A stretch of 64,000 nt of DNA from Gloeomargarita sp. SRBZ-1_bins_9 (lineage in GTDB: Bacteria > Cyanobacteriota > Cyanobacteriia > Gloeomargaritales > Gloeomargaritaceae). Below the pieces are notes generated by a model, which ran no database searches, had not been told where the DNA came from, and saw only the letters and a list, made by a program, of their open reading frames with translations. Location of the stretch: NCBI GenBank assembly GCA_039794565.1, contig JAUQVX010000001.1:186001-250000 (forward strand). Direction: 5' to 3'. Numbering within the stretch: the first letter of the stretch is position 1; each line of letters begins with the position of its first letter. The position numbers and the translations under genes are program-made. Below are positions 1 through 64,000 of the stretch, in pieces.

Positions 1-225
1 GGTTTGGACATCTGCTATCGCCTGGTCCGCCTGCAACTTCCACACCGTCTGGCCCCCCTTATCCGCCTGGTGCAGTTTGAGGGATTCAAAGGTCAATTGC
101 TGGGACGCCTCTGGGTTGGCCTCCGGTTCGAGGGGACGTTCCGGCACCTGACAACCGGCCAACAGGCAGCCCAGGACCACCCCCCAGGCCCATCGCCTAA
201 TTACGGGACGGATTGGCGTTGTCAT
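1..225 (-). CDS. lptC: LptC-like LPS export lipoprotein, N-terminal part
   Basis: The reading frame starts at an ATG at 225 and is still open at base 1, so only the first 75 codons are seen. A lipoprotein signal is visible: basic N-terminus, hydrophobic stretch and lipobox LLAGC near residue 23. It is followed by a beta-type segment (LTFESLKLHQAD.. then VWKLQADQAIADV) typical of LptC, the membrane-anchored bridge subunit of the LPS transport machine. Its start lies 29 bp inside the 3' end of the NYN gene, so the two are probably co-transcribed. The family call rests on the lipobox and the first strand repeat only. lptA is elsewhere in the window. Confidence 0.6.
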   Translation of the reverse strand, partial: MTTPIRPVIRRWAWGVVLGCLLAGCQVPERPLEPEANPEASQQLTFESLKLHQADKGGQTVWKLQADQAIADVQT

Positions 226-820
226 TCGCGTTGTTGTTGGCATTGTTGACCATCTCCGCCACCGAGCGGTAGGGGGTGGGACGATTGGCCTTGCGGATCT
301 CATCCCGAATCGTCTCTAAATCAATATAACGGTCGGCCACATTAATCAAATTATCGCTGGTCATGGAGCGCAGACTCACTACCTCTACCCGTACCCCTCG
401 GTAGCTCACCGCATCCACTGCATAGGCCAAGTCCCCGTCGCCGCTGACTAAAATGGCCGTATCGTAGGACCCCACCAGGGATAACATATCCACCGCAATT
501 TCCACATCCAGATTGGCCTTTTTCGACCCGTCCGGTAACTGAACCAGCTCCTTACACACCACCCGATAACCGTTGCGGCGCATCCAGAGTAAAAACCCCT
601 GCTGTTTTTCATTGGTTGGGTCCACGCCCGTGTAGAAAAAAGCCCGCAGCAGACGGGAACCCGCCGTCAAATAACACAACAACTTACTGTAGTCAATTTC
701 AATCCCCAACTGGAGAGCAGCATAAAACAGGTTAGAACCATCAATAAAGATGGCAATCCGACCCCGGTTTTCCAAGACCTGTTGGGGAGTAAATAAACCC
801 ACGTTATCCATGCCAGACAT
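197..820 (-). CDS. NYN-domain protein, LabA/DUF88 family
   Basis: A 207-residue cytoplasmic protein with a NYN (PIN-like) nuclease fold. Acidic motif residues are in place: IAIFIDGSNLFYAA near residue 22, NLDVEIAVDML near 103 and AILVSGDGDLAYAVD near 122. The family includes LabA, a circadian output factor of Synechococcus, and general DUF88 proteins, so RNA cleavage or binding is a family inference. The C-terminus is an Asn-rich low-complexity tail (NNANNNANDNAN). The gene overlaps lptC downstream by 29 bp. Whether this is the LabA orthologue or one of its paralogues cannot be told here. Confidence 0.8.
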   Translation of the reverse strand: MSGMDNVGLFTPQQVLENRGRIAIFIDGSNLFYAALQLGIEIDYSKLLCYLTAGSRLLRAFFYTGVDPTNEKQQGFLLWMRRNGYRVVCKELVQLPDGSKKANLDVEIAVDMLSLVGSYDTAILVSGDGDLAYAVDAVSYRGVRVEVVSLRSMTSDNLINVADRYIDLETIRDEIRKANRPTPYRSVAEMVNNANNNANDNANPSRN

Positions 821-930
821 CGGTTTAATCCCAGGTTAATAAAAAATATGAATGTTTTGTAAGTCCCGCCCACCCATCCGGTACGGTACTTAATACCTTA
901 GCAAACAACCCTGGTCTGCCCCACAAAACG

Positions 931-2496
931 TTAGGATTTTATCGGTTTTGCCAGTTCCAAGCGGCCAAAAACCGGCTCCGGCGGGGCGAGGACCTGACCG
1001 GCGGGTAAAACTCCCCAACGGCTGTGGTCCGCGAAAGCCAGGGATACCTCGCCGTCAAAATCCACTCCGTAGCCCAACTGCTGGTAAATCCGGGTGCTGG
1101 TTTGGGGAACGACCGGGCTCAGCAAGTAGGCCGCCAACCGCACCGCCTCCAGCAAGCTATACAGTACGCCTTCTAAAGTGGTCTGGTCCCCGGTTTTCGC
1201 CAACTGCCAGGGCGCCTGTTCGTCAATCCACTGGTTGGCCCGTTGCACCAGCGCCAGCGTCAACCCACAGGCCCGGTGAATCGCCAATGCCTGGTAGGCC
1301 TGGGCCACCTGTGCCCCCAAATCCCGGCCCATCGTCACCAAGGGATTATTCGGTAAGGCCACCGGCGTCGGCACCCGTCCGCCGCAATACTTGTGGACGA
1401 GCTTAGACGTGCGGTTCAGCAAATTCCCCAACCCATTCGCCAAATCGGCATTCACAATCTGCACAAATCGTTCCTCGTTAAAATCCCCATCCTTCCCCAG
1501 TTCAATCTCCTTCAAAAAGTAATAGCGCAGGGCGTCACTCCCGTAGGTCTCCACCAGGGCAAAGGGGTCCACCACATTCCCCAGGGATTTGCTCATCTTT
1601 TGGCCGTCCTTGGTGAGAAAACCGTGGGCAAAAACCCGCTTGGGCAAGGGCAACCCCGCTGACATCAACATCGCCGGCCAATACACCGCATGGAACCGCA
1701 AAATGTCCTTGCCAATGAGATGTAAGTCCACCGGCCACCAGGTGCGGACCGCCGCCGCCAAACTGGGGGGTTCGTCGGGTTCTAACAACGCTGTGATGTA
1801 ACCCAACAGGGCATCAAACCAAACATAAATCACCTGCTGGGGGTCCACCGGCACCGGAAAGCCCCAGTCCAGATGTCGGCGGGAAATGGAAAAATCATTT
1901 AGCCCCTGGGCCACAAATTTCATCACCTCATTGCGGCGGGTTTCCGGCTGGATAAAGTCCGGCTGGTCCCGGTACAGCCGTTCGAGCGGTTCTTGATAGC
2001 GAGACAACCGGAAAAAGTAGTTGGGTTCATCGCGCCACTCCACCGGCAAGGTGGGATGCAACGGGCAGTATCCCCCCGGTAATAATTCCCGTTCATCCTT
2101 GAACTCCTCACAGGCCACGCAATACCACCCCTGTTGCTGATGCAAGTAAATATCCCCCCGCTCCCACACCCGCAGGAAAAATTCCTTGACGATCACCCCA
2201 TGGCGCGGGTCGGTGGTGCGACTGAAGCGGTGCCATTGGATGTGCAACTTCCGCCACAAGTCTTGAAATTCCGCCGCCATGCGGTCACAATGTTCCTGGG
2301 GGGGTAATCCCTGCTCCTGGGCGGTGCGTTGAATTTTCTGCCCGTGTTCATCCGTGCCGGTCACCAGCAGCACCGCATCCCCCCGCAACCGGGCAAACCG
2401 GGCCAGGGCATCCGCCACCATAGTGGTGTAGGCGCTGCCGATATGGGGCCGGGCGTTGACGTAGTACAAAGGGGTCGTTAGGCTGAAACGGGCCAT
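931..2496 (-). CDS. metG: methionyl-tRNA synthetase
   Basis: Class I aminoacyl-tRNA synthetase that charges tRNA-Met in the cytoplasm. The HIGH-type signature is in YYVNARPHIGSAY near residue 12 and the KMSKS loop is GQKMSKSLGN near residue 300. A zinc-knuckle-like CxxC...CxxH lies near residues 127-150. The start is placed at ATG 2496, just before ARFSLTTPLYYVN; an upstream in-frame extension shows no family similarity. At 521 residues it is the short form without the C-terminal tRNA-binding domain, as is common in cyanobacteria. It is divergent from sasA. Confidence 0.95.
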   Translation of the reverse strand: MARFSLTTPLYYVNARPHIGSAYTTMVADALARFARLRGDAVLLVTGTDEHGQKIQRTAQEQGLPPQEHCDRMAAEFQDLWRKLHIQWHRFSRTTDPRHGVIVKEFFLRVWERGDIYLHQQQGWYCVACEEFKDERELLPGGYCPLHPTLPVEWRDEPNYFFRLSRYQEPLERLYRDQPDFIQPETRRNEVMKFVAQGLNDFSISRRHLDWGFPVPVDPQQVIYVWFDALLGYITALLEPDEPPSLAAAVRTWWPVDLHLIGKDILRFHAVYWPAMLMSAGLPLPKRVFAHGFLTKDGQKMSKSLGNVVDPFALVETYGSDALRYYFLKEIELGKDGDFNEERFVQIVNADLANGLGNLLNRTSKLVHKYCGGRVPTPVALPNNPLVTMGRDLGAQVAQAYQALAIHRACGLTLALVQRANQWIDEQAPWQLAKTGDQTTLEGVLYSLLEAVRLAAYLLSPVVPQTSTRIYQQLGYGVDFDGEVSLAFADHSRWGVLPAGQVLAPPEPVFGRLELAKPIKS

Positions 2497-2570
2497 AGGG
2501 GACCAGTAGAGACAGGGTTTTTCTCCATCATAGAGGGATTTGCTCGGCGGTTTGGCGTGTCCGTCCTCTA

Positions 2571-2600
2571 TGCTGGTAAATGGAATTGTAATTCCCAGCA
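2571..2600 (+). promoter_or_regulatory. imperfect palindrome in the sasA leader
   Basis: A perfect inner palindrome GGAATTGTAATTCC (2582-2595) is flanked by TGCTG and CAGCA arms, giving a hairpin with an interior bulge. It ends 13 bp before the sasA ATG, between the divergent metG and sasA genes. It could be a protein operator or an mRNA leader hairpin. The inverted repeat is seen; the role is inferred. Confidence 0.4.
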
Positions 2601-2613
2601 CAATCGCTACGCC

Positions 2614-3675
2614 ATGTCCAGGGTTCAGGTTTACTTGTTCACCAGCAAGACCACCCATCGAGACCAGATCAAACAGTTGCAACAACGGTTAGAGGCCCTG
2701 GGTTGTCCGGCGGAGGCCTTACAAATTGTGGACGTAATCGAGCAACCCTATCTGGCGGAACGGCTACGGGTGGTGGCCACGCCGGCTTTGGTCAAGGCCT
2801 ATCCCGAACCCCGGCAAGTCTTGGCCGGCAGTGATTTGCTGGAACAGGTGGATTACTGGTGGCCCCGCTGGCAAACGGAAGCCGCCGCCGACAACCAATC
2901 CCCACCCGCCGTTAGCAGCCCCGATGTGGTCCGTTTGGAGGAGGAACTGGCCCGCGCCCAACTCACCATCCGTCAACTGACCGCCCAGGTGGACTTCCGC
3001 AATCAAGTGATCGAGATGCTGGCCCATGACCTGCGCAATCCCCTGACGGCGGTGAGCATTGCCCTGGAAACCCTGGAGATGGCCCCGCAGCGGCACGAAC
3101 TGGCGCCCCAACTGATTCAACAGGCCCGCAACCAGGTAAAGACCTTGGACCGGTTGATCACCAGCATCCTCCAGGTCAGCCGCAACCAACAAAAAGTTCT
3201 GCACCTCAATCCCCAGGCGGTGCAATTGCCGGAGATCATCCACCAGGTGGCCCAAAGTTTCCAAGCCCTCCTGGAGAGCCGCCAACACACCCTACGGGTG
3301 GATATTGCCGAACCTTGCCCGCCGGTTTTTGCCGACCCTGACGCCCTGAGACGCGTGTTGAACAACCTGCTGGATAATGCCTGCAAATACACCCCTCCGG
3401 GCGGGCAGATCAGCATCAGCACCTTGCACAGCACTACCTTGAAAGTGCAGGTGACGGTGGCCGATAATGGGCCGGGGATTCCCCTGGCGGACCAGGAACG
3501 GATTTTTGACCCCAGCACCCGCCTGGCTAACCATGACCAGGAAGCCAATGGCTACGGACTGGGCCTGGCCGTCTGCCGGCAGATTATCCAGGCGCACTAC
3601 GGGCGGATTTGGGTGGAGTCGGAGCCGGGCCGGGGGAGTCGCTTCCATTTCACCCTACCGGTATACCGCCCCTGA
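2614..3675 (+). CDS. sasA: SasA-type clock histidine kinase with KaiB-like sensor domain
   Basis: A 353-residue soluble histidine kinase. Residues 1-95 form a KaiB/thioredoxin-like domain (VQVYLFTSKTTHRDQIKQL, with ATPALVKAYPEPRQVLAGSD at its end), the hallmark of SasA, which binds KaiC and phosphorylates RpaA. A helical linker precedes the H-box MLAHDLRNPLTAV near residue 135. ATPase boxes follow: N (LLDNACKYTPPGG), G1 (ADNGPGIP) and G2 (GYGLGLAV). The ATG at 2614 is chosen because the KaiB-like fold begins immediately after it. Neither rpaA nor kai genes are in the window. Confidence 0.92.
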   Translation: MSRVQVYLFTSKTTHRDQIKQLQQRLEALGCPAEALQIVDVIEQPYLAERLRVVATPALVKAYPEPRQVLAGSDLLEQVDYWWPRWQTEAAADNQSPPAVSSPDVVRLEEELARAQLTIRQLTAQVDFRNQVIEMLAHDLRNPLTAVSIALETLEMAPQRHELAPQLIQQARNQVKTLDRLITSILQVSRNQQKVLHLNPQAVQLPEIIHQVAQSFQALLESRQHTLRVDIAEPCPPVFADPDALRRVLNNLLDNACKYTPPGGQISISTLHSTTLKVQVTVADNGPGIPLADQERIFDPSTRLANHDQEANGYGLGLAVCRQIIQAHYGRIWVESEPGRGSRFHFTLPVYRP

Positions 3676-3726
3676 GTTGACAACGCCCCGACCCGTTCGC
3701 TAAAGTAATAGATACGTTGAACGCGT

Positions 3727-3799
3727 GCCCCCATCGTCTAGTGGTCTAGGACACCTCCCTTTCACGGAGGTAACAGGGATTCGAATTCCCTTGGGGGTA
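3727..3799 (+). tRNA. tRNA-Glu (anticodon TTC)
   Basis: A 73-nt cloverleaf. The acceptor arm GCCCCCA pairs with TGGGGGT, the anticodon stem is CCTCC/GGAGG with loop CTTTCAC (anticodon TTC), and the T-arm contains GATTCGAATTC. The last base is A and no CCA is encoded. In cyanobacteria this tRNA also feeds tetrapyrrole synthesis as glutamyl-tRNA. It ends 12 bp from the aat stop codon, which is convergent. Confidence 0.97.
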
Positions 3800-3811
3800 T
3801 TGATGTTGCCG

Positions 3812-4402
3812 TTACGAATTCAGGTGGAACGGTCGCGCGGGTTGCTGTACGGCCTGGGCGAGTAACTGCCTGTATTCCTGGTCAGAGACGGTGTAGGCGC
3901 CGAAGCGGGTCAGGTGGGGGTTGATTACCTGGGCATCGAACAGCCAAAATCCCCGGCGGCGCAGGTGGTCCACCAGGGTAACCAGGGCCACTTTGGAGGC
4001 ATCCGTGACCCGGTAAAACATGGACTCCCCGATGAAGGCGGCGCCGATGACTAGGCCCAGTACCCCTCCGGCCAGGGTATCCCCGTCCCAGGTTTCCCAA
4101 CTGTGGGCATAGCCGGCCCGGTGCAAGCGTTGGTAGAGCTGCTGGAGTTCTTCGGAAATCCAGGTCTGGGGACGGTCAGCGCAACCGGCAACGACCCCGG
4201 CGAAATCCCGATTCACGTGCACCTGAAACCGGTGGAGTTTGCGTCGGAGAGAACGGGGGCAATGGAAGCGCTCATCCAGGGGAATCAGGGCGCGTTGTCG
4301 GCTGCGATACCAAGCCAAGGTGCCGGTGCCCTCATCTGCCATTAAGAAATACCCCTGACGGTACCCCTCAAGGACCCAGGCCACATCCCTATCCATCACC
4401 AT
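3812..4402 (-). CDS. aat: leucyl/phenylalanyl-tRNA-protein transferase
   Basis: A 196-residue enzyme of the N-end rule pathway that adds Leu or Phe to N-terminal Arg or Lys of proteins, in the cytoplasm. Family motifs seen include [10 protein letters not shown] near residue 13, [18 protein letters not shown] near 99 and [20 protein letters not shown] near 120. FWLFDAQ and HLTRFGA follow. The length is slightly shorter than E. coli Aat, which is normal for cyanobacteria. It is divergent from the DUF393 gene. Confidence 0.93.
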
Positions 4403-4437
4403 CGCTACAATAGAGAGGGCAAGATTGATGAATCCCT

Positions 4438-4824
4438 GTGTCGCGCTATTTGATCATCTATGATGGGCGCTGTCAACTCTGTAGTGGTTGGGTGGCGGCG
4501 CTGTATAAGCTGGAGGGGGGCCGGTGGTTGAGCTACCTCCCCATGCAGGATGAAGCGGCCCTAGCCCAATGGGGAATTACACCAGCGACCTGTCAGCAGG
4601 GCGTCATTCTCATTGACCAAAATCGGCCGGAACGCCGCTGGCAAGGTACGGCGGCCCTCGAACAACTGGCGAGTTTCCTCCCCGGGGTGGCACCGGTGGT
4701 GGCTGCCTATCAACGCTTGCCGGGGTTGAAGGCCATTGGCGATGCCTGTTACGTCCAAATTCGCGACCATCGCTACGAGTGGTTTGGCGAACGGTCGGAG
4801 GTGTATCGCGTGCCGTCGTCCTAA
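4438..4824 (+). CDS. thiol-disulfide oxidoreductase-like protein, DCC/DUF393 family
   Basis: A 128-residue protein. The family motif is near the N-terminus, [12 protein letters not shown], where CxxC follows the Asp of the DCC motif. The family is thioredoxin-like in fold but its substrate is unknown. The start is a GTG codon at 4438. A TACAAT -10-like hexamer lies at about 4406-4411. The stop overlaps the ATG of coaBC by one base (TAATG), so translation is probably coupled. Confidence 0.8.
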
Positions 4825-6050
4825 TGGGCCGGATTCTGGTAGGCATCGGGGGGGGAATTGCCGCCTACAAGGTTTGCGAGCTGGTTTCCCAGTGGGTGCA
4901 GCAGGGCCACCAGGTGCGGGTGATCTTGACTTCTACGGCGACCCGGTTTGTCACCCCCTTGACCCTGAGCACCCTCAGTCGCCACTGCGCTTACACCGAC
5001 GGAGATTTTTGGCAACCCACTGGCCGTCCGTTGCACATCGAGTTGGGGGAATGGGCTGATGTGCTGGTGATTGCCCCCGCCACGGCAGATTTACTGGCGA
5101 AAATGGCCCAGGGCTTGGCGGACGACCTGCTCACCAACACCCTGCTGGCCAGCACAGCACCGGTTGTGGTGGCCCCGGCCATGAACAGCACCATGTGGCA
5201 GCAGGTCTCGGTCCAGCACAATTACCAAACTCTACAGCAATGGCCCCGTTGCCACAGTGTGGGGGTGCGGGCAGGGTTGCTGGCCTGTGATGCCGTGGGT
5301 CCGGGGCGGATGGCCGAACCCTGGGAAATCGACGCCTGGGTCAACTCCCTGCTCATCACTGGTGGCCGCCGGGATCTGCAGGGCTACAACGTTCTGGTCA
5401 CCGCAGGGGGTACCCGCGAACACCTGGACCCGGTACGGTTTTTGGGGAATCCAGCCAGTGGCGCCATGGGAATCGCCCTAGCCCAGGCCGCCCTTAGCCG
5501 TGGCGCGAGAGTAACCTTGATTCATGGTCCCCTCACCCACCCAACGCCTGCGGTCGATCACGTGATCAGCGTTACCAGTGCCCAGGAGATGTATGCTGCC
5601 GTGTTAGCCGTTTTTCCCGAACAGCACTGGTGTCTGCTGGCCGCTGCGGTAAGCGATGTACAACCGGGAACGCGCCATGCCACCAAACTGCCCAAACAGG
5701 CCCTACCCGACTGCTTACCCCTGCAACCCGCCCCCGATATCGCCCAACACCTGGGGAACATCAAGCACCCGGAGCAATTACTCATCGGATTTGCCGCCCA
5801 AACCGGTGATATTGAGGCCCCCGCCCGGGACAAACTGCGTGCCAAAAACTTAGACGCCATCGTGGCCAACCCGATTGATGTACCCGGTGTCGGTTTCGGC
5901 AGTGAATATAACGAGGCTGTCTGGTTAGACCGACGGGGACAACGGCGGGTGTGGTCACGGACCACTAAACTCCACCTAGCCCACCAGATTCTGGATGCTG
6001 CTCGGGAGCTTTACGATTCCTCGTCGGTTTCCTCCTCGTCCGTGGGGTAG
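4824..6050 (+). CDS. coaBC: bifunctional phosphopantothenoylcysteine decarboxylase / synthase
   Basis: Two coenzyme A steps in one 408-residue chain. The N-terminal CoaC flavoprotein has [10 protein letters not shown] near residue 6 and APAMNSTMW near 116. The C-terminal CoaB domain has [20 protein letters not shown] near 190 and later IGFAAQTGD and [11 protein letters not shown]. The start at ATG 4824 overlaps the stop of the preceding gene. The last 13 residues are Ser-rich ([11 protein letters not shown]) and lie antisense to rpmF, so the tail is probably a drifting extension rather than a conserved part. Confidence 0.94.
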
Positions 6051-6190
6051 TAGAAGCTGCGGGATCGCCCTGTCAAGATGGATTTCGCCAAGGATAAGGC
6101 TTTTTGGGCCTCAAACAGAGCTTGCCGTTTCCACACCGCCTTACGCTGCCGCTTGCGAGCCTTCGAGGTTTTCTTCTTGGGGACTGCCAT
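6011..6190 (-). CDS. rpmF: 50S ribosomal protein L32
   Basis: A 59-residue basic protein starting [20 protein letters not shown], the typical L32 N-terminus of cyanobacteria and plastids, followed by an acidic tail ending EEETDEES. The ATG at 6190 is chosen because conserved sequence starts there. It lacks the CxxC zinc motif found in some L32 forms. The 3' end overlaps coaBC by 40 bp on the other strand. Confidence 0.93.
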
Positions 6191-6321
6191 AAGCCGGGCC
6201 AAAGAATCGCAAAACATATTTCAATATAGCATTGACGGGGGAACAGCGCTCCATCCCCGGGCGGGCGTGTTATGCTATAGGAGTCCCAGTCTTAACAAAG
6301 GTTTACGTTTTAGGGGTGGGG

Positions 6322-6996
6322 ATGACGGCAACGGTAGCGGTCCAGCGGCCAACGGTCAAGGAACTCAAGGAGGCTTGGGCGGGACTTCACGCGCGTAGTT
6401 GCCCAGATGTCTATAACTTTCACCTGCATACGGTGCATTCAGACGGGCGCCTAGAGCCGGAGGAGGTGATTGACCAGGCCTTGACCTATGGGGTGCAGGG
6501 GTTGGCTATTACCGACCATCACCGGGTGAGCGGCTACGAACAGGCCTACCGCTATTTACAGCGCCTGCCCGGTTACCGCAAGCCGCAACTGTGGTCGGGG
6601 ATTGAAATCAGTTGCGACCTGCTGGGCGTTGAGGTGCATATTCTCGGCTATGGCTTTGACCCGGACCATGCCCTGATGGCTCCCTACATCCAGGGCACGA
6701 CCCCCTTGGGGGATGACTACGCAGCGGCAGCGGTGATTCAAGCGATCCAGGGAGCCGGGGGTCTAGCCGTTCTCGCCCACCCGGAGCGCTACAAAAAACC
6801 GGCCAGTGAACTAATCCCGGCGGCCAGCGCCCTGGGCATTGACGGGGTAGAAGCCTATTACGCCTACAACAACCCGGACCCCTGGCGCCCCAGCCCGCAG
6901 CAAACGGCCCATGTGCTGCACCTGAGTCGGGTGTACGGGCTATGGGTCACCTGCGGCACTGACACCCATGGGCGCAGCATCCGCTCCCGCCTGTAA
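6322..6996 (+). CDS. PHP-domain metal-dependent phosphoesterase
   Basis: A 224-residue single-domain PHP protein. Metal-binding motifs are NFHLHTVHSDGRLEPEE near residue 32, AITDHHRVSGYEQA near 62, a Glu in WSGIEIS near 95, VLAHPERY near 155 and GTDTHGR near the end. The family hydrolyses phosphoesters such as nucleoside 5'-phosphates; the substrate here is unknown. The ATG at 6322 is chosen; TATGCTATAG upstream at about 6271 resembles a -10 element. The 3' end overlaps the methyltransferase gene by 57 bp, convergently. Confidence 0.85.
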   Translation: MTATVAVQRPTVKELKEAWAGLHARSCPDVYNFHLHTVHSDGRLEPEEVIDQALTYGVQGLAITDHHRVSGYEQAYRYLQRLPGYRKPQLWSGIEISCDLLGVEVHILGYGFDPDHALMAPYIQGTTPLGDDYAAAAVIQAIQGAGGLAVLAHPERYKKPASELIPAASALGIDGVEAYYAYNNPDPWRPSPQQTAHVLHLSRVYGLWVTCGTDTHGRSIRSRL

Positions 6997-8151
6997 CCAC
7001 AGCAATTGCCGCCGTTGCAGGTCCTGAAGGTGGTCTGGCGTGGCGCCCGGCACCTGGTTGAGTAACTCGGCCACCGTCAGCTCGCCCGTTGCCCAGCAGA
7101 GGATGTCGTATTCCAGGGGCGTTAAATCCACCGGTTGGTAGTCGTAGTCCAACAGGGAACGCCCCGGCCACCCCATCATACAGGTCGAGCGCACCGGTCG
7201 GGCCTGTTGCCAGTCGGGCAATCCCCGCTGCAAGGGTGGACGTCCCAAAAAGAACTCAAAATGGGTCAGTTCTGGGTCCAGGGCTTCCACCAACTCGTAC
7301 TGCTGCTGGGGGGGCAAGGCGCGGGCGGTTGTCAGTAGGTCCGGCGTCGCACCCAATAGCCGTTCCAACTGCCAGTAACGGGGATTGGAAAAGCCCAAAA
7401 ACTCCAGACCCGTATTGGCAATCAGGGCAAACAGGGTCTCCACCGTGTAGTCCATCTCCTGGGGGTGCACGTACATATCGGCAAAGGTGGCGTCGTGGAC
7501 GTTGTCTAAGGCCCAGCGTTCCCGTTCCCGCCGCACCAGCCGGTTATCCGCCGGTAAATGGGCCAGTAACTGTCGCCCAATGGCCACCCCTGTGCGGTAA
7601 TCTCCCCCGGGCGGTTGCAGCAGACGAATCGCCTTTTGCAGCAGCCGGATTTCCCAACGGCCCCAGTAGGCGTACACAAACACGTGCATCAATCCCCCCG
7701 GCGCCAAGACTTCCGCCAAGGCCCGCAAACCCGCTTTGGGGTCCGGCAGGTGGTGCAACACCCCCACGCAGTTGATGTAGTGAAAGGTCTGGGATAGGCG
7801 GCCTACCTCCAGCAGGTTGAGGTGATGCAGGTGCACCCGATGGGCCACCCCTGAGCGCTGGAGTCGCTGCTGGGCAATGGCTAAGGCCGCCTCGCTCAGG
7901 TCAATGGCCACCACCGTCGCCGTGGGATTCAGATGGGCTAAGTAATCGGTGCCCACCCCTGTCCCACACCCGGCGTCCAGAATGCGTAGCGACGGCCACT
8001 CCCGCGGTATCCAACCCAGGGCAAAGTGATGGGCTGCCGGCACCGACCACCGCCAGTTGTAGCCCGGAGGGGGACCATCCGTCACCGGGTCGGGCGGAAA
8101 AGGATAGGTGTTGTACAGTTGCCGAACGGCTTGGGTAATGGCGTCGGTCAT
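6940..8151 (-). CDS. SAM-dependent methyltransferase, class I
   Basis: A 403-residue protein starting MTDAITQAVRQLYNTYPFP. The SAM-binding motif ILDAGCGTGVGTDYL is near residue 55, with VVAIDLSEAALAIA and NCVGVLHHLPDPKAGL following. The C-terminal 150 residues are unlike the Rossmann core and may select the substrate, which I cannot name. The N-terminal YNTYPFPPDP is typical of a cyanobacterial methyltransferase family that often sits beside pentapeptide proteins. It lies 2 bp after the stop of the pentapeptide gene, in one operon. Confidence 0.82.
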   Translation of the reverse strand: MTDAITQAVRQLYNTYPFPPDPVTDGPPPGYNWRWSVPAAHHFALGWIPREWPSLRILDAGCGTGVGTDYLAHLNPTATVVAIDLSEAALAIAQQRLQRSGVAHRVHLHHLNLLEVGRLSQTFHYINCVGVLHHLPDPKAGLRALAEVLAPGGLMHVFVYAYWGRWEIRLLQKAIRLLQPPGGDYRTGVAIGRQLLAHLPADNRLVRRERERWALDNVHDATFADMYVHPQEMDYTVETLFALIANTGLEFLGFSNPRYWQLERLLGATPDLLTTARALPPQQQYELVEALDPELTHFEFFLGRPPLQRGLPDWQQARPVRSTCMMGWPGRSLLDYDYQPVDLTPLEYDILCWATGELTVAELLNQVPGATPDHLQDLQRRQLLWLQAGADAAPMGVSAAGDP

Positions 8152-8153
8152 CG

Positions 8154-8795
8154 CTAGTCCCAAGGGAAAAGATTGGACCAGAACTGGTAAGGCCGACCGT
8201 TGGGCAGGATGGCCCCTTGACAGCGCACCCCCAGAAGATACATGCCTCCTAGATGTGCGCCCGTGAGATTGGCTCCCCGCAGGTCCGCCCCCCGCAAATC
8301 CGCCGCCGTGGGACTCCGCCACCGCATCAACAGGCCATTGCCCAGCAGCAGGAGCGCCAACCCCAGGAAGCCGGCTCCCCAGCGCCCCGTGATGCCCAGT
8401 ACCACGACCAACAGCAACGCCAGGCCATTGCTCCCCAGCACCAGCAGTCGGGACAAATGGGGACGGGGTTGGTCGAAGACGGCGCCCTGGAGGTCGCAGC
8501 CCTGCAAATTCGCCCCCCGCAGGTTACTCCCCACCAAAGAACACTGGCTGAGGTCGCTATCCCGCAGGTCGGCCCGCCGGAGATCGGCCAGTGTCAAACA
8601 AGCACCCCGCAAGTTGGCCTTCTGAATCCGGCAACGACTGAGGTTGGCCCCGTGGAAATTCGCTCGGCGGAAATCGCTCTCCCGTAAATCCGCCCCCGCC
8701 AACACCACGCCGCTCAAATCCATCCCTGCGCCATCTAGACGGCGAAAATCTGTCTCCCCCTGGGTATAGCGCTGGATCAGGACCGACCGCAACAC
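8154..8795 (-). CDS. pentapeptide-repeat membrane protein
   Basis: A 213-residue protein. An N-terminal right-handed beta-helix of about 16 A(D/N)Lxx repeats (LAGADLRESDFRRANFHGAN and on) is followed by two membrane segments, LLVLGSNGLALLLVVVLGI and GAGFLGLALLLLGNGLL. A second short repeat block (ADLRGADLRGANLTGAHLGG) is C-terminal. The start is a GTG codon at 8795. The function is unknown. It is first in a two-gene unit with the methyltransferase. Confidence 0.85.
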   Translation of the reverse strand: MLRSVLIQRYTQGETDFRRLDGAGMDLSGVVLAGADLRESDFRRANFHGANLSRCRIQKANLRGACLTLADLRRADLRDSDLSQCSLVGSNLRGANLQGCDLQGAVFDQPRPHLSRLLVLGSNGLALLLVVVLGITGRWGAGFLGLALLLLGNGLLMRWRSPTAADLRGADLRGANLTGAHLGGMYLLGVRCQGAILPNGRPYQFWSNLFPWD

Positions 8796-8995
8796 CCAAC
8801 CTACTCAAGCCCGACTAGCACCATCATCCCACTGCGCCGTTCCCCCTGGCAACCTTAGGGGCCGAGGCGGTCTTAAGATGCTTTACTAAAGGTCCGGTTG
8901 GTTAAGTGGGGAAGCGACGGAACTTCTCCCGGCCAAGGTTGTAACATGGGCTATAGATGGCCCTCAGCCCTACTTCTCCTGGCCGTTGGTTGGTG

Positions 8996-9247
8996 ATGTC
9001 CATGAAAAAGCATGAAGCCCCTCCTCCTGCCTCTCGCGCGACGGCGGACACCCGCCCCCAGTCTATGTCGTCAAAAGCTCCGTTCCCACCAGAAGTACGC
9101 GAATTGATTGCCAGCCTGAAGTTCCATTTTCGCCAGACCCTGACGGCAATGCCCCTGGAGATAGCCCTACTGGCGATGCGGGAGGCCTGGAAAGCCTGTA
9201 ACCAGGAGCAGGATGTGCCACCGCCGCCCCCCTCGTTGTTGCGTTGA
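8996..9247 (+). CDS. small hypothetical protein
   Basis: About 83 residues from ATG 8996 (MSMKKHEAPPP), with other possible ATGs at 8957 and 9066. The N-terminal third is Pro/Ala/Arg-rich and probably disordered. Residues from PFPPEVRELIASLKFHF to MREAWKACNQ look helical. The end is PPPPPSLLR. No family is recognised. It ends 2 bp before the flavoprotein start, so it may lead that operon. Confidence 0.45.
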   Translation: MSMKKHEAPPPASRATADTRPQSMSSKAPFPPEVRELIASLKFHFRQTLTAMPLEIALLAMREAWKACNQEQDVPPPPPSLLR

Positions 9248-9249
9248 CC

Positions 9250-10638
9250 ATGGCCCTATCGCCGGCTCAGGTGGCTGACTTGCCCCTGGTGGCGGAGGTG
9301 GATATTTTGGTGGTGGGGGGAGGGACGGCCGGTGCTGTAGCGGGGATTGCGGCAGGACGCACGGGCTATCGGACCTTGGTAGTGGAACAGTTGGGGTATT
9401 TGGGGGGCACGCAAACGGGAGCGCTGGTGACACCCATGATGCCCAATCAATTGCAGGGGGTGCCCCTCAACGGTGGGATTGACGCCGAGATTAACCAGCA
9501 CCTCAACGCCTGGTCGGAATCGGGGGTCTGGCGGGATGGCAACCGGGGCTGGTTTAACCCGGAGGCCCTGAAGTGGGTGCTGGAGGACCTACTGCTGGCT
9601 AGCGGCGCCCAGGTCTTGTACTACACGTTGTTTGAGGAGGTGGTAGTGGCCGACGGGCAGGTGTTGGGGGTGGTGGTGACCAATAAGGCCGGACGGGGGG
9701 TGATCTGGGCCAAGCGCACCATTGATGCCACGGGGGATGGAGATGTGGCCTACCGGGCGGGGGTGCCTTTCCAAAGCGGGGACCCGGAAACGGGGGTGAA
9801 TCAGCCCTTGGCGGTGCGGTTTCTCCTGGGCAATGTGGACCTGAACCGTTTTGCCGATTTTTTGCGGGGTTTGGGGCGGCACGAAATTCTGGAGAATGCT
9901 GAGGGATCCCAGGTGCCCTTGATCCACACGGCGATGGTCTGGGGACGCCACTGGCCCTTGGAACCCCTGTTTCGCCAGGCGGTGGCGGATGGAGTACTCT
10001 TGCCGGAGGATGGGGAGTATTTTCAGGTCTTCACCATGGCGGGGCGACCGGGGGAGTTGGCGTTTAACTGTCCCCGCATCAGTGACCAGGTCGACGGCAC
10101 CAACCCCTGGCATTTGACCCAGGCGCAAATCCGGGGCCGGCGGGCGATCCGGCGTTACTGGCAGTTTTGTCGCCGCTATTTGCCGGGGTGCGAGCGGTCC
10201 TACGTGGTGATGGGGGCAGCGCTGGTGGGGGTGCGGGAGTCGCGGCGGATGGTGGGGGAATATCTCCTGACCGAAACCGATGTCCTGCAAGCCCGCAAAT
10301 TTCCGGATGCCATCGCCCGCAACAATTACCCGATTGACATCCATCGCCCCACCAAGGACCGGCGACCAGGGTTGACCCATCTGCCCCCGGGGGAATACCA
10401 CGAAATTCCCTACCGCTGCCTGGTGCCGCTGGGGGTGGAGCAATTGTTGGTGGCGGGCCGGTGCCTATCAGCGACCTTTGCAGCCCAGGGGTCGGTGCGG
10501 GTGCAGTCCAATTGCCGGGCCATGGGGGAGGCGGCGGCGGTGGCCATGGCCATGTCTCTGGAGGCGGGTATTCCCCCCCGGCAGGTGGATGGGGTACAGT
10601 TACGCCAGCGACTGGTGGCCCAAGGAGCGAGGTTGTAG
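9250..10638 (+). CDS. FAD-dependent oxidoreductase (FAD_oxidored family)
   Basis: A 462-residue flavoprotein. The dinucleotide-binding motif is DILVVGGGTAGAVAGIAAGR near residue 18, with the E-type ribose contact in LVVEQLGYLGG. The mid-section motif RTIDATGDGDVAYRAGVPFQ and the C-terminal LLVAGRCLSATFAAQGSVRV fit the FAD_oxidored (PF12831) group. The substrate is unknown. The stop is directly followed by the ATG of a plant-type ferredoxin, which suggests electrons pass between the two. No signal peptide is seen, so it is cytoplasmic. Confidence 0.85.
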   Translation: MALSPAQVADLPLVAEVDILVVGGGTAGAVAGIAAGRTGYRTLVVEQLGYLGGTQTGALVTPMMPNQLQGVPLNGGIDAEINQHLNAWSESGVWRDGNRGWFNPEALKWVLEDLLLASGAQVLYYTLFEEVVVADGQVLGVVVTNKAGRGVIWAKRTIDATGDGDVAYRAGVPFQSGDPETGVNQPLAVRFLLGNVDLNRFADFLRGLGRHEILENAEGSQVPLIHTAMVWGRHWPLEPLFRQAVADGVLLPEDGEYFQVFTMAGRPGELAFNCPRISDQVDGTNPWHLTQAQIRGRRAIRRYWQFCRRYLPGCERSYVVMGAALVGVRESRRMVGEYLLTETDVLQARKFPDAIARNNYPIDIHRPTKDRRPGLTHLPPGEYHEIPYRCLVPLGVEQLLVAGRCLSATFAAQGSVRVQSNCRAMGEAAAVAMAMSLEAGIPPRQVDGVQLRQRLVAQGARL

Positions 10639-11007
10639 ATGACGCGTTACTATCAGGTTACGGTTCACGACCGGCAACGGGGACAGGTGTATCAGGCCCA
10701 GGTGCCCGACGACCAGTACATCCTCACCAGCCTGGAGGCCCAGGGCATCGGTCTGCCTTTTGCCTGCCGCAATGGCTGTTGTACCACCTGTGGGGTACGG
10801 GTCCTGCGGGGGGAGGTGTTCCAGCCGGAGGCCTTGGGCTTATCGGCAGCTTTGCGCTCCCAGGGCTACGCCCTGCTGTGTGTCAGCTATGCCCGCTCTG
10901 ACCTGGAATTGGCCACCCAGGACGAGGACGAACTCTACGAGTTGCAATTTGGGCGTTACTTCGGCAAAGGGCGGGTGCGCCGGGGATTGCCCCTGGAGGA
11001 GGATTGA
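10639..11007 (+). CDS. [2Fe-2S] plant-type ferredoxin with C-terminal extension
   Basis: A 122-residue ferredoxin. Cluster ligands are in FACRNGCCTTCG near residues 40-48 (C-x4-C-x2-C spacing) and the fourth Cys is in YALLCVSYA near residue 77. Photosynthetic PetF is about 97 residues; here there is an extra C-terminal tail ending RVRRGLPLEED. It is translationally adjacent to the flavoprotein (stop at 10638, ATG at 10639) and is likely its dedicated partner. It is unlikely to be the main photosynthetic ferredoxin. Confidence 0.88.
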   Translation: MTRYYQVTVHDRQRGQVYQAQVPDDQYILTSLEAQGIGLPFACRNGCCTTCGVRVLRGEVFQPEALGLSAALRSQGYALLCVSYARSDLELATQDEDELYELQFGRYFGKGRVRRGLPLEED

Positions 11008-11010
11008 CAT

Positions 11011-11616
11011 TCAGCGCCGGGTGCGGGCCAATTCCTCCTGGAGGACCTGCTGGTAAATCCAGGGCAACAGGGGGGTCCAGCGGTTGGATTCGGAACCGTA
11101 GCCCAAGCTGGTCCAAGTGCCGGACAGTTCCCGCAACACAGCCCTGAGCTGACCTTGGCGCAAGGCAGCCGCAATATCCAAGCCCCAAGCCTGGGGGTCG
11201 CTCAGCCAGCGATAGACCACCTGGTCCTGAAACAGGGGCGCAAATTCCGCTGCCTGGGGGTGGGGATGGTAGCGCCGGGCTTTTTCGTACCAGGTTGTTG
11301 AGAGCAGTTGGTAACGGCCGGCGGCAGTGGAACACCAACCGGGACGAATCACCACACAGCGGTCAGGGTGCTGCCGCAGATCAGCCGTGTACTCTCCCCC
11401 ATACAAACGGTGGTAGGCGCGGGGGCCTCGGGCTTCACTGACGGTAATAGTGCGCATCAAGGCCCGGATGTAGGGGTCGCCGCCCGGCATGACCAACGGG
11501 GGAGCCAACCAGCGGAGCCACAGGGTCGGTTGCCACCAGGGCCAACTGCCTACCCCTATTCCCAGGACCAAACCAGCCCAAAAGCGATAGTCTCTGGGCA
11601 AGAGGAGGTGCCCCAC
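11011..11616 (-). CDS. lambda-endolysin-type muramidase (GH104-like)
   Basis: A 201-residue protein starting with GTG at 11616. An N-terminal membrane or signal segment (FWAGLVLGIGVGSWPW) precedes a lysozyme-like domain. The probable catalytic Glu is in RTITVSEARGPRAYHRLYGG, and CSTAAGRYQLLSTTWYEKA is the substrate-binding region typical of the lambda R / GH104 fold. It would cleave peptidoglycan in the periplasm. It is 5 bp downstream of apcD on the same strand. No other phage gene is nearby. Confidence 0.78.
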   Translation of the reverse strand: MGHLLLPRDYRFWAGLVLGIGVGSWPWWQPTLWLRWLAPPLVMPGGDPYIRALMRTITVSEARGPRAYHRLYGGEYTADLRQHPDRCVVIRPGWCSTAAGRYQLLSTTWYEKARRYHPHPQAAEFAPLFQDQVVYRWLSDPQAWGLDIAAALRQGQLRAVLRELSGTWTSLGYGSESNRWTPLLPWIYQQVLQEELARTRR

Positions 11617-11621
11617 ACCCG

Positions 11622-12107
11622 TCAGGACATGGCCTGGATGACGTAATCGAAGTAATCGGCAGCGAGGGCGGTGTCGTCCTCATCCAGGAGGGCCAGGGCG
11701 GCGGCCTTCAGACAGCGAATGGCATCGGCCATCCCCACCACCGGCACCCCCAGGGAGTTGTACATTTCCCGCACGCCGATCAGACCAATGCTCTCAATGG
11801 GTTCTTTGTCGCCGGCGACGATGCCGTAGGTGATCAACCGCAGGTACCAGCCGTAGTCCCGCAAGCACAAGGCCCGCTGCCGTTGCCCATAGGCATTACC
11901 CCCCGGGAGGATGTAGTCCGGATGGAGTTGCCACAGTTGTTGTGCAGCTTTGTCTATGATCTTCTTCTCGTTCTCAGCCAGGATACTGGCAATGCGGAGC
12001 CGCTGTTCCCCGGTTGCGCAAAAATCCCGAATCGCCTGCAACTCGCCACTAGTCGGGTAGCGCAGTTCCTCATCAGCGTTGGCAATCACCTGCGCGACTA
12101 AAGCCAT
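11622..12107 (-). CDS. apcD: allophycocyanin B alpha-type subunit ApcD
   Basis: A 161-residue phycobiliprotein. The chromophore Cys is in [14 protein letters not shown] near residue 81 and the Asn region [11 protein letters not shown]-like ([10 protein letters not shown]) precedes it. ApcD is a long-wavelength terminal emitter in the phycobilisome core and hands energy to the photosystems, chiefly PSI. I chose ApcD over ApcA because of the N-terminus and the [18 protein letters not shown] block. It stands alone, away from apcAB, as usual. Confidence 0.88.
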
Positions 12108-12180
12108 AAACCGCCACCTCGTTTGCCGAATAGGTCCACCTGTTCCACTTTAGGAATGAATCGTCCCCGGTGGCAAGGGG

Positions 12181-12621
12181 TTAGGGGGAGGCGGGGGTCG
12201 GCGTAATCTGGGGGGCCGGCTTTTCCGGGTCTTCTTTGATCACATAAACCGACTGCACCTGTTTCTGGGGGGCCGGCAGGGCTTCAATTTTGCCGGTGTT
12301 GATGTTGTAGGTCACCACTTCCGCCCGCAGGGTGTTGTTCTCCTGTTGGATAAACACATTCCCCCGCAGGGTAATAATCCGCCGCCGCGTGTCGTATTCG
12401 GCCATCTCCGCTACAGCGTCCACCTGGCGGCTGGGATAGACCATGCGGACATTGCCCCGGGCAATCACAATACCGGTGCGGGCGTTGGCCTCCTGAACAT
12501 CGGAAGTGATGGTTAACGGTCCCCCCCGGGGCGCTGTGGGACCCGGTTGCGCTACAAGAGGGAACGCTATTACCGTTGCCAACCCCAAACTGCCCACCCC
12601 GGCGAGTATCGATCCCTTCAT
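12181..12621 (-). CDS. lptA: LptA/OstA-like LPS transport protein
   Basis: A 146-residue periplasmic protein with an N-terminal signal peptide (MKGSILAGVGSLGLATVIAF, cut near VAQ). The OstA_N/LptA beta-strand repeats follow: LTITSDVQEANARTGIVIARGNVRM, then AEMAEYDTRRRIITLRGNVF. LptA forms the bridge carrying LPS across the periplasm. It has a Pro-rich C-terminal tail. It is divergent from bioD across a 38-bp gap. The LptC-like gene is 12 kb away. Confidence 0.82.
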   Translation of the reverse strand: MKGSILAGVGSLGLATVIAFPLVAQPGPTAPRGGPLTITSDVQEANARTGIVIARGNVRMVYPSRQVDAVAEMAEYDTRRRIITLRGNVFIQQENNTLRAEVVTYNINTGKIEALPAPQKQVQSVYVIKEDPEKPAPQITPTPASP

Positions 12622-12659
12622 AATGATGATCGCAACGCTACTGCCTATGATAATGGACG

Positions 12660-13325
12660 ATGACCTGGCCTAATTCGTGCCTACTGGTGAGCGCCAGTGA
12701 TACCGGTTGCGGGAAAACCATCGTGACGGCCGGATTGGCTCTAGCCCTAGGCCAGGTGGGCGTCATCAAGCTGGTGCAGGCCGGCGTGGGGGACCGGGAG
12801 TACTACCAGCGGGTGTTGCCCCTGGACCAGACGCCGGAGGAGCTCAATCCCCTTTATTTCGCTGCGCCCTTGGCACCCCCTTTGGCGGCCCAGCAGGAGG
12901 GCAAAACCATTGACCTGGCCCGGGTTTGGCAACAGTTGACCCACCTGCGGCAGCGTTACCCCCGGGTGCTGGTGGAGGGGGTGGGGGGGTTGGGGTCGCC
13001 GGTGACCTGGGAATGGACGGTGGCGGATTTGGCGGCTCAGTGGCGTTTGCCGACGCTGGTGGTGGTGCCGGTGCAATTGGGGGCGATCGGGCAGGCGGTG
13101 GCCCAGGTGGCCTTGGCCCGTCAAAGGGGGGTGCAGGTGGTGGGCCTGGTCCTGAATGAGCGGGAACCCGTCACCCCCCAACAGCGGCAGGATTGGGCGC
13201 CGGTGGAGCTGCTCCAGCGGTTCACGGGGGTCCGGGTGTGGGGGTATTTTCCCTATGTGGCCGATATTTATGACCGCAACGGTCTGAAGCAGGCGGCCCT
13301 GGCCTTGGATGCCCACTGGATGTAA
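12660..13325 (+). CDS. bioD: ATP-dependent dethiobiotin synthetase
   Basis: A 221-residue P-loop enzyme of the biotin pathway that closes the ureido ring of dethiobiotin in the cytoplasm. The modified P-loop is SASDTGCGKTIVTAG near residue 11, and VLVEGVGGLGSPVTWEW is the BioD motif near residue 102. VVVPVQLGAIGQAVAQ and VVGLVLN match the family C-terminal half. No other bio genes are in the window. Confidence 0.85.
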   Translation: MTWPNSCLLVSASDTGCGKTIVTAGLALALGQVGVIKLVQAGVGDREYYQRVLPLDQTPEELNPLYFAAPLAPPLAAQQEGKTIDLARVWQQLTHLRQRYPRVLVEGVGGLGSPVTWEWTVADLAAQWRLPTLVVVPVQLGAIGQAVAQVALARQRGVQVVGLVLNEREPVTPQQRQDWAPVELLQRFTGVRVWGYFPYVADIYDRNGLKQAALALDAHWM

Positions 13326-13388
13326 CCCAAGTTGCACCCCTGCGCAAATGTGGTTAAATCGAAAGTGAACGCCAAGCCGCGGGGCGCT

Positions 13389-13928
13389 ATGACAAACACA
13401 CCTAAAAAGGTTTTGGTGATTGACGATAGCCGGGTTATTCGCATGCGGGTGCGGGAGATGATGCCCCAGGAAGGATTGGAACTGTTGGAGGCTCGGGATG
13501 GCATTGAGGGGATGACCCTCATCCGCCAACATCACCCCAATCTGGTCCTGCTGGATTTTATCCTCCCCAAGATGGGCGGTTGGGAAGTTTTCCAAAAGAT
13601 TCAACAGGATGCCAGTTTGCAAACGATGGCCCTAGTGGTCATGTCGGGGCGCAAAGAGGAAGTGGTGGAGAAAGTACCAGAACCCTTTGATTACTTCGCC
13701 TTTGTTGCTAAGCCCTTTGAAAAAAGTGAGTTGTTTGAAGCCATTCGCCAAGCCACCCGTCTGGCGGCGGAACGGGCCAAACGTCAACAGATCAGCGCTG
13801 TGCCCAGACCGGTTAGCGCCGATGTGGAAGCCCGGGTGCGGACGTTGGAAATGGAAGTGGCCCAACTCAAGCAGGAATTACAGGCATTACGGACTTGGGT
13901 GCAGGACCGTTTATCCCAAGCGCCGTAG
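13389..13928 (+). CDS. CheY-like response regulator with coiled-coil tail
   Basis: A 179-residue protein starting MTNTPKKVLVIDDSRVIRM. The receiver domain (residues 7-125) has the acidic pair IDD, the phospho-acceptor Asp in LVLLDFILPKMGG near residue 55, a Ser in VVMSGRK and the Lys in FVAKPFE. The C-terminal 50 residues form a predicted coiled coil (VRTLEMEVAQLKQELQALR). There is no DNA-binding output domain. The ATG at 13389 is preferred over an upstream TTG. Its kinase is not apparent nearby. Confidence 0.85.
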   Translation: MTNTPKKVLVIDDSRVIRMRVREMMPQEGLELLEARDGIEGMTLIRQHHPNLVLLDFILPKMGGWEVFQKIQQDASLQTMALVVMSGRKEEVVEKVPEPFDYFAFVAKPFEKSELFEAIRQATRLAAERAKRQQISAVPRPVSADVEARVRTLEMEVAQLKQELQALRTWVQDRLSQAP

Positions 13929-13964
13929 GTTATAATTATCGGGTCGTTAGCCCCAAAGCCGGTA

Positions 13965-14921
13965 ATGAGTGAGACGCCCAGCCAGGCCCAGGTGCGACAG
14001 ATGTTGGGGATGAAAGGGGCCCAGGTCCAAAATGTCCCCAAGTGGCGCCTGCGGCTGCAATTGATGAAACCCATTACCTGGATTCCCTTGATGTGGGGGG
14101 TTCTGTGTGGGGCGGCTTCATCTGGGGGATTTCACTGGCGGGCGGAAGATGTCCTGAAGGTTTTAACCTGTATGCTGTTGTCGGGGCCGGTGATGACCGG
14201 TTACACCCAGACCCTGAATGACTTTTTTGACCGGGAAATTGACGCCATTAATGAACCCTACCGGCCTATTCCTTCTGGGGCAATTTCCCTACAGGAAGTC
14301 ATAGCTCAGATTGGGTTGTTACTGTTCGTGGGTTTAGGGCTAGCCTGGTTTTTAGACTGGTGGGCCGGGCATAGGTGGCCGGTGATCACTACTATTGCTC
14401 TGATTGGAGCCGTTTTGGCCTATATCTACTCGGCGCCACCCTTGAAACTAAAGCAAAACGGTTGGTTAGGCAATTATGCCCTGGGGGCGAGTTACATTGC
14501 CTTGCCCTGGTGCGCCGGTCACGCCCTGTTCGGCACCTTGAACCCCACTATTGTGGCCCTCACTTTGTTCTACAGTTTGGCGGGTTTGGGCATTGCCGTT
14601 GTCAACGATTTCAAAAGCATCGAGGGTGACCGGGCGCTGGGGCTGGCCTCATTGCCGGTGCAGTTTGGGGTGAAAACGGCGGCTTGGATCAGCGTGTTGA
14701 TGATTGACCTGTTTCAAATGGGGGTGGCCGCCTATCTGATTGCCATCGGTCAACAACTGTATGCCACGATATTGCTGTTGCTGGTCATTCCTCAAATCAC
14801 CTTTCAGGACATGTACTTTTTGCGGGACCCCCTGAAGAATGATGTGAAGTACCAAGCCAGTGCCCAACCCTTTTTTGTCCTGGGGATGTTGGTGGTGGGA
14901 TTGGCACTAGGGCGGACCTAA
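13965..14921 (+). CDS. chlG: chlorophyll synthase ChlG
   Basis: A 318-residue polytopic UbiA-family prenyltransferase that attaches geranylgeranyl or phytyl diphosphate to chlorophyllide in the thylakoid membrane. The first Asp-rich motif is LNDFFDREIDAINEPYRPIP near residue 85 and the second is VVNDFKSIEGDRALGLASLP near 205. The N-terminus (SQAQVRQMLGMKGAQ) is the typical cyanobacterial ChlG leader. Confidence 0.95.
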   Translation: MSETPSQAQVRQMLGMKGAQVQNVPKWRLRLQLMKPITWIPLMWGVLCGAASSGGFHWRAEDVLKVLTCMLLSGPVMTGYTQTLNDFFDREIDAINEPYRPIPSGAISLQEVIAQIGLLLFVGLGLAWFLDWWAGHRWPVITTIALIGAVLAYIYSAPPLKLKQNGWLGNYALGASYIALPWCAGHALFGTLNPTIVALTLFYSLAGLGIAVVNDFKSIEGDRALGLASLPVQFGVKTAAWISVLMIDLFQMGVAAYLIAIGQQLYATILLLLVIPQITFQDMYFLRDPLKNDVKYQASAQPFFVLGMLVVGLALGRT

Positions 14922-15051
14922 AACTGCTGGAGTACCAGGGGATAGGTCGAGCAATTTGTAGGCAATTCTTCGAGACCTTTACCCGGAGGACGGTAACCCA
15001 CGCCCCCCCCTTGTCAGGGGCTCAAATACCGTACATCCCGCTCACCGTTTC

Positions 15052-15240
15052 ATGGTTGATCAGTACCAGTGGATGACCGGCTGGAGTTAATTGTTTAATT
15101 GTTATCGCCACGCCGCCGTTGCTGACCGCTTGACCTATCTACTGGAGGTCTATCGCCCGGGAACAACCCAGGTATTGCAACCGGACCAAAACGTATCTCC
15201 CCTAGCCTTCCCCGAGCGGGTGCCCCATCAGCCGTTGACC
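15052..15240 (+). pseudogene. possible Uma2-like endonuclease remnant
   Basis: Between chlG and sufS (14922-15227) no intact gene is seen. A frame from ATG 15052 has an in-frame stop at 15088-15090 and then continues. Its part LTYLLEVYRPGTTQVLQPDQ and LAFPERVPH resembles the C-terminal end of Uma2 (DUF820) proteins, where VYRPG..QVL precedes a Leu-Pro-Gly-Phe motif that is here degraded. The resemblance is weak and short. Confidence 0.25.
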
Positions 15241-16478
15241 TCCCGGAAAAAGGCCACCGCATCCTTGAGCACAGCGATAAACCGGTCAATTTCCGCGGGG
15301 GTGTTGTAGAAGTACAAGCTGGCCCGGGCGCTGGCGGAAATCTGGAAATAGCGGTGCAACGGCTGGGTGCAGTGGTGACCGGCACGAATGGCAATGCCCG
15401 CCTCGTCCAACAGCATAGACAGGTCGTGGGGATGGACATCCGGCAAGGTAAAGGTCACTAAACCAGCCCGGTGGGGGGGCGGCGGACCAAACAAACGTAT
15501 CCCCGGAATCCCCTGCAACTGCTGCCACAAGTAGCCCACCAAGTCCTGCTCATAGGCGTGGATATGGTCCAGGCCCAGATGCTGCAAATAATCTACGGCG
15601 GCCCCCAGGGCAATCACCTCGGCAATCGCCGGCGTCCCCGCCTCAAACTTGTGGGGCAAATCCGCGTAGGTGCTGTACTGCTCAAAGACCTCGCTGATCA
15701 TTTCCCCACCGCCCAAAAAGGGGGGCATCTGGCGCAACAGTTCCGCCTTGCCGTAGAGAAAACCGGCCCCCGTCGGCCCACACATCTTATGCCCCGACGC
15801 CACCAGCCAATCGCAATCTAGAGCCTGCACATCCACCGGCAGATGGGGCACCGCCTGGCAGGCATCCAGCAACACCTTCGCCCCCCAATGATGGGCCAGC
15901 CGAATGATCTCCTCCACCGGATTAATACACCCCAGCATGTTGGAGACATAGGCGCAGGCCACCAACTGGGTGCGGTCAGACAGTAGCGAGCGGTAGTGCT
16001 CCAGGTCAAAGGTCTCCTCCGGAGTCAGCCGCACAAACCGTAGCACCGCCCCCATCCGCTGAGCCACCCACTGCCAGGGCACCAGATTGCTGTGGTGTTC
16101 CATCACCGTCAGGACAATCTCATCCCCCGCCTGCAGTTGGGTCATCCCCCAGCTATAGGCCACCAGATTGATGGCTTCAGTGGCGTTGCGGGTAAACACA
16201 ATGGTTTCCGGCGCCGGTGCGTGAATCAGAGCGGCACACTTGGCCCGCGCCTCCTCATAGGCCTGGGTCGCCCGATTACTCAAGGTATGCACACCCCGGT
16301 GGACATTGGCGTTGTCCCACTCGTAGTAGTGCTGTAAGCAGGCCAAAACCTGCCGGGGCTTTTGGGACGTGGCCGCATTGTCGAAGTAGATCAGGGGGTG
16401 GCCATTGATCTCCTGATGCAGGATGGGAAAATCGGCCCGGGTTGCCGCCGCCAACGACCGCACCGTTTGCTGACTCAT
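15228..16478 (-). CDS. sufS: cysteine desulfurase SufS
   Basis: A 416-residue class II PLP-dependent cysteine desulfurase supplying sulfur for Fe-S cluster assembly. The PLP Lys is in DWLVASGHKMCGPTGAGFLYG near residue 230, and the active-site Cys is in IRAGHHCTQPLHRYF near residue 370. NAATSQKPRQVLAC and FTRNATEAINLVA are family motifs. Its start overlaps the sufD end by 4 bp in a sufC-sufD-sufS operon. Confidence 0.95.
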   Translation of the reverse strand: MSQQTVRSLAAATRADFPILHQEINGHPLIYFDNAATSQKPRQVLACLQHYYEWDNANVHRGVHTLSNRATQAYEEARAKCAALIHAPAPETIVFTRNATEAINLVAYSWGMTQLQAGDEIVLTVMEHHSNLVPWQWVAQRMGAVLRFVRLTPEETFDLEHYRSLLSDRTQLVACAYVSNMLGCINPVEEIIRLAHHWGAKVLLDACQAVPHLPVDVQALDCDWLVASGHKMCGPTGAGFLYGKAELLRQMPPFLGGGEMISEVFEQYSTYADLPHKFEAGTPAIAEVIALGAAVDYLQHLGLDHIHAYEQDLVGYLWQQLQGIPGIRLFGPPPPHRAGLVTFTLPDVHPHDLSMLLDEAGIAIRAGHHCTQPLHRYFQISASARASLYFYNTPAEIDRFIAVLKDAVAFFREVNG

Positions 16479-17707
16479 GGACGTTCCTCACTACGCAGCA
16501 AATGACGCATTCCCGCCTCACCGACCTGGCGTAGGGTGGGAAAGGGAATGTCTCGCAGTAACTCCTGAACAAAGCCCTCCACCAGCAACAGCCGCGCCGC
16601 CGGCCTGTCCAACCCCCGGCTTTGCAGATAGAACAGGGCCTCCGGGTCCAAATCACTCACCGTCGCCCCGTGGGTGCATTGCACATCGTCCGCCTGGATT
16701 TCCAACTGGGGGCGCGTATCCACCCGGGCCTGGGGGGACAGCAACAAATTCAAGTTCAACTGGCCCGCATCCGTCAACTGGGCCGCTGCCGCCACCCGGA
16801 TATTGCCGTGAAACACCGCCTGGCCCTGCTGCGCCACCACGCATTTGTGCAATTGGCGACTCATCCCCTGGGGATGGTCATGGCAAATCCGGCTATGCAC
16901 GTCCTGGTGCTGACGTCCCCCCACCAGACTCAACCCCCGCAGATAGGTCGTTGTCCCCGGTCCCTCCTGGTAAACCGACGGCTCGTAGCGACTCCAAAAC
17001 GCCCCTATCCCCACACTGCGTAACCTGTAGTGACTGTCCCGGGCCTGGTGCACCACCGTTCGCACCAAATGGGCCGCCTGCTCTCCCTCCCGCTGCACCA
17101 GGTAATGCTCCAGGCGACTCCCTGGCCCCAGAAAAATCTCCGCCACCCCATTGGTCCAGGTTACCCCCGTGCTGGTGTAGTCCTCCACCCAGGTCAACTG
17201 CGCCCCCGCCTCCAGTACCAGCACATAGCGGGGACAGGCCAACACCGGCGTTTCCGTCGCCACCGCCTGATGCCGCCAATAGACCGGTTCCGTCACCAGC
17301 TCCTTGACCCGCACCACCAGCACCTGCGGCGTCGTCGCCTGATTCAACGCTGTAAACCCATCCGTTGGCAGACCCGTCCCCACACGTTCCCGCTCCCCCG
17401 GCGACAAGTCCGCCCATTCCCCCAGGACCACCCCCGCCGGTAGCCCCCCGTAGTCCACCACTCGACCGTTCACCACGCCGATCCAGGCCGAGAGTTCCGG
17501 TAGCGGCTCCAACGCCGTCCCAGGAAAAGTCGTCGCCAGATGCCAAGGCCTTTCCAGCAGGGGTCGCCAATCCGTCGCCCGCCAGGCCTCCCGGTCCACT
17601 TGGGGCCAATCCGGGGACTGCACCGTCGTCAGCGCCCCGTCCCGCCAGCTCAAAAACGCCCCATCCCCCTCGGTCAGCCGTCCGGCCAGTAGAGTTTCAG
17701 TCCCCAT
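16475..17707 (-). CDS. sufD: Fe-S cluster assembly scaffold subunit SufD
   Basis: A 410-residue member of the SufB/SufD family. The beta-helix core includes [20 protein letters not shown] and [20 protein letters not shown]. The C-terminal [21 protein letters not shown] is the conserved SufBD end with its His. The ATG at 17707 ([11 protein letters not shown]) overlaps the sufC stop by 11 bp. SufD normally works in a SufBC2D complex, yet sufB is not in this operon or window. Confidence 0.9.
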
Positions 17708-18488
17708 CGCCCCCCTCGCGCAGCCAGTCATAACCCCGCGCCTCCAGCTCCTGGGCCAGCTCCGGTCCCCCCGTGCGCACGATCCGCCCCCCCTCCATCA
17801 CATGCACAAACTGGGGCGTGATATAGTTGAGCAATCGCTGGTAGTGGGTAATCAGCACCACCCCATTCTGGGGGCCAATCAACCGGTTAATCCCCTGGGC
17901 CACAATGCGCAGGGCATCAATATCCAACCCCGAATCCGTCTCATCCAAAATTGCCAATTCCGGCTCCAGCAGGGCCATCTGCAAAATCTCGTTGCGTTTT
18001 TTTTCCCCCCCGGAAAACCCCTCATTCACACTGCGGGCTAAAAAGGCGCTGTCCATCTGCACCAACTGCAACTTCTCTTGGATGAAATCCTCAAAATCCA
18101 ACGGGTCCAGTTCCGGCAATCCCCGGGCCTGCCGTCGGCTGTTGCAAGCCAGGCGCAAAAACTCCACATTGGTCACCCCCGGAATCTCCAAGGGATACTG
18201 GAACCCCAAAAACAAACCCAACCGTGCCCGTTCCTCCGGCGCCAGCTCCAACAAATTCTGCCCCCGGTACCACACCTGTCCACCGGTCACCGTGTAATCC
18301 GGGTGTCCCGCCAAGACTTTGGCCAGCGTACTTTTCCCCGAACCGTTTGGCCCCATAATGGCATGGACCTCGCCCGGCTTGACCGTCAAATTGACCCCCT
18401 TGAGAATAGGGATGCCATCAATTTCCGCCCACAAGTCGTGGATGGTCAACAGGGCTTGGGTGGTGATTTCCGGCGCGGCAACTGTCAT
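17697..18488 (-). CDS. sufC: Fe-S cluster assembly ATPase SufC
   Basis: A 263-residue ABC-type ATPase. Walker A is [20 protein letters not shown] near residue 41, the signature is [17 protein letters not shown] and Walker B is [15 protein letters not shown]. The start [11 protein letters not shown] at 18488 is preferred; the in-frame upstream codons are not SufC-like. It is first in the sufCDS run. The upstream neighbour is an M16 peptidase rather than sufB. Confidence 0.95.
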
Positions 18489-18558
18489 CGAACTATCCCA
18501 AATCCCGCAGCAATTACTCTTTTTTAAGCTAACACCGCCGGGGGTGGGCTGCAAGGAA

Positions 18559-19860
18559 TCAACGGCGGGGACGCATCACCACACAACCTAGGCGCTCCGA
18601 CGTGAGATAGGTTTGCGCCACCTGCTGCAAGGTTTTTGCCTGCAAACTGGCCACCGTACCCGGATACCCCAAACCCGGACTGATGTCCCCCAAAACCGTC
18701 TGGTAATAGCCATAGAGTCCCGCCCGTTCCGCCGGCGTTTCGTTGGCAAAAACAAACCGGCTGGTTACCCGCCGCCGCAACAGAGCCAATTCTTCTCCGC
18801 TAATGGGTTCACTGGCCAAGCGGGCCAAATGCTCCCGCATCACCTCCATCACTGCCGGTAAGTGGGCGACCGGTGCTTGCACCCCAATCCAAAACAGCCC
18901 CCCGTGGAGAAAACTCATATTCTGCACCGTCACGCCCGTGACCCAGCCCCGCTGGTGGCGCAACTCCCAGACCAAACGTGACGTCCGCCCTTGACCCAAC
19001 ACCATCGCCAGGGCATCCAGGGCGCACACCGTCGGGAAATCCGTCAGTCCCGGCACCGGCCAAGACCAAACCAAGCGCGCCTGCTCGACTTCATCCACCA
19101 TGTCCTCCCAGTAGGGCAGCGGGCAAACCGAGGATGGAAAAACACATTGAGGCGCCGGCTGGAAACTTTCCCAGGCAGTCAAGCAGGGCACCACCGTCTC
19201 CAGCAACTGCTCCACCGTCAAATCGCCCACCACCACCGCCGTGACCCGCTCCGGGCCGTACCACTGCTGATGAAACCGGCGCATAGCCTCCGGCGTCAGT
19301 TGGGTCACCGTCTCCGTCGTACCCAGCACCGGACGGGCGTAGGGCAACCCGGCAAATCCTAAACTCATAACCCGCTGCATCAACCGCCGTTGGGGGATGT
19401 CCTGGGCGCGGCGAATTTCCTCCAGTACCACCTGTCGTTCCCGGTCGAATTCCGCAGTTGGCAATCCCGGTGCCCGCACCAAATCCACCAGCAAGGGGGC
19501 CACTTCGGGAAAATCCTGGGGCGCTGTGGTGACGAAAAATTGGGTGTACTCGTGGCTGGTGGCGGCGTTGGTGATGCCCCCGACCCGCTCGACCCGCTGC
19601 TCCAAATGCCCCAGGGGAACCCGGTCGTTGCCCTTAAAGACCATGTGTTCCAGAAAGTGGGCTAAGCCGTTTTGGTCCTCCGTTTCGTTTTGGGCGCCAC
19701 ACCCGACCCACAGGGCAAAATTGACCGTGGCTCCGGGCAAGCGCTGGGCAATCACCGTTATGCCATTGTCTAAAACCTGAATCGTGGGGGGCTGGGTTAG
19801 GGTAAACGACTGACTCTGCTGGACAAGGGACTCGCTGGGTGCAAACATGCCAACCCTCAC
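18559..19860 (-). CDS. M16 family zinc metallopeptidase
   Basis: A 433-residue pitrilysin/processing-peptidase-type protein. The inverted zinc motif is [11 protein letters not shown] near residue 67, with the distal Glu in the helix containing [14 protein letters not shown]. The peptidase M16 C-terminal domain follows. Cyanobacterial M16 genes often come as an active and inactive pair; only the active type is here. No clear signal peptide is visible. It is upstream of sufC on the same strand with a 70-bp gap. Confidence 0.88.
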
Positions 19861-19899
19861 GTATTACTTTTTTCATCATAACCCGTTGTCGGCGGGCGA

Positions 19900-20961
19900 T
19901 TAAGTGATAGACCGGTTCTGTAGCAGCCATTGTTCCAACCGCTGACCAAAAGCCGCCAGGGAAAATTCCTGTTCCGCCTGCTGCCGACACCGCCGCCGGT
20001 CAATGGCCTGGATACGGCCCACCGCCTGCACCATGGCCGACACCTGTCCTGGCGGCACCAGCCAGCCCGTTTCCTCAGAACGCACCAGTTCCCCCGGTCC
20101 CCCTGTGGCGTAGGCGATCACGGGCACCCCGCAGGCCAAGGCCTCCATCACCACATTGCCAAAGGCCTCTACCCAGTGGGGGGTCACCAGCAGTGCCAAA
20201 CAGGTCCGCAACCGAGCCTGCAATTGGTCCGTGGGCAAAAACCCCTGGTAGTAGGCCGCTGCTTCGGGAAATTGCCGGCATACTTGCTGCCAGTAGTCCC
20301 GGTCAGCCATGGCACCCATAATCCGCAGGGGATAGCCGGTCTGCCGGGCCACCTCCAGGGCATCGGTCAGGCCCTTTTCCGGGGCAATGCGGCCCACCCA
20401 GGCCAGGACCGGCTCCGGTTCCCCACAAAAGTGATACTGGTCCAGGTCCAGTCCATTGCCGACAACGGTGACCCGCCGGGCGATGGCCTCCCCAAAAGTA
20501 GCGGCCTGGGCGCGGGTGTGCATGGCCACACTGTGGGGGCGTAGCGCCAGCAGTTCCGCCAAGACCCCATCCAGGTAATCCACTAGGGATCCCATGCTGA
20601 GCAAATGCACCACCGGCCGGTCGAAAAAGGGGGTGAGATACAAGGGCAGCCAGTCGTAGGCCAAGTTGATGGCCACATCCCAAGGTTGCTCTCGCACCAC
20701 CCACCACATCCGTCCCAACACAGGGTCAGCCGGTAGGGTGATGGCTGCATCGCGGGGCTGGTTTTGCGCCAAGGGCTGGCCAACGCCAGAAACGGGGATC
20801 ACCGGCGCTTCGGGAAACACCGACCCCTGGGGCGCAATTACCTGGAGGGTGTGGCCCCGTTGTTGCAACGCCCGTACCAGATGGCGCAGGGTGAGTTCCA
20901 CACCGCCCCCCAAACCGGACCCTAACGGCCCCACCGGTGTAGATACACACAGCAGGCGCAT
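19900..20961 (-). CDS. glycosyltransferase family 4
   Basis: A 353-residue GT-B protein starting MRLLCVSTPVGPLGSGLGGG, where the glycine-rich loop binds the nucleotide sugar. The C-terminal domain has VLAWVGRIAPEKGLTDALEV and the GT4 EX7E motif in EAFGNVVMEALACGVPVIAYA. The acceptor is unknown. The start at 20961 leaves a 45-bp divergent spacer before the helical-repeat gene. Confidence 0.87.
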   Translation of the reverse strand: MRLLCVSTPVGPLGSGLGGGVELTLRHLVRALQQRGHTLQVIAPQGSVFPEAPVIPVSGVGQPLAQNQPRDAAITLPADPVLGRMWWVVREQPWDVAINLAYDWLPLYLTPFFDRPVVHLLSMGSLVDYLDGVLAELLALRPHSVAMHTRAQAATFGEAIARRVTVVGNGLDLDQYHFCGEPEPVLAWVGRIAPEKGLTDALEVARQTGYPLRIMGAMADRDYWQQVCRQFPEAAAYYQGFLPTDQLQARLRTCLALLVTPHWVEAFGNVVMEALACGVPVIAYATGGPGELVRSEETGWLVPPGQVSAMVQAVGRIQAIDRRRCRQQAEQEFSLAAFGQRLEQWLLQNRSIT

Positions 20962-21006
20962 GGTGCAAATCCCGCAATTGCTGTCAGAATTAAATTTATA
21001 AAGTAA

Positions 21007-22872
21007 ATGCGCTGGGGCAACCCCATGACGCCCACCCCTGACCCAGAGTTGATAACCCCAGAAACCCAACCGGTGGCGGCTGAACCGGTGACTAGCTCCT
21101 GGCTGGACCGCTGGCCCTGGTTGGTGGTGGGGACGGCCGTGGTCTCGGGATTGGTGGGTTTTGGGGCAGTGGTGTTGTTGTTGCGCATCCCCAGCTTTCC
21201 CAAGTGTAATCGCTTGTTTCTGCCCACGGCGTCCGTCGCCAGTCGGTTGTACTGCGCCCAGGAAGCCGCCCGCAGTAGGGATGTGGCAGGACTGGAGCGG
21301 GCCATTCGTCTGCTGGCGGATTTACCGGCAGATCACCCCCAACGTGCCGAGATAGACCGGTTTCTTAATAGCTGGGCGATGGATTTGCTGGCCCTGGCCA
21401 ACGAACAGGTGCAGGCGGGCAACCTAGAAGCTGCTTTAGAGATTGCCCAAAAAATTCCCCCCGGCACGGCGGCGGCCCGACTGGCCCAAGAGGAACTGCG
21501 CAAGTGGCAAATGGGCTGGACGGAGGTGACGCGCATCTATGAAGAAGCGGAAGCAGCCCTACGCAAAGGCGATTGGCGCACCGCCATGGCCCAGGCCAGC
21601 TTACTGCCCACCATCAACGAATCCTATGCCCGGACGGAGCGCTACCAGGCCTTGATCGGCAAAATCCTGCGCACCCGCCAGGAAGCCACCTTGCTGGAGC
21701 AGGCGGAGCAACTGGCGCAACAGGGACAAGTGACGGCCCTGCTGGAGGCGATGGCTAAGGCCAAACAGATTCCCCAGGACAGTTATCTCTACGACCAGGC
21801 CCAGGCGAAATACCAACGTTGGGCGCGGGATATTTTGGAGGTGGCGGCGGTGCGGCAATTGCGGGCGCGGAACTTGGCGGGGGCCTTGGCGGCAGCGCGT
21901 AGCGTTCCTCCGGAGGCCAATCTCCAGGAGGAAGTGGCCGACTTTATGGTGCTGGCGGAAGCGGAAGCCCAGACCTGGAGCGATACGGTGGCGGGTTACC
22001 AGGCGGCTATTGCCAAGGCCAAAACCCTGGACCCCAGCCGTCCTTTGTATAACCAGGCGCAAATCCAAATTGAGACCTGGCAGCAGACCATTGCGGCGAT
22101 GAACGTGCTCAATCAGGCGCGGCAGGTGGCCCAAGCCCGGACGGTGGCAGCCTGGAACCAAGCCATTGCCCTGGCGCAGCAAATTCCCAGTAACAACCCC
22201 CTATGGAACCGGGCACAGGCAGAAATCGCGGCTTGGACCAACCAGGTGCAGATTGCCGAAGACAGCCCTATACTGGCGCGGGCAGAGAGCTTCGCCACGG
22301 CGGGAACTATTGCTGCTTTGACCAGTGCCATTGCTGAGGCCCAACAAATTCGCCCTAACCGTGCCCTGTATGCCCGTGCCCAGGAACGGATGCGGGAATG
22401 GCGGGTGCGCTTGGAAACCCTCCAGGACCAGCCCTATCTGGAGGCAGCCCGGCAAGCGGCTGAGCGGGGGGACTGGCGGACGGCAATTACCGAAGCGCAG
22501 CGGATTGGCGCCGGTCGCGCGCTGTACCAACAGGCCCAGGCGCAAATCAAACAGTGGCAGGGACGGTTACAATTGCAAGAGGCGGAAAAGCAAGCAGCTT
22601 TGAACACCCCCCAAGGTTGGACGCAAGCCATCCAACTGGCTCTGCCCCTACGCCAGCAGCCTGACCTGCGCCCCCAGGTGGAACAACTCCTCAACCAGGT
22701 GAGCAACAAATTGCTGGAGCAAGCGCGGCAACAGGAGACCCAAAACCCAGGGCAAGCCCTGACCCTAGCCCGGCAGATTCCCCCTGGCACTACGGCCCAT
22801 GCCGCGGCCCAGGAACTGATTCGCAAGTTGGCCCCTCCATCGCCTGCACCCAGTCCTAGTCCAACGCCCTAG
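21007..22872 (+). CDS. membrane-anchored helical-repeat protein
   Basis: About 615-621 residues; the start may be ATG 21007 or ATG 21025. One membrane segment near residues 35-60 (WLVVGTAVVSGLVGFGAVVL) is followed by about 12 degenerate helical repeats of roughly 40 residues. Each repeat carries an A-x-IP or similar turn (AQKIPPGTAAARLAQEEL, AQRIGAGRALYQQAQAQI, AQQIPSNNPLWNRAQAEI), reminiscent of TPR. The tail is Pro-rich (PPSPAPSPSPTP). Cyanobacterial relatives are often labelled chromosome segregation ATPase, but no ATPase motif is visible. The function is unknown. Confidence 0.75.
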   Translation: MRWGNPMTPTPDPELITPETQPVAAEPVTSSWLDRWPWLVVGTAVVSGLVGFGAVVLLLRIPSFPKCNRLFLPTASVASRLYCAQEAARSRDVAGLERAIRLLADLPADHPQRAEIDRFLNSWAMDLLALANEQVQAGNLEAALEIAQKIPPGTAAARLAQEELRKWQMGWTEVTRIYEEAEAALRKGDWRTAMAQASLLPTINESYARTERYQALIGKILRTRQEATLLEQAEQLAQQGQVTALLEAMAKAKQIPQDSYLYDQAQAKYQRWARDILEVAAVRQLRARNLAGALAAARSVPPEANLQEEVADFMVLAEAEAQTWSDTVAGYQAAIAKAKTLDPSRPLYNQAQIQIETWQQTIAAMNVLNQARQVAQARTVAAWNQAIALAQQIPSNNPLWNRAQAEIAAWTNQVQIAEDSPILARAESFATAGTIAALTSAIAEAQQIRPNRALYARAQERMREWRVRLETLQDQPYLEAARQAAERGDWRTAITEAQRIGAGRALYQQAQAQIKQWQGRLQLQEAEKQAALNTPQGWTQAIQLALPLRQQPDLRPQVEQLLNQVSNKLLEQARQQETQNPGQALTLARQIPPGTTAHAAAQELIRKLAPPSPAPSPSPTP

Positions 22873-22874
22873 CG

Positions 22875-23534
22875 GTGTTCACCACGGTTGTCTGTAGCCT
22901 CTCCGGCGTTTTGTGGCATGACCAACCCGTGCGGGAGCGGGTGTTGCAGGAGCTGCTGTTGCAGGAAAATCTCTCGCCCCGGCGTCGGCATCCCTGGTAT
23001 CTAGGGGGGTCAGACCGGGCGTTTTTACGACAGGTGTGGGACAGTTATGGCCGTTCCCTGACTGACGACTATCTCACGCACCTAGTGCAGCGCTTTCAGC
23101 AGCAATATTTCCAAGCCATGCAAGCCTTACCCCAGTTGCCCTGGCGGCCCGACGCCCTGGCCTTTCTCCAACAGGCTCAGCAGCGGGGGCATCACCTCGG
23201 GTGGCAAACCGACTGTCTGCCGGTTCTGGGGTTGGTTCAGCAGATAGGGATTTGGGGTTTTCATATCCCCCACGACCAGGCCCTAACCGACCCGGACCGG
23301 ACGCTGGTGGTGGAAAGTAGCCGGCAGGGCCTTTTGCAAGCAAAAGCAAGGGGCGCTTGGGTCTTGGGGGTGGCCAGCCAAATGCCTTTCCACTGGGTGC
23401 AGCGCCATGCCCACTGGGTAGTGGACACCTTAGCCGATTGGGACTGGACTAGGCTACCTGGGCTAAGGGCGCCGGCAGTCCCCCCAGCACTCGCGGCAGC
23501 CGATGCCGAAACCCGCACAGAACTTCCCAGATAA
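22875..23534 (+). CDS. HAD-like protein lacking the catalytic Asp
   Basis: A 219-residue protein with the layout of a HAD hydrolase of the beta-phosphoglucomutase type. Its motif I reads VVCSLSGVLWHD where the family has (F/V)DLDGVL, so both catalytic Asp positions are Ser. Later, VVESSRQGLLQAKARGAWVLG fits the motif III / IV region. Phosphatase activity is therefore unlikely, and it may be a binding or regulatory relic. The start is GTG 22875, 2 bp after the repeat gene. The 3' end overlaps alr by 86 bp, convergently. Confidence 0.6.
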   Translation: MFTTVVCSLSGVLWHDQPVRERVLQELLLQENLSPRRRHPWYLGGSDRAFLRQVWDSYGRSLTDDYLTHLVQRFQQQYFQAMQALPQLPWRPDALAFLQQAQQRGHHLGWQTDCLPVLGLVQQIGIWGFHIPHDQALTDPDRTLVVESSRQGLLQAKARGAWVLGVASQMPFHWVQRHAHWVVDTLADWDWTRLPGLRAPAVPPALAAADAETRTELPR

Positions 23535-24624
23535 TCGTATCCAGTGCCCCGGCCCAGTCTGCCGCCGTAATGCGCTGGTCGCCGTCGCTGCCAATCAAGG
23601 TCACCACCTGACCCACCTGTACCTGGGGCACATCGGTCACATCCAGCATGAGTTGGTCCATGGTGATCATCCCCACCTGAGGCACTCGTTGTCCCGCCAC
23701 CAGGGCCGTCAACCGCTGCGAGAGCGCTCGGGGCACCCCATCGGCATAGCCAATCGCTACCGTTGCCAAGCGTGTAGGCCGTTGCGCCACAAACCGCTGC
23801 CCGTAACTCACCCCTGTCCCTGGGGCAATGTCTTTAAGCTGGGTAATGCGCGCCCGCACCTGCAACACCGGCTGCAAGGGCAATCGGTTCGCCAAATGGG
23901 GCGCCGGGGCATAGCCGTACAACGCCAACCCCACCCGCACCAGGTCATAGTGCAAGCGCCGGTCCAGCAACATCCCCGCCGAATTGGCTAGGTGCAGCTT
24001 AGGCAGGGGTAATCCCCAACGCCGCAGTTGCTGAATCACCTGCTCAAAACGCTGCTGCTGCACATACACGAAATGGGGGTCGGGGTCATCAGCGGTCGCC
24101 AGGTGGGAATAAAGACTCGCCAGTCGTAATCCCGGCGTTTGATAGACCAGACGCACCCACTCGGCGGCCTGGGACCAGGGAATCCCCAGCCGTGACATGC
24201 CCGTATCCACATCCACATGCACCGGTAATGTTTGGCCAAGGGCGCAGGCCACCTGGGCAAACAGGGGCACCTGTTCCCCCATGGCTAAAGTAGGTTCCAC
24301 CTGCCAGTACAGCAGCGCCTCCACTTCTGCCGCTGTGTGCACCGTCCCCAATAACAAAATAGGAGCTGTAATGCCTGCCCGCCGCAGTTGGATGGCCTCA
24401 GATAAAGTCGCCACCCCCAGCCAGGTTGCCCCGTGGGCCAGGGCAATTTCCGCCACCGTGACCGCCCCATGCCCATAGGCGTCAGCTTTAATCACCGCTA
24501 ACAGTTCCGTTTGGGGGTCTAGATATTGGCGAATCGCTTGGGTATTGGCAGCCAATGCTTGTGCATCAATTTCCACCCACGCCCTTGCCTGCGGGTCAGG
24601 GTAACATTCCCCGGCTATCCCCAT
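23449..24624 (-). CDS. alr: alanine racemase
   Basis: A 391-residue PLP enzyme making D-alanine for peptidoglycan. The PLP Lys is in LLAVIKADAYGHGAVTV near residue 44. The catalytic Tyr region is GTGVSYGQRFVAQRPTRLAT near residue 275, followed by VAIGYADGVPR. Length and motifs fit the family. The last 28 residues lie antisense to the HAD gene. cofH follows upstream on the same strand. Confidence 0.93.
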   Translation of the reverse strand: MGIAGECYPDPQARAWVEIDAQALAANTQAIRQYLDPQTELLAVIKADAYGHGAVTVAEIALAHGATWLGVATLSEAIQLRRAGITAPILLLGTVHTAAEVEALLYWQVEPTLAMGEQVPLFAQVACALGQTLPVHVDVDTGMSRLGIPWSQAAEWVRLVYQTPGLRLASLYSHLATADDPDPHFVYVQQQRFEQVIQQLRRWGLPLPKLHLANSAGMLLDRRLHYDLVRVGLALYGYAPAPHLANRLPLQPVLQVRARITQLKDIAPGTGVSYGQRFVAQRPTRLATVAIGYADGVPRALSQRLTALVAGQRVPQVGMITMDQLMLDVTDVPQVQVGQVVTLIGSDGDQRITAADWAGALDTIIWEVLCGFRHRLPRVLGGLPAPLAQVA

Positions 24625-24651
24625 TGCTTTCCGTCCTCACACCCCTTAGAG

Positions 24652-25773
24652 TCACCCTACCAGGTTTGCCGGTTGGACACAAGGCTGATACAGGGTGGTG
24701 CGCTGCCAGTAAGGACGGCCCAGGCTCTGGATAGCCGCTTGCAGTTCGGCCACCGTTTTGCTCGTACCCCCCTTGGCCCCTGCCATCGTGGTGATGTGTT
24801 CCTCCATCAAGGTCCCACCGATGTCATCGCACCCCCACTGCAGGGCCTGCAGCGCCCCCTCGAGTCCCAACTTCACCCAACTGGGCTGGTGATGGCGCAC
24901 CCAGGCCCCCAGAAACAACCGCGCCACTGCCGTCAGTTTTAAGGTGGCTAATAAATCTGGCTGGTCCCGCCCGACCCGCCGTCGCAAGGGAGCCGGCGCC
25001 TGTGCCCCCACAAACGGCAACAGGATAAATTCCGTCAAACCCCCCGTTTCCTGCTGCAACGCCCGTAACCGGGTCAAATGTTCTACCTGATGGGCCGGGG
25101 TCTCGATATGGCCACAGAGCATGGTACTGGTGGTGGGAATTCCCATCCGGTGGGCGGTTTTCACGATCCCCAGCCAGGTTTCCGTGTCAATTTTTTCCGG
25201 GCAAAGGAGGCGCCGGACATCGTCTGCCAGGATTTCGGCGGCGGTGCCAGGCAGGGAATCCACGCCCGCATCCTGGAGCGCCCGCAGCACGTAGTCAATG
25301 GGCAACCCATCCTGACGGCTGATGAATTGGACCTCTTGGGGGGAAAAGGCGTGCAGGTGGACCTGGGGGGCCGTGGTTTTGACCAGGGTGGCCAGATGCT
25401 GGTAGTAGCCCAAGGTGGTGCCCTGCCGTCGCGCCTGGGGATTCAACCCCCCTTGCATACAGATTTCCGTCGCCCCCTGGGCTACTGCTTCCTGGACTTT
25501 GGCCACGATCAGGTCGTCGCTAAGCCAGAAGCTTTCCGGTTGCCCAGCATCCCGGCGAAAGGCGCAAAAACTGCAGTGCTGTTCACAGAGATTGGTGAAG
25601 TTAATGTTGCGGTTGACCACATAGCTGACGGCGTCCCCCACCAATTGCCGACGCAGGGCATCCGCCGCTTGCTGCAACTCAGATAGGGGATAGTCGGCGG
25701 TCAAGAGTGCGTAAGCTTCCGCCGGGGTCAGGGTCGCCCCTTGACTGGCCCGCTCGAGAATCGGCCCGATCAT
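24652..25773 (-). CDS. cofH: FO synthase subunit 2 CofH
   Basis: A 373-residue radical SAM enzyme. The cluster motif is [17 protein letters not shown] near residue 55 (C-x3-C-x2-C). [13 protein letters not shown] and [13 protein letters not shown] are CofH/MqnC-like motifs. With CofG it makes 7,8-didemethyl-8-hydroxy-5-deazariboflavin, used in cyanobacteria as a photolyase antenna and for F420. The ATG at 25773 overlaps the stop of the upstream kinase gene as ATGA, so this start is preferred over an earlier TTG. cofG is not in the window. Confidence 0.86.
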
Positions 25774-27698
25774 GACTGTGGTTGCCAAATGCGCACCGAA
25801 TTGTCCCGACTCCCCGACAGCAGAAAGTGGCCGTCCGGGGTAAAGGCCAGGCTGGTGATGGCTTTGCTATGGCCCTTGAGGGTAGCGCGCTGCTGACGCA
25901 ACCCCATATCCCAAAGATGAATCAACCCGTCCCGGTTGCCGCTGACCAGCAGATGGCCCTGGGGGGAAAAGGTCAAGGCAGTCACGGCACTTTTTTGCTC
26001 CGGAAAAGTAAACACCGGTTCTTCCCGGTTCACATCCCACAGACGCAGCAGACAGTTCTCGTTGCCGGTGACCAGCCATTGATTATCCGCGCTGAGGGCC
26101 AGGGCGTTAAACCCATTATCCCCAAAGCGAAAGGGCTCACTTAGGGTGCGCAGGCAACGACCGCTGACCGGCTCCCAAATCACCACTGTATTGTCCCAAC
26201 CGCCGCTAACCAGAAAGAAACTATCGGCTGTAAATTGCAAAGCCCGGACGTGACTGCTGTGCCCCGTTAAGGTGGAGAGACATTTGCCGCTAGCCAATTC
26301 CCAAACCCGGATGGTTTTGTCCTCGCTGCCGCTGGCCACTAGCCGACCATCAGGACTGACCGCTACAGCACAGATGGGGCGGCTGTGTTTACTGAATAAC
26401 CCACCCAAGGTTTGGACAATCTTACCCTTGTTGATGTCCCACACTCGCAGCGCCCGGTCTTCACACCCACCCACCAAGTATTGCCCATCAGGGGTCCACT
26501 GCACCGCCAGGATGGGAGCGGTATAGGTATAGGACCACAGGGGCGTCACCAGCAACGGGGCATGCCCATGCCATTGCCACACCCGCAGGATGCCATCTTT
26601 GCCGGCTGCGGCGATGACGGTGCCCAGACCTGCCCCTTGCGCCGTGCTCACCGAGGTCACCCAATTGCTACAGGGACCCAGTGTACAGACGCATTCCCCG
26701 GTGGCCGCTGTGGCTGATGTCAGGGCCGCCCGCTGGGGGTTGAGCTTGACCGGCACACGCTTGGGAAGGGGCGTAGCGGGCTGGGGAATCACCTGGGTGG
26801 GTGTTGTCGAGTGGGGCGCAAGGAATTCCAAATCCCGTCGGACTTCCGCCGCCGATGGATAGCGCTTGCGGGTGGCCCGTTCCAACAGCCGGTTGAGTAT
26901 GCGGGCGAAACCTTCACTAACCGGTTCGGCGACGTAGTTTTGCCAAATCCAGCCGTCGTGGGCCATGTCGTAGAGTTCCAGGGGGGACCGCCCAGTCATC
27001 AGATGCACGCCGGTGGCCCCCAAGCTATACAAATCACTGACAAATTCCGCCTTGCCCACCATCTGTTCGGGGGCGGTAAACCCGGCGCTGCTGATAATGG
27101 TGCGCAGGCTGGTCATGGAGCTGCTGGGAGCAAACTTGGCGGCCCCGAAATCCACCAAATACAACTTGCCGTTGGCGGCGCTGCGAATCAGGTTTTCCGG
27201 CTTGATGTCCCGGTGGATGACCTGGCGCGCGTGGATGAATTCCAGCACGGGGATGATGTCCTGCAATAACTGGTGGGCCTTAGTTTCATTGAAAGGTCCG
27301 TAAATGTGCAGTTCCTGGGCCAGGTTCAAACCGTCAATGTATTCCTGGACGATGTACTGGCGCTGGTCCTGCTCAAAGTAGGCGTAGAGATCGGGGATTT
27401 GGGGATGATGCCCCAGCTCATCCAGGCGCACGGCTTCCCCCTGGAACAATTCCGAGACCTTGGCGTAGGATTGGGCGTCCGTGACCATGGGCAAAAACTG
27501 CTTGACCACGCCGTAGGGCTTGGAGGGTTTGTCTTCGTCAACGGCCAGGAAGGTGCGCCCAAAGCCCCCCTGCCCCAAAGGACGGATGGCTCGATAACGA
27601 CTTTGCAAAAGGAGGGGACTGCCGCAGGCTTGGCAAACAGGGGCATCGGGGGAGTTATGACCGGGGCGAGGACAGTCGGGGTTGAGGCAATAACTCAT
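25770..27698 (-). CDS. Ser/Thr protein kinase with WD40 beta-propeller
   Basis: A 642-residue signalling protein. Residues 1-30 form a zinc-ribbon-like CxxxxC...CxxC element ([10 protein letters not shown] ... CQACGSP). The kinase domain follows, with G-loop [25 protein letters not shown] and VDFGAAKF. Residues from about 340 to the end hold seven WD40 repeats, for example [19 protein letters not shown] and [15 protein letters not shown]. The architecture is common in cyanobacteria. Its stop codon overlaps the cofH start (ATGA). Confidence 0.92.
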
Positions 27699-27772
27699 GG
27701 AACAGAGGTGTGGCCGACCAGGTGGCTGCCCCTATTTTAAGCCCGCTGCCCGAAGAAGGTTGGCAATAGCCC

Positions 27773-27800
27773 TTGGGTCGTTAACAGTTTGCGCTATACT
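27773..27800 (+). promoter_or_regulatory. possible sigma70 promoter of the ABC exporter
   Basis: TTGGGT (27773-27778) and TATACT (27795-27800) are separated by 16 bp and lie about 30 bp before the preferred GTG start at 27832. The match is by eye only. Confidence 0.35.
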
Positions 27801-27831
27801 CATCGGGTTAGGATGGGGGAGCAATGCCGTT

Positions 27832-29841
27832 GTGACCAGCCAGGTACCTGCCGCTGAAAGCTTTAATTTTGACCGCCGTCTCTGGCGCCGTTTTATCACC
27901 ATTGCCCAGCCCTATTTCTATCCCCTGGAGCCACGCTTGAGTTTTTGGGGGTTTGTGGGTCTGTTGGGGGCGCTGCTGATAGCGGTAATCTGCGTGGCGT
28001 TTTTTGTGGTGGTGGGGGGAACCTTGGCGGCCCATGCCCTGGCACCGGAATTTGTCAATAAGTATGCGGGGGGGTTGGTCAAACAGGTGCAGGGGCTGCT
28101 GCGTTCCCCGGCGCTGGGCTGGGCGGTGGGGGGATTGGTGTTGAGTGGTCTTTGCTTTGGATTGGCGCACCGGGCGGTGGTCCCCCGCTGGCGGCAGTGG
28201 GCGCTGTTGGGGCTGTTGCTGTTTCTTTCTTTTGCGGTTAACGGGGCCAATGTGTCCTTGAGTTATATCTTTCGCTTTATTGATACGGCCCTGGGGGCGA
28301 AGGATGAGCCGACCTTTTGGCTGAATTTGACCCTGTATGGGGCGCTCATCGTGGCGGCTATTCCCATCCTGGTGGGGTATCGCTATATCCGTCTGAAGTT
28401 GGGGCTTTACTGGCGGGAGTGGCTGACGGAGCATTTTCTCCAGGAGTACCTGAGCCACCGGTCCTACTATGAACTGGACTCCAATTCGGCCCACACGGAA
28501 ATTGACAACCCGGACCAGCGGATTGCCGAGGACATCCGCTCGTTTACGTCGGTGACGTTGTCGTTTTTGCTGGATGTGTTGGACACTATCTTGACCCTGG
28601 TGTCGTTTACGGCGATTTTGTATAGCATCTCGCGGCCGTTGACCTGGGGGCTGGTGGTTTACGCCACCGTTGGGACGGTCATTGCGGTGCTGGCGGGACG
28701 GCGGTTGATCAAGATCAATTACGACCAACTGCGCTACGAGGCGGATTTCCGCTATGGGCTGGTGCATGTGCGGGACAATGCCGAATCCATTGCTTTTTAC
28801 CGGGGTGAACCCCAGGAATGGCAACAAATCAAACGGCGGTTTGACCAGGTGGTGCGCAATTTCAACCTGTTGATTCTTTGGCAGGCGCTGATCGATCTGT
28901 TCCAGTATGGCTACAATTACTTCACGCGGCTGGTGCCCTATATCATCGTGGCCCCCTTGTACTTTGCGGGGGAGCGGGACTTGGGGACGATTACCCAGGC
29001 CTATGTGGCGTTTATGCAGGTGCTGGGGGCGCTGTCGTTGGTGACCAATCAGATTCAACAGATTTCTAGCTTTGCGGCGGGGGTGAATCGTTTGGGGGCG
29101 TTTGAGGAGGTGCTTACCCAGCATCAGCGCCTGGCGGACAAACCCAGCGTCAACGGTTTTATCCAAACCCAGGAGGCGAATCAATTGCACCTGCACAAGT
29201 TGACGTTGCTCACCCCCAACGCGGAGCAGGAATTGGTGCGGGATTTGACGGTGCATCTGTCGCCGGAGGAACGGCTGTTGATTGTAGGAGCCAGCGGGGT
29301 GGGCAAAAGTTCTATTCTCCGGGCGGTGGCGGGCCTGTGGACCCGGGGAAGTGGGGTGATTGTGCGTCCCCCCTTAGAGGAGATGCTGTTTTTGCCCCAG
29401 CGGCCCTATATGGTGTTGGGGACGTTGCGGGAGCAGTTGCTCTACCCGAACACCGACCCGACCATCACCGATGCCCAGTTGCAACAGGTACTGGAGCAGG
29501 TGAATTTGGGGTACTTGACGGCGCGCTTTGATTGGGATGAGATGCTGGATTGGCCGACGGTGCTTTCGCTGGGGGAACAGCAGCGGTTGGCCTTTGCCCG
29601 CCTGTTGCTCTATCGCCCGCGCTATGCCATGTTGGATGAGGCAACCAGTGCTCTGGATGTGGCCAACGAACGGCATCTGTACCAGCAGTTGCAGGCAACC
29701 CAGGTGGTGTATTTGAGTGTGGGTCACCGCCCAACCTTGGTGGACTACCACCAAAAGGTGCTGGAGTTGCAGGGGGGCGGCCGCTGGCAGGTCTGGAGCG
29801 CCGAGGCGTATCGCATGAAATGGCGGCAAACGGTGGGGTAG
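27832..29841 (+). CDS. SbmA/BacA-like (ABC_membrane_2) ABC transporter, fused TM-ATPase
   Basis: About 669 residues from GTG 27832. An N-terminal domain with about six membrane segments (for example LLGALLIAVICVAFFVVVGG and LFLSFAVNGANVSLSYIF) contains the ABCD/SbmA-type EEA-like region EYLSHRSYYELDSN. The ATPase has Walker A GASGVGKSSILRAVAG, signature LSLGEQQRLAFAR and Walker B YAMLDEATSALD. Relatives include YddA, vitamin B12 and very-long-chain acyl transporters, and peptide importers. The cargo is unknown. hisA follows after 3 bp. Confidence 0.85.
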   Translation: MTSQVPAAESFNFDRRLWRRFITIAQPYFYPLEPRLSFWGFVGLLGALLIAVICVAFFVVVGGTLAAHALAPEFVNKYAGGLVKQVQGLLRSPALGWAVGGLVLSGLCFGLAHRAVVPRWRQWALLGLLLFLSFAVNGANVSLSYIFRFIDTALGAKDEPTFWLNLTLYGALIVAAIPILVGYRYIRLKLGLYWREWLTEHFLQEYLSHRSYYELDSNSAHTEIDNPDQRIAEDIRSFTSVTLSFLLDVLDTILTLVSFTAILYSISRPLTWGLVVYATVGTVIAVLAGRRLIKINYDQLRYEADFRYGLVHVRDNAESIAFYRGEPQEWQQIKRRFDQVVRNFNLLILWQALIDLFQYGYNYFTRLVPYIIVAPLYFAGERDLGTITQAYVAFMQVLGALSLVTNQIQQISSFAAGVNRLGAFEEVLTQHQRLADKPSVNGFIQTQEANQLHLHKLTLLTPNAEQELVRDLTVHLSPEERLLIVGASGVGKSSILRAVAGLWTRGSGVIVRPPLEEMLFLPQRPYMVLGTLREQLLYPNTDPTITDAQLQQVLEQVNLGYLTARFDWDEMLDWPTVLSLGEQQRLAFARLLLYRPRYAMLDEATSALDVANERHLYQQLQATQVVYLSVGHRPTLVDYHQKVLELQGGGRWQVWSAEAYRMKWRQTVG

Positions 29842-29844
29842 GGG

Positions 29845-30607
29845 ATGGAGGTCATTCCAGCGATTGACCTGTGGCAGGGACAGTGCGTGCGGCTGACCCA
29901 AGGGGATTTTGCCCGTTCCCAGGTGTTCAGCGCCGACCCGGTGCAGGTGGCCCGGCAATGGGTGCAACAGGGGGCCACGCGGCTGCATGTGGTGGACCTG
30001 GCGGGGGCAAAAACGGGTACCCCCCAACACCTGGCGGTCATCGGCGCGATTGTCCGGGCGGTGGACGTGCCGGTGCAGGTGGGGGGTGGGATTCGTCAGG
30101 GGGCTACCGTTGCCCAATTGTTGGCGCTGGGGGTGGACCGGGTCATTTTGGGGACGGCGGCGGTGCAACAACCGGCGCGGGTACAGGCCTGGTGCGAAGA
30201 GTTCCCCGGCCGGATTTGGGTGAGTCTGGATGGACGCCGAGGGCAGGTGGCGGTGGCGGGATGGCAGGAAACCACAGGCGTCGGAGTCGTTTCTCTAGCG
30301 CAGGAGTTGGCCCACAGGGGGGTCGCGGGATTCATTTACACGGACATCGAGCGGGATGGGACGCTGACGGGACCGGATGTGGAGGGGTTGCGGGCGCTGC
30401 TGGAGAGGGTGGCGGTGCCGGTGCTGGCGTCCGGGGGGGTGGGGTCCATGACGGATTTGTTGGCCCTGCTGGCGCTGGAACCCCTGGGGTTGGCGGGGGT
30501 GATCCTGGGCAAGGCGCTCTATACAGGAGCAATCGACTTGAAACAGGCGCTGCGGGCGGTGGGGCCGGGGCGGTGGCAGGATGTACCCCTGGAGGAGGGA
30601 CCGTTCT

Positions 30608-30615
<8 letters not shown>
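29845..30615 (+). CDS. hisA: phosphoribosylformimino-AICAR ribotide isomerase HisA
   Basis: A 256-residue (beta/alpha)8-barrel of histidine synthesis. The N-terminal catalytic Asp is in [15 protein letters not shown], and [12 protein letters not shown] holds the second barrel motif. [10 protein letters not shown] and [14 protein letters not shown] supply phosphate-binding and the second catalytic Asp. It ends inside the start of trpD (8-bp overlap). Confidence 0.94.
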
Positions 30616-31890
<1,275 letters not shown>

Positions 31891-31999
31891 TCAGGTGTGT
31901 CGCCCCCCAGTTTACCGCAGCCGGTGGGACGCGCTGGATATTCCGTCAGGAATCTTCAAGGAATTTAATACAATGGGGGGTGGTGCGTTGAGCGGGCCT

Positions 32000-32719
32000 A
32001 TGGTGCAGCGACGGCAGGTTCTGGTGGGGGGTTTAGCGCTTTTGGGGATGGGGATGAAACCGGCTTGGGCGGACACCCAGCGGCTAGAGCTGACCGCAGG
32101 TTTTACGGTTCCCCCGCTGCCCTATGCCTACAACGCCCTGGAGCCGGTGATTGACGAACGCACCATGCGCTTTCACCACGACAAGCACCATGCTGCCTAC
32201 GTCCAAGCCCTCAATGCTGCCCTGGCTCAGCACCCAGAACTCATAGGCCAGTCGGTGGAACAGTTACTCCGCAACCTGGAGGCGATTCCCGCTGACATCC
32301 GCACAGCAGTACGCAACCACGGCGGCGGTCATTACAACCACAGCCTGTTTTGGGAGAGCATGCGCCCGCCCCAGCCCCGCAACCAACCCACGGGGACCTT
32401 AGCAACGGTTTTGCAGCAAAAATTCGGGGATTTTGCCAACTTCCAGGAGGCGTTTGAGGAGGCCGGCTTGAGGGTGTTTGGCAGCGGCTGGGTGTGGCTG
32501 GTGGGGCAACCAAATGGGCAACTGGCGATCATGACCACCCCTAACCAGGACAGCCCCATTAGCGTGGGTGCGACTCCCCTGTTGGGCAACGACCTGTGGG
32601 AGCACGCCTACTACCTGCAATACCAAAATCGCCGGGGGGATTACCTGCAGGCCTGGTGGCAGGTGGTGAACTGGCCGGTGGTGGAACAGCGGTACGCCGC
32701 CTGGGTGAAAAGCCTTTAA
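32000..32719 (+). CDS. sodA: exported Mn-type superoxide dismutase
   Basis: About 239 residues from ATG 32000. The N-terminus (MVQRRQVLVGGLALLGMGMK, then PAWA) looks like a Tat-type signal with twin Arg. The mature part has metal ligands in MRFHHDKHHAAYVQALN, HYNHSLFWESM and DLWEHAYYLQYQ. GGGHYNHSLFW favours Mn over Fe. It would remove superoxide in the periplasm or thylakoid lumen. An earlier ATG at 31973 is possible. TAATACAAT just upstream resembles a -10 box. Confidence 0.88.
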   Translation: MVQRRQVLVGGLALLGMGMKPAWADTQRLELTAGFTVPPLPYAYNALEPVIDERTMRFHHDKHHAAYVQALNAALAQHPELIGQSVEQLLRNLEAIPADIRTAVRNHGGGHYNHSLFWESMRPPQPRNQPTGTLATVLQQKFGDFANFQEAFEEAGLRVFGSGWVWLVGQPNGQLAIMTTPNQDSPISVGATPLLGNDLWEHAYYLQYQNRRGDYLQAWWQVVNWPVVEQRYAAWVKSL

Positions 32720-33090
32720 CGGCGTAGAGCCTGACGCGCCCGGTCTACCACCGCCTTAGTGTTGCTGAGATGGGGACGGCTGGCGGAATATACCACAGCG
32801 ATCCGGTCGCCCACTTGGTAGTTGTGGTATTCGGAGCGGAAGAGGTCCAAGTGGTTACGATGCACCTGCCCCCTTTGGTCGGTGTACTCATAGACCAGCC
32901 GATGAAACCGGCGGCGGCCCCGGCGGGGTGTTTTGTCAACAATCACCGCTTCGGTTTCGATGCCATCAGCCAGGACCTGGAGAAAATTGGCGATTAGGCG
33001 CACGTAGTTGGCAGCGATCAGACCGATGATGAGCAACGGCATGACCAACCATAAAACCGTCCAAAATGCCATAAACCTTCTCCGGGTCAT
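32716..33090 (-). CDS. membrane protein, DUF3592-like
   Basis: A 124-residue protein with one strong N-terminal membrane segment (FWTVLWLVMPLLIIGLIAAN). A small beta-rich domain follows with VYEYTDQRGQVHRNHLDLF and YQVGDRIAVVYSASRPHLSN, the DUF3592 pattern. The function is unknown. It overlaps the sod stop by 4 bp, convergently, and follows holB on the same strand. Confidence 0.6.
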   Translation of the reverse strand: MTRRRFMAFWTVLWLVMPLLIIGLIAANYVRLIANFLQVLADGIETEAVIVDKTPRRGRRRFHRLVYEYTDQRGQVHRNHLDLFRSEYHNYQVGDRIAVVYSASRPHLSNTKAVVDRARQALRR

Positions 33091-33093
33091 GGG

Positions 33094-34017
33094 CTATCCC
33101 TTGATGGTATCACCCTGGGGTCCTGTGGCCTGGTGTTGATACAGGCGCATCCAGGTGACCTCCCACACCAGTTGGGGCTGTACGTGGCTCAATAGGGCCT
33201 GGCGGGCTTGCTCCCACAGCTGCACCAGCTCCGGTTGTCGGTAGCGCCGCCAATAGGCCATTTGCCAATAGTCGGTCAGCCAGAGTTGAGTGGCCGGTTC
33301 CAGGGTTTGCGTCAGCCGTCGCGCCCACTCCAGGGCCTGGGCCAGACTCCGGGGCTTGTCGGCTAACCGAGAGCGCACCTCCGGGGGTAGGGCTTGCCAT
33401 TGCTGCCAATGCTGGATTGCGGCGCCGGGGGAACCCTGGGCTAAAGCCAGTAATTCCGGCTGTTGTTGTATTTCTCCATAGCCCTTTTCCGCCAAGATGG
33501 CCAGCACATCTGCAGTTGGCAGGCGATAGAACGGAATGATTTGACAGCGGGAGCGGATGGTAGCCAGTAAGGCATCGGGTCGGTCCACCAACAAAAGCAA
33601 ATGACTGTGACCCGGTTCTTCCAAGGTCTTGAGCAGGGCATCCTGGGCGGCTTCGGTCAAGGATTGGGCCGCTTCAATCACCACCCAAGAGTGGTCGCTT
33701 TGCCAGGGGGTGCGGCTGACAAAGGCGCTGATGTCCCGCACCTGTTCGATGCGAATTTGGGGGGGCTGGAAACGGCCGGTTTCCTGGGGCTGTACCCACA
33801 ACAGATCGGGATGGCTGTCGGCTGACCCCAAGACTGCCTGCAAAAAGCAGCGGGCCGTTAAGGCTTTGCCTACACCGGCTGGCCCCTGAAACCAATAGGC
33901 TGGTGCCAGACACTGTTGGGATAACGCCCGCGTCAACAATTGAATCGCCAGGGATTGCCCCCGCACCGGCTGAAAAAACTGCTGCACGGCTACTGCAAAG
34001 GTCACCTGACCACCCAT
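33094..34017 (-). CDS. holB: DNA polymerase III delta' subunit
   Basis: A 307-residue clamp-loader AAA+ protein. The start at 34017 gives MGGQVTFAVAVQQFFQPVRG. A P-loop-like GPAGVGKALTARCFLQ is near residue 42, SWVVIEAAQSLTEAAQDALL is the Walker B region, and EEPGHSHLLLLVDRPDALLATIRSRC is the sensor/SRC area with the Arg finger. It lacks the long zinc module of tau/gamma. A 34-bp gap separates it from the divergent RHH-like gene. Confidence 0.85.
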   Translation of the reverse strand: MGGQVTFAVAVQQFFQPVRGQSLAIQLLTRALSQQCLAPAYWFQGPAGVGKALTARCFLQAVLGSADSHPDLLWVQPQETGRFQPPQIRIEQVRDISAFVSRTPWQSDHSWVVIEAAQSLTEAAQDALLKTLEEPGHSHLLLLVDRPDALLATIRSRCQIIPFYRLPTADVLAILAEKGYGEIQQQPELLALAQGSPGAAIQHWQQWQALPPEVRSRLADKPRSLAQALEWARRLTQTLEPATQLWLTDYWQMAYWRRYRQPELVQLWEQARQALLSHVQPQLVWEVTWMRLYQHQATGPQGDTIKG

Positions 34018-34051
34018 AATAAAAATATGGACAAACCGGCAAGGGGGGCGC

Positions 34052-34729
34052 ATGACCACCAAAATTTCTTTTGCGCCGACGGAGGAGGAATACCAGCGGC
34101 TGAGTGAACTCAAGTCCCAACTGGGGGGTTCCTGGAACGACGTATTGAGTTTTTTGCTGACCAAGCTGGAGGACCCGAGCGCACAACCGATTCACCAAGG
34201 GGTGGCAGAATTGGCCCAAACGTTGAACTTATCGCCGGCGCAGGTGATTGATTTATTGGTGGCCAGTTATCAGCAGTCCCAGGCGCAAAAGGGGGGTGAA
34301 CTGTCCCTGGAGGCGCTGGATCTGAGTCCCGAGGACCGGGCGGCCCTGGAGCAGTTGATGGCCACCACCGGCAAAAGTCTGCGGGAGCTGATTCGCTACG
34401 GGTTGATGCTGCAAATTCACCCGGATAAGGCCCCATCGCCCCATGTCCTGACGGTGGAACAGGCGTTTAATATGCTCACGGCCTACAACGACCAGGTGGA
34501 GGACCCCAACCACCGCATTTACATTGATATTGCGGTGTTGGAAATGCAGGCCCAATGCGACCGGCGCACGGCCCAGGATTGGTATGTGGCAAATCTCGAG
34601 CGGGTGAAGGCCCACCACCGGAAATATGGCCTGTCGGAGGTGAATAATCGGTTGCGCTATCGGTTGCTGGGGCACCCGTTCCGGGGGGTGGAGCTGGTCA
34701 ACGGGGTGTACCGGGAGCGGCAGGGTTAA
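34052..34729 (+). CDS. unrecognised protein with two ribbon-helix-helix-like segments
   Basis: A 225-residue soluble protein. Residues 1-38 (TTKISFAPTEEEYQRLSELK, then SWNDVLSFLLTKL) resemble a ribbon-helix-helix DNA-binding unit. A second such unit is seen around residues 88-121 (LDLSPEDRAALEQLMATTGK, SLRELIRYGLML). The C-terminal half (YIDIAVLEMQAQCDRRTAQDWY, then VNNRLRYRLLG) is unknown but well formed, and similar proteins occur across cyanobacteria to my memory. It may bind DNA. purH follows after 8 bp. Confidence 0.55.
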   Translation: MTTKISFAPTEEEYQRLSELKSQLGGSWNDVLSFLLTKLEDPSAQPIHQGVAELAQTLNLSPAQVIDLLVASYQQSQAQKGGELSLEALDLSPEDRAALEQLMATTGKSLRELIRYGLMLQIHPDKAPSPHVLTVEQAFNMLTAYNDQVEDPNHRIYIDIAVLEMQAQCDRRTAQDWYVANLERVKAHHRKYGLSEVNNRLRYRLLGHPFRGVELVNGVYRERQG

Positions 34730-34737
34730 GGGTCCGG

Positions 34738-36276
34738 ATGCGCAAAAAAGCCCTGTTGAGTGTCAGCGATAAGACGGGACTGGTGGAACTGGCCCAGGCC
34801 CTGGTGCGGGAATGGGACTACGAACTGCTCAGCAGCGGTGGTACGGCCCAGGTCTTGCAGGCGGCGGGGTTGCCGGTGACGCAGGTGTCGGATTACACGG
34901 GGTCGCCGGAGATATTGGGGGGGCGGGTGAAAACGTTGCATCCCAAGATTCACGGGGGAATCCTGGCCCGGCGAAACGTGCCCCAGGACCAGGAGGATCT
35001 ACAACGGCTCGGTATTGCCCCCATTGACCTGGTGGTGGTGAATCTGTACCCCTTTGCCCAGACGGCCCAACAACCGGGGGTGACCCTATCTGAGGCGGTG
35101 GAGCAGATTGATATTGGTGGACCGGCCCTGTTGCGGGCAGCGGCGAAAAACCATGGGTTTGTCACGGTGTTGTGTCAGCCGTCGCAGTACCCGGAATTTT
35201 TGGCCCACCTGCGGGCGCACCAGGGACAAACGACGCCGGAGTTTCGCCAGTCCTGCGCAGCCCAAGCCTTTTGGCACACCAGCCAATACGATTACCAGAT
35301 CGCGACCTATCTCACGGAACCGGCAGGACAGTGGCCCCCCCATTGGGCTTGTTTCGGGACGCTGGTGCAACCGTTGCGCTACGGAGAAAACCCCCACCAG
35401 CAAGCCGCCTGGTATCGCCTGGGGGAGGTACCTACGGGTTGGTGCGCTGCCCAGCAGCTCCAGGGTAAGGAGTTGAGTTTCAACAATTTGATGGATTTGG
35501 AGGCGGCCCGCCGGTTAATAGCCGACTTTCCCCCGGATACGCCTACCGCTGTGATCATCAAACACACCCATCCCTGTGGCGTAGCCTGCGCCGATGACCT
35601 GCTGACGGCCTACCGGCGGGCACTCCAGGCGGACCCGGTTTCGGCTTTCGGAGGGATCGTGGCGGTGAACCAACCCCTGGATGTCGCAACGGCCCAGGCC
35701 ATGACCGAGGTGTTCCTGGAGTGTATCGTGGCGCCGGGGTGCACGGCGGAGGCGCAGGCAATCCTACAGCGCAAGGGGAAGGTGCGGGTGCTGGTGCTGC
35801 CCCATTGGCGGGAGATGCCCCTGGCGGAGGTGCGGATGCTCAGTGGGGGGTTTCTGGTGCAGACGCCGGATGTGGCCCCGGTGCAGCCGGAGCAATGGCA
35901 GGTGGTGACCCAACGCGCCCCCACAGACGGAGAATGGCAGGATTTGCTGTTTGCCTGGCGGGTGGTCAAGGGGGTGAAATCCAACGCCATTGTGGTAGCC
36001 AAGCGGGGGGTGACCCTGGGCATTGGCGCGGGCCAGACGAATCGGGTGGGGGCGGTGCAACTGGCGCTGCAACAGGCAGGGGAGCAGGCCCGGGGAGCAG
36101 TCTTGGCCAGCGACGGGTTTTTCCCGTTTGCGGATTCGGTGCAGGCAGCGGCAGCGGCGGGGATTACGGCCATCGTGCAACCGGGGGGGAGCCTGCGGGA
36201 TGGGGAGTCCATCCAGGCGGCCGACGCCCAAGGAATGGCCATGGTGTTTACGGGCATCCGTCACTTCTACCACTAG
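34738..36276 (+). CDS. purH: bifunctional AICAR transformylase / IMP cyclohydrolase
   Basis: A 512-residue enzyme for the last two purine steps. The N-terminal cyclohydrolase has LLSVSDKTGLVELAQALV and GGRVKTLHPKIHGGILARR. The C-terminal transformylase has LRYGENPHQQAAW, AVIIKHTHPCGVAC and SDGFFPFADSV. Both domains are full length. It is followed after 3 bp by nanE. Confidence 0.96.
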   Translation: MRKKALLSVSDKTGLVELAQALVREWDYELLSSGGTAQVLQAAGLPVTQVSDYTGSPEILGGRVKTLHPKIHGGILARRNVPQDQEDLQRLGIAPIDLVVVNLYPFAQTAQQPGVTLSEAVEQIDIGGPALLRAAAKNHGFVTVLCQPSQYPEFLAHLRAHQGQTTPEFRQSCAAQAFWHTSQYDYQIATYLTEPAGQWPPHWACFGTLVQPLRYGENPHQQAAWYRLGEVPTGWCAAQQLQGKELSFNNLMDLEAARRLIADFPPDTPTAVIIKHTHPCGVACADDLLTAYRRALQADPVSAFGGIVAVNQPLDVATAQAMTEVFLECIVAPGCTAEAQAILQRKGKVRVLVLPHWREMPLAEVRMLSGGFLVQTPDVAPVQPEQWQVVTQRAPTDGEWQDLLFAWRVVKGVKSNAIVVAKRGVTLGIGAGQTNRVGAVQLALQQAGEQARGAVLASDGFFPFADSVQAAAAAGITAIVQPGGSLRDGESIQAADAQGMAMVFTGIRHFYH

Positions 36277-36279
36277 GGG

Positions 36280-36954
36280 ATGGCACTGGCACCGGGGTTA
36301 ATCGTCTCCTGTCAAGCGGAACCGGGGAGTCCTTTTTACGGGGAGGGGTTTATCCGGGCATTTGCCCAGGCGGCGGTGCTGGGGGGAGCGGTGGCGGTGC
36401 GCTTATGTGGGGTGGAGAACGTCCGGGCAGTACGTCCCTGTGTGTCGGTGCCCATCATCGGTCTCACCAAAAGTACCTATCCCGATGGCCGGGTATGGAT
36501 TACGCCCTCTTTGGCGGATGTCCAGGCCTTGCTCCAGGCGGGGGCGACGGTGATTGCCGTGGATGCAACGTTACGACAGCGGCCCCACCAGGGGGTCACT
36601 GGCCCAGCTTTTGTCCGGCAGATCAAGCAGCAGTGGCCTCAGGTACCGGTCCTGGCGGATGTGGATACGCTAGAGGCAGGCATCGCCGCAGCTCAGGAGG
36701 GGGCAGACTATGTGGCCACGACCTTGTCGGGCTATACGGCGGCGACAGAGGGGTCATCCCAGGAAACGCCTGACCTGGAACTGATCCGCCAATTGCGCCA
36801 ACGGGTGCCCCGGCCTGTGATTGCCGAAGGTCGTATCCGCACCCCGGAACAAGCGCGACAAGCCATGGCCGCCGGTGCCTACGCGGTGGTAGTGGGTTCA
36901 GCCATCACTCGACCGGTGGAGATCACCCGTTGGTTTGTGGCGGCCCTGGCGTGA
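36280..36954 (+). CDS. nanE: N-acylglucosamine-6-phosphate 2-epimerase NanE
   Basis: A 224-residue TIM-barrel epimerase that interconverts ManNAc-6-P and GlcNAc-6-P. Motifs are LIVSCQAEPGSPFYG near residue 9, PIIGLTKSTYPDG, VIAVDATLRQRP and VIAEGRIRTPEQARQAMAAG. No sialate lyase, kinase or transporter is nearby, so it probably serves amino-sugar recycling or synthesis. It lies directly after purH. Confidence 0.88.
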   Translation: MALAPGLIVSCQAEPGSPFYGEGFIRAFAQAAVLGGAVAVRLCGVENVRAVRPCVSVPIIGLTKSTYPDGRVWITPSLADVQALLQAGATVIAVDATLRQRPHQGVTGPAFVRQIKQQWPQVPVLADVDTLEAGIAAAQEGADYVATTLSGYTAATEGSSQETPDLELIRQLRQRVPRPVIAEGRIRTPEQARQAMAAGAYAVVVGSAITRPVEITRWFVAALA

Positions 36955-36963
36955 GGGGGGTCC

Positions 36964-37322
36964 ATGCGCACAAACAATTACTTGCGCTACTGGCGGGTGC
37001 AGCGGCTGTATTTGAACAAACTGCCGGTTTCGTCGTCGCCGGGGACGGAGCCGTAGCTCGAATGGGTGGTGGAAGCCTTGGTGCGCAAGCTGCCGGCAGA
37101 GCCAGGAGGTGATTAAATGCTAGGGCTGGCCGAACCCCGTTACAGCCGCTTCTACCAGGAAGTCTTCCAAGAAGGGGAAGCCACGGTTATCCTAGGTTTA
37201 CTCCAACGCCAGTTTGGCCCCTTGTCCCCCCCTGTCGGTGGTCCAACTGGAGGCGCTGGCGACTGCTGGAGTTTACTCACCCGGCTGATTTGGATAGCTG
37301 GCTGACGCACCATTCGGCCTGA
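36964..37322 (+). pseudogene. decayed Rpn/DUF2887-type nuclease-transposase with DUF4351 tail
   Basis: Four short pieces in different frames line up with the C-terminal half of Rpn-family (PD-(D/E)XK) proteins. They are YWRVQRLYLNKLP (ends in a stop at 37053-37055); LEWVVEALVRKLPAEPGG then a stop; MLGLAEPRYSRFYQEVFQEG and TVILGLLQRQFG; and, after further shifts, VVQLEALATAG and LEFTHPADLDSWLTHHSA. The last two match the DUF4351 end. The N-terminal nuclease half is missing. The final 50 bp overlap the mltA 3' end on the other strand. Confidence 0.7.
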
Positions 37323-38391
37323 TGGGACCAATAGCCGATTTCCTAGCCACCAGTAGCCAAAGGCGTCCGGGTTGTTTCATCAGTCCGGCCCGCAGTTCGG
37401 CAGTGGGTCCCTGACCCCAGAAAATATCCCCCCGCCCGTGCCCGCGGATGGCGTTGCCGGTGTCCTGCACCAACATAAAACGTGTCAGGGGCCGCCATGT
37501 CCTGGGATGGACTGGGTAGGTGGTTTCCACAAACACCAGACTGCCCGGCGGAATCAACGCTAAATCCATCGCCAGGGAGCGACCAGGCGTCAGGGGTTGC
37601 CCTAGGGAACCACTGGGGGGTTGCTCACGGGGGGCAAAAAAGATATAGCGCGGGTTGTGGTTGAAAACACGCTCGATTTCTTGGGGATGGCGCCGCAGGT
37701 AGTCCTTAATGGCGGGCATGGAAACGGTTTCGGGAGTAAGCACCCCTTCCTCCACCAGTAGCCGGCCGATGGAGCGATAGGGCTGGTGATTGTGACCGGC
37801 AAACCCCACCCACTGTCGGCGGCCATCGGGAAACACCAGCAACCCCGACCCCTGCACCTGCAAAAAGAAATGCTCAATGGGGTCCACATAACCCAGCACC
37901 GGCGCTTGTCCGGCCAGCATCCCCCGGCGAATGTCCGCCCGCGTCAGGGTCACCGGTCCGGGGTAGCCATGCACCGGCGTATTCCAAATGCCCTGGGGTT
38001 GGGTACGCGCCGCCACCACCGGCTGGTAATAGCCCGTGAAAAAGGCCGCTCCCTGGTCATTGCGACTTTCCCACACCAGAAACTGCCGGGCCAGTTGCTG
38101 TCGCCGTTGGGCAGGGGGCAAACGCATTACCTGGGCAAACAACCGCAGCGACGCCTGCATCTGCTGGGGGGTGTAGCTCTCCGCGCCGTAGGTGAAGCGG
38201 GTTTGGGGGTCTACCTGACGGTAATAGGCCAGAGACCGTTCTATGGCTTGGTGTAGGGTGGCCAGGGTGTCGTCATCTGTCCAGCTCAATTGGGCTACCT
38301 GCCGAGCTGTTAAGGGCACCAGCATCCCCTGCGCCCAGACGCTCCCAGGCCACCCCAGCAGCCAACCTACCAGCAACCATCCCCAGCGCAT
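37273..38391 (-). CDS. mltA: membrane-bound lytic murein transglycosylase A
   Basis: A 372-residue periplasmic lytic transglycosylase. The signal peptide is MRWGWLLVGWLLGWPGSVWA. The MltA domain includes FTGYYQPVVAARTQPQG and FLQVQGSGLLVFPDG, and the 3D domain LVQDTGNAIRGHGRGDIFWG carries the catalytic Asp. The last 16 or so residues (IRPNGASASYPNQPGE) are read from the reverse of the DUF4351 remnant, so this tail was probably acquired by loss of the original stop. Confidence 0.9.
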   Translation of the reverse strand: MRWGWLLVGWLLGWPGSVWAQGMLVPLTARQVAQLSWTDDDTLATLHQAIERSLAYYRQVDPQTRFTYGAESYTPQQMQASLRLFAQVMRLPPAQRRQQLARQFLVWESRNDQGAAFFTGYYQPVVAARTQPQGIWNTPVHGYPGPVTLTRADIRRGMLAGQAPVLGYVDPIEHFFLQVQGSGLLVFPDGRRQWVGFAGHNHQPYRSIGRLLVEEGVLTPETVSMPAIKDYLRRHPQEIERVFNHNPRYIFFAPREQPPSGSLGQPLTPGRSLAMDLALIPPGSLVFVETTYPVHPRTWRPLTRFMLVQDTGNAIRGHGRGDIFWGQGPTAELRAGLMKQPGRLWLLVARKSAIGPIRPNGASASYPNQPGE

Positions 38392-38546
38392 ACTTTTTAC
38401 CCTAGCACCCGCCGGCACCTGATTCTGGAAAAGCCCCCTTCCAGATAGGCCCTAAAGTGGGCAGACAAGGGGGGGCCAAAGTGAAAAAAGCCTGTGTGGA
38501 AGTCTGCCCCACCATAACGCGTGTTTGCACTCAGCCGGGGACAACA

Positions 38547-39331
38547 ATGACACAGGTGCACTATTGGCAGGCGAAAATTGGGGGGTTGCTCCACGACGGT
38601 TCGGGACGGGCAACGGAGGGGCTGTAGTCAGTTCTCCGGTTCATGCAAGAGTGGGTTTCCCCCAAGTCTAACCAGGCCATTGATACCAACAGAAATTAAG
38701 ATACATCAAATACATCGGTGATACCGACTGGATTGCCGCCGCCAGTGACCGCGCAGCCCTTGGGCATCCGCCCGTGGCCATCAATTGCAATTACGAAAAA
38801 GGAATACAGGGGTTTGCAGGAGACACGCTGTCGCGACGATGACCTGCAGCAGCGGGAAGAGAAAGTTATCCCCGAGGAGATTCGAGAGGAAGCTAAAACT
38901 AGCGATGGGGCCAAGGTGTTTTGGTGGTTTTGGCGCTGTTTTCCTAAGGCCCTGTGCCAGAAATTTGGCGATGAGAGTCTGAAACCCGTTTGCCGGATGG
39001 GTCCATCTGGAGCCATGCCAGCATCACGGCAGCGCTAGTGGGGGCCTTTGCAACCCAGCCCCATATCGCCAGTTTCACCTTTGACTCGGTCCAAGAACCG
39101 CATCAAATTTGTTGGGAATTGGCCAATACGGCCCTGACTGCCTGCTCCACCCCAGCCTGTGTGCCCAGCCTTTGATTGACCACTTCTGACTTTGTGAACT
39201 GGCTGGCGCAGCCGTCGCCGGAGCGATTGCTCACCGCCGGTTTTCCCAATGTCACACCAGCTCGCAAATTGAGGTTTGGGGTGGTCCACCGGTCAACCCA
39301 GCCCCTGACCCCCTTGTGGTCTAATTTGTAA
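38547..39331 (+). pseudogene. cmr2: decayed type III-B CRISPR cas10/cmr2 gene
   Basis: Successive fragments in all three frames match, in order, the N-terminal half of cyanobacterial Cas10/Cmr2. They are MTQVHYWQAKIGGLLHDGSG (38547, HD-like LLHD); FMQEWVSPKSNQAID; YIGDTDWIAAASDRAALGHP and VAINCNYEKGI; VIPEEIREEAKTS and KVFWWFWRCFPKALCQKFGD; MPDGSIWSHASITAALVGAF and ASFTFDSVQE; QYGPDCLLHPSLCAQPLIDH; and NWLAQPSPERLLTAGFPNV. There are at least five frame changes or stops, several internal deletions, and no palm/GGDD half. No other cas gene or repeat array is in the window. The family call is from remembered sequence, not a search. Confidence 0.75.
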
Positions 39332-39426
39332 AAAGTAAATAAAGATTTGTGTCTGCCAACGATGCGACCAGCGCCGGAAAGTCCCGTAACAGGTCTTGCA
39401 AAGCCGTCCCCACTCGCTAGGGATGT

Positions 39427-39651
39427 CTATAAATTGGAAACAGACTTGTAGGAATACATCTCCAGTTCTTCCGGGCGACAGGCCAAGCACCCCCCGCAGG
39501 TTGCCCGTTTTGCCCGTACCACCCGCCCTTTACGCACCAGCAACTCCAGCATCGGACGCACAGTTTCCGGGTCACTCCCTAACATCTGCGCTAGCGCGGC
39601 CAAGCTCAGGGGTCCCTTTTGCTGCAACAGGGCCTGTATCCGCTGCAACAT
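39427..39651 (-). CDS. feoC: FeoC-like winged-helix regulator
   Basis: A 74-residue protein. The winged helix (MLQRIQALLQQKGPLSLAAL ... MLGSDPETVRPMLELLVRKG) is followed by a Cys cluster region (ATCGGCLACRPEELEMY). FeoC binds FeoB and may hold an Fe-S cluster or sense oxygen. It is the last gene of feoA-feoB-feoC, 3 bp after feoB. The C-terminus is short and ends beside degraded DNA. Confidence 0.82.
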   Translation of the reverse strand: MLQRIQALLQQKGPLSLAALAQMLGSDPETVRPMLELLVRKGRVVRAKRATCGGCLACRPEELEMYSYKSVSNL

Positions 39652-39654
39652 CCC

Positions 39655-41961
39655 TTACCCCCCGCTGTAGCGCACCCGCAACCGTCGGCGCCGCCATCGT
39701 CCTGCCCAGGACATCCCCAGCAACACCACTACCAACACCAGCACCAGTCCCCCCAACCACAAAGTGGAAAACCGGGGGTGCTCCCGCCAGGTCATAAGCT
39801 GGTAATAGCCCGTGGCTGCCCAGTAGCCCATCCCCGTCGTCCACAGGGCAATAAACACCGTCCAGCCCAAGTTTGTCTCCCGATAGACCGCAGCCGTCGC
39901 CGACACGCAGGGGAAATAAAGCAGCACAAACAGCAGGAAAGCCACCGCCGCCGTTGGTGTACCGAACCGCAACGCCATCTGTCCAAAGGTCGTCCGGTGC
40001 ACCTGCTGAATTTCTGCCGCTGCCTCCGGGTCTGCCGTTTCCGTCAAAATTCCCCATCCCAGGGGGTCCCCCAACTGCTGCCAAACCTGCGCTAGGTTCT
40101 CTGGAATCGTCGCCACCGCCGCCTGTAACTTGGCCCCCAGGTCAAAAGGTTCTGCCGGTTCATCCATCTCCGCCTGGGCAAGTTGGCTGTACAGGTTATC
40201 CATCGTCCCCACCATGACTTCTTTGGCGAACATCCCGGTGAAAAGTCCCACCGTCGCCGGCCAGTTATCCGGTTGAATCCCCATGGGTTGGAAAACAGGC
40301 GTGATCCCGCGACCAATCGCGCTCAGCAGGGAATCCGGGCTGTCTTTTTTGCCAAAGGAGCCGTCTACTCCCACCGAATTGAGCAACCCCAAGATCACCA
40401 CCATCAGGACGATCATCCGCCCCGCCCGCCAGATAAACGCCCGCAACCGCTCCCAAGCCCGCAGCAGCACCCCCCGCAGCGACGGCACATGGTACGGGGG
40501 CAACTCCAGCACAAACGGCGTCACCGGCCCCGGCAACAGAGTTTTTTTCAGCACCAGCGCCGTGAAAATCGCCGCCCCAATCCCCAACCCATACAACACA
40601 AACACCACATTTTGGGCATTGCGGGGAAAAAAGGCGGCACAAATCAGGGCATACACCGGCAACCGCGCCCCACAGGACATGAAGTGGTTGATCAAAGCCG
40701 CTAGCAACCGGTCCTGGGCATTTTCCAGCGTCCGCGTCGCCATGATCCCGGGAATGTTGCAGCCAAACCCCACCAACATCGGCACAAACGCTTTCCCCGG
40801 TAAACCCATCCAGCGCATCAGCCGGTCCATGACAAAGGCCGCCCGCGCCAGATAGCCCGAATCCTCCAGCACAGCCAAACAGACAAACAACAACCCGATT
40901 TGGGGAATAAACGTTGCCGTGGTCTGAATTCCACCCCCGACCCCATCCGCCAACAGGCCGATCAACCACCCCGGCGCCTGCCACTGGGCCAGAACATGGG
41001 CCACCCCCTCTACCAAAATGGCCCCCACCGCCTGGTCAAAGAAATCAATCAACGCCCCCCCAACATGGATGGCAAACCAAAACATTAGGTACATCACCCC
41101 CAGAAAAATCGGGATGCCCAGCCAGCGGTTGAGTACCCAGCGGTCAACGGCATCGGACGTCGTTTGACTCACCACCCCCACCTGGGTCACCACCTGGGCC
41201 ACCAGCCGGTGAATCCACCCGTAGCGGGCATCCGCCACCACCAGGTCCAGGTCCTCCCCCAACAGCTGCTGCAGATGCTCTCGCCAGTGGTCCAGAGCAT
41301 CCAAAGCCGGCAGCGTCAATCCATCCGTCGCCCCAAACTGCAACAGATACAGGGCATACCAGGGCTGCTTCCTCGCCCCCAAGTGGGGCAATAGTTCCTC
41401 TACAGCTCGTCGCCAATCGGGGGGATAGTCCACCTGGGCCTGGGGCAGTTGGGGCTGGGCCAGCGCATCGTCAATCACCCGCTTAAGTTGGGGAATGCCC
41501 TGACCCCGATGGGCACACATGGGCACCACCGGACACCCCAGTTTCTGACTCAACTGCTGCACATCAATTTGCCACTGCCGCCGCCGAGCCACATCCATCA
41601 TGTTCAGCGCAATGACCAGCGGCACCTCCATATCCAGAAGCTGGGTTGTCAGGTACAAATTGCGCTCCAGGTTGGCGGCATCCAGGATGTTCACCACCAG
41701 GTCAGCTTCCCCAGAAAGCAGGTAGTTGCGGGCAATTTGCTCATCGAGACCAAGGGTGGTGTCTGCGACATCCAAGGAATAAATGCCCGGCAGGTCCACG
41801 ACAGTGACCAGGCGTCCCCCGGAGCGGTAGGTGCCCTCTTTGCGCTCCACCGTCACCCCCGGCCAGTTGCCTACCCGTTGTCGCGCCCCCGTCAGGGCAT
41901 TGAAGACCGTCGTTTTCCCGCAGTTGGGGTTCCCCACCAAAGCGATCGTGGCCATCGTCAC
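39655..41961 (-). CDS. feoB: ferrous iron transporter FeoB
   Basis: A 768-residue membrane GTPase for Fe(II) uptake. The N-terminal G domain has ALVGNPNCGKTTVFNALTG (G1), GNWPGVTVERKEG (switch I), VVDLPGIYSLD (G3) and IALNMMDVA (G4). A helical insert and about 8-10 membrane segments follow, including the Cys-containing VPMLVGFGCNIPGIMATRTL and HFMSCGARLPVYALI gates. It overlaps feoA by 4 bp (ATGA-type). Confidence 0.95.
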   Translation of the reverse strand: MTMATIALVGNPNCGKTTVFNALTGARQRVGNWPGVTVERKEGTYRSGGRLVTVVDLPGIYSLDVADTTLGLDEQIARNYLLSGEADLVVNILDAANLERNLYLTTQLLDMEVPLVIALNMMDVARRRQWQIDVQQLSQKLGCPVVPMCAHRGQGIPQLKRVIDDALAQPQLPQAQVDYPPDWRRAVEELLPHLGARKQPWYALYLLQFGATDGLTLPALDALDHWREHLQQLLGEDLDLVVADARYGWIHRLVAQVVTQVGVVSQTTSDAVDRWVLNRWLGIPIFLGVMYLMFWFAIHVGGALIDFFDQAVGAILVEGVAHVLAQWQAPGWLIGLLADGVGGGIQTTATFIPQIGLLFVCLAVLEDSGYLARAAFVMDRLMRWMGLPGKAFVPMLVGFGCNIPGIMATRTLENAQDRLLAALINHFMSCGARLPVYALICAAFFPRNAQNVVFVLYGLGIGAAIFTALVLKKTLLPGPVTPFVLELPPYHVPSLRGVLLRAWERLRAFIWRAGRMIVLMVVILGLLNSVGVDGSFGKKDSPDSLLSAIGRGITPVFQPMGIQPDNWPATVGLFTGMFAKEVMVGTMDNLYSQLAQAEMDEPAEPFDLGAKLQAAVATIPENLAQVWQQLGDPLGWGILTETADPEAAAEIQQVHRTTFGQMALRFGTPTAAVAFLLFVLLYFPCVSATAAVYRETNLGWTVFIALWTTGMGYWAATGYYQLMTWREHPRFSTLWLGGLVLVLVVVLLGMSWAGRWRRRRLRVRYSGG

Positions 41962-42530
41962 ACCGGCTCCACCAGGAGAGCGTCCGCTTCAGTTTTGCGC
42001 AGGCTCAGGGCAAACCCCCGCACCCAGATTTCTATCGGGTCCCCCAGGGGCGCATGGCGTTTCACCTCCAGGACCGTCCCCGGCGTCAGGCCCATCGCCA
42101 ACAACCGCCGCTTGTAATCTCCCGCCGTCGGCGCATAGCCCACGACCCGTAACCGCGTTCCCACTGCCGCATCCTGTAAGCGCATCGGTTGACCCCTACC
42201 CCTGTAAGCCACGACCGCAATTTGTTGCGCCAGTTCTGCCCCCAACCCCAGCCGTTGTCCGTCTCGTGCCACCACCACCGACCCCGACGGCAAACGACTA
42301 TGCACCTCCACCACCACTCCCGGTGCCAACCCCATCCCCAGCAACTTCCCCTGGGCCTTTTCCGGTACCCGCAGAATCTGTAAACGTTCCCCCGGCTTGG
42401 CCGCCACCAGTGTTTGCCATTGACTATCGGTTAGCTCCCCGGTCTCTGTTGAGTCGTTGTAGTAGATGAAGTTGGCTTTGCCTGCTTTAGCCGCCCCCCA
42501 GCGCCACCCTTGTCGCCAAAAAATACCCAT
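41958..42530 (-). CDS. feoA: FeoA-like protein with two SH3-type domains
   Basis: A 190-residue protein with two tandem FeoA domains. The first has ILRVPEKAQGKLLGMGLAPG then VVVEVHSRLPSG, and the second has AGDYKRRLLAMGLTPGTVLE then IEIWVRGFALSLRKTEADAL. FeoA is usually about 75-80 residues with one domain. It regulates FeoB GTPase activity at the cytoplasmic face. A Fur-box-like site is just upstream. Confidence 0.9.
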   Translation of the reverse strand: MGIFWRQGWRWGAAKAGKANFIYYNDSTETGELTDSQWQTLVAAKPGERLQILRVPEKAQGKLLGMGLAPGVVVEVHSRLPSGSVVVARDGQRLGLGAELAQQIAVVAYRGRGQPMRLQDAAVGTRLRVVGYAPTAGDYKRRLLAMGLTPGTVLEVKRHAPLGDPIEIWVRGFALSLRKTEADALLVEPV

Positions 42531-42553
42531 ACTTTAGCTGAGCAATTGCTAGA

Positions 42554-42580
42554 GAATATCAATATCATTACCTAAATGAT
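42554..42580 (-). promoter_or_regulatory. Fur-box-like operator of feoABC
   Basis: On the minus strand the site reads through TAATGATATTGATATT, close to repeats of the GATAAT hexamer that Fur binds. It lies 24-50 bp before the feoA ATG. It is AT-rich in a GC-rich genome. Iron repression of the operon is inferred from this match. Confidence 0.6.
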
Positions 42581-42671
42581 AGGGCTTAACGGGTGCTGGT
42601 GGGGATGGTTTAACGATTTCTTAACGCCGGGGTGATGGGTTAGGGTGGGGGTGTGAGCGTTTGGGGGCGTC

Positions 42672-42962
42672 ATGACTGCCGAGTTGCCGGCTCCAGATTT
42701 TCAGACCCAGGTACTCACCGAGCTGCGGAACATCAACGCCCGGTTGGAGCGGTTAGAGACCCATTTGGGCCAGTTTGAAGGGGGCGTTCCTGCCCTAGCG
42801 CAGCGGGTGGACAAATGGGAGGAGCGTTTTCTGCAATTGACGCGGGATAATTTGACGGTGAGCCGCACGGTGATTATTGCCGCTGCCACGGCTGTGGTGT
42901 TTGCTCCCCTGGTCAAGGAACTGGCCCCGGCAATTTTTGTCTTAGTAATGTTAGTAATGTAA
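42672..42962 (+). CDS. small coiled-coil membrane protein
   Basis: A 96-residue protein. Residues 8-60 are helical with heptad spacing (QVLTELRNINARLERLETHL, VDKWEERFLQLTRDNL). A C-terminal membrane segment follows (TVIIAAATAVVFAPLVKELA, IFVLVMLVM). The layout resembles phage XhlA-type or cyanobacterial hypothetical proteins. It is divergent from feoA. No firm family is recognised. Confidence 0.55.
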   Translation: MTAELPAPDFQTQVLTELRNINARLERLETHLGQFEGGVPALAQRVDKWEERFLQLTRDNLTVSRTVIIAAATAVVFAPLVKELAPAIFVLVMLVM

Positions 42963-43006
42963 ATGTAATAGTAGTTATCAAGTCACACATAGCCACTAAT
43001 TGCTAG

Positions 43007-43192
43007 GCCGCCTTCACCGGCTGGAAATATGACCCGGCATGGGTGAAATATCCGAAGAAAAAGGCACAACCAGAACTGTTCTGGCATATTGGTTACCAGC
43101 ACTGGTCTTTTTGGTTGCCCCCTTTTTTACCCCATCGAGCTAGGGCCGGTAGAGATGTTTTCAAAAACTGCCCACATCCGCAGCCACGGTAA
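43007..43192 (+). other. unrecognised open fragment in low-coding region
   Basis: The space 42963-43509 has no intact gene. This frame opens after a stop at 43004, has no start codon, and reads AFTGWKYDPAWVKYPKKKAQ then ELFWHIGYQHWSFW before ending at 43192. The aromatic-rich composition looks like a real protein fragment, but I cannot place it. The surrounding DNA is poorer in G+C than its neighbours. Confidence 0.25.
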
Positions 43193-43237
43193 CTGCCTAA
43201 TCAGTTGAAAACCAGGCTACTCTCACACTGTAGATTT

Positions 43238-43354
43238 TCATGTCCGGTGATGCTCCCTACTGAGAAGCAATGTCACCCTAGTGCCTTCGATAGCATCCAC
43301 GCCAATGGCCCAGGCCTTAGGGAGACGCAGTTGCAAGGAGGTCCCTACGGCCCC
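43238..43354 (-). pseudogene. AbrB/MazE-like antitoxin remnant
   Basis: In one minus-strand frame GAVGTSLQLRLPKAWAIGVD then AIEGTRVTLLLSREH matches the SpoVT-AbrB core (KWGNSLxxRIPKA..GL.EGTxVxL). It has no start codon: two stops lie directly upstream in frame, and the acidic C-terminal half is cut by a stop at 43238-43240. A similar GKWSYLLKIN stretch lies just upstream in the same strand. No toxin gene is seen. Confidence 0.5.
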
Positions 43355-43509
43355 CTATCTTCAGTTTATTTTGAGCAGGTATGACCATTTACCTATGCTG
43401 AACTGGCCGAATGCGCTAGACATTCACCCAGCTTTTGCAGACTGGATGTGCGCGAAACGTCGGGCGGTGAGCATGCGCCTGGGGCATCGCTTGACCCCCC
43501 TACGCCCTG

Positions 43510-43977
43510 CTAGGTAGCCAGTGCTTGCCACGCCCCCACCAGTCCTTGGGTGTTCAGCACCAGGTACATCCGTTCATCCGTGAGCCAATAGCCCTGCAGA
43601 CATTGGGCCAAGGCTGTCGTCAGACCGGTAGCGGGGGGTGATTGCACCTGCGCCACGGGACAAGTCAGCATTTGCCCGACCTGGGCCACCACCACCCCCA
43701 ACCGCTGCTCACCGGGGGTCAGGATCACGGCGTAATAGCTGCGCTGGGTGGGATACAGCTCCGGCAGGGGGGCAAACCCTAACCCATAGGCCATATCCAC
43801 CAGCCACAGGATTTCCCCGCGCCAGTTGGTCACCCCCATCACCGCCGGGGGCATCTCGGGAATCGGCACCACCTGCTCCAGGGCCAAGGGCAAGACTTCT
43901 AAACAGTCCCGTGCCGGCAGTAGCGCCCAGGTATCGGGGGCCAGTTGCACGCTCAAGCCCAACAGGGCATCGGCCAT
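43510..43977 (-). CDS. CheW-like scaffold protein
   Basis: A 155-residue protein of the CheW fold. It has VVPIPEMPPAVMGVTNWRGE then ILWLVDMAYGLGF, the usual CheW signature, with RLGVVVAQVGQM later. CheW couples receptors to CheA kinases in taxis or pilus motility. It stands alone, so its partners are elsewhere. It is divergent from mutY with a 55-bp gap. Confidence 0.82.
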   Translation of the reverse strand: MADALLGLSVQLAPDTWALLPARDCLEVLPLALEQVVPIPEMPPAVMGVTNWRGEILWLVDMAYGLGFAPLPELYPTQRSYYAVILTPGEQRLGVVVAQVGQMLTCPVAQVQSPPATGLTTALAQCLQGYWLTDERMYLVLNTQGLVGAWQALAT

Positions 43978-44032
43978 GGCAGCAAACGCAGGGAATTTCT
44001 CTACAATCCTAACGGTTGGCTTGCCCGCTGGG

Positions 44033-45118
44033 ATGGACGTTTGCTGGTACCGGCGACAACTGCTGCACTGGTATCGCCACCACGGTCGTGTTTTGCCCTG
44101 GCGTCAGAACCCCACCCCCTACGGCGTCCTGGTCTCGGAATTCATGCTGCAACAGACCCAGGTGCGCACGGTCATCCCCTACTACCGCCGCTGGCTGGCC
44201 CATCTGCCTACGCTTGCCGACTGCGCCCAGGCGTCCCCCCACCAGATTCTCAAACTCTGGGAGGGCTTGGGGTACTACCGACGGGCTACGTACCTGCACC
44301 AGACCTGTCAGATCATCCAGCGGGACTACAGGGGGGAGGTGCCATCGGATCTGGCCCTGCTGCTGCGTTTGCCAGGGATTGGCCGCACCACCGCCGGAGG
44401 CATTCTCAGCCATGCCTTTAACCGGCCCTACCCCATCGGCGACGGCAATGTACAGCGCATCTTGAGCCGGGTGTTTGCCTTGAGGACCCCCCCACGCCGC
44501 CATAGCCAAAACCTGTGGGCTTTGTCTGCGCAATTACTGGACCCGGACAACCCCCGGGATTTCAACCAGGCGCTGATGGACCTGGGGGCGACGGTCTGTT
44601 TGCCCAGAAAACCCAAGTGCCACTGCTGTCCCTGGCAAGCCCGATGCCAAGCCTTTCTCACCCAACAACAGGAGGTGCTGCCCATGCGCGAAGAAACCCA
44701 AGCCATTCCCCATCGCACCATCGGCGTGGCAGTGATTTGGAACGACCAGGGCCAAGTACTCATTGACCAGCGACCCCCCGCCGGCCTGCTGGCCAATCTG
44801 TGGGAATTTCCGGGGGGCAAGGTGGAGCCGGGAGAAACGGTGGAGGACTGCATCCGCCGGGAAATCCGGGAGGAACTGGGCCTGGAGATTGAGGTGGGGC
44901 CGCACCTGGTGACGGTGGACCACGCCTACAGCCATCTGCGGGTCACTCTAGTGGTGCATCAGTGTCGCTACCGGGGGGGCGTACCCCAACTGCGAGCCTG
45001 CCAGGCCATCGCCTGGGTCTATCCCCAGGAACTGGACCGCTACCCCTTTCCCCAGGCCAATCGCCGCATCATCCAAACGCTATTGGAAAAATGCTCAGGG
45101 CAAGTAGAATCAGAATGA
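44033..45118 (+). CDS. mutY: adenine DNA glycosylase MutY with NUDIX domain
   Basis: A 361-residue repair enzyme removing A opposite 8-oxoG. The catalytic Glu is in VSEFMLQQTQV, the HhH motif is LLRLPGIGRTTAGGI, and the Asp is in IGDGNVQRILSRV. The Fe-S motif is CLPRKPKCHCCPWQARC (C-x6-C-x2-C-x5-C). The C-terminal domain holds a full NUDIX box, GKVEPGETVEDCIRREIREE, with LGLE following. ATG 44033 is chosen because the catalytic domain begins there. Confidence 0.93.
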   Translation: MDVCWYRRQLLHWYRHHGRVLPWRQNPTPYGVLVSEFMLQQTQVRTVIPYYRRWLAHLPTLADCAQASPHQILKLWEGLGYYRRATYLHQTCQIIQRDYRGEVPSDLALLLRLPGIGRTTAGGILSHAFNRPYPIGDGNVQRILSRVFALRTPPRRHSQNLWALSAQLLDPDNPRDFNQALMDLGATVCLPRKPKCHCCPWQARCQAFLTQQQEVLPMREETQAIPHRTIGVAVIWNDQGQVLIDQRPPAGLLANLWEFPGGKVEPGETVEDCIRREIREELGLEIEVGPHLVTVDHAYSHLRVTLVVHQCRYRGGVPQLRACQAIAWVYPQELDRYPFPQANRRIIQTLLEKCSGQVESE

Positions 45119-45146
45119 ACGGCGGGGTGACAGGGGCAAACACAGG

Positions 45147-45968
45147 GTGGTGCTGATTCACGCAACGGCGGTGGTGCATCCCAAGGCGGAGTTGGACGCA
45201 ACGGTTCAAGTCGGTCCCTACGCGGTGATCGGCGAACAGGTGCGTATCGGGCCGGGAACGGTGGTGGGTGCCCATGTGGTCATTGACGGGGATACGGTCA
45301 TCGGGGCCTATAACCGCATCTTTCCGGGGGCGTCCATCGGTCTGGAACCCCAGGATTTGAAGTACACGGGTGCCCCCAGTCGCGTGCGCATCGGTGACCA
45401 CAATCTCATCCGCGAGTACGTGACCATCAACCGGGCAACAGGGGAAGGGGAAGAAACGGTTATCGGCAACCACAACCTGCTGATGGCCTATGTACACGTG
45501 GCCCACAACTGCGTTTTGGAAAACGGCATTGTCATTGCCAATGGGGTGTCCCTGGCGGGGCATGTCCACATCGAGTCCCGGGCGACGATTGGGGGGGTGT
45601 TGGGGGTACATCAATTCGTGCGCATCGGACGGCTGGCGATGGTAGGGGGGATGAGTCGGGTGGACCGGGATGTGCCGCCCTATATGTTGGTGGAGGGGCA
45701 TCCGGCGCGGGTGCGCTCGTTGAACCGGGTGGGCCTGCAACGGGCGGGATTAGCTCAGGGGGAAGAGGGCCAGGCGCTCAAACAGGCGTTTCGGGTGCTG
45801 TATCGCTCAGGACTGACCCTGAACCAAGCCCTGGAGCAATTACAGCCCCTGACGGACCAGTACGAAACCCTACGGCACCTGCACCAGTTTTTGGTGGAGT
45901 CGCAACAGCCCGGGCGACGGGGGCCAACACCTGGATTGCTGGAGGGGGATGCCCAGGATTCTGATTAG
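45147..45968 (+). CDS. lpxA: UDP-GlcNAc acyltransferase LpxA
   Basis: A 273-residue left-handed beta-helix enzyme, the first step of lipid A synthesis. Hexapeptide repeats begin at IHATAVVHPKAELD. The catalytic His is in LLMAYVHVAHNCVLENGIVI, and GGVLGVHQFVRIG then MVGGMSRVDRDVPPYMLV follow. The start is GTG at 45147. It overlaps lpxB by 20 bp. Confidence 0.93.
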   Translation: MVLIHATAVVHPKAELDATVQVGPYAVIGEQVRIGPGTVVGAHVVIDGDTVIGAYNRIFPGASIGLEPQDLKYTGAPSRVRIGDHNLIREYVTINRATGEGEETVIGNHNLLMAYVHVAHNCVLENGIVIANGVSLAGHVHIESRATIGGVLGVHQFVRIGRLAMVGGMSRVDRDVPPYMLVEGHPARVRSLNRVGLQRAGLAQGEEGQALKQAFRVLYRSGLTLNQALEQLQPLTDQYETLRHLHQFLVESQQPGRRGPTPGLLEGDAQDSD

Positions 45969-47079
45969 TACGGGGGAGGTCTCCGGCGATTTGCAGGGGG
46001 CGTTGCTGATCCAGGCCCTACGGCAACAGCGGCCTGATCTAGAAATTCTCGGCATTGGCGGTCCCCGCATGGCCCAAGCCGGCGCTCGCTTACTGGCAGA
46101 CACCACCCAGATGGGTTCGATTGGGTTGATCGAACATTTGCCCTTCGTTGTGCCGACGCTGCGTTTGCTCTCCCGGGTGCGGCGTGCGCTGGCGGTCTGT
46201 CCCCCGGATGTGGTGGTGTTGATCGACTATGTGGGGTTCAACCTGCCCTTGGCCCGCCTGTGTAAGCCTTGGGGTTGTCCGCTTATTTACTACATCGCCC
46301 CCCAGGAGTGGGTCTGGCGCACCACCCACACCAGGAATCTGGTGCGGTTAATTGACCACCTGCTGGCGGTATTTCCCCAGGAGGCCGACTACTACCAAAA
46401 GGCGGGGGTGGCGCGGGTGGAATGGGTGGGTCATCCCCTGGTGGACGCCCTAGCCCAGACAGAATCCCGTGTGACGGCCCGGCAAGCCTTGGGAATTGCC
46501 CCGGAGCAAAAGGTGGTGGTGCTGCTGCCGGCTTCTCGGCGACAGGAGTTGTGCTATCTGTGGCCAGTGCTGGCAGAAACGGCGCGGCAGTTGCAAAGGC
46601 GACAACCGGACCTGGCATTTTGGCTACCGGTGGCCCTGCCCCAATACCAGCCCTATTTGCAAGCCCAGGTGCAGCGCTACGGATTGCGGGTGCAGGTGGT
46701 GGAGGACAACCCCCGGCGGGTAATGGCGGCTGCCGATCTGGCCCTGACCAAGTCGGGTACGGTGAATTTGGAGCTGGCCCTGTTGGAGGTCCCCCAGTTG
46801 GTGGTCTATCGGGTGAGTCCGGTGACCGCCTGGTTGGCCCGGCATCTGTTGCGTTTTCGCATCAACTATATGTCTCCGGTGAACCTGGTGGCCCAGCAAC
46901 CGGTTGTGCCGGAATTTCTCCAGGAACAGGCCTGCCCGGAAAACCTGTTGCCGATGGCCCTGGACTATCTGCAAAACCCGGAGCCAGTGCGCCAGCGTTA
47001 TCAAGTCTTTCGCCAGGCCCTAGGGCCACCCGGTGCCACCCGGCGAGCGGCCCAGGTCATCCTGAGCTATTGCCGTTGA
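45949..47079 (+). CDS. lpxB: lipid-A-disaccharide synthase LpxB
   Basis: A 376-residue GT-B glycosyltransferase. The N-terminus is RILISTGEVSGDLQGALL, with IDYVGFNLPLARL and YYIAPQEWVW after it. Later come VEWVGHPLVDAL, LLPASRRQEL and ALTKSGTVNLELALLEVPQL. It joins UDP-diacylglucosamine with lipid X. It overlaps lpxA, with which it forms an operon. Confidence 0.94.
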   Translation: MPRILISTGEVSGDLQGALLIQALRQQRPDLEILGIGGPRMAQAGARLLADTTQMGSIGLIEHLPFVVPTLRLLSRVRRALAVCPPDVVVLIDYVGFNLPLARLCKPWGCPLIYYIAPQEWVWRTTHTRNLVRLIDHLLAVFPQEADYYQKAGVARVEWVGHPLVDALAQTESRVTARQALGIAPEQKVVVLLPASRRQELCYLWPVLAETARQLQRRQPDLAFWLPVALPQYQPYLQAQVQRYGLRVQVVEDNPRRVMAAADLALTKSGTVNLELALLEVPQLVVYRVSPVTAWLARHLLRFRINYMSPVNLVAQQPVVPEFLQEQACPENLLPMALDYLQNPEPVRQRYQVFRQALGPPGATRRAAQVILSYCR

Positions 47080-47147
47080 ACGCGGATCACTCGGCCGTTT
47101 GCCCCCAGGCATTACACTAAAAGTTAAACCCCGTTGCTGGCAAGGTC

Positions 47148-48917
47148 ATGCGTCCCCCGTTGGCAACCCATACGGTTTTACAAAATCGCTACCGGATTGT
47201 GCGGGTGCTGGGGCAAGGGGGGTTTGGCCGCACCTATTTGGCCCAGGATTTGAATCGCTTTCACGAGTACTGTGTGCTCAAAGAATTTATGCCCACGCGG
47301 GGGGAACCCCACCAAATGGAAAAAGCCAAGGAACTGTTCAAACGGGAGGCGGCGGTGCTCTATCAGTTGCGCCATCCCCAAATTCCCCAATTCCACGCCC
47401 TATTTGAGCAGGAGCAGCGCCTGTTTTTGGTGCAGGACTACGTCGAAGGGAAAAATTATCGCACCCTGTTGATGGAGCGCCTACGCCGGGGGCAAACGTT
47501 TACCGAGCTGGAAATCCGCGACCTGCTGCGCAAGGTGTTGCCTGTTCTGGACTACATCCATAGCCAGGGGGTGATTCACCGGGATATTTCCCCCGATAAT
47601 TTAATGCTGCGGCAAAAGGACCAAATGCCGGTGCTGATTGATTTCGGCGTGGTGAAGGATATTGCCAGTCGGTTGCAGGCTTCTGGGGCCACGTCGGTGG
47701 GCAAACTGGGTTATGCGCCGTCGGAACAGTTGCAAACCGGTCGGGTGTATCCCGCCAGCGACCTCTATACCCTAGCCGTGACGGCGCTCGTGCTGTTGAC
47801 CGGTCGGGAACCCCAGGACCTGTACGATGACCGCACCTTGACCTGGCGCTGGCAGGAACAGGTGAGTCTCAGCCCCCAACTGACCCAGGTGTTGCAAAAA
47901 ATGCTCAGCTACCGTCCCGGCGACCGCTACCAGTCGGCCAAGGAAGTGTTGCAAGCCTTGGGGGAAACCCCCTTGCCCAGTGCAGCCAGCAGTCCCGAAC
48001 TGCCCCCCGTCAGTCAGGCACCTACGGTGGTGGCCCGGCCCCTGAGTCCGCCGCCCGTTGCTGCTCCTGTGGCCTACAGCGCCCGACCCATGGTGAGTGT
48101 TCCCCGCCCCAGCTCCTGGGAGAACCCGATTGTGCTGGCTCTGGTGAGTGTGATCCTCGTGTTGGGCACCGGCACCCTGTCCTGGTTGGTGGTGAGCTGG
48201 TTAGTGCAGCGCCCGCCCGCCACACCGCCTGCCTGGGATGCACCAGTTACGACGACCCCTGCGCCGGCGCCCTCACCCACCACGGGAACATCGGCACCGC
48301 CCCTGCAATTTGACCTGTCACTGCAAGTGGGCGCCGCAACCCAGCTCGAGCAAACCCTGGCCCCTGGCCAAATGCACGCCTACACCTTTGACCTAGACCG
48401 TCCTCGGCAACTGACTATTGAGTTTAGCGGTGACCGACTGACGGGCTTGCTCATTACCCCTGACCAGCGCCGCCTGCCCTTGACAAAGGACTGGCAGAAC
48501 CAAATCACTCCCGGCGCCTATCGCCTGCAGGTCACCAACCCCACCGATGAGTCCCGTCCCTACCGTTTGCGGTTGCTGCTCCAGGACTTGCCGGCAGCCT
48601 CACCCACCTTTGAGGAGGTTCCCATCACCCTTGCCGAGGGGTCCACTCAGACGGAAGTCACCACCAATGTCACCCCTACCCAGGCCAAGCGCTTTTTGTT
48701 CACCGCCCCTGCGGGCCAGGAATTGTTGGTGGAGCTGCGCAGTACCGGCATGGCCACCCTCACCTGCCGTACCCCCCATGGACGAACCATCGCCAGCCAG
48801 AGCCTGTACTGCACGGTGCAGACTACCGAAGCCGGCACCTATAGTTTTGACATCACCAGCAGCGATGCCACCATGGCCACCCTGGTATTGCAACTACGGT
48901 CCCGCCCCGGTGGTTAA
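47148..48917 (+). CDS. Ser/Thr protein kinase with TM segment and PPC-like exterior domains
   Basis: A 589-residue protein. The cytoplasmic kinase has [26 protein letters not shown] and IDFGVVKDI, with [12 protein letters not shown] as the activation segment. One membrane helix is near residues 325-350 ([20 protein letters not shown]). Outside are one or two pre-peptidase C-terminal-like beta domains ([20 protein letters not shown] and [20 protein letters not shown]). The ligand is unknown. Its 3' end overlaps psbY by 4 bp, convergently. Confidence 0.88.
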
Positions 48918-49036
48918 GCTTTCCGATTCATCCGTTCCCACTGTTGCAGCGCCGCGCCGGCGATATTAAAGGCCGCCCAACCCGCCGCCACCATCACGGG
49001 ACCCAACACCACCAAAATCCGCCAATCAAAGTCCAT
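48914..49036 (-). CDS. psbY: photosystem II small subunit PsbY
   Basis: A 40-residue single-span protein, [20 protein letters not shown] then [13 protein letters not shown]. The membrane helix and charged ends match PsbY, a peripheral PSII subunit near cytochrome b559. The RBS GGGGGAG lies about 10 bp upstream and a TATAAT box is present. The gene is short and easily missed. It overlaps the kinase stop by 4 bp. Confidence 0.85.
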
Positions 49037-49076
49037 AGGTTCTCACTCCCCCGGCCAACAGCGTTGTCTAGATTTC

Positions 49077-49105
49077 ATTATAGGGTGAACCCCAGGCGGT
49101 TTCAG
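49077..49105 (-). promoter_or_regulatory. promoter of psbY
   Basis: On the minus strand a perfect TATAAT (49082-49077) sits 41 bp before the psbY ATG. CTGAAA lies at the -35 spot with a 17-bp spacer. The rest of the space up to 49367 shows no gene I can support. Confidence 0.6.
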
Positions 49106-49367
49106 GGCCTAACGGGGGATGGTGCGGCAACGGGGGGTTAACCGTGGCAGCTCCTGGCCCCACCGCCGTCGTCATAGGGCATTTCCGGGGTCATCGCGCC
49201 TATAGACTTCCAGGTTGGCCAGGACCGGGTCAAAGCTAGCGTTCATCGTCACCAGAAATCCCAATTGTCAACCACCCCCTGCCCCAGTCCCTATAAGCAG
49301 GGACGCTCCAGCCAATTGAGGGAAAAATCTCCTACCTTGGATTCTGGGAGCGTGTTTAGGGATAGCC

Positions 49368-50030
49368 ATGCGGGTTTTTGCCAACCGCACCGCCGCCGGA
49401 CGGGAACTGGCCCCACATCTCGAAACCTATGCCCATCATCCCCAGGGTTTGGTGCTGGCCTTGCCCCGGGGCGGCGTACCTGTTGGCGCAGAAATCGCCC
49501 GGCATCTGCACCTGCCTTTAGACGTGCTCATTGTGCGCAAGTTAGGGGTGCCGGGACAGCCGGAACTGGCCATGGGAGCCATCGGCAACGGCAAGGTCGT
49601 ACTCTGGCGTAACTTGATTGCCGAACTGGGCATTACCGAGGAAGACATCCAAACCGCCATTGCCCAGGAAACCCAGGAAGCCCAACGGCGGGAGGCCTGT
49701 TACCGCGCCGGCTACCCCCCCCTAGACCTGCACGACCGGCTGGTGATTCTGGTGGACGATGGCGTGGCCACCGGCGCCACCATGCTAGTGGCCGTACGGA
49801 TTGTCCGGGAGCATCAACCGCAGCGACTGGTGGTAGCCACCCCCGTGATTGCCTTAGAGAGTCTGGCCACCCTACGCCGGGAAGCCGACCAGGTGGTTTA
49901 TCTGATTGCTCCTCTAGACCTAGACGGCATCGGCCTATGGTACGAGGACTTCCGGCAGCTCAGCGACCGGGAGGTGGTCGAGACCTTGGCTCAGGTCAAC
50001 CGCCTGACCCAACCCCCGCCCCGCTGCTAA
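49368..50030 (+). CDS. phosphoribosyltransferase family protein
   Basis: A 220-residue type I PRTase. The PRPP-binding motif is [19 protein letters not shown] near residue 127, and an N-terminal loop [17 protein letters not shown] with [20 protein letters not shown] is typical of this group. The base it uses is unknown. Similar proteins are often fused to hydrolases. It overlaps the pdhB 3' end by 4 bp, convergently. Confidence 0.87.
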
Positions 50031-51010
50031 ATCCTCCCGCGCACCAGGTCCGTCACCGTCTGGACAATCTGTTCCGGCTGCACAATCGTCAGGCGCTCCA
50101 GGGTACCGTTGTAGGGGGTAGGGACATCCTGGGACGACAGTCGCACCACCGGCGCATCCAGTTCATCAAACAGGCGCTCCATGATCCCGGCGGCAATCTC
50201 CGCCCCAATGCCCCCCGTTTTCATGCACTCCTCCACCACCACCACCCGGTGGGTTTTGCGCACCGACGCCCCAATCGTCTCCCAGTCCAAAGGGCGCAGG
50301 GAAATCAGGTCAATCACTTCCGGGTAGATGCCCCGCCGTTCCAGCTCCGGCAAGGCCTGCAACACGTGATGCCGCATCCGCGAGTAGGTCAGGATGGTGA
50401 CCTCCTCCCCCGGCTGGACCAACTCCGCCTTGTCCAAGGGCAACAGGTACTCCTCCTCCGGAATATCCTGCTTCAAGTTGTAAAGCAGCACATGTTCAAA
50501 AAACAGCACCGGATTGTTATCGCGAATCGCCGACTTCAGCAACCCCTTGGCGTTGTAGGGCGTCGAGCAAGCCACAATTTTCAGCCCCGGCACCGCTTGG
50601 AAATAGGCCTCCAGACGCTGGGAATGCTCCGCCCCCAACTGCCGTCCTACCCCCCCCGGCCCGCGAATGACGATAGGAATCGTAAAATTCCCCCCCGACG
50701 TATAGCGCAACATTCCGGCGTTATTGGCGATCTGGTTAAACGCCAGCAGCAAAAACCCCATATTCATCCCCTCGACGATGGGCCGCAGCCCCGTCATCGC
50801 TGCCCCAATCGCCAGCCCCGTAAAACTGTTTTCGCAAATGGGCGTATCCAACAGGCGCAATTCCCCGTACTTCTTGTACAAATCCTTGGTGACCTTATAG
50901 GAACCGCCGTAGTGGCCCACATCCTCCCCCAGCACAAACACCCTGGGGTCCCGTTCCATCTCCTCGTCAATGGCCGACCGCAGGGCATTGAACATAAACA
51001 TCTCGGCCAT
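50027..51010 (-). CDS. pdhB: pyruvate dehydrogenase E1 beta subunit
   Basis: A 327-residue transketolase-type pyrimidine-binding subunit. Markers are [39 protein letters not shown] and [18 protein letters not shown]. The Glu in GEDVG contacts TPP. Together with PdhA it decarboxylates pyruvate in the PDH complex. It lies 9 bp after the pdhA stop on the same strand. Confidence 0.95.
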
Positions 51011-51019
51011 GGTTACGCC

Positions 51020-52054
51020 TCAGTCCTCCGCATAGACATAACGCCACAGCTCATCCGGCGACGGCTCAGGACTTTGTTCTGCAAAAGCGACTGCATCCTC
51101 CACGATTTGCTTGACCTTTTGGTGAATCGCCTGCAGGTCCTGGTTGGTGGCCAACTCCTGTTCTACCAAAAAGCTCCCCAAGCGTTTGATGGGATCGCGG
51201 CTCAGCCAGAATTCTTTTTCCTCCTTACTGCGCAGTTCATCTGGGTCCGCCAGGGAATGCCCCCGGAACCGGTAAGTGAGCGCTTCAATCAGCGTAGGAC
51301 CTTCCCCTAGCCGTGCCCGGGCTACTGCTTCCCGCGCCACTTCCCGCACCGCCAGCACATCCATCCCGTCCACCTCCACCCCCACCATATTGAACACACT
51401 GGCCTTTTTATAAATGTGGGGGTCAGATGTGGCGCGCTGATGGGCCATCCCAATCGCCCATTGGTTGTTTTCCACCACAAAAATGATGGGCAACCTCCAC
51501 AGAGCTGCCATGTTCAACGTCTCAAAAAACTGACCGTTGTTGCAGGCCCCATCGCCGAAAAAGCAAGCCGTCACCTCATCCGCCTGGGTATCCCCCAACA
51601 CCTCCCGCCGATATTTAGTTTGAAACGCCGCCCCCGCTGCCACCGGAATCCCCTCCGCCACGAAGGCATAGCCCCCCAAAAACCGTTGCCGCGCCGAAAA
51701 CAGGTGCATAGAACCGCCCCGCCCCTTGCTGCAACCTGTGACCTTGCCAAAGAGTTCCGCCATCACCTCCCGGGGAGAAACACCGGCGCTCAGGGCGTGC
51801 ACATGGTCCCGGTAGGTACTGCACACATAATCAATACCCGGTCGGAGCGCCCCTTTGATCACCCCCGTCGAGACCGCCTCCTGCCCGTTGTAAAGGTGCA
51901 CAAAGCCAAACATCTTGCCCCGGTAGTACATCTCGGCGCACTTGTCCTCGAACGTCCGCCCTAACACCATGTCCTCATAAAGCAGCAGCCCCTCTTCCCG
52001 GGTCAGGTGCACCGTTGCGGGGGAAAACGTGGGCAAGGGACGTTCCTGAACCAT
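51020..52054 (-). CDS. pdhA: pyruvate dehydrogenase E1 alpha subunit
   Basis: A 344-residue TPP-dependent subunit. The TPP motif is [20 protein letters not shown] and the loop with phosphorylatable Ser in mitochondrial forms is [28 protein letters not shown] is the typical active-site approach. The start [12 protein letters not shown] at 52054 is preferred. Directly downstream is pdhB, an arrangement unlike most cyanobacteria. Confidence 0.95.
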
Positions 52055-52088
52055 GGGCCAACCCCACCAGAGACAAACCGATGGCAAA

Positions 52089-52108
52089 GAGTATTTTGTA
52101 GAATACTC
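52089..52108 (-). promoter_or_regulatory. perfect inverted repeat upstream of pdhA
   Basis: GAGTATT and AATACTC are exact complements separated by TTGTAG, lying 35-54 bp before the pdhA ATG and after the small gene at 52140-52367. It could be an operator for pdhAB or a weak terminator (only three Ts follow). Confidence 0.45.
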
Positions 52109-52139
52109 CCGAAGGGGGGACGACGGCAAGGTTGGCGGG

Positions 52140-52367
52140 CTAGTCCTCCAATAAGATCACCCCTTGACTGACCTGGTCCATCAACTGATTGAGTAATTCC
52201 AGCTCCTGGGGCGTCACCCGACTGTTTTCACGCACCTTGGCCCGGATATCCTCCCACTCCCGCCGGGACAGTCGACCGTCGCGGGTCACCCGGTCAATCA
52301 AATCCGCCAACTCCGCCAGGGATTGCTTTTCTTCGGGTGTTAGGGCCGTTTCACCGCTGATTTGCAT
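52140..52367 (-). CDS. small hypothetical helical protein
   Basis: A 75-residue acidic protein, [20 protein letters not shown] onward. It is helical with [20 protein letters not shown] in the middle and an end QGVILLED. A strong GGAGG lies 5 bp before the ATG at 52367, which decides the start. No family is recognised. It is upstream of pdhA and could be in the same operon. Confidence 0.6.
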
Positions 52368-52456
52368 CCTGCCTCCCCCTAGGAACACCACGCCCACACC
52401 ATAGCACAGCAGCCCCCCAGAAAAAGTTATCCACGCCGCACTAGGATGGAAGTGTT

Positions 52457-52918
52457 ATGGAACTGTGCTTCAACGACCTGGCCCAATTACTCCAACATCA
52501 CCTGGGCACCTGGGTGTGTCAACGCACCCGCTTTTATCTCAACGGTGCCCCGGTCAACCACGGCAAGGCGCAACTGCAGGTGACGGGTCTTACACCCAAT
52601 GTCCCCCATGCTTTAGGCCTGGTACTGAGCTGGACAGAAAACGACCGACCGGTGGGCCGAACCACCCTGGCCTTTGACCCGGACTCGCCCCGTTTTTGGC
52701 ACTACCCCGGCGACCGCCCCCCCACCTTAGGGCATTACACCTGGCAACCGGACGGCGTCTTGGAACTCACGCTGCCCCTGGCAGAAAACACCCACGTCTA
52801 CGAACGCCTGTGGTTTGCTGCCCCCAACCTGCGCCTGCGGACGGTGTTGGTGCGCAACGACCAAGGATTGATAGCCGCATCGTTTTACTCGGACATTCGC
52901 CGGCTCAACGCCCACTGA
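52457..52918 (+). CDS. CpcS/CpeS-like phycobiliprotein lyase
   Basis: A 153-residue lipocalin-type beta-barrel protein. The C-terminal half VYERLWFAAPNLRLRTVLVR and AASFYSDIRRL is the CpcS/CpeS signature (ER.WFA.PNLRLR, ASF.SEIR). Such lyases attach phycocyanobilin to Cys of phycobiliproteins. This copy may be a CpcU/CpeU-like partner rather than the main lyase. It fits the presence of apcD in the window. Confidence 0.78.
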   Translation: MELCFNDLAQLLQHHLGTWVCQRTRFYLNGAPVNHGKAQLQVTGLTPNVPHALGLVLSWTENDRPVGRTTLAFDPDSPRFWHYPGDRPPTLGHYTWQPDGVLELTLPLAENTHVYERLWFAAPNLRLRTVLVRNDQGLIAASFYSDIRRLNAH

Positions 52919-53100
52919 CCTCCCACAGCCAGGCCGCTGCTGCCGCCACCACATTCACCACCGGCAACCAGGCACTGTAAAAGGCTCCCCGTGCCCAGCA
53001 CCACCGCCAACCCCCTACTCCCCGGCAACGTCCACACCGCCACAGCCAACACCCGCCGGGCCAGAGCTGGCAGCAGAACCCTCAGGACCCCACCTACAGA
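52905..53100 (-). pseudogene. frameshifted small membrane protein
   Basis: The space 52919-53247 has no intact gene. On the minus strand one frame reads LLPALARRVLAVAVWTLPGS then LAVVLG, and a second frame continues GAFYSAWLPVVNVVAAAAWL and WEVSGR to a stop at 52905. Joining them needs a single frame change near 52990. Both halves are hydrophobic and GC3-rich, like a coding sequence. The 3' end overlaps the lyase gene by 14 bp. No family is recognised. Confidence 0.35.
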
Positions 53101-53247
53101 ACCATCATTCCGGATAGAGTCGCAGCCGCTGCATCCGCCCCGAACCGACGAAAGCACCTCAGATAACCAACCGCATCGCAAGTTTTTTACTGGCAAAACC
53201 CTTCCATTTGAGTAGGATCAGACAACAGGTTGATAGCAGGGCAGTCC

Positions 53248-54582
53248 ATGACTACAACGCCGATTCAGGTCATTGGCGGTGGGTTGGCGGGTACAGAAGC
53301 GGCCTGGCAGATTGCCCAGGCGGGGGTACCGGTGACCCTGTGGGAAATGCGCCCCGGCAAATCCACACCGGCCCACCACACGGGCGAACTGGCGGAATTG
53401 GTGTGCAGCAACTCCTTTGGGGCGCGGGCCATTGACCGGGCGACGGGCCTGTTGCACCAGGAACTGCGAGAACTAGGGTCGCTGGTGATCCGGGTGGCGG
53501 ATGAACAGGCGGTACCGGCGGGGGGAGCCTTGGCGGTGGACCGGGTGCAATTTAGCCGCGCCTTGACCGAGCGCATTAGCCAACATCCCCTAATTACCCT
53601 GCGCCGGGAAGAAGCGCAAGACATTCCCCCTGGCGTTGTGGTCTTGGCAACCGGACCCTTGACCAGTCCGGCTTTGGCCGCGCGGCTGCAACAGCTCACC
53701 GGTCAGGCGTACCTCAGTTTTTTTGACGCCGCCAGTCCCATCGTTTTGGGGGAATCCATCAACCGCGACATTGCTTTTCTGGCCAGCCGCTACGACAAGG
53801 GGGAAGCCGCCTACCTCAATTGCCCCATGAACCAGGCCGAATACGAGCGGTTTTGGCAAGCCCTGGTGACCGCCGAACAGGCCCCCCTCAAAGAATTTGA
53901 GCAGGAAGAAAAAAAATTTTTTGAGGCCTGTTTACCGGTGGAGGAGCTGGCGCGGCGGGGCAAAGATACCCTGCGGTTTGGGCCGTTGAAACCGGTAGGC
54001 TTACGGGACCCCCGACGTCCCCAGGAACGGCTCTATGCCGTGGTGCAACTGCGCCCTGAGGACCGGGAAGGCCGCCTATGGAACCTGGTGGGGTTTCAAA
54101 CCAATTTGCGCTGGGGAGAGCAACAGCGCGTCTTTCGTTTGATTCCGGGGCTGGAGCAGGCGGAATTCGTGCGCTACGGCGTCATGCACCGTAACACCTT
54201 TCTCAATGCCCCCAAACTGCTCCAGGCCACCCTCCAGTTCCGGGATTACCCCCACCTGTTTGCCGCCGGGCAATTGACCGGTACGGAAGGATATGCCGCG
54301 GCCGTAGCCGGGGGTTGGCTGGCGGGCACCAATGCAGTGCGTTTCCTGCGGGGTTTGCCCCTGCTGACCTTGCCGCCGACCACCATGATGGGGGCGCTGT
54401 TTCACTTCATCAGTACGGCTGCGCCGGCCCATTTCCAACCTATGCCCCCCAACTTCGGCATCCTGCCGCCTTTGCACCCGCCGGTCAAATCCAAGACCAC
54501 GCGCTACCAGGCCTACAGTCAGCGGGCATTGCAGGACCTGGCCGCCTGGCGACAGGGGACAACCGTTGCCCCTTGCCCCTAG
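53248..54582 (+). CDS. trmFO: folate-dependent tRNA uridine-54 C5-methyltransferase
   Basis: A 444-residue flavoprotein making ribothymidine at tRNA position 54. It has the FAD loop [39 protein letters not shown] with a conserved Cys, and [19 protein letters not shown] near the C-terminus. The ATG at 53248 is preferred over an in-frame codon at 53230. Confidence 0.95.
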
Positions 54583-54616
54583 ACTGATAAAGTGACCCGA
54601 CACAGCGACAAATGCC

Positions 54617-55651
54617 ATGACCATCCTCCCGGTGGCCTGGGCCTACGACCATGTACGCCTGATTGACCAAAACCGCCTGCCTTTAGAACTCACCTACGTG
54701 GAAATCCGGCGGGCACTGGATATGGTGACCGCCATTCAGACCATGATGGTGCGGGGGGCACCGGCGATTGGGATCGCGGCTGCCTTTGCCTTGGCCCTGG
54801 CCGCCCAGGAGGTTCAAACCGACGACCGCCAGGAATTTTTAGAGCATTTAGAAAGCGTGGCCCAGGCCCTGCGCCAGACCCGCCCGACGGCTATTAACCT
54901 GTTTTGGGCCATTGATCAGATGCTGAATACGGCGCGGCAGACGGTAGGACCGGTGAGGTTTCTCAAGGAAAAGCTGGTGGAGACAGCCCAAGGCCTAGCC
55001 GTGGATGAGTACAACACCTGTGTGCGTATTGGCGAACACGGTCTGGCCTGCCTGCCAACGCAACCCCAGCGCTTGACCCTGATGACCTACTGCAATGCCG
55101 GTGCCCTGGCGACGGTGGGCTATGGGACGGCCTTGGGGGTGGTACGGGCAGCCCACGCGGTCCAACGGCTGCTCCAGGTCTACGTGTGCGAAACCCGCCC
55201 GCGCCTGCAAGGTGCCCGCCTGACGGCCTGGGAATGTGTGCAAGAAGGCATCCCTGCTGTTCTCATCACCGACAACATGGCCGGCTACTGCATGGCCAAG
55301 GGCCTGATTGATGCCGTGGTGGTGGGCGCCGACCGGATTGCCCGCAACGGGGACACCGCCAACAAAATCGGTACCTATACCCTGGCGGTGCTGGCCCACG
55401 TGCATCAGATTCCCTTTTATGTGGCTGCCCCCCTGTCGAGCGTGGACTGGACCATGGATGACGGCTCCCAAATCCCCATCGAGGAACGGGATATTGACGA
55501 GGTCTACCGCATCGGCGAGCAGTGGCTGACGGCTCCGGGGGTGGAGGTCTTTAACCCCGCTTTTGATATCACCCCCGCCCGCTACATCACCGGCATCATC
55601 ACCGAGCGGGGCGTCGTCCCCCCCGACCAGCTCCACCACCTCCAACCCTAA
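54617..55651 (+). CDS. mtnA: methylthioribose-1-phosphate isomerase
   Basis: A 344-residue enzyme of methionine salvage, related to eIF2B. Substrate-binding MVRGAPAIGIAAAFALALAA is near residue 42, the catalytic Cys is in LMTYCNAGALATVGYGTALG, and the Asp is in AVVVGADRIARNGDTANKIG. No other salvage genes are nearby. Confidence 0.93.
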   Translation: MTILPVAWAYDHVRLIDQNRLPLELTYVEIRRALDMVTAIQTMMVRGAPAIGIAAAFALALAAQEVQTDDRQEFLEHLESVAQALRQTRPTAINLFWAIDQMLNTARQTVGPVRFLKEKLVETAQGLAVDEYNTCVRIGEHGLACLPTQPQRLTLMTYCNAGALATVGYGTALGVVRAAHAVQRLLQVYVCETRPRLQGARLTAWECVQEGIPAVLITDNMAGYCMAKGLIDAVVVGADRIARNGDTANKIGTYTLAVLAHVHQIPFYVAAPLSSVDWTMDDGSQIPIEERDIDEVYRIGEQWLTAPGVEVFNPAFDITPARYITGIITERGVVPPDQLHHLQP

Positions 55652-55708
55652 ACTCAAAATCGTTACGAGTATGATATAGTCGTAGGTGTTGTGACTGGAG
55701 GTTGTGGT

Positions 55709-56302
55709 ATGGAAGGGTGTTTGCAAGTGGGGCAAATGGCGCCCGATTTTGAGGCGACGGCAGTGGTGGACATGGAGTTCAAGACCATTCGCCTGTCGGA
55801 CTACCGGGGCAAAAAGTATGTGGTTTTGTTCTTTTACCCCCTGGACTTTACCTTTGTCTGTCCTACGGAGTTGACGTCGTTGAGTGACCGCTACGACGAC
55901 TTTGCTAAGTTGGACACGGAAATTTTGGGGGTGTCGGTGGACAGTCAGTTCACCCACCTGGCCTGGATCCAGACGGACCGCAAAGATGGGGGGGTGGGCG
56001 AGCTGCGCTATCCCCTGGTTGCGGACTTGAAGAAAACCATCAGCCAAGCCTACAACGTGTTGACACCAGAGGGGGTGGCCCTGCGGGGGTTGTTCATCAT
56101 TGACAAGCAGGGGATTATCCAGCACGCCACCATCAACAACTTGGCCTTTGGGCGGAATGTGGACGAAATTTTGCGCACCCTGCAGGCGATTCAGTATGTG
56201 CAGAGCCACCCGGACGAAGTCTGCCCGGCTAACTGGAAGCCTGGCGACCGCACCATGGTGCCCGACCCGGTGAAGGCCAAGGAATACTTCGCGGCGGTGT
56301 AG
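55709..56302 (+). CDS. 2-Cys peroxiredoxin
   Basis: A 197-residue AhpC/Prx1-type thiol peroxidase. The peroxidatic Cys is in [18 protein letters not shown] and the resolving Cys is in [19 protein letters not shown] about 10 bp upstream fixes the start at ATG 55709. The C-terminal YF motif (EYFAAV) is present, as in forms prone to over-oxidation. A strong terminator follows. Confidence 0.95.
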
Positions 56303-56335
56303 GACCCTAACCGGTTTCTCCAGATCTCCAGGAAA

Positions 56336-56362
56336 CCCCCGGCCGACACCGGGGGCGTTTTT
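56336..56362 (+). terminator. Rho-independent terminator after the peroxiredoxin gene
   Basis: CCCCCGG and CCGGGGG form a perfect 7-bp stem with loop CCGACA, followed by CGTTTTT. It lies about 34 bp after the stop codon. Confidence 0.9.
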
Positions 56363-56372
56363 GTGGAGTTTC

Positions 56373-56996
56373 CTAGAATCCCCGCTCAGCCTGCATGAGG
56401 TGGCGACTGGCTTTCAGGAGTTGCACGGCTGCCCGGTTCTGGGCTAAGTCCGCGATGGTGGGGGTAGCCGTGGCTCCAGGATTGATCGGTCGCGCCAATT
56501 GACGGGCTTGGTTCACCAGGGCGGTGATGGTGGCGTCGTTGCTGCGGAAGATACTCATTTCCGCTTCCGTGCGCAGGAGTTCCCGGCTGACCTGGAAGGG
56601 GGCGTCGTAGTAGCTACGGGACAAGCCATCCAGGACTTGACCGCTGCGGGCTTCCCCCAAGTTGCGGGCGGCTTCGTAAAGACGGGTAGCTGCTTTGGCG
56701 GTTTCCCGGGCCTGGAAGTAACGACCGTTTTGCTGGTGTTGCTGGGCCAAGGTCAAGTAGCGGTCCGCCAAACGCAACAACTCGGCATCGGACTGGGGAA
56801 AAGCTCGGGCCTGGTTGGCTTGATACTGGGCTTTGGCCAGGTCGCGGATAACCGCTCTGGCTTCCCGCTCCGGTCGCGCCTGGGCCTGCACAAAGGGGGC
56901 ATGGGGCCGCCGCCAAAGGGGGCTAGCCGTTGCCGGTGACGTCATCGCCAGGGGCACCACAGTTCCCACCAGCAACCAAAACAGATGTTTTTGCAT
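56373..56996 (-). CDS. exported alpha-helical hypothetical protein
   Basis: A 207-residue protein starting MQKHLFWLLVGTVVPLAMTS with a clear signal peptide (cut near ATAS). The mature part is all-helical (LADRYLTLAQQHQQNGRYFQ, ARETAKAATRLYEAARNLGE) and may be TPR-like. The RBS GGAGC precedes the ATG by 8 bp. No family is recognised. A convergent terminator separates it from the peroxiredoxin. Confidence 0.65.
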   Translation of the reverse strand: MQKHLFWLLVGTVVPLAMTSPATASPLWRRPHAPFVQAQARPEREARAVIRDLAKAQYQANQARAFPQSDAELLRLADRYLTLAQQHQQNGRYFQARETAKAATRLYEAARNLGEARSGQVLDGLSRSYYDAPFQVSRELLRTEAEMSIFRSNDATITALVNQARQLARPINPGATATPTIADLAQNRAAVQLLKASRHLMQAERGF

Positions 56997-57086
56997 GGTA
57001 CTTGCTCCTTTTTCTATCAACTGCCCGTGGTGTCATCCACTAATAGGGACAATAGCGAAGGCAGATGACGGAAAAATGACAGTCCC

Positions 57087-58460
57087 CTAGGAGGCCACAG
57101 GAAGCCGGACCGTAAAGGTGGTGCCTTGGTTGATTTGGCTGTCTACTGTGATGGTGCCGCCGTGTAACTCCACGATCTGGCGCACGATGGCCAGGCCCAG
57201 TCCCGAACCGCTAATGCCCCGTTGTCGCACCCGTTCATCCCGATAGAAGTACTCAAAGATGTGGGGCAGGGCCTCCGGGCTGATGCCCATGCCGTCGTCG
57301 GCCACCGTCAATACCGCCTGCTGGTCCTGCCGTTGGAGAGCCAGACGAATGTGGCCCCCCACCGGTGTGTAGCGATAGGCATTGCTCAACAGGTTCATCA
57401 CCACTTGCCGCAGCAGGTCCGGGTCCCCCCACACGTACAGGGGCTGCTCCGGGGTTGCCAGGGTCAGGTGGTGGGAAGAACCCTGGGTGGCCTGCCAAGT
57501 TTGGTTCACCTGTTGCAAGAGGTGTCCCATCTCCACTCGGGTTGTCCTGGTGAGGGTCGCGGCGTTCTCGTGGCGGGCCAGAAAAAGCAAATCCCCCACC
57601 AATTGCCCCATGTCCTTGGCTAAGGTCGCCACCTTTTCGAGGCGGGCCAGGGCCTGGTCCGGGGATTGCTGCCCTAGCATGACACCCACCTGGGCGTGGC
57701 TCAGGATGGCGGCCAGGGGCGCCCGCAGTTCGTGGGAAGCCTGGGCGGTGAAACGGGACAGACGCTCGCAGGCCGCCTGCAACTGTTGATTGGCCGTCGC
57801 TAATTGGGATTCCCGCGTTTGTAGTTCCCGGTAGAGCTGGCGAAAGAGGGATAGGGCCAACCCGCCGCTGGTGAACCCCACGATAATGGCCCCCAACCCC
57901 AGCCAGTGGGACCACTGCTGTCGCTGCTCCAGCTGCTGTTGGCGCTGTTGTACCAGGGTGGCCTGTTCCAGCAAAAAACCATTGAGCAGGGCGCGGGTAC
58001 GGTCCATCTGTTGTTTGGTTGCCTCCAGGGACCCTTGACCGCCGGCGGTGATCAGGGTCCGCTCCAGCAAGGCAAAGGTTTGGGCAACAGCGCGGTGCAA
58101 GTCCTGGACACGACGGGCCTGCGGCGGATTGTCGCTCACCAGAATGTCCAGGTTTTCCAAGGTCAGGGGCCATTGTTGGACCGCTGTATGATACGGCTCT
58201 AAAAATCCGGGTCGGCGGGTCAACAGGTATCCCCGGACGGCCGTTTCCGCATCCAAAAGATGGTTAAGCAGATCCCGTCCTTCCAGATGGACCCGCTGGC
58301 TGGCGACCACCCACCGTTCGTAATCCCGCAGGGAAAAGTTAACCCAGGCCAATCCCCCAACCGCGGTCACCAGGCTCAGCACCGGCAGGGCAATGATCAC
58401 CCAGCCCCGGTGGAACGGGGGTAGGGCCGACCAACCTTGCCACAGGCGTTGCCACCCCAT
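57087..58460 (-). CDS. membrane histidine kinase with CHASE3-like sensor
   Basis: A 457-residue kinase. Membrane segments flank a helical CHASE3-like periplasmic domain: IIALPVLSLVTAVGGLAWV and LGLGAIIVGFTSGGLALSLF. The H-box is FTAQASHELRAPLAAILSHA, the N-box is NLLSNAYRYTP, and G boxes are VADDGMGISP and GSGLGLAIV. The start at 58460 abuts the response regulator stop, so they form a pair. Confidence 0.9.
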   Translation of the reverse strand: MGWQRLWQGWSALPPFHRGWVIIALPVLSLVTAVGGLAWVNFSLRDYERWVVASQRVHLEGRDLLNHLLDAETAVRGYLLTRRPGFLEPYHTAVQQWPLTLENLDILVSDNPPQARRVQDLHRAVAQTFALLERTLITAGGQGSLEATKQQMDRTRALLNGFLLEQATLVQQRQQQLEQRQQWSHWLGLGAIIVGFTSGGLALSLFRQLYRELQTRESQLATANQQLQAACERLSRFTAQASHELRAPLAAILSHAQVGVMLGQQSPDQALARLEKVATLAKDMGQLVGDLLFLARHENAATLTRTTRVEMGHLLQQVNQTWQATQGSSHHLTLATPEQPLYVWGDPDLLRQVVMNLLSNAYRYTPVGGHIRLALQRQDQQAVLTVADDGMGISPEALPHIFEYFYRDERVRQRGISGSGLGLAIVRQIVELHGGTITVDSQINQGTTFTVRLPVAS

Positions 58461-59129
58461 TTACAGCCGTAGGCGATAGCCCACCCCGTACACCGTTTCG
58501 ATCAAGTCAGCCCCCTCCAGTTCGGCCAACCGCAACCGCAGGCGGCGGATTTGGGCACTCACGGCATTGCTTTCCGGTTGCCGGTCCCACTCCCACAAAT
58601 TCAGCTCCAGTTGTTCCCGGCTGAGCACCTGCTGAGGGTGCCGGAAAAAATACTCTAGAAATTGGTACTCCCGCGCCGAGAGGGTGATGCATCGGTCGCC
58701 GCGCCGCAGGGTCATGGTAGGGCCGTCGAGTGCCCAATCCCCCACCACCAGTTGGTCGCCCTGCCACCGGGGAGAGCGTCGTCCCAAGGCTCGCACCCGC
58801 GCTAACAACTCCTCCAGGTCCACGGGTTTCACCAGGTAATCATCCGCCCCCGCATCCAGACCCATCACTTTGTCCTGGGTGGTGTCCTTGGCCGTTAGCA
58901 GGAGAATCGGTGCCCCTTTTCCCTGTTGCCGATAGGACTGACACAGTTCGATGCCGCTGACCTGGGGCAGCATCCAATCCAAAATAAGCAGGTCGTAGTC
59001 CTTTTCCCCCAACAACCACTGGGCCGTCGGACCGTCACCCACCCCATCCACCAAATGGCCGACATGGGTGAGGGCAGTCCACAAGGGTTCCCGCTGTTCC
59101 GGATCGTCCTCCACCAATAAAATGCGCAT
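58461..59129 (-). CDS. OmpR/PhoB-type response regulator
   Basis: A 222-residue regulator starting MRILLVEDDPEQREPLWTAL. The receiver Asp is in LLILDWMLPQVSGIELC, the Thr in LLLTAKDTT and the Lys in YLVKPVDLEEL. The C-terminal winged helix has LSAREYQFLEYFFRHPQQVL and VSAQIRRLRLRL with VYGVGYRLRL. It binds DNA. The partner kinase is immediately downstream and the TAXI receptor gene is 2 bp upstream. Confidence 0.92.
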   Translation of the reverse strand: MRILLVEDDPEQREPLWTALTHVGHLVDGVGDGPTAQWLLGEKDYDLLILDWMLPQVSGIELCQSYRQQGKGAPILLLTAKDTTQDKVMGLDAGADDYLVKPVDLEELLARVRALGRRSPRWQGDQLVVGDWALDGPTMTLRRGDRCITLSAREYQFLEYFFRHPQQVLSREQLELNLWEWDRQPESNAVSAQIRRLRLRLAELEGADLIETVYGVGYRLRL

Positions 59130-59131
59130 GG

Positions 59132-60091
59132 CTATCGCCGCAACCGGGACAGGTACTGCTCGACGCCGGGATGATAGGTCAACCCCCTGACCAGGGCTTC
59201 CTGCCGCCGGTCCAGGGTCAACAACGCCCAAAAGGGGTCCGCTTGCCGTAGGACCTGCTGCTGTTGGGCCAGCACCTGGGTCAGGCGATACACCAAGGGC
59301 TGGGGCAAGGAACGCCGCACAAAGAGGCAAGCCCCGGTCGCCAGGGTGGTCACGGGACGGGTCTGCCAGGGATAGGTGCGGGCCGCAAGGGACTTGAGTT
59401 GGTATAAAGCCGCCGCCTCTGGAAAACCCTTTTTCCCCTGGTCCAAGGGCACCAGTTGCACCGGCGCCTGGGCGGGTATTTGCCGCAGTTGGGGCGCACC
59501 CACCCCTGCCGTCACAAACAGGGCGTCCAATCTCCCCCCCAGCAAATCCCGAATCCCCTGGCCAATTTCTCCCGTGATCAGCCGCTCCCGGGTCACGTCC
59601 ATATCCGCCATCTGCAGCACCAGCAAAGCACTGACATAGGTGCCCGAATCCACCGGTCCCACGCCGATGCGTTTCCCCCGCAGTTGCCCCAGGGAGCGAA
59701 TCCCCGGCCGCACCAGTAGATGCACCAGCTCCTCGTTCACCGGACCGATGACCGCCAAGTTATCCACCAGGGTGCGCTGGGGGACCCTAAGGTTTTTGAA
59801 CAACACAAACGCATCCGTTTGGGCCAGCGCCAAGTCCGCCTGATCCTGGGCCAGTTGTTCCAAATTATACAAAGACCCCGGCGATTCCTTGACCACCACC
59901 GTAAAACCCTGGGGCTGCAACACCCGGCGCAGGGCCTGTCCCGCCCGTTCATACAAACTGCCTGGGCGCGCCGTGAGTAACGTCAAGGTGGTGGGTTTTT
60001 GTCCCCTGCCCATCAATGGCGCCAGGGAGATCACCAGGCTGGCAGCCAGTCCCCCCAGCAACCAGCGGCGTTGGATCAGGGGTCGGCCCAC
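59132..60091 (-). CDS. TAXI-family TRAP solute-binding protein
   Basis: About 319 residues from GTG 60091, which lies 16 bp inside the chlI 3' end. The N-terminus carries a signal ([19 protein letters not shown]) possibly Tat-type. Ligand-fold motifs are [59 protein letters not shown] and [20 protein letters not shown], typical of TAXI proteins. No TRAP permease gene is nearby. The next two genes are a response regulator and kinase, so it may act as a periplasmic sensor for them. Confidence 0.82.
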
Positions 60092-61140
60092 TGGAAAACC
60101 TCCTTGGCCACCTGCATCACCCGGTACCCGGAATCCACCGACTCCAGGGGGTCTTTGCGCAAACGGTGTCGCAGGCATAACACCAGAACCCGACGGATGT
60201 CCTCTTCAGTGACCAACGTCCGTCCCTCCCAGGCCGCTAGCGCCTTGGCAGCCCGGTTGGTGACAATATCCCCCCGCAGCCCGTCCACATCTAACGCCGC
60301 GCACACCTGGGAAATCTTCACCCGCAGGTCGTAATCAATCTGCACCTGGGGAAGTAGTTCTCGCGCCCGCACGATCTGCGCCCGCAATTGTTCCTGCTGC
60401 TCCCGGTACTGCTCCAGAAAACCCCAGGGGTCCCGGTCAAAGGCCGTCCGTTGCTCCACTATTTGTACCCGCAAAGCTGGGTCCTTCACTGTGCGAATCT
60501 CCGCGTGCATGCCAAACCGGTCCAGCAATTGGGGCCGCAATTCCCCTTCCTCCGGGTTGCCCGAACCCACCAGTACAAACCGGGCCGGGTGACGCAGGGA
60601 AATCCCCTCCCGTTCCACCGTGTTCCAACCCGAGGCCGCTGCATCCAACAGCACATCCACCAGATGGTCGTCCAGCAGGTTCACCTCGTCCACATACAAA
60701 ATCCCCCGGTTGGCCCGCGCCAGCAATCCCGGTTCAAAGGCCCGGATGCCCTCGGTGAGCGCCTTTTCGATGTCAATCGTGCCGCAGACCCGGTCCTCCG
60801 TCGCCCCCAAAGGCAAGTCCACCATGGGCACTTTTTTGAGCACCACCCGCAGGGGTTCCCCCCGCTCCTTGGCCTGACGTACTGTGTCGGCCATCAACTC
60901 CGGGTCATCCGGGTCCGAGTTAAAGGGGTCCCCCTCCACCACCCGGATTTCCGGCAAGACATCCACCAGCGCCCGGATGGTGGTAGATTTGCCCGTGCCC
61001 CGGTCCCCCATGATCATCACCCCGCCGATTTTGGGGTCAATCACATTCAGCAGTAGCGCCAGTTTCATTTCCTCCTGGCCGACGATGGCGCTGAAGGGAA
61101 ACACCGGACGGTTCAGGGGACGGGTAGCCGTTGCAACCAT
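60076..61140 (-). CDS. chlI: magnesium chelatase ATPase subunit ChlI
   Basis: A 354-residue AAA+ protein inserting Mg into protoporphyrin with ChlD and ChlH. Walker A is [20 protein letters not shown], Walker B is [20 protein letters not shown], and [14 protein letters not shown] is the sensor/Arg finger region. The start [20 protein letters not shown] is typical. It is downstream of ccsB with a 34-bp gap and overlaps the TAXI gene. Confidence 0.95.
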
Positions 61141-61174
61141 AGCCGCAGCCTCACTCACCCTGTTTATTGTGCCA

Positions 61175-62134
61175 TTACCAGAACCAGCCGTAGCTGTGCA
61201 GCCCCTTGCCCAGGACATTTACCCCCAGGTAGCACACCCAGACTACCGCAAACCCCACCGTGGCTAAGACCGCCGGCCGCCGGCCCTGCCATCCCCGGGT
61301 AATGCGGGCGTGCAGATAGGCGGCGTACACCAACCAGGTAATCAAGGCCCAGGTTTCCTTGGGGTCCCAGCTCCAGGGCGCCCCCCAGGCCTCGTTGGCC
61401 CACACCGCCCCGGAAATGATCCCCACCGTCAACAGAGGAAACCCCAAACCGATGACCCGATAGCTAAGGTTGTCCAGGGTTTCCGCTAGGGTTAGTTGCT
61501 CCGGTGTTAGGGCCACCACCGGTCGGGTCAGCAGCCCAGTATTACCCTTCTCCTGGGGTAGGGATGGGGATACCGGCTGAACACGGTAGGCACCGCTCCC
61601 GACTGAACTGCCCCGCAGGGGGATGGCCTGCCCCCGGGTGACCAGCAAAAAGGCCAGGGCCAGCAGGGAACCCACCAACAGCGCCCCGTAGGCCAGCATC
61701 ATCACCGAGACATGCATCATCAGCCAGTTGGATTTCAGGGCCGGTACTAAAGGGGCCGAACGTTGCATCTGGGGCGGTAGAGACAGGGTGGCCAAGGCCG
61801 TTACCCCCGCTGCTACCGGTGCCGTCATCACCCCCACCCAGCCACTTTGGCTCCAGCGTTCCGCCAGCAGGTGAAACGTGGTGATGCCCCAGGCCAAAAA
61901 AAAGAGGGATTCGTACAAGTTGCTCAGGGGAAAATAGCCGGCCTCCAGCCAACGGGCCAGCAAGAGAGCTGCCGTCGTGCCGTTGGCCAACACCATCCCC
62001 GTCGTTCCCCAAGCCAGCAGGTTTTGGCCAAAGGCCAGGTTCGTCCAGTAAACCAATGTGGTCCCCAGCAACAGGATAAAGGCCGCATTATCCAACCAAT
62101 TTTGTAAAACCACCAAATTCATCGCGTTTTTCAT
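61175..62134 (-). CDS. ccsB: c-type cytochrome biogenesis protein (CcsB/CcsA family)
   Basis: A 319-residue polytopic membrane protein that handles heme for cytochrome c synthesis on the lumenal side. The tryptophan-rich motif is [20 protein letters not shown] near residue 260, with [13 protein letters not shown] at the end. The plastid homologue is called ccsA. The Ccs1/ResB partner is not in the window. The alternative start is the second Met, MNLVV. Confidence 0.92.
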
Positions 62135-62154
62135 TCCGGCGGCAATGTTTTCTA

Positions 62155-63264
62155 TTATGACAGGTTACCCACCAACTGCAGGCAATGGCTCACCCAGGCA
62201 TGCCACGGGGTGCCGGGCGTGAGTTGCTGCTGGATGCGCCGGAGTAAACACCAGGGTCCATCCATGGCCCAGGTCGCCCCTTGACACAGATAGCGCCGCG
62301 CCACCCGCTGTACACCGTAGGCCGTTAGGCCCCCCCAGAATCCTCCCCCCAGGGCAACCAGTCCTTCTCCGTCAGGGATGAACCCACTCCCGAACGCTAC
62401 CAGGGTACTGCTCAAGCCCAGCGCCAGCACCAATTTCTCCAGGCCATAGGGGGTCAGGGGCAACCGGTAGCAACGGCTCAGCCACAAAACGGCCCCCACA
62501 TCGGCCAGCCATGAGACCGCCAGTTTCAGCCCTAGCCCCGGTGTCAAGGTGACGACTAGCGCCTTGAGCAGCAGGGGCCACCAGGGCAGCGGCGCTTGTT
62601 GCTTTTGCGCGATCCATTCCCGTTCCCGCCGGGCCATCCACAACAGGCGGTTCACACAAGTCAGAGCAGTCCGCTGTTGCCATGCCTCTGCCAACAGGGT
62701 TTGGACAGGGCCGACATCCACCGGCAAGGGCACGGCCTGGGTTTCCACCCGCCCGTCCGGCCACTGGAGACGGACCGGTTGGGTCACCGGAAACAGCCGC
62801 ACCACTGCTGTGGCCAGGCAGTTGGCCGTAGGGGGCGGGGGTACCGGCGGTTCACCACTGCTCCAGGGGAGAACCCGAATCACCGGACGGCCCCAATCCC
62901 GCAACTGTTGGGCCAATTCTGGAGGCAGCTGGGGCGATGTCACCCACAGACATAGCTCTGCCGAGGCCAGCGCCTCCTGAATTAGAGCAGATCGTTCTGG
63001 CGTCCACCCCGGCGTGTCGGTCCACAAAATGGGGGGATCAGCAGTCAACACCCTCACCGGCCAGGCGGTCGGTCCGGTGGGCACAGGCAAGGGGTGGACC
63101 AGATGGCGCAACAGGGTAGATTTGCCCACCCCCGGCAGCCCGACAATCACCACCGACCAATAGGGGGTGGTCCCTAGGCTCAGCGCTCCCAGGGGTTCCC
63201 GCCGGCGTTGCCAATAGCGTTCGCTGCGGGCCTGGAGGTCCTGCCAAAAGGCTGTGGAGTCCAT
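62155..63264 (-). CDS. membrane GTPase with DUF697-like region
   Basis: A 369-residue protein. The G1 loop is [20 protein letters not shown] near residue 40, followed by WTDTPGW (G3). The C-terminal half has membrane stretches ([38 protein letters not shown]) like DUF697/YcjF proteins. The NKxD motif is not obvious. ATG 63264 is chosen. It ends 20 bp before ccsB. Confidence 0.75.
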
Positions 63265-63331
63265 TCGGTTGCCTTCTGTCTGGCGGTCATTGTATCCTGG
63301 GTTGCCAACTGCCATATCCAAAACACACCCT

Positions 63332-64000
63332 ATGTTTCTGCCGTATTCGGGGCTGTCGGGTGCGGTAGCCGCAGCAGCGACGGTATCTTTGGCCCAGGTG
63401 GCTCCAGACCAGACGGTTGTGCCCCTATTGCGCCAAGGACGGGAGCGGATACGCCAGGGAGATTGGGCCGCCGCCTTAGCAGTGTACCAACAGCTAGCCG
63501 AACGCACCCCCAACAACGGCGCTGTTTGGGCCACCCTGGGTTACCTGCACCGGCAACTGGGGGATGGACCAGCGGCACTACAGGCCTATCAGCAAGCCGT
63601 ACGTTTACAGCCCCAAAACCTGGACTATCTCAACGCTCTGGCGCGGGTGCAAGCGGAGTTAGGGGAATGGCAACAGGCGGCTACCACCTATGCCCGCAGC
63701 CTACGGGTCAATCCCCGCCAAGTGACGGCCTACCTGGGGTTAGCGGCGGTGCAGGAACGGTTGGGACAACCCCAGGCCGCCCTGGCAACCCTAGCCCGGG
63801 GGTTAGCCCACCAGCCCCAATCGGTCCCCCTACTGGAGGCCCAGGGACGGCTCTGGCTACACCTGAATCAACCCCAACCCGCCCTGGAAGCCCTCACCCG
63901 CGCCGCCCAACTAGCTCCCCGCGATAGGGGGATTCAACGGCTGATTGCTCTAGGGCGGGCCATGCAGGGGGACCTTCCCCAAGCCAAATATCTGCTGAGC
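63332..64000 (+). CDS. TPR-repeat protein, open at the window edge
   Basis: The frame starts at ATG 63332 and has no stop by base 64000 (223 codons seen). A signal-like N-terminus MFLPYSGLSGAVAAAATVSL (cut near AQVA) is followed by at least five TPR units, for example AVWATLGYLHRQLGDGPAAL then QAYQQAVRLQPQNLDY, and AAVQERLGQPQAALATLARG. It is likely exported and mediates protein contacts. It is divergent from the GTPase gene. Confidence 0.85.
   Translation, partial: MFLPYSGLSGAVAAAATVSLAQVAPDQTVVPLLRQGRERIRQGDWAAALAVYQQLAERTPNNGAVWATLGYLHRQLGDGPAALQAYQQAVRLQPQNLDYLNALARVQAELGEWQQAATTYARSLRVNPRQVTAYLGLAAVQERLGQPQAALATLARGLAHQPQSVPLLEAQGRLWLHLNQPQPALEALTRAAQLAPRDRGIQRLIALGRAMQGDLPQAKYLLS

What the first reader, a model, noticed from the sequence alone, without database searches (positions are those of the whole stretch)
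38547..39331. Degraded cas10/cmr2: fossil of a type III-B CRISPR system
Short pieces in changing frames spell out, in order, the N-terminal half of a Cmr2/Cas10 protein (YWQAKI..LLHD, AAASDRAA..P.AIN, KVFWWFWRCFP, SIWSHASITAAL, TFDSVQE, LLHPSL..QPLIDH, LLTAGFPN). The catalytic palm half, other cmr genes and any repeat array are absent. This suggests a lost RNA-targeting defence system.
Basis: partly seen in the sequence, partly recalled or inferred. Interest (0 to 1): 0.85.

Follow-up and report, generated by a model that had tools for sequence, protein, structure and literature searches.

The report
Decayed type III-B CRISPR locus
This stretch is the broken remains of a bacterial immune system (type III-B CRISPR-Cas) that closely related cyanobacteria still carry intact; the front third of one gene, the last bit of another and a single CRISPR repeat are all that is left, so it is a clear but fairly ordinary case of gene loss.

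Summary
Intact Cmr2 proteins of Gloeomargarita relatives match window 38541-39257 in order, with tblastn E-values down to 7e-47. About 685 aligned bases are 68% identical to the relative SKYG116, with one in-frame stop and ten indels, six of them frameshifting. In SKYG116 an intact 1011-aa cmr2 sits divergently beside mltA, in the same mltA-nanE-purH gene order. The fossil is therefore the orthologue decaying in place. Homology ends near codon 308 of 1011, so the palm half is gone, and no other Cmr2 or RAMP match exists in the genome.

Bases 39253-39324 are the C-terminus and stop of cas2. Bases 39340-39405 are a shrunken CRISPR leader. Bases 39406-39441 are one III-B repeat, 31/34 matching where the next best in the window is 20/34. 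The locus thus collapsed to cmr2'-'cas2-leader-repeat, an inferred loss of about 11 kb.

The cell still has a complete-looking type I-D system with its own array. A second lone leader-plus-repeat lies on contig C8. This is good evidence of in-place CRISPR erosion, but a known kind of event.

The parts
38547..39257 (+). cmr2/cas10 pseudogene, codons 1 to about 308 of 1011: N-terminal/HD region and most of Cmr2_N
   Evidence: tblastn with relatives' Cmr2, E down to 7e-47; alignment with G003, G004, G005 and G001 cmr2; indels and codon positions
38625..38627 (+). In-frame TAG stop (Trp in relatives) ending the 26-codon reading frame that starts at ATG 38547
39253..39324 (+). C-terminus and stop codon of cas2 (HTSSQIEVWGGPPVNPAPDPLVV*), fused to cmr2 by a deletion at about 39253-39258
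   Evidence: tblastn of G002/G005 Cas2 against the 64-kb window: best hit, E = 7e-6, same stop position; HMM of six Cas2 proteins: only hit among 1962 six-frame segments, E = 0.002
39340..39405 (+). Shortened CRISPR leader remnant
   Evidence: 94% identity over 49 bases (39340-39388) to the leader of the lone unit on contig C8, E = 5e-15; 84% over 43 bases to the leader of the G003/G004 arrays
39406..39441 (+). Single CRISPR repeat GTCCCCACTCGCTAGGGATGTCTATAAATTGGAAAC
   Evidence: 31/34 identical to the III-B-type repeat of G003/G004 arrays; next best place in the window 20/34; arrays with this repeat type adjoin cas1-cas2 in G002, G005 and G001; no second copy follows
39427..39651 (-). feoC; its last four codons and stop (39427-39441) lie within the CRISPR repeat
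   Evidence: ORF list, Pfam FeoC E = 9e-15, comparison with G004 feoC, whose tail differs after ..TYTY
37273..38388 (-). mltA (lytic transglycosylase), divergent neighbour; anchor of synteny with intact cmr2 in G003
   Evidence: Pfam MltA E = 3e-39; 84% identical in G003, next to intact cmr2

Best explanation
This is the eroded remnant of a chromosomal type III-B (Cmr) CRISPR-Cas locus of a Gloeomargarita-type cyanobacterium. Its ancestral order, as still seen in relatives, was cmr2-cmr3-cmr4-...-cmr6-cas1-cas2-leader-array, with cmr2 divergent from mltA. A deletion joined codon ~308 of cmr2 to codon ~70 of cas2. Modelled on relative G005 this removes about 11 kb: the rest of cmr2, the other cmr genes, cas1 and most of cas2. 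The array shrank to one leader-proximal repeat and was joined to the 3' end of feoC. The remaining cmr2 piece accumulated a stop, frameshifts (mostly deletions) and substitutions with little regard to codon position. It can no longer make a Cmr2 protein, and with no spacers left it can make no crRNA; the cell relies on a separate type I-D system. Shown: homology, order, synteny, absence elsewhere, decay, one repeat. Inferred: a single deletion, its size, the order of events and the absence of expression.
For: Co-linear significant matches to intact Cmr2. Intact cmr2 at the orthologous position in G003, followed by cmr3. Ten indels and a stop. Lineage-specific substitutions at codon positions 1+2 versus 3 are 40:22 in the window lineage and 18:25 in the intact G003 lineage (Fisher p = 0.03); the window ratio does not differ significantly from neutral expectation (p = 0.08) whereas G003 does (p = 9e-6). 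cas2 tail, leader and repeat in the right order and orientation. No other Cmr2, no RAMP and only a I-D cas1 in a 99.98% complete genome. Relatives carry the full locus with cas1-cas2-leader-array.
Against: The rest of the cmr operon in G003 lies off the contig end, so the ancestral cas1-cas2-array next to the mltA-linked cmr2 is inferred from G002 and G005, where the locus sits elsewhere. The array of G003 itself is on a different contig (C122). So the cas2/leader/repeat may have been joined to cmr2 by more than one rearrangement.
Confidence: 0.93

Rival explanations
1. Sequencing or assembly errors make an intact cmr2 look broken.
For: The genome is a draft in 21 contigs.
Against: Identity to the intact orthologue is only 68%, with ten indels of 1-79 bases and loss of 70% of the gene. 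The genome is 99.98% complete and has no other Cmr2 or RAMP match. Flanking genes are intact.
Confidence: 0.01
2. The fragment is a small foreign piece (a horizontally acquired or transposed cmr2 5' end plus cas2/leader/repeat) that was never a working locus at this site.
For: In G001, G002, G005 and G006 mltA has other neighbours, and the repeat and leader of G003 lie on another contig.
Against: G003 has intact cmr2 beginning beside mltA in the same orientation, followed by cmr3, with the same mltA-nanE-purH-holB order.
Confidence: 0.05
3. The leader-plus-repeat remains functional, for example as a promoter, a spacer acquisition site for another Cas1-Cas2, or a decoy or regulatory RNA, while the cas genes are dead.
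For: The repeat keeps 33 of 36 bases of the G003/G004 repeat (direct comparison, sequences) and a second lone leader-plus-repeat persists on C8. Lone or mini units also occur in G001, G003, G005 and G006.
Against: The window leader has lost most of its length, its repeat overlaps the feoC 3' end, and the only Cas1-Cas2 in the genome belongs to I-D with a different repeat. In G003 a lone repeat stands where G004 has a three-repeat array, which fits passive erosion.
Confidence: 0.05

Closest known systems
Type III-B (Cmr) CRISPR-Cas loci of Gloeomargarita relatives (G001-G005)
   Same: Same Cmr2 family, same CRISPR repeat type, similar leader; in G003 (SKYG116) the same chromosomal position beside mltA
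   Different: Intact in the relatives; reduced to cmr2'-'cas2-leader-repeat in the window genome
CRISPR3 (Cmr2-dependent, type III) of Synechocystis sp. PCC 6803 (PMC3575380)
   Same: Cmr2-based cyanobacterial system; crRNA tag AUUGAUUGGAAAC resembles the repeat end ATAAATTGGAAAC here
   Different: Plasmid-borne and expressed; the window copy is dead. No direct sequence comparison was made here
Decayed or orphan CRISPR loci, such as the E. coli I-F locus that lost its cas genes and kept a small array (reviewed in PMC8616872)
   Same: Loss of the cas genes with a small repeat remnant left behind
   Different: Different subtype; in E. coli the remnant spacers target cas genes, whereas here no spacers remain, and the I-D spacers of this genome show no match to III-B genes

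Membership tests
Cas10/Cmr2 (type III-B large subunit), as a pseudogene | Sequence homology to Cmr2 in order along the protein | tested here: met
   tblastn E down to 7e-47, co-linear; the intact orthologue L016:198-3230 is Cas10b in PADLOC (1020 bits) and Cmr2_N plus palm2 in Pfam
Cas10/Cmr2 (type III-B large subunit), functional | Open reading frame encoding both palm domains | tested here: not met
   Homology stops at codon ~308; one in-frame stop and six frameshifting indels; no palm match elsewhere in the genome at E<=10
Type III-B CRISPR-Cas locus, functional | RAMP genes cmr1/3/4/6 present | tested here: not met
   PF03787 search of the own genome at E<=1: no match; 2-7 matches in each of five relatives
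Type III-B CRISPR-Cas locus, remnant | III-B-associated repeat, leader and adaptation genes beside cmr2 | tested here: met
   cas2 C-terminus, leader remnant and one repeat directly follow the cmr2 piece
CRISPR array | At least two repeats separated by spacers | tested here: not met
   Only one repeat at 39406-39441; no direct repeat families in the window; two genome-wide matches, each single
Type I-D CRISPR-Cas (elsewhere in the same genome) | cas3d, cas10d, csc2, csc1, cas6, cas4, cas1, cas2 and array | tested here: met
   PADLOC hits for Cas3d, Cas10d, Cas7d, Cas5d, Cas6d, Cas4d and Cas1d; 98-aa Cas2-like ORF; eight-repeat array at the end of contig C14

The most novel reading that the evidence does not exclude
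Lone leader-plus-repeat units (window 39340-39441, the better kept one at C8:57842-58028, and similar units in relatives) are not only debris but persist as dispersed, selected elements, such as dormant spacer-acquisition sites or small-RNA genes, after their Cas proteins are gone.
Probability: 0.05. Interest if true: 0.6.

Novelty: new member of a known kind. Interest (0 to 1): 0.33.

Why it matters
It is a well-anchored example of in-place CRISPR-Cas erosion in Gloeomargarita-type cyanobacteria (by recall, the lineage nearest to plastids): one sister keeps cmr2 intact at the same position, and the decay steps (internal deletion joining cmr2 to cas2, array collapse to one repeat, feoC running into the repeat) can be read base by base. 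It shows that small fossils of adaptation genes, leaders and single repeats can be recovered next to a cas gene when relatives are used as guides, which array finders that need at least two repeats miss.

Tried and rejected
Pfam Cmr2_N profile on the own genome: no hit, because the frame is broken. Rfam over the window: only a tRNA. Direct-repeat search in the window: none, since only one repeat remains. Anti-cas self-targeting as the cause of loss: seven I-D spacers show no significant match to any III-B locus. A cmr2 remnant beside the lone repeat near mltA in G001: none found. A script line comparing the 36-base repeats was off by one base for the window copy and its counts were discarded; the 31/34 value comes. 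Literature: nothing found on III-B loss in Gloeomargarita.

Full report
Setting. The window is G000:C1:186001-250000 of a 2.22-Mb, 99.98% complete draft genome. Same-genus relatives include Gloeomargarita sp. SKYG116 (G003; contig of 79,567 bases) and Gloeomargaritales VI4D9 (G005). G001, with 3,049,282 bases, is G. lithophora by recall of its genome size. The window therefore comes from a Gloeomargarita-type cyanobacterium.

The observation. Three-frame translation of 38401-39420 shows all the quoted peptides in order. Intact Cmr2 open frames from the relatives (found with PF12469 in five of the eight genomes) match this interval by tblastn, with E-values of 7e-47 (G001), 7e-43 (G002), 2e-41 (G005) and 5e-30 (G003), in co-linear pieces in three frames. 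Searching the whole own genome with G003 Cmr2 at E<=10 returns only this place, so no second copy and no displaced palm half was found.

What is broken. A DNA alignment with four intact genes shows an ATG at 38547 followed by 26 codons and a TAG where relatives have Trp. Indels relative to G003 are -24, +17 (frameshift), -79 (frameshift), -1 (frameshift), +9, -16 (frameshift), -21, -63, -4 (frameshift) and -17 (frameshift). Identity over 685 aligned bases is 68%. Substitutions assigned to the window lineage fall 40:22 on codon positions 1+2 versus 3; on the intact G003 lineage they fall 18:25 (Fisher p = 0.03). The window ratio is compatible with no constraint (p = 0.08) while the G003 ratio is not (p = 9e-6). 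Homology to cmr2 stops at about 39257, codon 308 of 1011. The N-terminal region and most of Cmr2_N survive; the palm domains (for example palm2 at residues 716-863 of the intact protein) are gone.

Same place in a sister. In G003 an intact 1011-aa cmr2 (L016:198-3230, minus strand) stands divergently next to mltA, with nanE, purH, the 225-aa ORF and holB in the same order as in the window; cmr3 follows at the contig edge, 96% identical in DNA to the G004 operon. In G001, G002, G005 and G006 mltA has other neighbours. So the fossil is best read as the orthologue of the G003 gene, decayed where it stood.

The bases after the cmr2 break were compared with all fetched loci and gave three further pieces, in the order of the complete locus of G002 and G005. 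First, 39253-39324 encodes HTSSQIEVWGGPPVNPAPDPLVV and a stop, the C-terminus of the III-B Cas2. G002 Cas2 matches at E = 7e-6, the best hit in the 64-kb window, and a profile of six Cas2 proteins hits only this segment out of 1962. Second, 39340-39405 is a shortened CRISPR leader: 49 bases are 94% identical to a leader on contig C8, and it resembles the leaders of G003/G004 arrays. Third, 39406-39441 is one repeat, GTCCCCACTCGCTAGGGATGTCTATAAATTGGAAAC. It matches the repeat of the G003/G004 arrays at 31 of 34 positions, when the next best place in the window scores 20. Arrays with this repeat type directly follow cas1-cas2 in G002, G005 and G001. In G005 the distance from cmr2 codon 308 to the cas2 tail is about 11.3 kb, which is the inferred size of the deletion.

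The right edge. feoC (39427-39651, minus strand) ends inside the repeat: its last four codons and stop are repeat bases. G004 FeoC is alike up to the residues before that point and then differs. FeoC C-termini vary anyway, so no effect on function is claimed.

The rest of the genome. RAMP genes: none. cas1: one, in a complete-looking type I-D operon (cas3d, cas10d, cas7d/csc2, cas5d/csc1, cas6d, cas4d, cas1, cas2-like ORF) with an eight-repeat array running off the end of contig C14. A genome-wide search for the III-B repeat finds two single copies: the one in the window and one at C8:57993-58026 with a longer leader and no cas gene. Comparable lone or mini units occur in G001 (beside mltA), G003, G005 and G006. 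In G003 the lone repeat stands where G004 has a three-repeat array with 96% identical flank, so a one-repeat and a three-repeat state of the same array are directly visible within the genus.

Mechanism and cause. The simplest account is loss of most of the locus by deletion, array collapse by recombination between repeats, and neutral decay. Self-targeting by the remaining I-D system was tested with seven spacers and not supported, though older spacers may have been lost. Genome reduction (2.2 Mb versus about 3 Mb in G001, G002 and G005) is a plausible background and is inference only.

Subtype. In G005 the operon has Cmr2 and Cmr4 over their NCBIfam cut-offs, Cmr3 and Cmr6 with significant E-values but under the curated cut-offs, and no recognised Cmr1 or Cmr5. 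The III-B label thus rests on Cmr2, Cmr4 and the weaker Cmr3/Cmr6 matches.

Verdict. Loss and decay of CRISPR-Cas loci are well known (reviewed in PMC8616872), so this is a new, well-documented member of a known kind.

Noticed in passing
L099 1350-1536 (G000:C8:57842-58028): A lone CRISPR leader plus a single III-B-type repeat between a tgt-like gene and a FAD-oxidase-like gene (gene names by eye, not searched), with no cas genes; leader better kept than the one in the window.
   Followed up: partly
L061 11335-19999 and L062 (G000:C14): Complete-looking type I-D CRISPR-Cas operon with WYL regulator and an eight-repeat array cut by the contig end.
   Followed up: partly
L132 about 6129 (G003:C192) and L134 6221-6402 (G004:C19): Orthologous site with one repeat in G003 and three repeats plus leader in G004: two array sizes caught between sister species.
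   Followed up: partly
L096 about 6159-6192 (G001:C1:2987158-2987192): Lone III-B leader plus repeat about 0.4 kb from mltA in G001, in the same orientation relative to mltA as the window fossil; may mark a shared ancestral locus or be coincidence.
   Followed up: partly
window 39427-39441: The stop codon and last four codons of feoC are made of CRISPR repeat bases.
   Followed up: partly
L062 spacer 2 versus L136 3319-3335 (G000:C1): A 17-base exact match between a I-D spacer and a chromosomal gene of the same genome (E = 0.002); probably chance.
   Followed up: no
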